Shown piece by piece: positions 1-32,490 of a DNA stretch of 32,490 nucleotides. Under the pieces are notes generated by a model, which did not search any database, had not been told where the DNA came from, and was given only the letters and a program-made list of their open reading frames with translations. This DNA comes from Pelomonas sp. KK5 (lineage in GTDB: Bacteria; Pseudomonadota; Gammaproteobacteria; Burkholderiales; Burkholderiaceae_C): positions 1-32,490 of the forward strand of contig NZ_LYVQ01000057.1 of NCBI RefSeq assembly GCF_001984095.1, read 5' to 3'. Each line of letters opens with the position of its first letter. Within the stretch, counting starts at the first letter, position 1. The position numbers and the translations under genes are program-made.

Positions 1-321
1 CCGCGCGCCCCACTGCCAGGTCTTCACGCCCGCCTCGTCCATGAACTGCGGGGCGAGGTTCCAGCCGATGCTGTTGTCGGTGGAGGCGAAGAAGCCGTTG
101 GGCGCGGCGTAGTCGAAGGCGGGCCAGAGCGCGTGGTCCTGCTTCGTGGCGCCGGGCGCGGCCGGCCAGCCGCGCGCGCTGAGGCCGGCCGACAGCGTCG
201 ATTCGGCAGGCGGTGCGTCGATCAGCAGCAGCGTGCCCGCGGCCAGCGCCGGCGTGCCGCTGCACAGCAGGCCGCAGGCGAGGCCCAGCGCAAGAGGCCC
301 GCGGCGATGACAGGATTTCAT
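1..321 (-). CDS. Probable MipA/OmpV family outer-membrane protein, N-terminal part
   Basis: The frame is open from an ATG at 321 to the window edge, giving 107 residues without a stop, so the C-terminal part lies outside. Residues 1-27 form a clear signal peptide: basic start, hydrophobic core, and an ALA|A cleavage site. The mature part contains a motif with Pro-Ala-Phe-Asp-Tyr, then Asn-Gly-Phe-Phe-Ala-Ser-Thr, then Gly-Trp-Asn-Leu. This resembles the first barrel strands of MipA/OmpV (MltA-interacting) proteins, which sit in the outer membrane as small beta-barrels. The family call rests on motif resemblance over one third of the expected length, so another small outer-membrane barrel is possible. 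The 208 bases between this gene and the divergent hydrolase at 530 must hold both promoters. I see no convincing -35/-10 pair there. Confidence 0.55.
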   Translation of the reverse strand, partial: MKSCHRRGPLALGLACGLLCSGTPALAAGTLLLIDAPPAESTLSAGLSARGWPAAPGATKQDHALWPAFDYAAPNGFFASTDNSIGWNLAPQFMDEAGVKTWQWGAR

Positions 322-529
322 GTCAGGCGATTGAAGGGAAGACGGTCGAAGAATCATCCAGCGGCGCGCTGCATAACGCGCAAGAAGCACTGACACGAAG
401 CCAAGCAAAGCGCCCTTCATAGCTCTGACTACCTGACCGCATACCGACCACCCTTGCTCTGCCCCCGCGTATCGGCGTGACCCGTTCGTTCCAGGCACAA
501 AGCCTCTTAGACTCCGCCGCCTTGCGTCC

Positions 530-1435
530 ATGCATGCGGAACGCCGCCAAGCCCTTTCAATGTCGACCGATTCAGCGATCCTGCCCGTGCGCCGGCTCAT
601 CCTCCTCCATGGCCTGGCGAGCACGCCCAAGGAGTTCAGCCTGCTGCACCACCCGCTGCGGCGCCTGGGCCTGCAGCTCGAATGCCCGACCGTGCCCGGC
701 TACAGCCACGGCATGCTCGCCACCGATGCCCGCTGGACCGACTGGGTCGATGCGGCCACGACGGCCGTCGCCGCGCTGCTGGAGGACGGCGAGCCTGCCA
801 TCATCGGCGGCCTGTGTTCCGGCGCGATGCTGGCCCTGGCCGTGGCGGACCGCCTGCCGCGCGCCCCGCTGCGCGGCCTGGCGCTGCTGTCGCCGCTGCT
901 GGCCTACAACGGCTGGGGCCTGCCCTGGTGGTACCGGCTGCGCCACATCGCCTACGGGCTGGGCATCTCGCGCTGGTTCGCCATGTCCGAGCGCGAGCCC
1001 TACGGCCTGAAGAACGAGCGCATGCGCCAGTGGGTGCGGGCGCAGATGGACGGCGTCGAGGCCACGCTGGTGGGGCCGGCCAGCGTGCCGCTGAACGTGG
1101 TGCGCCAGAGCGAGCTGCTGTCCCGGCATGCGCGCAGCCTGCTGGACGAGCAGCACCGCCCGCTGCTGGCCCTGCACGCCCGCGAGGACGAGATCTGCCG
1201 CCTCGACACGGTCCGCAAGGCCTTCGAGCGCCAGCGCAGCGGCGTCGCCCGGCTCGAGGTCCTGGAGAACAGCTACCACATGGTCAGCGCCGACAACGAC
1301 CGCCAGCAGGTGGCCGAGCTGATCGCCGGCTTCGCCGCCCGGCTGAGGCCCGGCGGCGACCACGCACGCACCGCCAGCGCCACCCACTTCCCCACCAGCC
1401 CGCGCATCGCGGACGCCTACGCCAGGACTTCATGA
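530..1435 (+). CDS. Alpha/beta hydrolase (serine hydrolase / lipase-like)
   Basis: This 301-residue protein has an alpha/beta-hydrolase fold. It shows an oxyanion-type HGLAST loop near residue 27, the nucleophile elbow Gly-Leu-Cys-Ser-Gly with Ser97, an acid in the REDE segment (Asp220) and a His in the NSYHMVS segment (His250), in the canonical Ser-Asp-His order. It lacks a signal peptide and should act in the cytoplasm. A second Met at codon 11 (position 560) starts just before the conserved core and may be the true start; neither start has a good ribosome binding site. The stop overlaps the start of the acyl carrier protein gene in an ATGA, so translation is probably coupled. Context suggests it acts on acyl-ACP or acyl-CoA thioesters, as a thioesterase or acyltransferase. 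That role is inferred; the fold alone gives no substrate. Confidence 0.85.
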   Translation: MHAERRQALSMSTDSAILPVRRLILLHGLASTPKEFSLLHHPLRRLGLQLECPTVPGYSHGMLATDARWTDWVDAATTAVAALLEDGEPAIIGGLCSGAMLALAVADRLPRAPLRGLALLSPLLAYNGWGLPWWYRLRHIAYGLGISRWFAMSEREPYGLKNERMRQWVRAQMDGVEATLVGPASVPLNVVRQSELLSRHARSLLDEQHRPLLALHAREDEICRLDTVRKAFERQRSGVARLEVLENSYHMVSADNDRQQVAELIAGFAARLRPGGDHARTASATHFPTSPRIADAYARTS

Positions 1436-1683
1436 TCATGAACAGCATCGAGCGCCTCCAGGATCTCATCCACGACAAGTTCGACGTGGACAAGAGCAAG
1501 ATGGACGCCGACGCGCCCTTCGCCGACTACAACATCGACTCGCTGACGCTGGCCGAGCTGATCTTCACGATCGAGGACGAGTTCCACGTCACCGTGCCCG
1601 ACTCGGCCGCCACGTCCATCACCACGCTGCGCGGCCTGGCGCAGATGCTGGATTCGCTGACGGCCACGCCGCAAGCCGCATGA
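1432..1683 (+). CDS. Acyl carrier protein
   Basis: This is an 83-residue acyl carrier protein of normal length. The phosphopantetheine attachment motif is Asp36-Ser37-Leu38 within YNIDSLTLAEL at the start of helix II. It is followed by the acidic stretch typical of ACPs (TIEDEFHVTVPD). The start overlaps the hydrolase stop as ATGA at 1432-1435; an in-frame Met at 1438 is an alternative. The stop overlaps the ketosynthase start at 1680-1683. It is not the housekeeping acpP, because the fab neighbours (fabD, fabG) are absent and the sequence departs from the near-invariant AcpP helix II. It probably serves the adjacent synthase and hydrolase as a dedicated carrier. A 4'-phosphopantetheinyl transferase is not encoded in the window. 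Confidence 0.92.
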   Translation: MIMNSIERLQDLIHDKFDVDKSKMDADAPFADYNIDSLTLAELIFTIEDEFHVTVPDSAATSITTLRGLAQMLDSLTATPQAA

Positions 1684-2906
1684 CCACCAGCTCGCGCGTC
1701 GGCATCGTCGGGCTCGGCCTGTCGAGCCCGCTCGGCGCGGACCTCGACGGTGCCTGGGCGCGGCTGATGGCGGGCGAGTCCGCCATCGGGCTCATGAGCT
1801 TCGAGGGCCTGCCCGACATCGCCGCCGCGCGAGTCCAGGAAGACGTGGCCGCCGTGCTGCCCAAGCTCCAGCAGGTCGGCACCGAGCGCGTCAGCCAGAT
1901 GGCGCTGGCGGCGGCGCGCCGGTCGATCGACGATGCCGGCTGCGGCCCCTGGGCGGATGCCGAGCGCGTCGGCCTCTACCTCGGCACCGGCATGGGCGGG
2001 GCGTCCACGATCGACTCGGCCTACGCCGCGCTGTATGCGGGCCGGCGGGTGCCGCCGCTCACCGTGCCGACCAGCATGGTGAACGCCGCCGCGGCCCAAC
2101 TGGCCCTGCAATGCCAGATCCGCGGCCCCGTGCTGACCTACGCCGTCGCCTGCGCGTCCAGCGCCGCCGCGCTGGCCGAAGCGGCGCACGCGCTGCGCCG
2201 CGGCGAGGTCGACGTGGCCATCGCCGGCGGCGTCGAAGCGGTGCTGACCAAGGGCACGGTCGCCGCCTGGCAGGCGCTGCGCACGCTGGCCCCGCCGCAC
2301 GAGGCCGACCCGGCGCGCAGCTGCCGGCCCTTCTCGCCCGACCGGGCCGGCCTGGTGCTCGGCGAAGGCGCGGCCTTCTTCGTGCTGCAGCGCGAGGACG
2401 ATGCCCTGCGCGAAGGCCGGCGCATCCGCGCCTGGCTGGCCGGCAGCGCGATCAGCTGCGACGCCGCCCACCTCACCAACCCGGACCAGCGCGGCCAGAT
2501 GGCGGCGCTGCGCCGCGCGCTGGCCGCGGCGGGCCTGCAGCCCGCCGACGTCGGCTACTGCAATGCACACGGCACCGCCACGGTCGCGGGCGATCCGGTC
2601 GAATGCGCCGCGCTGCGCGAGCTGTGGGCCGAGGCCGCGCCGGCCCTGCGCGTCAGCTCCACCAAGGCCGCGCACGGCCATATGCTGGGCGCGGCCGGTG
2701 CGGTCGAGGCGCTGTGGACGGTGCTCGCGCTGGAGCGCGGCGAGATCCCGCCGACCGCCGGCACGCAGGCGCTGGACCCGGCCTGCACCGGCCTCGGCCA
2801 TGTGCTCGGCCAGGGCGAACGGGCCGCCGGCCTGCGCCATGCGCTGAGCAATTCCTTCGCCTTCGGCGGCACCAACGTCAGCCTGGTGTTCTCGAAGGCC
2901 GAGTGA
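1680..2906 (+). CDS. Beta-ketoacyl-ACP synthase (FabF-like)
   Basis: This 408-residue condensing enzyme has the full thiolase-fold catalytic triad: Cys158 in the VACASS nucleophile elbow, His297 in CNAHGTAT and His334 in AHGHMLGAAG, with the supporting Lys329. Length and motifs match FabF/KAS II-type synthases, which perform decarboxylative Claisen condensation of malonyl-ACP onto an acyl primer. It overlaps the ACP gene by four bases, so hydrolase, ACP and synthase form one transcript with probable translational coupling. No ketoreductase, dehydratase or acyltransferase lies beside it. The chain must therefore be reduced by housekeeping enzymes, or only one condensation takes place. Its TGA is immediately followed by the stop codon of the convergent gene, leaving no terminator space. 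A chain-length-factor-like inactive paralogue can be excluded because the Cys is present. Confidence 0.92.
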   Translation: MTTSSRVGIVGLGLSSPLGADLDGAWARLMAGESAIGLMSFEGLPDIAAARVQEDVAAVLPKLQQVGTERVSQMALAAARRSIDDAGCGPWADAERVGLYLGTGMGGASTIDSAYAALYAGRRVPPLTVPTSMVNAAAAQLALQCQIRGPVLTYAVACASSAAALAEAAHALRRGEVDVAIAGGVEAVLTKGTVAAWQALRTLAPPHEADPARSCRPFSPDRAGLVLGEGAAFFVLQREDDALREGRRIRAWLAGSAISCDAAHLTNPDQRGQMAALRRALAAAGLQPADVGYCNAHGTATVAGDPVECAALRELWAEAAPALRVSSTKAAHGHMLGAAGAVEALWTVLALERGEIPPTAGTQALDPACTGLGHVLGQGERAAGLRHALSNSFAFGGTNVSLVFSKAE

Positions 2907-3287
2907 TCACATATTGCGTTCCTTCAGCGCCTCGAGCTGCTTCTTGGTCATCACGCCGCGGTTGACGAGGTTGTCGCGCGCCTTGTCAAGATCCGGCACC
3001 TTGACGCCGTCGGTGGTGAGCTTGAGGCTGGTGAACTCCTTCTTCGTGGAGCCGATGCGCATGCCGTAGGTGAGGAACTGGCCGTCGAAGTCGAGGAAGA
3101 ACTCGGCCGGCTTGCCCTTGTTCTTCTCCATCAGCGCGGTGTATTCCTTGATCTCCTTGTCGGAGAGGTTCAGCGAGCTGGACATCATCGGCACGCCGAT
3201 CTTGTTGGTGATCTCGGTGCGCGCGGTCTTGTCCATGAAGTCGATACGGTCCGCGACCTTGGCGGTCTGCAATACAACCAGTGGCAT
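2907..3287 (-). CDS. Conserved-looking hypothetical protein, 126 aa
   Basis: I do not recognise this protein. The start at 3287 is chosen because GAGGAG lies 8 bases upstream on the minus strand; the frame runs 28 codons further up but without such a site. The product is soluble and charged, with no signal peptide or membrane segment. It has a Lys-rich C-terminal half, a segment FFLDFDGQFLTYGMRIGSTK that looks like beta strands, and a helical C-terminus ending in a KKQLEALKERNM-type stretch. Codon use matches the neighbours, and the purposeful ribosome binding site supports a real gene. Its stop codon abuts the stop of the ketosynthase gene with no gap. It is divergent from the aldo/keto reductase across 170 bases. 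Confidence 0.75.
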   Translation of the reverse strand: MPLVVLQTAKVADRIDFMDKTARTEITNKIGVPMMSSSLNLSDKEIKEYTALMEKNKGKPAEFFLDFDGQFLTYGMRIGSTKKEFTSLKLTTDGVKVPDLDKARDNLVNRGVMTKKQLEALKERNM

Positions 3288-3457
3288 GGTGGAACACTCC
3301 TCTGCGTTGGGGGCGGCGAGCGGCCTGACCCGGGGATTCGATCCTATGGGGCTGCAATGGCCAGCGTCCATCCGTCCTTGCGCTGATTTGTGTCGTTATG
3401 TCCGCTGCGTTGACGAAGGAGAATCACCGCATCGCCACCACGGCCATCACCACCACC

Positions 3458-4318
3458 ATGCGCACGATTGAACTGCCCGGCGGCACCGCCGTTCCACTGG
3501 CGATGCCCGTCCTCGGCCTGGGCACCTGGCGCTTCGGGGAGTCGCGCGGCAGCCGCGCCGCCGAGGTCGCCGCGGTACGCCAGGCGCTGGAACTCGGCTA
3601 CCGGTTGATCGACACCGCCGAGATGTACGGCGAAGGCGCTGCCGAGGAGATCGTGGGCATCGCGCTGGCCGAGGCCATGCGGGCCGGCGACGTCCGGCGC
3701 GAAGACCTCACGATCGTCAGCAAGGTCTACCCGCACAACGCCAGCCGAACGGGCACCCGGGCCGCCTGCGACCGCAGCCGTCGTCGCCTGGGTCTGGACA
3801 CGGTCGACGTCTACCTGCTGCACTGGCGTGGCCAGCATCCGCTCGCGTACACGGTCGAGGCGATGCAGGCGCTGGCCGCGGCCGGCAGCATCCGGCGCTG
3901 GGGCGTCAGCAACTTCGACGTGGACGACATGGAGGAGCTGCAGGCGATCAGCGGCGACTGCGTGCTGAACCAGGTCTGGTACTCGCTCGGCGAGCGCAAC
4001 CCGGAGTACGCGCTGCTGCCCTGGCTGCGCGAGCGCGGCATGCCGCTGATGGCCTACAGCCCGATCGACCAGGGGCGCATGGCGAAGGACAAGGTGCTGG
4101 CAGAGATCGGCCGCGCGCGCGGCGTGTCGGCCACGCAGGTGGCGTTGGCCGGCCTGCTGGCGGAGCCTGGCGTGGTGGTGATCCCGAAGGCGACCAGCGC
4201 CGCCCACCTGCAGGAGAACCTGGCGGCCGCCACGCTCAGCCTGGGCGACGACGAGATGCGGGCGATCGAGCAGCGCTTTCCGCGGCCCAGCGGCAAGGCG
4301 CCGCTGGCGATGAACTAG
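3458..4318 (+). CDS. Aldo/keto reductase
   Basis: This 286-residue NADPH-dependent oxidoreductase has the (beta/alpha)8 barrel of the AKR superfamily. The catalytic tetrad is visible: Asp52 and Tyr57 in DTAEMYGEG, Lys89 in VSKVYPHNAS and His122 in LLHW. The cofactor region PKATSAAHLQEN lies near the C-terminus. It reduces aldehydes or ketones in the cytosol; the substrate is unknown. The frame extends upstream to an ATG at 3398. I prefer 3458 because residues 1-25 then match the usual AKR N-terminus with Gly-Leu-Gly-Thr-Trp at 20-24. The intervening bases are a CAC/CAT-rich stretch, and neither start has a well-placed ribosome binding site. The TAG overlaps the convergent dehydrogenase stop at 4315-4318. 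Confidence 0.88.
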   Translation: MRTIELPGGTAVPLAMPVLGLGTWRFGESRGSRAAEVAAVRQALELGYRLIDTAEMYGEGAAEEIVGIALAEAMRAGDVRREDLTIVSKVYPHNASRTGTRAACDRSRRRLGLDTVDVYLLHWRGQHPLAYTVEAMQALAAAGSIRRWGVSNFDVDDMEELQAISGDCVLNQVWYSLGERNPEYALLPWLRERGMPLMAYSPIDQGRMAKDKVLAEIGRARGVSATQVALAGLLAEPGVVVIPKATSAAHLQENLAAATLSLGDDEMRAIEQRFPRPSGKAPLAMN

Positions 4319-5964
4319 GCCGGAAAGGCACGCTGCAGCAAGGCCTCCACATCGAGGCCGCGGGTATCGATGCCACCGGCCACGCGGCCCCAGCGGGCAT
4401 CGAGCCGCGTAGCGACGAAGGCCTGCGCGACGGCAGGCGGCGCATCGCGATGCAGCAGCACGGCCATGGCCGCCAGCACCAGGCGTTCGGCCAGGCGGCG
4501 GCCCAGCGCTTCCAGCTCGGCGGGCGGGGTCGTCGTCACCAGCTCGCGCAGCGCCTGCACCTCGGCCACGAGACGCGGTTCGCCGGCCGCATCGCGCGCC
4601 AGCTCGTCGAGGATCGCGAAGAAGCCCTCCGGCTCGCGGCCGATGGCGCGCATCACGTCCAGGCACATCACATTGCCCGAGCCTTCCCAGATCGAGTTGA
4701 CCGGCGCCTCGCGGAACAGGCGCGCCATGATGCCGTCGTCGATATAGCCGTTGCCGCCCAGCACCTCCATCGCCTCGCCGGTCAGCTCCACCGCGCGCTT
4801 GCAGACCCAGAACTTGGCGGCCGGCGTCATGATGCGCATCCAGGCGCGCTGCGTGGGCTCATGCTGGTTCTCGTAGCCCTCGCACAGCCGCATCATCAGC
4901 GCGACGTTGCCCTCGTTCTCCAGTGCCAGGTCGGCCAGCACCGCGCGCATCAGCGGCTGCTCCACCAGCAGGTGGCCGAAGGCCCTGCGGCCGCGGGCAT
5001 ACGAGAGCGCCTGCACCAGCGCCTGCCGCAGGATGCCGGCGCTGCCGACGACGCAGTTCAGCCGCGTGTAGGTGGCCATCTCGATGATGGTCGGGATGCC
5101 GCGGCCGGGCTCGCCGAGCAGCACGCCATAGGCGTCGTGGAACTCGACCTCGGAGCTGCTGTTGCTGCGGTTGCCGAGCTTGTTCTTCAGGCGCTGGATG
5201 TGGACGGCGTTCTTCGTGCCGTCGGGCCGCCAGCGCGGCACGAAGAAGCAGCCGGGGCTGCCGTCCCCGGTCTTGGCCACGACCAGGTGCGCATCGCACA
5301 TCGGCGCGGAGAAGAACCACTTGTGGCCGCGGATGCGGTACTCGTTGCCGCGGCCCGCCTCGCCCACCGGCGTGGCGGTCGTCGTGTTGGCGCGCACGTC
5401 GGAGCCGCCCTGCTTCTCGGTCATGCCCATGCCGATCAGGATCGAGCGCTTCTGCGCGATCGGCACGTCGCGCTCGTCGTAGTCGGTGGAGACGAGCTTG
5501 TCCTGCAGCTGCGCCCACAGCGCGGGCTCCTTCTGCAGCACGGGAATGGCGGCCTGCGTCATCGTGGCCGGGCACAGCACGCCGGCCTCGACCTGGCCCT
5601 GCAGGTAAAAGCCCGCAGCCCAGGCGGCCCAGCGGCCTTGCCTGTCGTTGTCGAAGGGGAGCGAGACCAGGCCCTGGCGGCGGTACATCGCCGCGAGCGC
5701 GTGCCAGCTCGGGTGAAAATCGATGAAGTCGACGCGGCGGCCGCGCTTGTCGAAGAGCTGCAGTTCGGGCGTGTGCTCGTTGGCCTGCTCGCCGAGGCCG
5801 AAGCTGCGGCCGAGTTCCTCGCTGTAGCGCGAGAGGCCGGGCACGAAGCTCTCGGCGCCGGCCCGCTGCAGCGCTTCGAGCAGCGGCGCGTCGGTGTCCA
5901 GCAAGTTGTAGTCGCGCCGTTCATCGACCTGGTTGGCGATCTCATGGGTCTGCCAGGCTTCCAT
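4315..5964 (-). CDS. AidB-like acyl-CoA dehydrogenase family protein
   Basis: This is a 549-residue flavoprotein of the acyl-CoA dehydrogenase superfamily. The N-terminal segment THEIANQ..DYNLLDTD is typical of the AidB subgroup, and the overall length is close to E. coli AidB rather than the roughly 380 residues of ordinary acyl-CoA dehydrogenases. Other landmarks are GMGMTEKQGGSDVRANTT near residue 190, GHKWFFSAPMCDA, and SIWEGSGNVMCLDV with the candidate catalytic Glu427. AidB has weak isovaleryl-CoA dehydrogenase activity and is tied to the alkylation-damage response in E. coli. Degradative acyl-CoA oxidation is the alternative here. I chose 5964 because GGAG lies nine bases upstream; Met codons at 5979 and 5997 are also in frame. 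It is divergent from a TetR gene that may control it. Confidence 0.85.
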   Translation of the reverse strand: MEAWQTHEIANQVDERRDYNLLDTDAPLLEALQRAGAESFVPGLSRYSEELGRSFGLGEQANEHTPELQLFDKRGRRVDFIDFHPSWHALAAMYRRQGLVSLPFDNDRQGRWAAWAAGFYLQGQVEAGVLCPATMTQAAIPVLQKEPALWAQLQDKLVSTDYDERDVPIAQKRSILIGMGMTEKQGGSDVRANTTTATPVGEAGRGNEYRIRGHKWFFSAPMCDAHLVVAKTGDGSPGCFFVPRWRPDGTKNAVHIQRLKNKLGNRSNSSSEVEFHDAYGVLLGEPGRGIPTIIEMATYTRLNCVVGSAGILRQALVQALSYARGRRAFGHLLVEQPLMRAVLADLALENEGNVALMMRLCEGYENQHEPTQRAWMRIMTPAAKFWVCKRAVELTGEAMEVLGGNGYIDDGIMARLFREAPVNSIWEGSGNVMCLDVMRAIGREPEGFFAILDELARDAAGEPRLVAEVQALRELVTTTPPAELEALGRRLAERLVLAAMAVLLHRDAPPAVAQAFVATRLDARWGRVAGGIDTRGLDVEALLQRAFPA

Positions 5965-5983
5965 TGCATTCGTCTCCATCGGT

Positions 5984-5991
5984 GATCGATC
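5984..5991. promoter_or_regulatory. Candidate TetR half-site palindrome (weak)
   Basis: GATCGATC is self-complementary and lies in the 44-base gap between the divergent AidB-like dehydrogenase and tetR starts, where a shared operator is expected. It is only 8 bases long and common by chance, so this is a pointer rather than a call. Confidence 0.2.
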
Positions 5992-6008
5992 GTCCAAGTC
6001 TAGGAAAA

Positions 6009-6659
6009 ATGAGCCGCAACAGTGTTCGGGTTTCGCCAGCCGCCGGCAGCACCCGGCGCAAGCCCAGCCAGTCCCGGGCGCGGGTCAGCGCCGAGGCGCT
6101 GCAGCAGGCCTTTGTTCGGGTTCTGCTGGAACACCAGGGCCGCCTGGCGAAGGTGACCGTGCGCGAGGTGGCGGCGGTGGCCGGCGTCGGCGTGGGCACC
6201 TTCTACGAATACGCGGCGAACATGCGCGGCCTGGCAGCGCTGACGATCCACCTGCGCGTGAAGGCGCTGGCGGCGCAGCTGCAGGCCTGCGCGGAGGCGC
6301 ATCGGGAAGCACCGCTGCCCGCGCGGGTCGAGGCGATGCTGGACCTGCAGCTCGCGCAGATCGCCGACGATCGGGAAGCCTGGGCCGCGCTGTTCCGGCT
6401 CGAACGCGAGGTCACGGCGCCCGAGGTCTACGCGCGGCAGTACGAGCAGTGGGTCGCGCTGTGGCAGCAGGCGCTCGGCGATGAAGTGCCGCCCGCACGC
6501 GCGGCGACGGTGGCACGGATGCTCCACAGCATCGGTTACGGCGCCGTCACGCAGGCCCTGCTGACGCTGGGCCCGGCCTTCGACGCCCAGGGCTCGCTGC
6601 GCGAGGAACTGCTGCTGGCGATGCACGCGTATCTGGCCGCCGCGAGTACCCGAACGTAA
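6009..6659 (+). CDS. TetR/AcrR family transcriptional regulator
   Basis: This 216-residue protein has an N-terminal TetR DNA-binding domain after a basic tail of about 20 residues. The helix-turn-helix lies around residues 50-75 (VTVREVAAVAGVGVGTFYEY, then a helix rich in Ala/Leu), followed by an all-helical ligand-binding and dimerisation domain. An upstream in-frame ATG at 5964 would make it overlap the divergent gene. The start at 6009 is preferred because AGGA lies just upstream at 6002-6005 and the homologous core begins soon after. It is divergent from the AidB-like dehydrogenase with 44 bases between starts, a classic arrangement for local repression and autoregulation. Its ligand is unknown; an acyl-CoA would fit the neighbour. 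It is not the regulator of the downstream sugar operon, which carries its own LacI protein. Confidence 0.86.
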   Translation: MSRNSVRVSPAAGSTRRKPSQSRARVSAEALQQAFVRVLLEHQGRLAKVTVREVAAVAGVGVGTFYEYAANMRGLAALTIHLRVKALAAQLQACAEAHREAPLPARVEAMLDLQLAQIADDREAWAALFRLEREVTAPEVYARQYEQWVALWQQALGDEVPPARAATVARMLHSIGYGAVTQALLTLGPAFDAQGSLREELLLAMHAYLAAASTRT

Positions 6660-6734
6660 CTTTGCAAAGCCGTCGAGTTTGAGGGTTATCCCCAATGACT
6701 CGCAGCCGCCCGACTGCTGCAATAGCGCCACTTT

Positions 6735-6750
6735 TTGGAAACGGTTCCAA
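6735..6750. promoter_or_regulatory. LacI-family operator upstream of the beta-glucosidase operon
   Basis: The sequence TTGGAAACGGTTCCAA is an inverted repeat with perfect 6-base arms and the central CG step that LacI-family proteins require. Its core 6736-6749 fits TGGNANCGNTNCCA, the consensus used by sugar-responsive LacI regulators of the CebR/BglR kind, at every fixed position. It lies 48 bases before the GH1 start codon, where bound repressor would block RNA polymerase. The LacI gene at the far end of the same operon (12578-13621) is the obvious partner. That link is inferred from position and family. Confidence 0.85.
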
Positions 6751-6798
6751 TCCGAAATTCCAGAGCACTACAACAGCAGTTCAAGGACGAGACAAAGC

Positions 6799-8148
6799 AT
6801 GTCGACCCTGCGCCTCCAGCCGCCGGCCGCATTGGCCACCCCCGACTTCCTCTGGGGCGTCGCCACCGCCTCCTTCCAGATCGAAGGCGCCTGGGCCACC
6901 GACGGCCGCCTGCCCTGCATCTGGGGCACCTTCTGCAACACGCCCGGCAAGATCCTCAACAACGACACCGGCGAGTTCGCCTGCGACCACTACCACCGCT
7001 GGGCCGAGGACGTGGACCTGATGGCCCACCTGGGCGTGGACGCCTACCGCCTCTCCACCGCCTGGGGCCGCGTGATGGACGAGAAGGGCAACCCCAACCA
7101 CAAGGGCCTGGACTTCTACAAGCGCCTGCTGGACCGCCTGCAGGAAAAGGGCATCCAGCCCTGGGTGACGCTCTACCACTGGGACCTGCCGCAGCACCTG
7201 GAAGACCGCGGCGGCTGGCTCAACCGCGACACCGCCTACCGCTTCGCCGAATACGCGGACCTGATGAGCCGCGAGCTGAAGGGCCGCGTCGCCGGCTGGA
7301 TGACGCTCAACGAGCCCTGGTGCTCCGCCTTCCTGGGCTACGGCAACGGCCACCACGCACCGGGCAAGGCCAATATCGCCTATGTGCGCCCCGCCATGCA
7401 CCACCTGCTGCTGGGCCACGGCCTGGCCCTGCCGGCGCTGAAGGCGAACGACCCGAACGCCAAGCGCGGCATCGTCGCCAACGTCGGCCGCGGCACCTCG
7501 GACAGCCAGGCCCCCGAGGACCAGGACGCCGCGATGCTCTATGAAGTCCAGCACAACAACTGGGTGCTGGACCCGCTGCTCAAGGGCACGTACCCGAAGG
7601 CGCTGGAGCGCCTGTGGCCCGAGAGCCGCCCGCTGGTGCTGGAAGGCGACATGGAGACGATCTCGCAGCCGATCGATTTCCTGGGCATCAACTACTACTT
7701 CCGGATGAACCTGCACAGCGACGGCGCCCACGGCTTCAAGGACGTGCCGCTGAAGGACGTCGAGCGCACGCAGATGGGCTGGGAGGTCCATCCGCAGGGG
7801 CTCGAGCACCTGCTGGTCAGCTTCAAGGCCCAGTACGGCGACAAGCTGCCCCCGATCTACATCACCGAGAACGGCATGGCCTCGGACGACGCCGTCGGCC
7901 CCGATGGCCAGGTGCACGACGAGCAGCGCATCAGCTTCCTGAACCGGCACCTGCAGGCCGTCGCCAACGCCAAGCAGCATGGCGTCGACGTCAAGGGTTA
8001 CTTCTGCTGGTCGCTGATGGACAACTTCGAATGGGCCTTCGGCTACGAGCGCCGCTTCGGCCTGGTTCACGTCGACTACACAACACAGAAGCGCACACCG
8101 AAAGACAGCGCGCTCCAGCTCAGGGAATTTCTGGCCGCAAGAGCCTGA
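6799..8148 (+). CDS. GH1 beta-glucosidase
   Basis: This 449-residue retaining glycoside hydrolase of family 1 has normal bacterial length. The acid/base Glu172 is in TLNEPW and the nucleophile Glu357 in YITENG. The N-terminal FLWGVATASFQIEGA and the C-terminal SLMDNFEWAFGY...RFGLVHVDY signatures are intact. No signal peptide is present, so it works in the cytoplasm, cleaving imported cellobiose or other short beta-glucosides to glucose. The frame is open 40 codons upstream. The start at 6799 is set by AAGGA at 6783-6787 and by homology, and the upstream ATG would run through the operator. It is the first gene of an operon with a sugar ABC importer and LacI regulator; the next gene starts 39 bases after its stop. 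Confidence 0.95.
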   Translation: MSTLRLQPPAALATPDFLWGVATASFQIEGAWATDGRLPCIWGTFCNTPGKILNNDTGEFACDHYHRWAEDVDLMAHLGVDAYRLSTAWGRVMDEKGNPNHKGLDFYKRLLDRLQEKGIQPWVTLYHWDLPQHLEDRGGWLNRDTAYRFAEYADLMSRELKGRVAGWMTLNEPWCSAFLGYGNGHHAPGKANIAYVRPAMHHLLLGHGLALPALKANDPNAKRGIVANVGRGTSDSQAPEDQDAAMLYEVQHNNWVLDPLLKGTYPKALERLWPESRPLVLEGDMETISQPIDFLGINYYFRMNLHSDGAHGFKDVPLKDVERTQMGWEVHPQGLEHLLVSFKAQYGDKLPPIYITENGMASDDAVGPDGQVHDEQRISFLNRHLQAVANAKQHGVDVKGYFCWSLMDNFEWAFGYERRFGLVHVDYTTQKRTPKDSALQLREFLAARA

Positions 8149-8187
8149 CTTTTTTCAACCAACGAAGTCCTACAACCGGAGACATAG

Positions 8188-9411
8188 ATGAAGCAATTCA
8201 AAGTAATCGCCGCCGCTGCCGCCCTGGCGCTGAGCGCAGGCGCCCAGGCCCAGAAGGCCGAAGTCATCCACTGGTGGACCTCCGGCGGCGAGTCCGCCGC
8301 CGTGAAGGAACTGGCGGCCGCCTACACCAAGGCCGGCGGCACCTGGGTTGACAACGCCGTGGCCGGCGCCGACAACGCGCGCGCCGCGATCAACTCGCGC
8401 GTGGCCGGCGGCAACCCGCCCACCGCTGCGCAGTTCAACACCTCGCAGCAGTACCACGACCTGATCAACGAAGGCCTGCTGAACGACGTGGACGCCGTCG
8501 CGGCCAAGGAAGGCTGGGACAAGATCCTGCCGAAGCCGGTGATCGACTCGATCAAGATCAAGGGCCACTACTACGCGGTGCCGGTCAACATCCACAACCC
8601 GACCTGGTTCTGGTACTCCAAGGCGGCGCTGGAGAAGGCCGGCGTCAAGGGCGAGCCCAAGACCATCGACGAGTTCTTCGCCGCGCTGGACAAGCTCAAG
8701 GCCGCCGGCCTGGTGCCGCTGGCCCTGGGTGGCCAGGCCTGGCAGGAATGGATCACCTTCTACGGCATCCTGCTGCACGTCGGCGGCACCGAGACCTACC
8801 TGAAGTTCTTCAAGGACCATGACCCCGCCGTCGTCAACACGCCCAACTTCAAGAAGGCGATGACCACGCTGAAGAAGCTGCACGACTACGTGGACGCCGG
8901 CTCGCCGGGCCGCAACTGGAACGACGCCACCGCCATGGTCATCACCGGCAAGGCCGGCTTCCAGATCATGGGCGACTGGGCCAAGGGCGAGTTCGCCAAC
9001 GCCAAGCAGACGGCCGGCAAGGAATACGGCTGCTTCGCCGGCTTCGGCGCCAGCGCCCCGTACATGGTGGCCGGCGACGTCTTCGTGTTCCCGAAGACCA
9101 GCGACAAGGCCGCCATCGGCGCGCAGCAAAAGCTGGCCGCCGTGTTCACCGCGCCGGACACGCAGGTCGCCTTCAACGCGAAGAAGGGCTCGATCCCGAT
9201 CCGCACCGACGTCGACACCAGCAAGATGGACATCTGCTCGCAGGCCGGCGTGGCCGCGATGAAGACGGCCTCGCGCCAGGTCGCCAACCCCGACGCGCTG
9301 ATGCCGCCGGACATGGTCGGCGCCGTGACCGACATCGTCAGCAAGTTCTGGAACAGCAACCAGTCCGTGGACGATGTGTCCAAGGCGCTGGCCGGTGCAC
9401 TGAAGAAGTAA
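8188..9411 (+). CDS. Sugar ABC transporter substrate-binding protein (GtsA-like)
   Basis: This 407-residue periplasmic binding protein belongs to the family 1 extracellular solute-binding proteins. A signal peptide with cleavage AQA|Q at residues 21/22 precedes a mature start with the HWWTSGGE segment seen in glucose/oligosaccharide binders of the GtsA type. Trp-rich patches (NPTWFWYSK, GQAWQEW) suit sugar stacking. GGAG lies seven bases before the ATG. Position after a beta-glucosidase suggests glucose, cellobiose or another beta-glucoside as ligand. Family resemblance alone favours glucose/mannose, so the exact sugar is open. A long, hairpin-rich gap separates it from the permease genes, as expected when the binding protein is made in excess. 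Confidence 0.93.
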   Translation: MKQFKVIAAAAALALSAGAQAQKAEVIHWWTSGGESAAVKELAAAYTKAGGTWVDNAVAGADNARAAINSRVAGGNPPTAAQFNTSQQYHDLINEGLLNDVDAVAAKEGWDKILPKPVIDSIKIKGHYYAVPVNIHNPTWFWYSKAALEKAGVKGEPKTIDEFFAALDKLKAAGLVPLALGGQAWQEWITFYGILLHVGGTETYLKFFKDHDPAVVNTPNFKKAMTTLKKLHDYVDAGSPGRNWNDATAMVITGKAGFQIMGDWAKGEFANAKQTAGKEYGCFAGFGASAPYMVAGDVFVFPKTSDKAAIGAQQKLAAVFTAPDTQVAFNAKKGSIPIRTDVDTSKMDICSQAGVAAMKTASRQVANPDALMPPDMVGAVTDIVSKFWNSNQSVDDVSKALAGALKK

Positions 9412-9620
9412 ACGTGAGCCCCCGCCCGGCACTGCGGCGCTGAACGCGCGCAGCGCCGGTCGGTCCCCCGAGGGGGCGCCGATTGCCCGGGCATCGAGCC
9501 CGGGGCAACATCGGCATGCCGGCCGGCTTGGGAGCCGCCCGGCGCTCGGCCGCAACAGCCAGGCCCACGCGACGCTCCTGCCGCGTGGCCGCATGGAAGT
9601 CTGAAGTACCAGGAGGCCTT
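9412..9620 (+). promoter_or_regulatory. Hairpin-rich intercistronic region between binding protein and permease genes
   Basis: These 209 bases hold at least three inverted repeats. CGGCGCTG/CAGCGCCG is a perfect 8-base stem at 9435-9442 and 9451-9458. CCCCC/GGGGG lies at 9465-9476 with a very short loop. TTGCCCGGGC pairs with GCCCGGGGCAA at 9483-9508 with one bulged G. No U-tract follows, so they are unlikely to be full intrinsic terminators. They may stabilise the upstream mRNA 3' end or lower downstream expression, as known for the malE-malF gap of E. coli. The block also resembles GC-rich dispersed intergenic repeats of Burkholderiales; that is an impression from memory. Confidence 0.6.
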
Positions 9621-10562
9621 ATGGCCAGTACCACCCTGCCCGGGCCTTCGCCCCGCGCTGCCGGCAAGCCGGCCCGCGGGGCCAGCCTGTGGCGTTCCCT
9701 TCCCGCCCAGATCGCGCTGCTGCCGATGGCCGTCACCGTGCTGGTGGTCTACATCGGCACGCTGTTCTGGTCGGCCCGCATCTCGGTCAGCAGCTCCAAG
9801 GTCTTCCCGCGCGACGACTTCGTCGGCCTCTCCCAGTACGAGAAGCTGTTCGAGAACGAGCGCTGGGCCATCTCGCTGAACCACCTGCTGATCTTCGGCG
9901 TGCTCTTCGTCGGCGCCTGCCTGGTGCTGGGTTTCCTGCTCGCCGTCTTCCTCGACCAGCGCATCCGCGGCGAGGACGTGCTGCGCACGATCTTCCTGTA
10001 CCCGTATGCGATGTCCTTCGTCGCCACCGGCCTGGTCTGGCAGTGGATGCTCAATCCGCAGCTGGGCATCCAGGCGACGGTGCGCGCCCTGGGCTTCCCC
10101 GAGTTCACCTTCGACTGGATCGTCAACCAGCGGTTCGTGCTGTACACGATCGTCATCGCCGCCGTCTGGCAGGCCTCGGGCCTGGTGATGGCGGTGCTGC
10201 TGGCCGGCCTGCGCGGCGTGGACGAGTCGCTGTGGCATGCCGCCCGCATCGACGGCGTGCCGCGCTGGCGCTACTACCTGTCCATCGTGATGCCGCAGCT
10301 GGCGCCGGCTTTCGGCACCTCCTTCGTGCTGCTGGCGGTGGGCGTGGTCAAGGTCTTCGACGTGGTCGTGGCGATGACGCAGGGCGGCCCGGGCGATGCG
10401 TCCGAGGTGCCGGCCAAGTTCATCTACGACTACCTGTTCAACCGTGCCAATATCGGGCTGGCATCCGCCGCCTCGACCGTGATGCTGCTGACCGTGCTGG
10501 CCCTGCTGCTGCCCTGGTGGTATGCCCGCGCGATGAAAGCGAAGAAGGAGGCGCAGCGATGA
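9621..10562 (+). CDS. Sugar ABC transporter permease (MalF/UgpA-like)
   Basis: This 313-residue integral membrane subunit has about six transmembrane helices. The cytoplasmic EAA loop reads WHAARIDGVPRWRYYLSIVMPQL, the coupling helix that docks on the ATPase. The last segments (FGTSFVLLAVGVVKVFDVVVAMTQGGPG) are typical of the MalF/UgpA side of the CUT1 subfamily. The start at 9621 is fixed by AGGAGG four bases upstream; the frame is open further up through the hairpin region but without signals. The stop overlaps the next permease start in an ATGA. With its partner it forms the inner-membrane channel for the sugar delivered by the binding protein. Confidence 0.93.
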   Translation: MASTTLPGPSPRAAGKPARGASLWRSLPAQIALLPMAVTVLVVYIGTLFWSARISVSSSKVFPRDDFVGLSQYEKLFENERWAISLNHLLIFGVLFVGACLVLGFLLAVFLDQRIRGEDVLRTIFLYPYAMSFVATGLVWQWMLNPQLGIQATVRALGFPEFTFDWIVNQRFVLYTIVIAAVWQASGLVMAVLLAGLRGVDESLWHAARIDGVPRWRYYLSIVMPQLAPAFGTSFVLLAVGVVKVFDVVVAMTQGGPGDASEVPAKFIYDYLFNRANIGLASAASTVMLLTVLALLLPWWYARAMKAKKEAQR

Positions 10563-11476
10563 GTACCGTCATGCAAGCTCCTGTGTCCCTGCGATCGAAG
10601 TCCACCGCGGCGAAGAAGAAGCGCAGCGCCTTCACGCCCGCGCGGCTGGGCCTCTATGCGCTGCTGGTCACCTCGGCGATCTTCTTCCTGATCCCGCTGT
10701 ACGTGATGGTCACCACCTCGCTGAAGCCGATGGAGGAGATCCGCCTGGGCAACCTGTTCGCGCTGCCGGGCAAGCCCAGCTTCGACGCCTGGATCGAGGC
10801 CTGGTCCAGCGCCTGCACGGGCCTGGAGTGCCAGGGCATCCAGGTCGGCTTCTGGAACTCGGTGAAGATCGTCGTGCCCAGCACGCTGATCTCGATCTTC
10901 TTCGGCGCGCTGAACGGCTACGCCCTCTCCTTCTGGCGCGTGCGCTGGGCCGGCTGGCTGTTCGGCGTGCTGATGTTCGGCGCCTTCGTGCCCTACCAGG
11001 TGATGCTCTATCCGCTGGTGCGCGTCTCGGCGATGCTGGGCATCTTCGGCTCGCTGACCGGCATCGTGCTGATCCACACGGTCTTCGGCATGCCGGTGAT
11101 GACCCTCCTGTTCCGCAACTACTACGCCGGCGTGCCGGTGGAGCTGTTCAAGGCGGCGCGCATCGACGGCGGCGGCTTCTGGCGCATCTTCTTCCAGCTG
11201 ATGCTGCCGATGTCCCTGCCCATCATCGCTGTGGCCGTGATCATGCAGCTCACCAATATCTGGAACGACTTCCTGCTGGGCCTGGTCTTCGCCGGCCGCG
11301 AGAACCTGCCGATGACGGTGCAGCTCAACAACGTCATCAACACCACCACCGGCGAGCGCCTCTACAACGTCAACATGGCCGCCACCATCCTCACCTCGCT
11401 GGTGCCGCTGACCATCTACCTGCTGTCGGGCCGCTGGTTCGTGCGCGGCATCTCCGCAGGCGCAGTGAAAGGTTGA
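10559..11476 (+). CDS. Sugar ABC transporter permease (MalG/UgpE-like)
   Basis: This 305-residue second permease subunit has a basic N-terminal tail of about 25 residues before the first membrane helix (LGLYALLVTSAIFFLIPLYVMV). The MalG-type EAA loop reads FKAARIDGGGFWRIFFQLMLPMS, followed by the TNIWNDFLLGLVFA segment that is highly conserved in carbohydrate-uptake permeases. Translation is coupled to the first permease by a 4-base ATGA overlap at 10559-10562. It pairs with that protein in the membrane. The ATPase gene starts five bases after its stop, so stoichiometric expression of the three is likely. Confidence 0.93.
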   Translation: MSTVMQAPVSLRSKSTAAKKKRSAFTPARLGLYALLVTSAIFFLIPLYVMVTTSLKPMEEIRLGNLFALPGKPSFDAWIEAWSSACTGLECQGIQVGFWNSVKIVVPSTLISIFFGALNGYALSFWRVRWAGWLFGVLMFGAFVPYQVMLYPLVRVSAMLGIFGSLTGIVLIHTVFGMPVMTLLFRNYYAGVPVELFKAARIDGGGFWRIFFQLMLPMSLPIIAVAVIMQLTNIWNDFLLGLVFAGRENLPMTVQLNNVINTTTGERLYNVNMAATILTSLVPLTIYLLSGRWFVRGISAGAVKG

Positions 11477-11481
11477 TTGAA

Positions 11482-12570
<1,089 letters not shown>

Positions 12571-12577
12571 AAACCCG

Positions 12578-13621
12578 ATGGCCACCATCAAGGACGTCGC
12601 CCGCCTCGCGGGCGTCGGGGTCGGCACCGCCTCGCGGGCGATCTCGGGCAACGGCTCGGTCTCGGCCGATGCGCTGGCGCGCGTCAACGAGGCGGTGGCA
12701 GCGCTGAACTTCAAGCCCTCGACGACGGCGCGCGCGCTGTCCACGCGCTCCGCGGGCATGATCGGCATCTACGTGCCCGATTTCGCCGGCGACTTCTACG
12801 GCCCGATCCTGCACTGCGTGGACCGCGAGCTGCGCGGCGCCAGCCGCCACATGGTGGCGGCCAACGGCTGCGGGCCGGCCGACATCTCGATCGACGACAT
12901 GGAGGCGCACCGCCAGCAGGCGCTGGACGGCATCGAGTTCCTGATCGAGCGCCAGGTCGACGGCCTGCTGGTGATGGGCGACGCGCTGACCGACGCCGAC
13001 TGCGACGGCCTGTGGGCCCGCATGCCGCGCCTGGTGCTGCTGAACCAGACCAGCCCGTCCAACCTGCTGCACTGCTTCAGCAGCGACCATGAACTGGCCG
13101 GCCGCCTGGCCGCGCGCGCCCTGCTCTCCAAGGGCCACCGCGAGATCGCCTGCATCTCGGGCCTGCAGTACGCGCACGACAACGCCTCGCGGATGGCCGG
13201 CTTCCATGCCGAGCTGGCGCTGCATGGCGTGAAGATCCCCAAGAGCCGCCAGATGATCGGCGACTTCAGCTTCGACGGCGGCCACGCGGCGGCGAAGAAG
13301 CTGCTCAAGAAGGGCATCAACTTCAGTGCCGTCTTCTGCGCCAACGACATGATGGCGATGGCGCTGATCTCCTGCTTCGGCCATGCCGGCGTGCGCGTGC
13401 CGGAGGAGGTGTCCGTGATGGGCTTCGACGACAGCGCGCTGGCCCGCTACACGCACCCGCGCCTGACGACGATCCGCATCCCGATCCAGCGCACCACGAT
13501 CAGCGGCTGCCGCTTCCTGCTGAACCAGTGCTACGGCCTTGCCTTGCCGGTGGAGCGGGAGTTCCCGCCGGAGGTGGTGTGGCGGGAGTCGGTGGTGGAC
13601 GGGCCTTACCTCACAGCCTGA
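12578..13621 (+). CDS. LacI family transcriptional regulator of the beta-glucoside operon
   Basis: This 347-residue regulator has a helix-turn-helix at residues 3-24 ([20 protein letters not shown]) and a hinge helix around 46-56 ([10 protein letters not shown]). A periplasmic-binding-protein-like sugar domain follows, starting MIGIYVPDF and including [12 protein letters not shown] and VSVMGFDDS. It begins seven bases after the ATPase stop, with only a weak ribosome binding site, so it is probably made at a low level by read-through translation. As last gene of the operon it would repress its own transcript through the operator at 6735-6750 and release it on binding glucose or a beta-glucoside. 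Its stop overlaps the convergent chemoreceptor gene by 11 bases. Confidence 0.93.
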
Positions 13622-15158
13622 ACACCGCCACCGTCTGCGCCAGGCTCGCCGCCTGGTGCTTCAGGCTCTCCGCCGCCGCGGCGCTCTGCTCCACCAGCGC
13701 CGCGTTCTGCTGCGTCACCTGGTCGAGCTGGTTCACTGCATCGCCGATCTGGCCGATGCCGCTGCTCTGTTCGACGCTGGCGGCGCTGATCTCGCTGATC
13801 AGGTCGTTGACCCGCTTCACCTGCGAGACGATCTCGTTCATCGACTGCCCGGCCTCGTTGACCAGGCGCGAACCGGCATCCACCTTCTCCACGCTGCTGC
13901 CGATCAGCATCTTGATCTCCTTGGCGGCCTGGGCCGAGCGCTGGGCCAGACCGCGCACCTCCGAGGCCACCACCGCGAAGCCGCGGCCCTGCTCGCCGGC
14001 CCGCGCCGCCTCGACGGCCGCGTTCAGCGCCAGGATGTTGGTCTGGAAGGCGATGCCGTCGATCACGCCGATGATGTCCACGACCTTGCGGCTGCTCGCG
14101 CTGATCTCGCCCATCGTGGCCACCACCTGCTCCACCACGCGGCCGCCCTGCATCGCCGCCGACGAGGCGCTGCCCGCGAGCTGTGCCGCCTGGCGGGCGG
14201 TGTCGGCGTTCTGGTTGACGGTGGCGGTCAGCTGCTCCATCGAGGCCGCCGTTTCCTCCAGGTTGCTCGCCTGCTCCTCGGTGCGCTGGCTCAGGTCCGC
14301 ATTGCCGGTGGCGATCTCGGCCGAGCCGTGGGCGATCGAATCGGAGCTGTGGCGCACCTGCGTGACGATCTCCACCAGGCTGCCGTTCATCTTCTTCAGT
14401 GCACCAAGCAACTGGCCGGTCTCGTCCTGGCTGTCGATGGACACGTTCGAGGTCAGGTCCCCCGAGGCGACCGTCTCCGCGACGGTGACGGCCCGCGCGA
14501 TCGGGCCGGTGATCGAGCGGGTGATCACCAGCGCAAGCACCGCGCCGATCGCGATCGCCACCACAAGCAGCGTCACCACCGCCCAGCGCGTCTGCTCGAA
14601 GGCGGCCTGCGAGTCCTTGTAGGCCGCGTCGCCGCCCTGGGTCTGGAACTCCACGTCCTTGGACAGCGTATCCATCACCGCATTGAACGGCGTCAGCCCC
14701 TTGTCGTACTGCGCCTTGCCGGCGGCATCGAAGTTGGCGTCCTCGTGCTTCAGCGCCACCAGCGCGCTGACGTTGGCGAAGTAGTCCGCCTGCGCGGCCT
14801 GGATCGCCGTCTCGTACTTGCGCTCCTCGTCGGTGGCGACGGTCGCGGCATAGCGCTTCCAGGCTTCCTGGGCCTTGGCCTTCAGGTCTTCGACGCGCTT
14901 GATCTGCGGGTTGTACTTCTCGGGGTCGCCGGACATCACGAAGCGCGCCTCGGCGCGGCGGATCGAGGACATCACGCCCTGGTACTCGCCCAGCGCGCGC
15001 ATGGCCGGCAGCCAGTTGGTGGCCATGTCGGTGGTCGAGTCGTTGACCTTGCCGATGCGGTTCACGGAGAAGACTCCGAGCACCAGTGCCAGCACAAGGA
15101 CGGCAGCGAAACCCAGCAGCAGCCGGGGGCCGATCTTCAATCGGGTCAGGGCGTTCAT
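13611..15158 (-). CDS. Methyl-accepting chemotaxis protein
   Basis: This is a 515-residue transmembrane chemoreceptor. TM1 spans about residues 11-30. A periplasmic four-helix-bundle (4HB) sensor runs to about 190, TM2 is 192-213, HAMP is about 214-266, and the signalling coiled coil follows with the conserved hairpin tip [37 protein letters not shown] at about 367-402. It clusters with CheA/CheW at the pole in other bacteria. The C-terminus (TVAVFRL) lacks the NWETF-type pentapeptide that tethers CheR. Its ligand is not evident. Proximity to a sugar operon is suggestive only, since the two are convergent. GAGGAG lies nine bases before the ATG and can be masked by the leader (see 15168-15213). 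Confidence 0.95.
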
Positions 15159-15167
15159 GGCATTTGT

Positions 15168-15213
15168 CTCCTCGTGGTCCGGTCTCTGTGGATCCGGATC
15201 TCCCCGCGAGGAG
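15168..15213 (-). promoter_or_regulatory. Leader hairpin that can cover the chemoreceptor ribosome binding site
   Basis: On the minus strand the leader begins CTCCTCG (15213-15207) and ends CGAGGAG (15174-15168), a perfect 7-base inverted repeat. The second arm contains the Shine-Dalgarno sequence of the chemoreceptor gene. Between them TCCGG and CCGGA can form a nested 5-base stem, so the whole leader can fold as one two-storey hairpin. If the transcript starts upstream of 15213, translation would be restrained until the stem opens. Pairing is visible; regulation is inferred. Confidence 0.45.
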
Positions 15214-15277
15214 CCTACTGCAGGACGTGAAGATTTGATACCGGGAGAAATGGCCTGACCCCGCGCCTCATCCTGCG

Positions 15278-16528
15278 TCAGGCCCAGGGTCGCAGGCCCA
15301 TCTGCTGCTGGCCCAGCGGGCTCAGCTCATCGAGGGTGGCGCGGCCGGCGAAGCCCAGCTCGTAGTCTTCCGGCGCGAAATCCGGGCTGCTGCGCCCTTC
15401 AAGGAAGGCCGCCGCCTGGCGTTGCGCAAAGGCCTCGTTCTTGTGGCACCAGGGCGCGGCGCCGATGTAGATCACATTGCTGGGGCCGGTCCCGCCGTGC
15501 CGGTCCTCGACCGCATGGATCACGTCGCTGTGCCAGAAGATCGCATCGCCCGGCTCCATCACCGGGATCGACACGAGCCCCGCCAGCAGCGGCGCATGCC
15601 ACTGCGGCGAGGCGCCCAGCGCGCGGCCCGGCTGGGCGCCGCAGAGATCGCCCTCCGGCACGTCCGGCTGCAGCGCGCGCAGCAGCATCCACGGCGTGCT
15701 GGCGGCCACCGGCACCAGGCGCAGCGTGCCGTCGCCGGGGCCCTGGCGGCTCAGCGCGGTCCAGCCCTGGAAGGTGCGGAAGGCCGAGCAGACGGCGGGC
15801 GACGGGATCTCCTTCGTGGCGATCCGGTGCTCGGCGTCGAAGGGATCGAACGCCAGCGGGTCGCCCTCGAACACCTCGCGATAGAGCGGGCGGAAGCTCG
15901 GCTCGCACCAGCGCTCCACCGAGCCGCCGTCCGAGTGCGGGGACAGGCCCAGGCTGGCATCGCCGGGCTCGCGGCGGCGGATGCGGTCCGCGTAGTTGAA
16001 CTGTCGGTCGGGGTCGAAGAAGCGCCGGCCGTTCTTCTCGAAGGTCCACAGCCGGTTCAGCCAGGCACGGGTGGTGGCCTGGTTCGCGTGCTGGCGGGCC
16101 TCCATCTGCGGCTTCGACCAGTACAGGCTGTAGATCTGCGGCCTGCTGGAGGCGAGCGCGCTGAAGTACTTGTCGAGCCCGGCCTTGTCCTTCATCCGGT
16201 CGAGGTAGCCGACGGCGTCGATGTAACGCCCTACTTCAGCGTTCCAGGCCTCGGCCTGCGCGCGCTCGAAGACACCCCGCACGACGACGCAGCCGCGCCG
16301 CCTGATCCGTGCCTGCTGCTGCGGCGTCACCGTGCCGGCGGCCACGTCGGCGAAGGCCAGCTCGGGCACCGCCCCGCCGGCCGCCTGCTCCGCACGGATC
16401 GCGCTGACCTCGTCGTTCAGCGCTTCGCTCAGGCGCCCGAAGCGGCCGGCCAGATCGGGCACGCCGGCCCGCAACTCGCGCTGCGCCTCGGCGGTGGCGC
16501 GCGGCACATCGTTCATCCACTGCTGCAT
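15278..16528 (-). CDS. DUF1479 family protein, putative Fe(II)-dependent dioxygenase (YbiU-like)
   Basis: This 416-residue protein is close in length to E. coli YbiU and the DUF1479 family, which adopts the double-stranded beta-helix fold of Fe(II)/2-oxoglutarate dioxygenases. Candidate metal ligands are His198 and Asp200 in LSPHSDGGS and His338 in [12 protein letters not shown]. The start at 16528 has GGGAG seven bases upstream; a longer frame to 16888 runs antisense-like through the VOC gene in another phase and is ignored. It starts 28 bases after the VOC gene stop, so the two are probably co-transcribed. The substrate is unknown; an oxidative modification of a small metabolite is the family expectation. 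Confidence 0.85.
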
Positions 16529-16556
16529 GGCTTGCTCCCAGGCGTTGCGTGCTGGC

Positions 16557-16943
16557 TCAGGGCGCCTCGTGGCAGACCGCCTCGACGTTGTGGCCGTCCG
16601 GGTCCAGCACGAAGGCGCCGTAGTAGTTCGGATGGTAGTGCGGGCGCAGGCCGGGCGCACCGTTGTCGCCGCCGCCGGCGGCCAATGCGGCGCGGTGGAA
16701 GGCCTCGACCTTGGCGCGCGAATCGACGCGGAAGGCCACATGGATCGCCGGCCGGTTGGGCGTGCCGCGGCTGATCCAGAAGTCGGGCTTGGGCGGCTCG
16801 CCGAAGCCGGCCACGTCGGTGCTGCCGGTGACGGCGGCCGGGAACTCGGCCAGCAGCGCGTAGCCGATCGGCGCCAGCGCGGCGGCATAGAAGGCCTTGC
16901 TGCGCTCGAAGTCGCTGACGACGAGGCCGGTGTGGTCGATCAT
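16557..16943 (-). CDS. VOC (glyoxalase/bleomycin-resistance) family protein
   Basis: This 128-residue protein has one VOC domain built from paired beta-alpha-beta-beta-beta units. The first unit starts IDHTGLVVSDFERSKAFY, with His4 a metal-ligand candidate. The second has IHVAFRVDSRAKVEAFH and ends in YYGAFVLDPDGHNVEAVCH, the usual C-terminal Glu-bearing strand. AGGAGGG lies eight bases upstream of the ATG, a strong ribosome binding site. Members act as lyases, dioxygenases or binding proteins, so no reaction can be assigned. Its tight spacing to the DUF1479 dioxygenase suggests a shared substrate. Confidence 0.88.
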   Translation of the reverse strand: MIDHTGLVVSDFERSKAFYAAALAPIGYALLAEFPAAVTGSTDVAGFGEPPKPDFWISRGTPNRPAIHVAFRVDSRAKVEAFHRAALAAGGGDNGAPGLRPHYHPNYYGAFVLDPDGHNVEAVCHEAP

Positions 16944-17004
16944 GATCTATCCCTCCTGCGAGGCGGCCAGCATAAGCTGCCCGCCGCCCGAGGGCGAAAG
17001 CCAG

Positions 17005-17370
17005 TCAGGACTGGCGGGCGTCGACGTAGGCCCAGGCCGTCAGCCCCGAGGCCAGCGTCACCTCGGCGCGGCGATAGTCCTCGACCTCGTAGGCATCGGC
17101 GTGGGCCAGTTCGCCCGGGGTCACCTCGAGCACCGCGCCTTCGATGCGGTCCTCGGCGCTGCCGGTGTGCACGGCGATCGGATGGTGGGTCTTGCCGCTG
17201 GTGGCGACCACGGCGCTGTCGCGGATCGCCAGCTGCTCCAGCCGGTAGCCGGGCAACTGGTCCGCCTGGCCGTTCAGGCGGCGGCCGAAGGTGGCCAGCT
17301 GCACGCTTTCGAGCTGCAGCGTGCCGTAGGAGAAGAGGCGCTGCGTGGCCAGCATCGGGGAAGCGCTCAT
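17005..17370 (-). CDS. Gamma-glutamylcyclotransferase (AIG2-like) family protein
   Basis: This 121-residue protein has the family hallmark FSYGTLQ at residues 13-19, which binds the gamma-glutamyl group, and the DAYEVEDYRR segment holding the presumed catalytic Glu95. Family members cleave gamma-glutamyl amides, releasing 5-oxoproline, though many small bacterial ones are untested. The start codon overlaps the stop of the upstream sulfoxide reductase gene (ATGA at 17370-17367), so the two are translationally coupled. A second Met at codon 6 is possible. The pairing hints at a role in sulfur amino acid or glutathione turnover under oxidative stress. Confidence 0.85.
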   Translation of the reverse strand: MSASPMLATQRLFSYGTLQLESVQLATFGRRLNGQADQLPGYRLEQLAIRDSAVVATSGKTHHPIAVHTGSAEDRIEGAVLEVTPGELAHADAYEVEDYRRAEVTLASGLTAWAYVDARQS

Positions 17371-17876
17371 GGCCAGTCGGTCGCCTCGGCGAGCGCCGCC
17401 ACGGCGTCGGCGAAGCCGCGTGCATCCGCTTCGTCGAAGCGGGCCGGCAGCGGGCTGTCGAGGTCGAACACCGCACGCAGGCGGCCATCCACGACCACCG
17501 GCAGCACCAGCTCCGAGCGCGAGGCCGAGTCGCAGGCGATGTGGCCCGGGAAGGCGTGCACGTCCTCGACCCGCTGGATCTGCTGCGTGCGGGCGCAGGC
17601 GCCGCAGACGCCGCGGCTGAACGGGATGCGCACGCAGGCGACCTTGCCCTGGAACGGTCCCAGCACCAGTTCCTCGCCCTCGCGGGCCATGTAGAAACCG
17701 GCCCAGTTCAGCTGCGGCACGGCGCCGTACACCAGCGCGGAGAACTGCGCCAGGTTGGCCAGCCAGTCGCGCTCGCCGTGCAGCACGGCCTTCACCTGCG
17801 CCAGCAGCGTGGCGTAGGCCTCGTGCTTGGCCTGCGGGCTGGACATGTCCAGGGTGTCTGTCGTCTCGAAACTCAT
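17367..17876 (-). CDS. msrC: Free methionine-(R)-sulfoxide reductase (GAF domain)
   Basis: This 169-residue single-GAF-domain enzyme reduces free, not protein-bound, methionine-R-sulfoxide with thioredoxin as reductant. The three redox cysteines are Cys81 (GKVACVRIP), Cys91 (RGVCGAC) and Cys115 (GHIACDSASRSELV). Their spacing of 10 and 24 residues equals that of the E. coli enzyme as I recall it (Cys84, 94, 118). The start at 17876 is preferred; the frame is open 37 codons further up but reads antiphase through the NIPSNAP-like gene. Met11 is a possible later start. Its stop overlaps the next gene. Confidence 0.92.
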   Translation of the reverse strand: MSFETTDTLDMSSPQAKHEAYATLLAQVKAVLHGERDWLANLAQFSALVYGAVPQLNWAGFYMAREGEELVLGPFQGKVACVRIPFSRGVCGACARTQQIQRVEDVHAFPGHIACDSASRSELVLPVVVDGRLRAVFDLDSPLPARFDEADARGFADAVAALAEATDWP

Positions 17877-17929
17877 CGTGTGGCCTGATCTACCGGGACA
17901 GGCATTCTCGCCGGATCGGGTTCCGCGCC

Positions 17930-18277
17930 TCAGAGCGGCAGGCCGTTGCTCGCCCGCAAGTCCTCGACAGCCGCCGCCGACATCCACAGCAGCGTGTTGA
18001 GGTAGTCCTCCAGGCAGGCCACCAGCGGCTCGCGCGGTCCCTCGCGCCAGGCGGCCGACGAGTAGAAGGCGTCCTGCTGGGCCACCATCTGCTCGCGGCT
18101 GTCGAAGGCGCGGATCAGGTAGAAGCTCTCGTGCTCATGGTCCGAGCGGCCGAAGGCCACCACGTCCATGCCGCTGGATCGCACCAGCGGCAGGGCCAGG
18201 CGGAAGGCCTCGATGAAGCGGTCGGCGCTGCCGGGCTTGAGCTTGTAGCTGCGGATCTCGACGAACTTGCGGGCCAT
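17930..18277 (-). CDS. NIPSNAP family protein
   Basis: This 115-residue protein is a predicted dimeric alpha/beta ferredoxin-like barrel of the NIPSNAP family. It begins VEIRSYKLKPGSADRFIEAF, the usual first strand and helix, and later has SFYLIRAFDSREQMVAQQDAFYSSAAWREGP, the characteristic second strand and helix with paired Trp/Gly. No signal peptide is present. Its biochemical role is unknown. Met codons at 18283 and 18277 are both possible; 18277 gives the family-like MARKFVEIRSY start. It begins 18 bases after the lipoprotein stop and is probably on that transcript. Confidence 0.82.
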   Translation of the reverse strand: MARKFVEIRSYKLKPGSADRFIEAFRLALPLVRSSGMDVVAFGRSDHEHESFYLIRAFDSREQMVAQQDAFYSSAAWREGPREPLVACLEDYLNTLLWMSAAAVEDLRASNGLPL

Positions 18278-18295
18278 GAGCACCCCCGAGACGGA

Positions 18296-18805
18296 CTAGC
18301 GCGAAGCCTCGGCCACGCAGCCTTCCTTGCCGCCTGCGCACGCCGCGAAACTGCCCTTCTCGAAGAACACCCGCGCGCGGTCGCTCTCGGCCTGCGTGGG
18401 CTTGCTCATGCGCCACTCGTCCTGCTCCTTCATCTTGTAGCGGATGAAGCCGGCGTCCGGATCGAACTGGTAGAACGGATAGGTGTCGCGGAAGCCACCG
18501 ATCACCAGGGCCGGCGCGAAGAGCAGGATGCTGGTGGCCATGGTCCCGCCGTTCACATGCAGCGGCAACAGGCCGAACATCGTCTGCCCGCCGGCGCTTG
18601 TGGCCTTGAACAGGTACTGGCCGGTCGCCTTGGACGCCAGCGGCAGTTGCTGCGGCAGCTCCGCATTGCTGGCCATGCCGCCGCTGAGCGACAGCTTGGT
18701 GCCCGGCGCCGCGGCGTCAAGGCGGGACACCGTCGAGCAAGCCTGCAAGGCCAGCAGTGCCAGCGCAGCGATTCCGCTGCGCCATGCCAATTGATGCGTC
18801 TTCAT
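18296..18805 (-). CDS. Uncharacterised lipoprotein
   Basis: This 169-residue protein carries a lipoprotein signal: a basic start, a hydrophobic core ALALLALQ and the lipobox LQAC with Cys22 as lipidation site. Residues +2 and +3 are Ser and Thr, which favours sorting to the outer membrane. I recognise no domain. The middle (TMATSILLFAPALVIGGFRDTYPFYQF) is hydrophobic and could be a membrane or interface segment. The C-terminus has two cysteines (FAACAGGKEGC) that might form a disulfide. AGGA sits about ten bases before the chosen ATG; a longer start at 18847 would overlap the receptor gene. It follows the TonB receptor by 28 bases, so it may be an accessory to that system. Confidence 0.8.
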   Translation of the reverse strand: MKTHQLAWRSGIAALALLALQACSTVSRLDAAAPGTKLSLSGGMASNAELPQQLPLASKATGQYLFKATSAGGQTMFGLLPLHVNGGTMATSILLFAPALVIGGFRDTYPFYQFDPDAGFIRYKMKEQDEWRMSKPTQAESDRARVFFEKGSFAACAGGKEGCVAEASR

Positions 18806-18833
18806 CTGTTGTTGTCCTATCCCTGGGCGATGC

Positions 18834-21332
18834 TCACATCTTCGCACTGAACTCGATCGCCACCGAGCGCGGCGCCGTCACGTTGGCGGTGCGCGAGCCG
18901 ACGGCCGAACCCAGCGGGCTGACGTAGGCCACGTACTGCTTGTCGGTCAGGTTGTTGATCACCGCGGCCACGCCCCACTTCTTCTGCGGTGCATCCCAAC
19001 CCACGCGCAGGTCGAAGCGCTGGGTCGGGCTGCCGACGCGGAAGGCCGGGACGCTGCCGCAGGTGTACTTGTCGCTGGTCTCGGCGTTGCAGCGGGCCGC
19101 GCCGGAGTAGGCCCAGTTCAGCGTGGCGCTGCCCTCGCCGCCCAGCATGCCGTAGCGGGCGTTCACGCCCAGCGTGGCCGAGACGCGCGGCGTGCCGACC
19201 GGCTGGCCGTCCATGGTGATCGTCGTGGCCGCGTCCTTGGCATAGGCGTAGTGCTTGTAGGTCTGGTTGATCAGCTCGGTGGCGCCGGACAGGCGCCAGT
19301 TCGGGTTGATCTGCCAGTAGCCTTCCAGGTCGGCGCCGTTGGCCTTCTGGTCGGACACGTTGACGACATAGGTCAGGATGCCCGAGGAGCTCTTGCTGGT
19401 GCCGATCGATTGCAGGTTGTTGAAGTCGTAGTGGAACAGCGAGGCGGTGTAGAACAGGCCCGCGTCCTGGATGCTGCCCTTGATGCCCATCTCGTAGTTG
19501 GTGATGGTCTCGGGGCTGAAGGTGCTGACGCCTTCCTTGTAGATCGCGTTGAAGCCGCCGGCCTGGTAGCCGCGCGTCACCGAAGCGAACAGCATCGTGT
19601 CCTTGTTCAGCTTGTGGTCGATCACCAGGCGCGGGCTGGTGTTGTTCCACGAGGCGCTGCTGCGCACCACGGAGTTCGTGGCCTGCGGGCTGTTGAAGTT
19701 GATGTTGCTGGTCATCAGCGCGTAGAGGTCGTCGCCGAGGTTGGGCGACAGGCCCGCGGCCACCAGCGTGCCCTTCAGCTGCGCCAGCGACATGCCCAGC
19801 TGCGCGGCCACGGCCGTCATCGTGGCGTCGCTGTTGACGCCGGTGAAGAAGCCGAAGCGACCCAGCGCGCCCAGCACCGCGTCCAGCTCGGGCGCCACGC
19901 GCGTCGGGTTGTACCAGGTGAAGCTCTTGCTGTCGTGGGTGAAGCGCACGCCGCCGGTGAGGTTGGTGTCCTTCGTCAGCTTCCAGATCACGTCGCCATA
20001 GGCCGCCACCGCCTTGTTGACGCCGGTGTTGTACATGGACTCGGTCCAGGGCAGGCCCGAGACATTGATCGCCGGGATGCCGCCCAGCGCCGCCAACTGG
20101 TTGGTGATGCCGAAGGGCGTCAGCAGCCCGCCGCTGGCGTTGCCGGTGACCAGGTCGACGGTGGCGGTGTTGGAGTACAGCGCGGTCTGCTGCTTCGCGT
20201 TCTCGTGGAAGGCGCTGACGCCGGCCACCCAGTCAAGCTTGTCGCTGCTGCCGTTGAGGCGGAACTCCTGCTGCCAGCTGCGGTTCTTCTCGAAGTTGCC
20301 GGTGGACAGCGAGGTCAGGAACACGCCGTTGCCGTCGTTGTCCTGCACGTTCTGGGCGGTGAAGCCGCGGTAGGCGGTCGTGCTGGTGAAGGTGGCGAAA
20401 TCGAGGTCGTGGGTCAGCCGCAGCGTGACGCCATCGAACTTGCGCGCTTCCTTCGCATCGGGGTAGTTGTTGGTGAAGGTCTTGCGGATCGGGTTGAGCC
20501 AGGTGCTCGGGTCTTCCGGGAAGGGGTTGGTGGCGAGCTTGGTGTCCGAGGGCAGCGCGATGATGGCGCGCGGCTTCTGGCTCAGCTGCTCGTGCTCCCA
20601 GGTCAGCAGCGCCGTCGTGTCGCCGCCGGTCCACTTGAGCGCGGCGCGGGTGCCCCAGCCGTCGTCGCCGCCCCACTTGCTGCCGTCGTAGAGGTTGGTC
20701 TGCCAGCCGTCCTTGTGCTCGCGCACGGCGGAGAAGCGGAAGGCGGTGCTGTCGTTGATCGCCGCGTTGCCCAGCACCTCGGCATGGTGCTGGCCCTGGT
20801 TGCCCAGGCGCAGCAGCACGCTGGTCTCGCTCTGGCGGCCCGGCTCGTTGCTGATGATGGAGATCGCGCCACCGGCGGCATTGCGGCCGAACAGCGTGCC
20901 CTGCGGGCCCTTGAGCACCTCCACCCGCTTGACGTCGTTGAAGTTCAGCAGCGCGCCGCCGGTCTTGCCGGCATAGACGCCGTTCAGGTAGATGCCCACC
21001 GGCGCGTCGGTGCCGATGCCGAAGTCGCCGCTCCCGAGGCCGCGCATCTTGTACTCGGGCTGGGTCGGCTGCGAGGCCTCCACGCTGAGGCCCGGCACCA
21101 GGCCGTCGAGCCCGGCCATGCTGGTGGCGCCCACCGCCTTGATCGTGTCCGCGCCCAGCACGCTCATCGTGATCGGCACCTCCTGCAGCTGCTGCAGCCG
21201 GCTCTGGCCGGTGACCTGCACGACGCCGAGGTTCTGCACCGGCGCATCGCCGCTCTTGGCTGCATCCTGCGCGAAGGCGGGCGCCAGGGCGGCCGCGGCG
21301 GCCATGGCGATCAGGGTCTGGCTTGCTTTCAT
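18834..21332 (-). CDS. TonB-dependent outer-membrane receptor
   Basis: This 832-residue outer-membrane receptor has a signal peptide cleaved near AFA|QDA (residue 21) and a TonB-box-like VVQVTGQ at about 37-43. The plug domain includes EVPITMSVLGADTI, MRGLGSGDF, VGIYLNGVYAG and KRVEVLKGPQGTLFGRNAAGGAISI, followed by a beta-barrel of about 600 residues. This plug type is common among Sphingomonas and Caulobacter receptors for organic ligands as well as iron chelates, so the cargo cannot be read off. The C-terminus is IEFSAKM; the final Met is unusual because barrel proteins normally end in Phe or another aromatic residue. GAGGAG lies upstream of the ATG. It follows the diheme cytochrome gene by 45 bases. 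Confidence 0.95.
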   Translation of the reverse strand: MKASQTLIAMAAAAALAPAFAQDAAKSGDAPVQNLGVVQVTGQSRLQQLQEVPITMSVLGADTIKAVGATSMAGLDGLVPGLSVEASQPTQPEYKMRGLGSGDFGIGTDAPVGIYLNGVYAGKTGGALLNFNDVKRVEVLKGPQGTLFGRNAAGGAISIISNEPGRQSETSVLLRLGNQGQHHAEVLGNAAINDSTAFRFSAVREHKDGWQTNLYDGSKWGGDDGWGTRAALKWTGGDTTALLTWEHEQLSQKPRAIIALPSDTKLATNPFPEDPSTWLNPIRKTFTNNYPDAKEARKFDGVTLRLTHDLDFATFTSTTAYRGFTAQNVQDNDGNGVFLTSLSTGNFEKNRSWQQEFRLNGSSDKLDWVAGVSAFHENAKQQTALYSNTATVDLVTGNASGGLLTPFGITNQLAALGGIPAINVSGLPWTESMYNTGVNKAVAAYGDVIWKLTKDTNLTGGVRFTHDSKSFTWYNPTRVAPELDAVLGALGRFGFFTGVNSDATMTAVAAQLGMSLAQLKGTLVAAGLSPNLGDDLYALMTSNINFNSPQATNSVVRSSASWNNTSPRLVIDHKLNKDTMLFASVTRGYQAGGFNAIYKEGVSTFSPETITNYEMGIKGSIQDAGLFYTASLFHYDFNNLQSIGTSKSSSGILTYVVNVSDQKANGADLEGYWQINPNWRLSGATELINQTYKHYAYAKDAATTITMDGQPVGTPRVSATLGVNARYGMLGGEGSATLNWAYSGAARCNAETSDKYTCGSVPAFRVGSPTQRFDLRVGWDAPQKKWGVAAVINNLTDKQYVAYVSPLGSAVGSRTANVTAPRSVAIEFSAKM

Positions 21333-21377
21333 GCGCGCTTGCTCCTCTTTGCTGGTTTTGCTTGCTGTTGTTCGGGG

Positions 21378-22559
21378 TCAGGTCTTGTCCGTCGGCACGC
21401 ACTGCCCCGGCATGGCCTTGATCCAGTCGCGGATCAGCTTCAGGCCTTCCTCGTGGACGGTGCTGCGGCCCAGCTCGGGCATCATGATCCCGCCCTCGGT
21501 GGACGAGAGGCGGAAGGGCATGATCGACGCGTCCGGCTGGCCCGGCACGATGCCGAAGCCGCGGTCGCCGGTGCCCTTGCCCGCGGCCACCGGCGGCTTG
21601 CACAGGCCCAGCACGCGGTTGGGCGGCAGGAAGGGCTCGAGGTTCAGCCCGGTGTTGTTGGCCGCGCCGACCGGGTTGTGGCAGTGGGCGCAGTTGATGT
21701 CCAGATACGCGCGGGCGCGCGCCTCCAGCGGCAGGGCCGGGTCGCGCCAGTCGGCGTTCTTCGGGATCGTGGCGGCCTCGGCGGGCAGGCCCGTCAGGAA
21801 GCCGGCCTTCACCAGGTGCTCCAGCTGGTTCTCGGTGGCGCCGCCGGCATAGGTGAAGGGCCGGTTCAGGTGGCGCGCCTTCAGGCCGATCGGCTGCAGT
21901 TCCTTGCCCTTGATCTTCGCCACATGGCAGCTGGCGCACTGGTTGGTGTTGGGCACCACGTAGGTGAACGAGTGGCTGGCGCCGCTCTTCTCGTCCTTCA
22001 GCGTCAGCGCGGCCTCGTCGCCGGTGCGGGACAGCACGGCCTCGGTCTGCTCGGCGTTCCACACATAGGGCAGCGCGACCCAGCCTTCCGTGCGATGCAC
22101 CAGCACGCGGGTCTCGATCAGGCGCACGCGGGACAGGTCCAGCGTGCGGCCGTCCAGCAGGTCGGCGTTGCTGCTGCTCGTTGCGGTCTGCAGCAGCGCG
22201 CCGTCCGCCTTCGGGTAGTAGAAGGTCTTGGTGATCACCGTGCCGACCGGCAGCTCGAAAGCAGCCTCCGGCGCGTACTTGCCCGGTGGCGTGCCGGCCG
22301 GCATCCAGATCGTGCGCAGCTTGTGCGCGTAGTCGCTGAACAGCGGGGTGTTGAGCTCGTAGGGCTGCACGCCCTCGTTGAGCTCCACGCGCAGCGCGCC
22401 GGTCCTGAACTGGTGCCAGTCGCTGAGCCTGGCGGGCTGGCCCTCGGGGATGAAGGCCGCGGGGGCGTTGGTGTTCTTGCAGGCGGTGAGCGAGGCGGCC
22501 AGGGCGGCGCCGAGCACCAGCGCGCCAGCGGCGCGCCAGAGGGTGACTACGTTGTACAT
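21378..22559 (-). CDS. Diheme c-type cytochrome lipoprotein (SO2930/HNE_0200 family)
   Basis: This 393-residue protein has a lipoprotein signal with lipobox LTAC (Cys27) and two heme c attachment motifs, CASCH in NTNQCASCHVAKIKG and CAHCH in INCAHCHNPVG. It should be lipid-anchored in the periplasm with two hemes. The N-terminal half contains conserved blocks such as YELNTPLFSDYAHKLRTIWMP and PVGTVITKTFYYP. These match my recollection of the SO2930/HNE_0200 family (TIGR03806), whose genes normally sit next to the TIGR03805 beta-helix genes. That partner is 19 bases upstream here. The reaction is unknown; heme suggests electron transfer or a peroxidase-like oxidation of a ligand. Confidence 0.9.
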   Translation of the reverse strand: MYNVVTLWRAAGALVLGAALAASLTACKNTNAPAAFIPEGQPARLSDWHQFRTGALRVELNEGVQPYELNTPLFSDYAHKLRTIWMPAGTPPGKYAPEAAFELPVGTVITKTFYYPKADGALLQTATSSSNADLLDGRTLDLSRVRLIETRVLVHRTEGWVALPYVWNAEQTEAVLSRTGDEAALTLKDEKSGASHSFTYVVPNTNQCASCHVAKIKGKELQPIGLKARHLNRPFTYAGGATENQLEHLVKAGFLTGLPAEAATIPKNADWRDPALPLEARARAYLDINCAHCHNPVGAANNTGLNLEPFLPPNRVLGLCKPPVAAGKGTGDRGFGIVPGQPDASIMPFRLSSTEGGIMMPELGRSTVHEEGLKLIRDWIKAMPGQCVPTDKT

Positions 22560-22578
22560 CGGGATCTTGTCTCGGAAA

Positions 22579-23835
22579 TCAGGCGCTGCGGCCCTTCAGT
22601 TCGACGGCCGGGAGCCGCGGCAGTTCGCAGTCGTGCGTCTGGGTGTCGACCTTGGGCGACTTGTACTTGTTCGGGCCGTCGGCGTTGAGGACCTCGGTCT
22701 TGCCGTTCTTCACACAGATGCGCTCCTCGGCGACGCCGGCGCGCTTCTCGTCCACGTAGCCGTCCCACAGCACGTCGGGGAAGCGGCCGTTGATGCCGAA
22801 CATCATCGTCTTCAGCGTCTTCAGGTCCAGGCCGTCAGGCGAGTCGCCACCGCCGCTGAAGCGGTTGTCCAGCACATAGATGGCGCGCGGGTACGGGTCG
22901 TAATCCGGCTCGGTGCCGCCCTGGGTGAAGTAGCCGGTCGAGTAGTAGCTCGACACGATGATGTTGGCCGTCTGGTTGTCGGCGATGTCGTTGTCGAAGA
23001 TCTCGACCTTGGAGTTGCTGTTGATGACAACACCCGACCCCGCCGGCACGCTGGCCACCGCCGTGCCCTTGGCGCCGAAGTTGCCGAGGTTGTTCTTGAC
23101 CGCCTTGTTCTTGTAGACCCGCGTGCCGTAGCCGTGCTGGGTCAGGTTGGGCATGTTGAACACGAGGATGCCGCCGGTGTTGCCGGTGGCCACGTTCTCG
23201 TACACGTCCGCATTGATCGTGTTCTCGATCTCGATGCCGGCCACGTTCTGCTCGGCATGGCAGCGGCGCACGATCACGTCGCGGCTCTGGCCCACATAGA
23301 TGCCGGCGTCGGCCGCGCCCCAGGCCTCGGAGTCCTCGATCAGCACGTTCTTCGTCTTGACCGGATAGATGCCGTAAGGGCCGTTGCTGGTCTTGGGGCC
23401 GCCGGTCCAGCGCACGCGCACGTTGCGCACGGTGATGTTCTCGCCGTCGTTGATCTTGACGCCGTCGCCCTTGCTGTCCTCGATGGTCAAGCCTTCCAGC
23501 GTGAAGTCGCTGGCGTAGACGATCAGGCCTTCGGGGCCGGAGAGCTGGTCCTTGAACGAGACGATGGTCTTGTCCTTGCCGGCGCCGCGGAGGGTGACGC
23601 CGTTGGCGCGCAGCGAGAGCCCGCGGTCGAAGTGGTAGCGGCCGGCCGGGATCTCCACCACCGAGCCGGGCTTGGCGTCGAGCAGCGCTTCCTGGATCTT
23701 CTTCTGCAGTTCGCCGTCGACCTTCAGGTCACCGGCGATGCCGCCCTCGGCGGATGCCGGGGCCGCCTCCTGCTTCGAGCAGCCGGCGGCCAGCGCCAAT
23801 GCCGCAGCCACGGCCAACACCGTCTTGATTCCCAT
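22579..23835 (-). CDS. Right-handed parallel beta-helix lipoprotein
   Basis: This 418-residue protein has a lipoprotein signal with lipobox AAGC (Cys19). It continues with a NosD/pectate-lyase-like right-handed parallel beta-helix seen as recurring short strands (GVTLRGAGKDKTIVSF, ITVRNVRV, VLIEDSEAWGAADAGIYVGQSRDVIVRRC, VAGIEIENTINADVYENVATGNTGGILVFN, VEIFDNDIADN). It matches the family I recall as TIGR03805, found as a gene pair with the diheme cytochrome family directly downstream. Beta-helices bind or cleave polysaccharides or, in NosD, assist copper-site assembly; no lyase catalytic residues can be assigned. It is the first gene of the system and is preceded by an inverted repeat at 23854-23865. 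Confidence 0.88.
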   Translation of the reverse strand: MGIKTVLAVAAALALAAGCSKQEAAPASAEGGIAGDLKVDGELQKKIQEALLDAKPGSVVEIPAGRYHFDRGLSLRANGVTLRGAGKDKTIVSFKDQLSGPEGLIVYASDFTLEGLTIEDSKGDGVKINDGENITVRNVRVRWTGGPKTSNGPYGIYPVKTKNVLIEDSEAWGAADAGIYVGQSRDVIVRRCHAEQNVAGIEIENTINADVYENVATGNTGGILVFNMPNLTQHGYGTRVYKNKAVKNNLGNFGAKGTAVASVPAGSGVVINSNSKVEIFDNDIADNQTANIIVSSYYSTGYFTQGGTEPDYDPYPRAIYVLDNRFSGGGDSPDGLDLKTLKTMMFGINGRFPDVLWDGYVDEKRAGVAEERICVKNGKTEVLNADGPNKYKSPKVDTQTHDCELPRLPAVELKGRSA

Positions 23836-23853
23836 GCGAGCGTCTCACTCCAG

Positions 23854-23865
23854 ATAACTTGTTAT
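23854..23865. promoter_or_regulatory. Inverted repeat, candidate operator of the beta-helix/cytochrome/TonB operon
   Basis: ATAACTTGTTAT has 5-base inverted arms (ATAAC/GTTAT) around TT and lies 19 bases before the first start codon of the operon. It stands out as AT-rich in a GC-rich genome. The size suits a GntR- or MarR-type dimer, but no regulator gene lies beside it. I see no certain -35/-10 pair in the 118-base gap at 23836-23953. Confidence 0.35.
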
Positions 23866-23953
23866 GTCCACGGTAGGGAAAACCGGGGTCTGGAGGAAAT
23901 ATAACGATGGCTAAGCGGGGCTTCGGCTAGTGTTTGCCCAGCCAATCAGGGTT

Positions 23954-25198
23954 TCAACTGGCAAGGAATTCCCGGACTCCCACCCCGGCCGCGCGGCCGC
24001 TGGCCAGGCTGGCGGTGAGCAGGTAGCCGCCGGTGGGGGCTTCCCAGTCGAGCATCTCGCCGGCGCAGAAGACGCCGGGCAGTTGCTTCAGCATGAGGCG
24101 CTCGTCGAGCGCCTCGAAGCGCACGCCGCCGGCGGTGCTGATCGCCTCGGCCACCGGGCGGGCGGCCGCGAGCGTGATCGGCAGCGCCTTCAGCGCGGCG
24201 GCCAGGCGCTGCGGATCGTGGTACTCGTCCTTGCTCAGCGCCTCGTGCAGCAGGCCGGCCTTCAGCCCCTCGATGCCGAGGCGGCTCTTCAGATGGGTGG
24301 ACAGCGAGCGGGAACCGCGCGGCCGCGCCACCTCGGCGGCGACGAAGGCGGCGTCGCGGTCGGGCAGCAGGTCCAGCTCGATGGTGGCCGAGCCGTGCGC
24401 GGCGATCTCGTCCCGGATGGCGGCGCTGGCGGCATAGACCAGCGAGCCCTCGATGCCCGTGGCGGTGATGACGAACTCGCCGCGGCGCTTGACGAAGCCG
24501 GGGCCGCTGAGCGCCACCGGCTTCACCGGCTGGCCGGCGAAGCGCTCGGCGAACAGCGGGCTCCAGGGCGTGGCGCGGTCGAAGCCGCAGTTGGCCGGCA
24601 GCAGCGGGGCGATGCCGTCGTCCTCGACGCCGCGCTGGCGCAGCAGGTCCACCCAGGCGCCGTTGGAGCCCAGCTGCGGCCAGGAGGCGCCGCCCAGCGC
24701 CAGCACGGTGGCGTCGGGCTTGACCGTTAGCACTTCACCGCCTGGCCGGGCGAAACGCAGCGCGCCCTCCTCATCCCAGCCGACCCAGCGCGAGCGCATG
24801 TGAAAGCGCACGCCCGCCTCGCGCAGCCGGTGCAGCCAGGCGCGCAGCAGCGGGGCCGCCTTCATGTCCTTCGGAAACACGCGGCCCGAGGTGCCGACGA
24901 AGGTCTCGATGCCGAGGCCCGCCGCCCACTCGCGCACGGCCGGCCCGTCGAGGCCGCGCAGCAGCGGCTCGATCTGCGGCGCCCGCGTGCCGAAGCGGGA
25001 CAGGAAGGGCTCGAAGGGCTCCGAGTGGGTGAGGTTCAGCCCGCCCTTGCCGGCCAGCAGGAACTTGCGGCCCACCGAGGCCATCGCGTCGTAGACATCC
25101 ACCGCGATGCCCTGCCCGGCCAGCGCTTCGGCCGCCATCAGGCCGGCGGGTCCGCCGCCGACGATGGCGACGCTGCGGGGTGATGGGGTGTTCGTCAT
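23954..25198 (-). CDS. BaiN/HI0933-like NAD(P)/FAD-dependent oxidoreductase (TIGR03862-like)
   Basis: This 414-residue flavoprotein has the dinucleotide-binding motif VAIVGGGPAGLMAAEAL at residues 10-26. The KFLLAGKGGLNLTHSEP segment is typical of the HI0933/BaiN family and GVFCAGEMLDWEAPTGGYLLTASLASGRAAG closes the FAD site near the C-terminus. The TIGR03862 subgroup, to which this sequence seems to belong, has no established reaction. BaiN homologues reduce bile-acid double bonds, but that should not be carried over. The start at 25198 is by homology; no Shine-Dalgarno sequence precedes it. It is 84 bases from the divergent importer ATPase, and 118 bases separate it from the beta-helix gene downstream, so it is probably transcribed separately. 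Confidence 0.88.
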   Translation of the reverse strand: MTNTPSPRSVAIVGGGPAGLMAAEALAGQGIAVDVYDAMASVGRKFLLAGKGGLNLTHSEPFEPFLSRFGTRAPQIEPLLRGLDGPAVREWAAGLGIETFVGTSGRVFPKDMKAAPLLRAWLHRLREAGVRFHMRSRWVGWDEEGALRFARPGGEVLTVKPDATVLALGGASWPQLGSNGAWVDLLRQRGVEDDGIAPLLPANCGFDRATPWSPLFAERFAGQPVKPVALSGPGFVKRRGEFVITATGIEGSLVYAASAAIRDEIAAHGSATIELDLLPDRDAAFVAAEVARPRGSRSLSTHLKSRLGIEGLKAGLLHEALSKDEYHDPQRLAAALKALPITLAAARPVAEAISTAGGVRFEALDERLMLKQLPGVFCAGEMLDWEAPTGGYLLTASLASGRAAGVGVREFLAS

Positions 25199-25282
25199 GG
25201 CACAGGAGGGACTGCTGGTGGGGGCAGGAGTGTAGGGCCTTGCCCTGATAGCGGGCCGGGACGGGCCAACGATACTGCCGCC

Positions 25283-26362
25283 ATGGCCAGCGTCACGATC
25301 CGGCAGGTGCGCAAGAGCTTCGGCACGACGCCGGTCCTGCACGGCGTGGACGTGGACATCCCGGCCGGCTCCTTCACCGTGCTGGTCGGCCCCTCGGGCT
25401 GCGGCAAGTCCACGCTGCTGCGCATGATCGCCGGCCTGGAGCAGATCGACGGCGGCGAGATCCGCATCGGCGAGCGCGTCGTCAACGATCTGCCGCCGAA
25501 GGAACGGGACATCGCGATGGTGTTCCAGAACTACGCGCTCTACCCGCACATGACGGTGCGCGACAACATGGCCTTCGCGCTGATGCTGGCCAAGCTGCCG
25601 CGCGCCGAGGTTGACGCCAAGGTGGCCCGCGCGGCCGAGATCCTCGCGCTCGACGCGCTGCTGGAGCGCTACCCGCGCCAGCTCTCCGGCGGCCAGCGCC
25701 AGCGGGTGGCGATGGGCCGGGCGATCGTGCGCGACCCGCAGGTCTTCCTGTTCGACGAGCCGCTGTCCAACCTGGACGCCAAGCTGCGCGTGGCGATGCG
25801 CAGCGAGATCAAGGAGTTGCACCAGCGCCTGGCCACCACCTCCGTCTACGTGACCCACGACCAGATCGAGGCGATGACGATGGGCGACCGCATCGTCGTG
25901 ATGCGCGACGGCCGGGTCGAGCAGGCGGGCCGGCCGCTGGCGCTCTACGACCAGCCTGCCAACCAGTTCGTGGCCGGCTTCATCGGCTCGCCGGCGATGA
26001 ACTTCCTGCCCGGCACGCTGCGGCATGCGGGCGGCGCGGCGCGGGTGGAACTGGCCGACGGCACGCAACTCGATGCGCCGCTGGGCGCCGGTGGCAGCGA
26101 CGGCCAGCCGGTCGTCTACGGCACGCGGCCCGAGCACCTGAGCCTGGTGGGCAGCGGCGGCATCGCGGCGCGCGTCGCGGTGCTGGAGCCCACCGGCATG
26201 GACACCTTCGTCGCCTGCCGCCACCACCAGGGCACCGAACTCTGCGCGGTGTTCCGCGAGCGCCACGAGTTCGCGCCCGGCACGACCATCCACCTGCAGC
26301 CCGACCTGCAGCGCGCCCATCTGTTCGACGCCGGCACCGGCCGGCGCCTTTCGATCGCCTGA
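25283..26362 (+). CDS. Sugar ABC transporter ATPase (UgpC/MalK family), second system
   Basis: This 359-residue ATPase has Walker A GPSGCGKST at 36-44, Gln82, LSGGQ at 134-138, Walker B VFLFDE at 154-159 and His192. It continues into a regulatory C-terminal domain with YGTRPEHL. It shares the exact motif positions of the ATPase at 11482 but differs through the rest, so the two are paralogues rather than a recent duplication. It opens the operon of a second importer and lies 31 bases before the binding-protein gene. The 84 bases upstream separate it from the divergent flavoprotein and hold its promoter; no operator is evident. Confidence 0.95.
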   Translation: MASVTIRQVRKSFGTTPVLHGVDVDIPAGSFTVLVGPSGCGKSTLLRMIAGLEQIDGGEIRIGERVVNDLPPKERDIAMVFQNYALYPHMTVRDNMAFALMLAKLPRAEVDAKVARAAEILALDALLERYPRQLSGGQRQRVAMGRAIVRDPQVFLFDEPLSNLDAKLRVAMRSEIKELHQRLATTSVYVTHDQIEAMTMGDRIVVMRDGRVEQAGRPLALYDQPANQFVAGFIGSPAMNFLPGTLRHAGGAARVELADGTQLDAPLGAGGSDGQPVVYGTRPEHLSLVGSGGIAARVAVLEPTGMDTFVACRHHQGTELCAVFRERHEFAPGTTIHLQPDLQRAHLFDAGTGRRLSIA

Positions 26363-26393
26363 GTCCCATCACAACGACAGCAGGAGACACGCC

Positions 26394-27692
26394 ATGAGCG
26401 ACCGCAGAACGATCCTGAAGGGCATGGCCGCCGCAGGCCTGATTGGTGGTGCGCCCTTTGCGCAGGCGCAGACGATGAGCTTCAAACCCGAGAAGGGCGC
26501 CAAGCTGCGCGTGCTGCGCTGGAGCCGCTTCGTGCAGGGCGACATCGACGCCTACATGGTCAACGTCAAGAAGTTCATCGACGCCACCGGCGTCGAGGTG
26601 CGGGTGGACAACGAGGGCTGGGAGGACGTGCGGCCCAAGGCCGCGGTGGCGGCCAATACCGGCGCCGGGCCGGACATCATCCTGTCCACCAACGACGACG
26701 CCAACCTGTATCCGGACAAGCTGCTGGACGTCACCGACCTGGCCGAATACCTCGGCAAGAAGTACGGCGGCTGGTACCCGGCCGGCCAGGCCTTCATGCG
26801 GCCGGACGGCAAGAAGTGGCTGGGCCTGCCGCTGGGCGCCACCGGTTCGCTGCTCGTCTACCGCGAAAGCCACGTCAAGGCAGCCGGCTTCGACGGCATT
26901 CCGAAGGACACCGACGGCTTCCTCAAGCTCTGCCGCGCACTGAAGGACAAGGGCACGCCGCCCGGCATGGCGCTGGGCAACGCCACCGGCGACAGCACCT
27001 GGTGCAACTGGCTCATCTGGGCCTTCGGCGGCAAGCTGGTGGACAAGACGAACAAGGTCGTCATCGACAGCCCCGAGACTTTGCGCGCGCTGGAGTACGC
27101 GAAGGAGCTCTACGCCACCTTCATCCCCGGCACGCTGTCCTGGCTGGACCCGAACAACAACAAGGCCTTCCTGGACGGCCAGATCTCGCTGACCAACAAC
27201 GGCATCTCGATCTACTACGCGGCCAAGAACTCGGCCGACCCGAAGATCAAGGAGATCGCGGCGGACATCAACCACTCGGTGTTCCCCGTGGGGCCGGTGG
27301 GCGTGCCGACCGAGTCGCACCTGTTCTTCAACCAGATGGTGATGAAGTACACCAAGTACCCGAACGCGGCCAAGGAGTTCCTGCGCTTCATGATGGAGAA
27401 GGAGCAGTACGACGCCTGGCTGATGGGCGCCGGCGGCTACGTCGCGCAGCCGCTGAAGGCCTACGAGGCGAACCCGGTGTGGACGATCGACCCGAAGCAC
27501 CTGCCCTACCGCGACTCGCTGAAGAACCTGCGGCCGGCCGGGTACGAGGGCCGGCTCGGCTATGCCTCGGCCGGCGCTGCGGCGGACTTCATCATCGCCA
27601 ATATGGTGGCCGAGGCCGCCAGTGGCTCAAAGACACCCAAGGAAGCCGCCGAGCGCGCCCAGAAGCGCGCCGAGCGCTACTACAAGGTGTGA
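26394..27692 (+). CDS. Extracellular solute-binding protein family 1, probably Tat-exported
   Basis: This 432-residue periplasmic sugar-binding protein has an N-terminus with twin arginines in the Tat-like motif DRRTILK (residues 3-9), then a moderately hydrophobic core and AQA|Q cleavage. Tat rather than Sec export is therefore likely. The fold landmarks are GPDIILSTNDDANLYPDKLLDV, LPLGATGSLLVYRESHVKAAGFD and WLDPNNNKAFLDGQISLTNNG, typical of family 1 sugar binders. AGGAGA lies upstream of the ATG. The ligand is unknown, as no catabolic enzyme is linked to the operon. Its stop overlaps the GTG start of the first permease. Confidence 0.93.
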   Translation: MSDRRTILKGMAAAGLIGGAPFAQAQTMSFKPEKGAKLRVLRWSRFVQGDIDAYMVNVKKFIDATGVEVRVDNEGWEDVRPKAAVAANTGAGPDIILSTNDDANLYPDKLLDVTDLAEYLGKKYGGWYPAGQAFMRPDGKKWLGLPLGATGSLLVYRESHVKAAGFDGIPKDTDGFLKLCRALKDKGTPPGMALGNATGDSTWCNWLIWAFGGKLVDKTNKVVIDSPETLRALEYAKELYATFIPGTLSWLDPNNNKAFLDGQISLTNNGISIYYAAKNSADPKIKEIAADINHSVFPVGPVGVPTESHLFFNQMVMKYTKYPNAAKEFLRFMMEKEQYDAWLMGAGGYVAQPLKAYEANPVWTIDPKHLPYRDSLKNLRPAGYEGRLGYASAGAAADFIIANMVAEAASGSKTPKEAAERAQKRAERYYKV

Positions 27693-28588
27693 AGACGACA
27701 CTCGGCAACTCGCGCAACGCCCTCGGCCTGCTGTTCCTCGCGCCGGCAGCGCTGCTGCTGCTGGTCTTCCTCAGCTACCCGCTGGGCCTGGGCACCTGGC
27801 TCGGCTTCACCGATGCCAAGGTGGGCCGGCCCGGCGTGTGGGTCGGGCTGGAGAACTACGAGTTCCTGTGGGGCGACGAGGTCACGCGGCTGGCGCTGTT
27901 CAACACGCTGGTCTACACGGTCGTCGCCAGCGTCTTCAAGTTCGGGCTGGGCCTGTGGCTGGCGCTGCTGCTGAACCGCAACATCCGGTTGAAGACCTTC
28001 TTCCGCGCCATCGTGCTGCTGCCCTACATCGTGCCCACGGCGCTATCGGCGCTGGCCTTCTGGTGGATCTACGACGCGCAGTTCTCGATCGTCAGCTGGG
28101 CGCTGGTGAAGCTGGGCCTGATCGAGCGCTATATCGACTTCCTCGGCTCGCCGTGGAATGCCCGCATCGCCGTGATCATCGCCAACGTGTGGCGCGGCGT
28201 GCCCTTCGTCGCGATCACGCTGCTGGCCGGGCTGCAGACGATCTCGCCGTCCTACTACGAGGCCTCGGCCATCGACGGCGCCACCCGCTGGCAGCAGTTC
28301 CGCCACGTCACGCTGCCGCTGCTGACGCCGATCATCGCGGTGGTGATGACCTTCTCGGTGCTGTTCACCTTCACCGACTTCCAGCTGATCTACGTCATCA
28401 CCCGCGGCGGCCCGCTGAACGCCACGCAGCTGATGGCCACGCTGTCCTTCCAGCGCGCCATCCCCGGCGGTGCCCTGGGCGAAGGCGCCGCCATCGCACT
28501 GGCGATGCTGCCCTTCCTGCTGGCCTGCGTGATGTTCTCCTACTTCGGCCTGCAGCGCCGCAAGTGGCAGCAGGGCGGAGGCGACTGA
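27689..28588 (+). CDS. Sugar ABC transporter permease (MalF/UgpA-like), second system, GTG start
   Basis: This 299-residue membrane subunit starts at GTG 27689, which overlaps the binding-protein stop in a GTGA (27689-27692). No in-frame ATG exists before the first membrane helix (ALGLLFLAPAALLLLVFLSYPLG), so GTG is the only sensible start. Six transmembrane helices are expected. The EAA loop reads YEASAIDGATRWQQFRHVTLPLL, and FTFTDFQLIYVITRGGPLNAT is the conserved MalF-side segment. The next gene begins directly after its stop codon. Confidence 0.92.
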   Translation: MKTTLGNSRNALGLLFLAPAALLLLVFLSYPLGLGTWLGFTDAKVGRPGVWVGLENYEFLWGDEVTRLALFNTLVYTVVASVFKFGLGLWLALLLNRNIRLKTFFRAIVLLPYIVPTALSALAFWWIYDAQFSIVSWALVKLGLIERYIDFLGSPWNARIAVIIANVWRGVPFVAITLLAGLQTISPSYYEASAIDGATRWQQFRHVTLPLLTPIIAVVMTFSVLFTFTDFQLIYVITRGGPLNATQLMATLSFQRAIPGGALGEGAAIALAMLPFLLACVMFSYFGLQRRKWQQGGGD

Positions 28589-29458
28589 ATGGCCGCACGC
28601 AACGAGAGCATCGGCATGGCCTACCTGGACGGTCGCGGCCGCAAGCTCATCACCGTCTACCTGCCGCTGCTGGCCTTCGTGATCGTGCTGCTGTTCCCCT
28701 TCTACTGGATGGCGATCACTGCGGTGAAGCCCGAGGCGGAGCTGCTGGCGCGCGACGGCAATCCGTTCTGGGTGATCAAGCCCACGCTGGCGCATTTCAG
28801 GAAGCTGCTGCTGGAGACCGAGTACCCGCAGTGGCTGTGGAACACGCTGCTGGTGTCGGCGGTGGCCACCTTCGTCTCGCTGGCGGCCTCGGTCTTCGCC
28901 GCCTATGCGATCGAGCGGCTGCGCTTCCGCGGCGCGCGCCACATGGGCCTGGCGATCTTCGGCGCGTATCTCGTGCCGCCGTCCATCCTCTTCATCCCGC
29001 TGGCCAGCGTGGTCTTCAAGCTGGGCCTGATCGACACCCGCTGGGCGCTGATCCTCACCTACCCGACCTTTTTGATCCCCTTCTGCACCTGGCTGCTGAT
29101 GGGCTACTTCCGCTCGATCCCGGTGGAGCTGGAGGAATGCGCGCTGATCGACGGCGCCAGCCGCTGGCAGATCCTCGTCAGGATCGTGCTGCCGCTGGCG
29201 GTGCCGGGGCTGATCTCGGCCGGCATCTTCGCCTTCACGCTGTCGTGGAACGAGTTCATCTACGCGCTGACCTTCATCTCCAGCTCGGAGGTGAAGACGG
29301 TGCCGGTCGGCGTGGTGACCGAACTCGTGCAGGGCGACGTCTACCAGTGGGGCCCGCTGATGGCCGGCGCCCTGCTCGGCTCGCTGCCGGTGGCCCTCAT
29401 CTATTCGTTCTTCGTGGACTACTACGTCAGCGGCCTGACCGGCTCGGTCAAGGAGTAG
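28589..29458 (+). CDS. Sugar ABC transporter permease (MalG/UgpE-like), second system
   Basis: This 289-residue partner permease has an EAA loop ELEECALIDGASRWQILVRIVLPLA and the TLSWNEFIYALTFI segment typical of MalG-type subunits. The ATG abuts the previous TGA, and GGAGG lies eight bases upstream within the preceding gene, so the two are closely co-expressed. With ATPase, binding protein and first permease it completes a four-part CUT1-type importer. The stop overlaps the convergent kinase gene by 11 bases. Confidence 0.94.
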   Translation: MAARNESIGMAYLDGRGRKLITVYLPLLAFVIVLLFPFYWMAITAVKPEAELLARDGNPFWVIKPTLAHFRKLLLETEYPQWLWNTLLVSAVATFVSLAASVFAAYAIERLRFRGARHMGLAIFGAYLVPPSILFIPLASVVFKLGLIDTRWALILTYPTFLIPFCTWLLMGYFRSIPVELEECALIDGASRWQILVRIVLPLAVPGLISAGIFAFTLSWNEFIYALTFISSSEVKTVPVGVVTELVQGDVYQWGPLMAGALLGSLPVALIYSFFVDYYVSGLTGSVKE

Positions 29459-31154
29459 CGCCAGTAGCCGGAGCCACCCGCAGCTCCAGCGTGAAGCGGC
29501 TGCCCTGCCCCGCCTCGCTGCTGACGCCGATGCGTCCGCCCATGCGCTCCATCAGCTGCTTGCAGATCACCAGGCCGATGCCGGTGCCCTCCAGCGCGCT
29601 GCGGCCCAGGCGGTTGAAGGGCTGGAACAGCTGGGCCTGCTGCTCGATCGAGAGGCCCATGCCGCTGTCCGCCACCTCGATGCAGAACTCCTCCGGCCCG
29701 CGGGTCCAGGCGCGCACGCGCACCCAGCCACCGGCCCGGTTGTACTTGATCGCGTTGGACACCAGGTTGTGCATCACCTGCTCCAGCCGCAGCGGGTCGG
29801 CCAGCACCAGCGGCAGGTTCGGCGGCGGCTCGAAAACCAGCGTGAGTCCGGCATCCGCCGCCGCCGGCATCGCCAGCTCCACGCAGCGGCGCAGCAGCGG
29901 GATCGCGTCGATCGGCTTGGCCTCCACCACCAGGGTGCCCGACTCCAGCCGCGAGAAGCTCATCATGTCCTCGATCAGCAGCAGCAGGTGGCGGGCCGCC
30001 TCCTCGATGCGGGCCACGCGCTGGCGCTGCGTCTCGTCCAGCGGGCGCTCGCCGTCCACGGCCAGCAGCTGCGCGAAGCCCAGCACCGCGTTCAGCGGCG
30101 TGCGCAGCTCGTGGCTCGCCTGGGACATGAACTCGGCCTTGGAGCGGTTGGCCAGCTCGGCCATCGCGCGGGCATGGTCAGCGTCCTGCAGACGGCGGCG
30201 CTCGGCCAGCTCGTGCTGCAGCTGCTCGGTGCGGGCCACCACCTCGCGCCGCAGCGTGCGGTTCCAGCCCGCCATCGCCAGCAGGCCCAGCAGGCCCAAC
30301 GCCAGCACCACGCTGCCGCCGATCACCGCGCGGCGCGAGAAGGCGCCGCCGCCATGGTCCAGCGGGATCCAGCGGTCGGCGATGGCCTGGCGCTCGTCGG
30401 CGTCGATCTGGTCCAGCCCCTTCTGCAGGATGCGACCCAGCAGCGGCCAGTCACGCCGGTAGCCGATGGCCAGGTCGTAGGCGAAGCCGATGTCGCCGAC
30501 CACGCGGACATTGCCGATGCCCTCGGTGCGCATCAGGTAGGTGGCGCCGGCCATGTCCATCACGCCGGCGCTGATCTCGCCGCCGGCCAGGCGGCGCAGC
30601 AGGCTGCGGTCATCGGCCTCGATCGTGCGGGGGTTGTCCGGGAAGCGGTCGGCCAGGAAGGGCTGGACCGCATAGCCCTGGCTCACCGAGACCTTCTCGC
30701 CCGGCTGCAGGTCGCCCGCCGCGGGCGCGGTGCGCACGCCGTCCTCGCGGCGGCGCAGCAGCACCGCCGGCACCGTGATGTAGGGCCGTGTGAAGGACAG
30801 GAACTCGCGCCGCTCGGCCGTGTCGCGGACCGACATGATCAGGTCCACCCGCCCGTCCTTGAGCGCCTGCATCGATTCGGCGAAGGGCGCCGGCGGGGCC
30901 AGTTCGATATGCAGGCCGGTGAGGCGCCTGAGCCGCTCGATGTAGTCCACCGAGAGCCCGCGCACCGCGCCGCTCTCGTCCACGAAGGTGAAGGGGCCGT
31001 AGCTGCGCGAGGTGGCCACGCGCACCAGCGGGTGGGCGGCGATCCAGGCCTTCTCCTCGGCGCTCAGTTCGATGCCGTCCTGCGCACGCAGCGGCAGCGC
31101 GAGCAGCAGGCCGGTCAGGCAGAACAGGAGAGCAAGGAAACGGGCACGCGCCAT
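29448..31154 (-). CDS. Hybrid-input sensor histidine kinase with periplasmic solute-binding domain
   Basis: This 568-residue protein has a signal sequence (residues 1-24) and one periplasmic SBP_bac_3 (family 3 solute-binding) domain at about 40-265, as in the input modules of BvgS. A transmembrane helix follows at about 277-297, then a coiled coil, a HisKA domain with phospho-accepting His348 (SHELRTPLN) and an HATPase_c domain with N-box Asn467, G1 DSGMG at 496-500 and GTGIGL at 523-528. It should sense a small amino-acid-like or other ligand and phosphorylate a response regulator. No receiver domain is fused and none is encoded within the window, so its partner is elsewhere. Confidence 0.93.
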   Translation of the reverse strand: MARARFLALLFCLTGLLLALPLRAQDGIELSAEEKAWIAAHPLVRVATSRSYGPFTFVDESGAVRGLSVDYIERLRRLTGLHIELAPPAPFAESMQALKDGRVDLIMSVRDTAERREFLSFTRPYITVPAVLLRRREDGVRTAPAAGDLQPGEKVSVSQGYAVQPFLADRFPDNPRTIEADDRSLLRRLAGGEISAGVMDMAGATYLMRTEGIGNVRVVGDIGFAYDLAIGYRRDWPLLGRILQKGLDQIDADERQAIADRWIPLDHGGGAFSRRAVIGGSVVLALGLLGLLAMAGWNRTLRREVVARTEQLQHELAERRRLQDADHARAMAELANRSKAEFMSQASHELRTPLNAVLGFAQLLAVDGERPLDETQRQRVARIEEAARHLLLLIEDMMSFSRLESGTLVVEAKPIDAIPLLRRCVELAMPAAADAGLTLVFEPPPNLPLVLADPLRLEQVMHNLVSNAIKYNRAGGWVRVRAWTRGPEEFCIEVADSGMGLSIEQQAQLFQPFNRLGRSALEGTGIGLVICKQLMERMGGRIGVSSEAGQGSRFTLELRVAPATGATP

Positions 31155-31192
31155 CCCGCCATTGTCGGCGAAACTGACGCTTACCTAACTCG

Positions 31193-32101
31193 TTACTTGA
31201 CCGGCATTTCCCTCAGTGCCGCCTTCAGCTTCTCGCCGATCTCCGGTTTGGCGGCAAAGGGCGAGCTGGGGTTGCGCAGGGCCATCACGTCCTCGAAGCG
31301 GGTCTGCACGCCGGCCAGCGCGTGCGGGTGGCTGAAGACGTAGAAGCGCTGCCCGTCGATGCCGGCGAAGACCATCTGCGCCACGTCGGCGGCGCTCAGC
31401 TTGCCCGACGAGACCGCCTTGTCGCTCATCGCCCGGCCGATCAGCTGGCTCTGGGTGGGCTTGTCCGCCGCCAGTTCGGCGGGGCGGTTGCGGTCGCTGG
31501 CGGTGATGCCGGTCGGCACGAAGTAGGGGCACAGCACCGAGCAGTGGATCTGGTCGGTGACGAGGGCCAGGTCTTGATGCAGGGTCTCGCTGAGCGAGAC
31601 GACCGCATGCTTGGAGACGTTGTACACGCCCATGTTCGGCGCGTTGAGCATGCCGGCCATCGAGGCGGTGTTGACGACGTGGCCCTCGTACGCGGGGTCG
31701 TTCCTGGCGGCTTCCAGCATCATCGGCGTGAACAGGCGCACACCGTGCACCACGCCCATCAGGTTGACGCCCAGCACCCACTCCCAGTCGGCCAGCGAGT
31801 TCTCCCAGATCAGGCCGCCGGAGCCGACACCCGCGTTGTTGAAGACGAAATGCGGGGCGCCGAAGCGCAGCTTGACGTCTGCCGCCAGCGCCTCCATCTC
31901 GGCCGCCTTGGCCACGTCGACGCGGCGGGCCATGACCTGCACCCGGCCCTCGAGCTCCGCCGCCGCCTTCTCCAGCGCGTCGGCCTGCACGTCGCACAGC
32001 ACGAGGTTCATGCCGCGCGCCGCGGCGATGCGCGCCACCTCGAGGCCGAAGCCCGAGCCGGCGCCGGTGATCACGGCCGTGCGGCCCTCGAACTGCTTCA
32101 T
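31193..32101 (-). CDS. Short-chain dehydrogenase/reductase
   Basis: This 302-residue SDR has the Rossmann cofactor motif TGAGSGFG at 12-19, NNAG at 88-91 and the catalytic Ser147, Tyr160 and Lys164 (YNVSK). Asp37 after the second strand favours NAD(H). The C-terminal extension of about 60 residues after PTGI is typical of larger SDRs acting on bulky alcohols or ketones. AGGAG lies upstream of the ATG, and the start overlaps the stop of the GST-like gene in an ATGA. The substrate is unknown. Confidence 0.92.
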   Translation of the reverse strand: MKQFEGRTAVITGAGSGFGLEVARIAAARGMNLVLCDVQADALEKAAAELEGRVQVMARRVDVAKAAEMEALAADVKLRFGAPHFVFNNAGVGSGGLIWENSLADWEWVLGVNLMGVVHGVRLFTPMMLEAARNDPAYEGHVVNTASMAGMLNAPNMGVYNVSKHAVVSLSETLHQDLALVTDQIHCSVLCPYFVPTGITASDRNRPAELAADKPTQSQLIGRAMSDKAVSSGKLSAADVAQMVFAGIDGQRFYVFSHPHALAGVQTRFEDVMALRNPSSPFAAKPEIGEKLKAALREMPVK

Positions 32102-32490
32102 GTGGATGTCTCCTGCGTTTTCTTGATGGCGAAGGCGATGCGGGGGAAGTGGACGTGGACGGTGCCGGCGCGCGGGTCCTGGCGGCGCAGCGTGACGCGG
32201 CGGCCGGTGAGCCCGACCAGTTCGCCGGCGACCGGGTCGCAGGCGTAGTCCAGCGGGGTGACGGTGACCGGCTCGCCGGCGGCGAAGCCCAGGCCCGGCT
32301 CGATCTCGCAGGCCTGCGGCGTGGAAGCGGCGGCCAGGCCGAGCGCCTCGTCCGCGCTCATCTCGTGGCGCTGGCCGTGGCCGAAGGCGGCCACGCGCTC
32401 GTACCAGGCATTCAATCTCGAATGCGGGGCCAGCACGCCGGCCATCGGCGGGGCGCGGCGGATGAACCAGACGCTGTGGGCGACGAGAAA
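32098..32490 (-). CDS. Glutathione S-transferase-like protein, C-terminal part
   Basis: The frame is open to the window edge, giving 130 residues, with the N-terminus outside. It begins FLVAHSVWFIRRAPP, then AWYERVAAFGHG, both typical of the helical C-terminal domain of glutathione S-transferases. It ends in about 80 residues (EPVTVTPLDYACDPVAGELVGLTGRRVTLRR) that look like a beta-rich extension beyond the usual GST fold. The thioredoxin-like glutathione-binding domain would lie in the missing half. Its stop overlaps the dehydrogenase start, so the two are translationally coupled and may act on one substrate. Confidence 0.7.
   Translation of the reverse strand, partial: FLVAHSVWFIRRAPPMAGVLAPHSRLNAWYERVAAFGHGQRHEMSADEALGLAAASTPQACEIEPGLGFAAGEPVTVTPLDYACDPVAGELVGLTGRRVTLRRQDPRAGTVHVHFPRIAFAIKKTQETST

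Follow-up and report, generated by a model that had tools for sequence, protein, structure and literature searches.

The window, a stretch of 32,490 nucleotides from Pelomonas sp. KK5, carries four frames on the minus strand whose same-direction order, with gaps of 19, 45 and 28 bases, is as the initial annotation described it. They encode a parallel beta-helix lipoprotein, a diheme cytochrome lipoprotein with its CxxCH motifs at residues 208 and 290, a TonB-dependent receptor and an orphan lipoprotein (Table 1).

Table 1. Genes, domains and residues of the envelope gene run, in window positions
Feature	Position	Strand	Basis or remark
Parallel beta-helix lipoprotein, TIGR03805, 418 aa	22579..23835	-	NCBIfam score; model pLDDT 91.6
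Beta-helix lipobox Cys, residue 19	23779-23781	-	Invariant column
Helix domain of beta-helix lipoprotein	22759-23697	-	
Diheme c-type cytochrome lipoprotein, TIGR03806 (SO2930 family), 393 aa	21378..22559	-	NCBIfam score; model pLDDT 88.2
Cytochrome lipobox Cys27	22479-22481	-	Invariant column
P460/c'-beta-matching part, residues 33-259	21783..22463	-	Fold and profile comparisons
Arg82 codon	22314..22316	-	121/122; two alignments with P460 Arg/His column
Lys111 codon, column of P460 heme-cross-linking lysine	22227..22229	-	122/122 and three alignments
Glu149-Thr150-Arg151 codons	22107..22115	-	Strand carrying distal carboxylate (Glu96) in P460
Heme site 1, CASCH	21924-21938	-	Within P460/c'-beta-matching part
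Heme site 2, CAHCH, residues 290-294	21678..21692	-	
Invariant Met360	21480-21482	-	Probable axial ligand of heme 2
TonB-dependent receptor, 832 aa	18834..21332	-	Pfam plug and barrel; receptor tree
Orphan lipoprotein, 169 aa	18296..18805	-	Beside the system, not judged a member

A fifth minus-strand frame, NIPSNAP-like (18283-17930), starts 12 bases past the orphan frame, so closeness alone cannot delimit the four genes. A scan of 17800-24200 revealed neither a terminator-like site on the coding (minus) strand nor, on either strand, a promoter-like site; five terminator-like sites on the plus strand are at the level of shuffles (mean 4.6). An ATAAC-AA-GTTAT dyad before the beta-helix gene was rejected as a shared operator, as it occurs once in the window and before the gene in none of the 13 relatives looked at. 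The stretch of the window that was searched held no AraC or TetR gene of the families seen in relatives. A flavoprotein gene (TIGR03862) lies upstream of the beta-helix gene, with a similar one in locus L173; by eye, the flavoprotein of the window bears no export signal.

The first two products belong to the families proposed for them, the beta-helix protein scoring 413.5 bits against the TIGR03805 cut-off of 141.5 and the cytochrome 370.5 bits against the TIGR03806 cut-off of 313.3 (both NCBIfam). The names of these families give no function. The predicted lipid anchors of both proteins were upheld: the columns of Cys19 and Cys27 are invariant in 57 of 57 aligned sequences each, and among the best 80 of 578 loci, 79 have a beta-helix protein and 70 a cytochrome with a simple lipobox pattern. 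Gene calling overlooked the cytochrome frame in 16 loci, so adjacency was counted by tblastn; two loci with weak TIGR03806 matches, L140 and L141, gave no match to the cytochrome query and were excluded from all these counts. The two genes are adjacent in all 80 named loci, which are the best 80 of 578 and biased towards kin of the window, and in 24 of 24 over-cut-off loci of a phylum sample, fusions counted. Four scanned loci (L112, L134, L135 and L185) encode them as a single protein. The TIGR03805/TIGR03806 pair is thus a true unit, and the recurrence ascribed to it at the outset was borne out. The SO2930-type cytochrome domain is also fused to a glucose/sorbosone dehydrogenase domain (PF07995) in L137, L138 and L184, and this fusion argues for a redox role of the cytochrome.

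The receptor exceeds the plug and barrel cut-offs (PF07715, 68.0 bits; PF00593, 112.2 bits) and stays below that of the siderophore receptor model TIGR01783 (131 bits versus 223.5). Among the best 80 of 578 loci, it lies downstream of the pair in 41, from Burkholderiales, Rhodanobacteraceae and Lysobacteraceae, and not beside the pair in 39, two of which end there. A window-type pair (TIGR03805 above 400 bits) is present in 7 of 250 family genomes, with the receptor directly downstream in six and 7 kb away in the seventh. In the phylum sample, by contrast, the receptor follows the pair in 4 of 24 loci, the other 20 having the pair without it. The receptor is therefore a lineage-specific partner, and the pair can do without it. 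The initial annotation had made the receptor part of the system: this linkage survives in the lineage of the window and, judged by the refuting condition that the annotation itself had set, fails phylum-wide, where most pairs stand without a receptor.

The receptor tree groups by gene context, with 3 changes versus 17.7 in shuffles (the receptors of L178 and L032 are identical, probably one genome present twice). Twelve receptors that have no pair next to them fall into a single clade (SH-aLRT 98), which branches within the pair-linked receptors. Eleven of these loci carry FAD lactone-oxidase-like and PLP genes, usually joined by a small cytochrome c, the twelfth ending at a contig end; the flavoprotein and the PLP protein appear exported from N-termini judged by eye. 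In 10 of the 12 loci a TetR gene is a direct neighbour, and relatives of this gene adjoin the pair in L174 and L175. A literature search on this gene set returned no paper combining its three key terms. GH2 and xylulokinase-like genes lie near two receptors of the window's type (L214 and L046), L046 also having kinase, aldolase and aminotransferase genes. These last genes, together with an aldehyde dehydrogenase found near the pair in 23 of the best 80 of 578 loci, point to several substrates.

The fourth gene was rejected as a member of the system, in which the initial annotation had placed it, because its relatives are few and the better one lies away from any pair. Searches of NCBIfam at E up to 0.001 and of Pfam at E up to 0.01 assigned the orphan lipoprotein to no family, and relatives were found in 2 of 249 other family genomes. 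The neighbours of the better relative, in L192, are transporter-like frames and a LysR-like regulator, and no match to the cytochrome query was found at this locus. Neighbour labels such as LysR, ABC transporter and catalase-peroxidase are our own reading of translations alone. The weaker relative is in G535 (E 5e-4). Third-position G+C is 0.85 in the orphan frame (listed as 18296-18847) versus 0.94-0.97 in the other three genes.

Structure models used 57 of 81 sequences (the 80 named loci plus the window). The best structural match of the beta-helix model is the mannuronan C5-epimerase AlgE4 (Z 32.9), which gives the protein the fold of such epimerases and of polysaccharide lyases, a fold common to many enzymes. 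Many of its polar and aromatic residues are invariant in 57 of 57 sequences; the 23 positions that were re-examined had been chosen from this invariant list, and their invariance is no separate result.

By fold and profile, the first heme domain of the cytochrome appears to be related to cytochrome P460 and cytochrome c'-beta, which would make this cytochrome an unrecognised relative of P460; among open-licence papers, no published account linking SO2930-family cytochromes with P460 was found. In the fold comparison of residues 33-259, the 15 best rows were all P460 or c'-beta, at Z 7.2 to 5.2 with the next at 3.4, values in the range below 8 that can arise by chance. Profile-profile comparison with P460 gave E 3.7e-6 at about 20 percent identity in the aligned region; a smaller profile of 16 rows reached a probability of only 25. 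Against 53 decoy families, P460 profiles ranked first and second of 55 (44.8 versus 21.3 for the best decoy), and P460 again came first when the heme motif was left out (31.7 versus 20.7), so that the similarity exceeds that to unrelated families in both settings. A profile of 10 remote members alone aligned with P460 over 107 columns (score 44.8).

Other searches were less telling. Mid-range and remote subsets of the family scored 27.8-30.9 once the heme motif was left out. Foldseek alone returned nothing below E 0.12 for the cytochrome, phmmer and profile searches of PDB sequences did not find P460, and the six most remote members gave no match to our P460 HMM at E up to 10. HMMER gave 214 matches, 15 of them to other proteins (best of these E 0.43), and, without the heme motif, a best E of 0.025 with 17 of 101 matches to other proteins; its target set contained most TIGR03806 proteins twice. 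In favour of the kinship, PF16694 lists 40 of 57 family members at E up to 10, the best of them at 6.1e-5; the window's own cytochrome is not matched by this model at E up to 10, which is why we term the latter P460-like kin and not a PF16694 member.

Residues were tallied in 122 of 129 domains, with the window and L173-L178 excluded. Lys111 is invariant throughout, remote fusions included, and lies in the column of the P460 cross-link lysine; it would be cross-linked to heme 1, the putative catalytic heme. Arg82 aligns with a P460 column in which many members have Arg and others His, presumably Arg44 of N. europaea P460; this match is absent from the alignment of remote members. Glu149 and Arg151 are kept in 121 of 122 domains and Thr150 in all. 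The column that in hydroxylamine-oxidising P460 has the distal carboxylate (Glu96 or Asp102) is occupied by Arg151, with Glu149 two residues earlier. With Arg instead of Glu in this column, P460 chemistry may not carry over.

Taken together, our results lead us to favour, tentatively and with somewhat less than even confidence, one envelope unit in which beta-helix protein, cytochrome and receptor work together to capture a carbohydrate-like ligand, oxidise it and import it. The beta-helix protein, shaped like an epimerase or polysaccharide lyase, would bind or trim the ligand. The first heme, in the P460-like domain, would be the oxidising site, and the second, of His/Met type with Met360 its likely second axial ligand, would hand electrons to a periplasmic cytochrome c. 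The receptor would import the ligand or its product, and the orphan lipoprotein would have no part in the unit. We infer the chemical class of the ligand, the reaction and the direction of electron flow; a carbohydrate-like ligand is suggested by the AlgE4-like beta-helix, the flavoprotein of sugar-lactone-oxidase type and the GH2 and xylulokinase-like neighbours. Uptake of a ligand handled by the beta-helix protein and the cytochrome had been proposed at the outset: its pair stands, as does the receptor within the lineage, and the P460-like heme domain makes oxidation or reduction by the cytochrome more plausible, while the fourth gene is lost and the suggested link to copper is weakened.

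It is possible, if doubtful, that the SO2930 family, along with its remote relatives, constitutes a widespread class of two-heme P460 enzymes, in which a lysyl-cross-linked active heme is wired in-chain to a His/Met relay heme and whose members are paired or fused with sugar-binding or sugar-oxidising modules. P460-type heme enzymes are known mainly from nitrogen-cycling bacteria. If this wider proposal is true, P460 heme chemistry leaves the nitrogen cycle and serves to oxidise organic ligands on the cell surface, in some lineages in conjunction with a dedicated TonB receptor, and an enzyme class known for hydroxylamine oxidation is extended to many proteobacterial surface proteins. With a P460-like heme and an invariant lysine at the cross-link position, the pair gains a concrete chemistry that could be tested quickly, by absorbance near 460 nm, by ligand binding or by mass shift; the ligand itself can be approached through the FAD lactone-oxidase set that stands next to this type of receptor.

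Other explanations have to be weighed against this envelope unit. The cytochrome might handle a gas or an N-O compound (NO, hydroxylamine) while held at the outer membrane by the beta-helix protein, the receptor being a passenger in some lineages. The P460-like fold with its lysine would suit such a role, since P460 enzymes oxidise hydroxylamine and a gas-binding role has been proposed for c'-beta (PMC11928373), and so would the 20 of 24 phylum-sample pairs without a receptor. We consider it unlikely: the cytochrome domain is fused to sugar dehydrogenase domains, a lactone-oxidase-like flavoprotein set replaces the pair beside the same receptor type, and the carboxylate column holds Arg.

Similarly improbable is a plain electron-transfer and scaffold unit, in which the beta-helix has a structural role and the two hemes do no more than relay electrons from a dehydrogenase whose gene lies elsewhere. 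The sugar dehydrogenase fusions do place the cytochrome domain beside a real dehydrogenase, and the TIGR03862 gene precedes the pair in the window much as in L173. However, the neighbour clusters contain no constant dehydrogenase, aldehyde dehydrogenase and SDR-like proteins recurring at a subset of the loci; Lys111, which even remote fusions retain, has no obvious use in a relay heme; and a mere scaffold fits poorly with the many invariant residues of the beta-helix.

Uptake of a metal or metallophore is more improbable still. Here a NosD-like beta-helix would handle copper or an iron chelate and the cytochrome would reduce the metal for import. NosD is among the structural matches of the beta-helix (Z 26.8), the protein clears the cut-off of Pfam's broad model for NosD, PF05048 (43.1 bits versus 23.6), and siderophore receptors are among the weak relatives of the window's receptor. 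Against this, NosD ranks below AlgE4, the specific model TIGR04247 gives 43 bits versus a cut-off of 300, and in the alignment of 57 beta-helix proteins no column that is invariant or nearly so has a His, the window's own histidines being kept in at most 33 percent of these proteins; copper handling by a NosD-like beta-helix was rejected on the last two of these grounds. Nor does a Fur-like box precede the pair or the receptor, where 10 and 9 of 19 positions match (shuffled versions of the first stretch average 9.9, with a maximum of 14), and Fur-controlled iron uptake was likewise rejected. In relatives, the presence of AraC and TetR regulators and of neighbours with catabolic functions also speaks against a metal. 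Chance clustering of the four envelope genes, which holds for the fourth gene as no conserved neighbour, is refuted for the other three by the constant pairing and the downstream receptor in three lineages among the best 80 of 578 loci and a receptor tree that follows gene context.

Two enzyme models were considered and set aside: LaoA-type alcohol oxidation, for which a literature search found nothing, and hydrazine synthase, whose Pfam domain occurs in 3 of 150 genomes. As to architecture only, the order of the PF07995-cytochrome fusions, if PF07995 is a six-bladed propeller, matches that of the hydrazine synthase alpha subunit. The latter has a six-bladed propeller, then the active heme domain and then a second heme domain (PMC12758564).

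Compared with the catalogued TIGR03805/TIGR03806 pair, the window has both proteins side by side and above their cut-offs, and differs in the added receptor and in the P460-like reading of the first heme domain. With the FAD lactone-oxidase-like and PLP set it shares the receptor clade and a related TetR regulator, whereas the redox genes differ. The AlgE4 and AlgE6 mannuronan C5-epimerases, an alginate epimerase/lyase and the RbmB lyase have in common with the beta-helix protein a right-handed beta-helix (Z 32.9 to 28.3 over about 290 residues); none was retrieved by a PDB sequence-profile search with the beta-helix, identity in the structural alignment is at most 24 percent, and the window's protein is additionally lipid-anchored. 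With cytochrome P460 and c'-beta (PF16694), the cytochrome shares a suggestive fold match, strands followed by CxxCH and an invariant lysine in the cross-link column, but it carries two hemes in one lipoprotein and an Arg at the distal carboxylate column.

The four genes follow one another on the minus strand with gaps of 19, 45 and 28 bases, as the initial annotation had described. The four-gene set cannot be defined by distance alone, since a further frame starts 12 bases after the lipoprotein gene. The same annotation had included the 169-residue lipoprotein in the system. Its relatives, however, occur in only 2 of 249 other family genomes, the better one (32% identity, locus L192) in a neighbourhood without the beta-helix/cytochrome pair, and no match at E 1e-6 was found in 128 other survey loci, which do not include L192. 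The lipoprotein is a local neighbour.

Genes of the run around the beta-helix/cytochrome pair in the window
Gene	Position	Strand	Family match
Flavoprotein, TIGR03862	25195-23954	- (same direction as the pair, before it)	yes
Beta-helix lipoprotein, TIGR03805	23835-22579	-	yes
Diheme cytochrome lipoprotein, TIGR03806	22559-21378	-	yes
TonB-dependent receptor	21332-18834	-	yes
169-residue lipoprotein	18805-18296	-	none

A flavoprotein gene like that of the window also precedes the pair in one family genome (L173). Beyond the window's flavoprotein gene, on the plus strand (25283-29458), lie genes for an ATPase, a binding protein and permeases, which from their translations only read as an ABC transporter of the carbohydrate type. 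A perfect dyad, ATAAC-AA-GTTAT (23854-23865), found once in the window, stands ∼20-30 bases 5' of the beta-helix start and was absent upstream of the beta-helix gene in the 13 relatives looked at. The same gene run contains a long Gig2-like protein (PF07350, 426 bits; 15278-16888, minus strand), whose frame as listed overlaps a glyoxalase-type gene and so is probably too long at its 5' end.

The expected recurrence of TIGR03805 and TIGR03806 as a pair was borne out. Named genomes gave 578 related loci, and in every one of the best 80 of these the beta-helix gene lies directly 5' of the cytochrome gene. TIGR03806 gave matches in 31 of the 299 genomes of a phylum sample, over the cut-off in 25 including the window's own, and the pair was adjacent or fused in 24/24 of the other over-cut-off loci. 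Among 250 family genomes, TIGR03805 and TIGR03806 each exceeded the cut-off in 12, with 11 common to both. A profile scan detected both domains in one protein at L112, L134, L135 and L185, the cytochrome part of the last three being just under or under its cut-off. At L137, L138 and L184 the fusion partner of the cytochrome domain, which scores there below its cut-off, is a glucose/sorbosone dehydrogenase domain (PF07995). These large dehydrogenase plus SO2930-type diheme proteins carry further modules: discoidin and ThuA (L138), dockerin (L184) and InlB-type repeats (L137). Remote cytochrome relatives in family genomes (L186-L191) share the lysine and the ETR motif with the window's protein and have different neighbours; the gene preceding that of L186 reads like a catalase-peroxidase (unscanned label).

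The TonB receptor proposed as a partner of the pair proved to be lineage-specific. A window-like receptor lies ≤600 bases downstream in 41 of the best 80 of 578 named loci, and directly downstream in 6 of the 7 family genomes with the window's pair type (window counted; 7 kb off in the seventh), but in only 4/24 phylum loci, with 5/19 for family loci. Among those best 80, the 41 receptor-linked loci belong, by their labels, to Burkholderiales, Rhodanobacteraceae, Lysobacteraceae, two MAGs labelled only Gammaproteobacteria and one Vitreoscilla, and the pair occurs without the receptor in Pseudomonas, Maricaulis and Microbulbifer loci and in 4 of 5 labelled Rugamonas, Pseudoduganella or Duganella. 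Of the 80, 28 have an AraC-type regulator ≤2.5 kb upstream and 23/80 an aldehyde dehydrogenase gene after the receptor (one of each scanned); neither was found beside the pair or receptor in the window. Downstream of the pair in Dyella flava (L046:10035-19065) come, in this order, genes for an epimerase-like protein, a TetR regulator (on the opposite strand), a xylulokinase-like kinase, a class II aldolase and an aminotransferase; two unscanned frames separate these from a receptor of the window's type. We consider it very likely that beta-helix, cytochrome and receptor form a three-gene unit.

Twelve other family genomes encode the receptor (bit scores of at least 470) with no pair next to it; G305, which is among them, has a remoter pair elsewhere. 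A quick maximum-likelihood tree (69 rows, long branches flagged among the outer ones) groups these 12 receptors in a single clade (SH-aLRT 98) that lies within the pair-linked receptors. An FAD-linked sugar-lactone-oxidase-type oxidoreductase (one scanned: TIGR01679, 461.8 bits versus a cut-off of 292.25; PF04030) and an alanine-racemase N-terminal domain (PLP) protein are encoded nearby in 11/12, the remaining locus being cut by a contig end; by eye, the N-termini of both look twin-arginine-like. A small cytochrome c gene is found in 10/12 loci and a TetR-type gene next to the receptor in 10/12; a TetR relative (55-57% identity) adjoins the pair in L174 and L175. We read this swap as one receptor type and regulator served by two interchangeable periplasmic redox modules. 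The set of TonB receptor, PLP protein and lactone-oxidase-like FAD protein, usually joined by a TetR regulator and a small cytochrome c, is conserved across L201 and L203-L212; among open-licence papers none was found that combines three terms for this set.

The structures closest to the beta-helix model (pLDDT 91.6) were the mannuronan C5-epimerases AlgE4 (Z 32.9) and AlgE6 (Z 32.8), followed in descending order by an alginate epimerase/lyase, the RbmB lyase and polygalacturonases, with NosD lower still (Z 26.8). A PDB profile search, with a fructotransferase as its best hit (E 0.023), turned up no clear relative by sequence. The invariant positions (57/57) include many polar and aromatic residues, for example D124, K127, Y154, Y157, D176, Y180, E202 and E204, and no invariant or nearly invariant histidine was found in the 57 sequences. 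Judged by this conservation, a carbohydrate-binding or catalytic groove fits better than a copper site, and the copper link once suggested through likeness to NosD loses ground. An excerpt of PMC3584217 lists Bcam1339, a TIGR03805 protein, in a Burkholderia cenocepacia exopolysaccharide cluster, which agrees with a carbohydrate-linked beta-helix.

With the cytochrome model (AlphaFold2, 57 sequences, pLDDT 88.2), Foldseek against the PDB returned nothing convincing (best E 0.12). On structural re-comparison of its candidates, cytochromes P460 or c'-beta took all of the first 15 places (Z 7.2 to 5.2, over residues ∼33-259), the next row falling to Z 3.4. Sequence support was sought because a Z of ∼7 can arise by chance. 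A profile of 22 P460 proteins, gathered by searching 143 class genomes, matched the 57-row cytochrome profile (E 3.7e-6, probability 87), but against a profile of 16 rows limited to the N-terminal part the probability was only 25. The cytochrome family ranked first against 53 decoy families (44.8 versus 21.3), also without any heme motif (31.7 versus 20.7). A profile built solely from ten remote members, sugar-dehydrogenase fusions included, aligned with P460 along 107 columns that reach the heme motif (score 44.8), and member subsets lacking that motif scored 27.8 to 30.9 against the same motif-less P460 profile. The Pfam P460 model matched 40/57 members at E ≤10 (best 6.1e-5), the window's own cytochrome giving no match at this threshold. 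The cytochrome is probably kin of P460. The window's genome carries in addition a cytochrome P460 gene (L218, G000:C43:15137-15508) whose match to PF16694 exceeds Pfam's cut-off (E 4.1e-39).

The TIGR03805/TIGR03806 pair is already catalogued. Excerpts of the open-licence papers PMC4837345 and PMC3584217 name no function for either family; in the former, the Shewanella oneidensis cytochrome SO_2930 is predicted to be located in the outer membrane or outside the cell. The text of a 2025 review on P460 and c'-beta contains neither 'diheme' nor 'fusion', and no open-licence paper was found with 'cytochrome P460' together with 'beta-helix'. The P460 link of the pair therefore appears new within the open-licence literature searched. 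The analysis observed gene linkage, fusion proteins, a receptor specific to some lineages, likeness to P460 in fold and profile, and the swap, whereas catalysis, the lysine cross-link and the ligand class are inferences. In the mechanism that we propose, the beta-helix would capture a ligand, quite possibly carbohydrate-like, which the P460-like heme would oxidise; heme 2 (CAHCH, Met360), which looks like an electron-transfer heme, would relay the electrons, and the receptor would carry out import. As a whole, this mechanism is put forward tentatively.

Lys111 aligns with the column of the P460 heme-cross-linking lysine, which we take to be that of N. europaea Lys70. Arg82 aligns with a P460 column in which many members have Arg and others His, a match not kept in the remote-member alignment. 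Among 122 tallied sequences, Lys111 and Met360 are conserved in 122, and Arg82, Glu149 and Arg151 in 121. Lys111 may well cross-link the heme, as reported for Lys70 in an excerpt of PMC11928373. There, c'-beta proteins of known structure have Met or Phe in this position, so Lys111 favours P460 over c'-beta. The alignments, however, place Arg151 in the distal carboxylate column of P460, with Glu149 two residues earlier.
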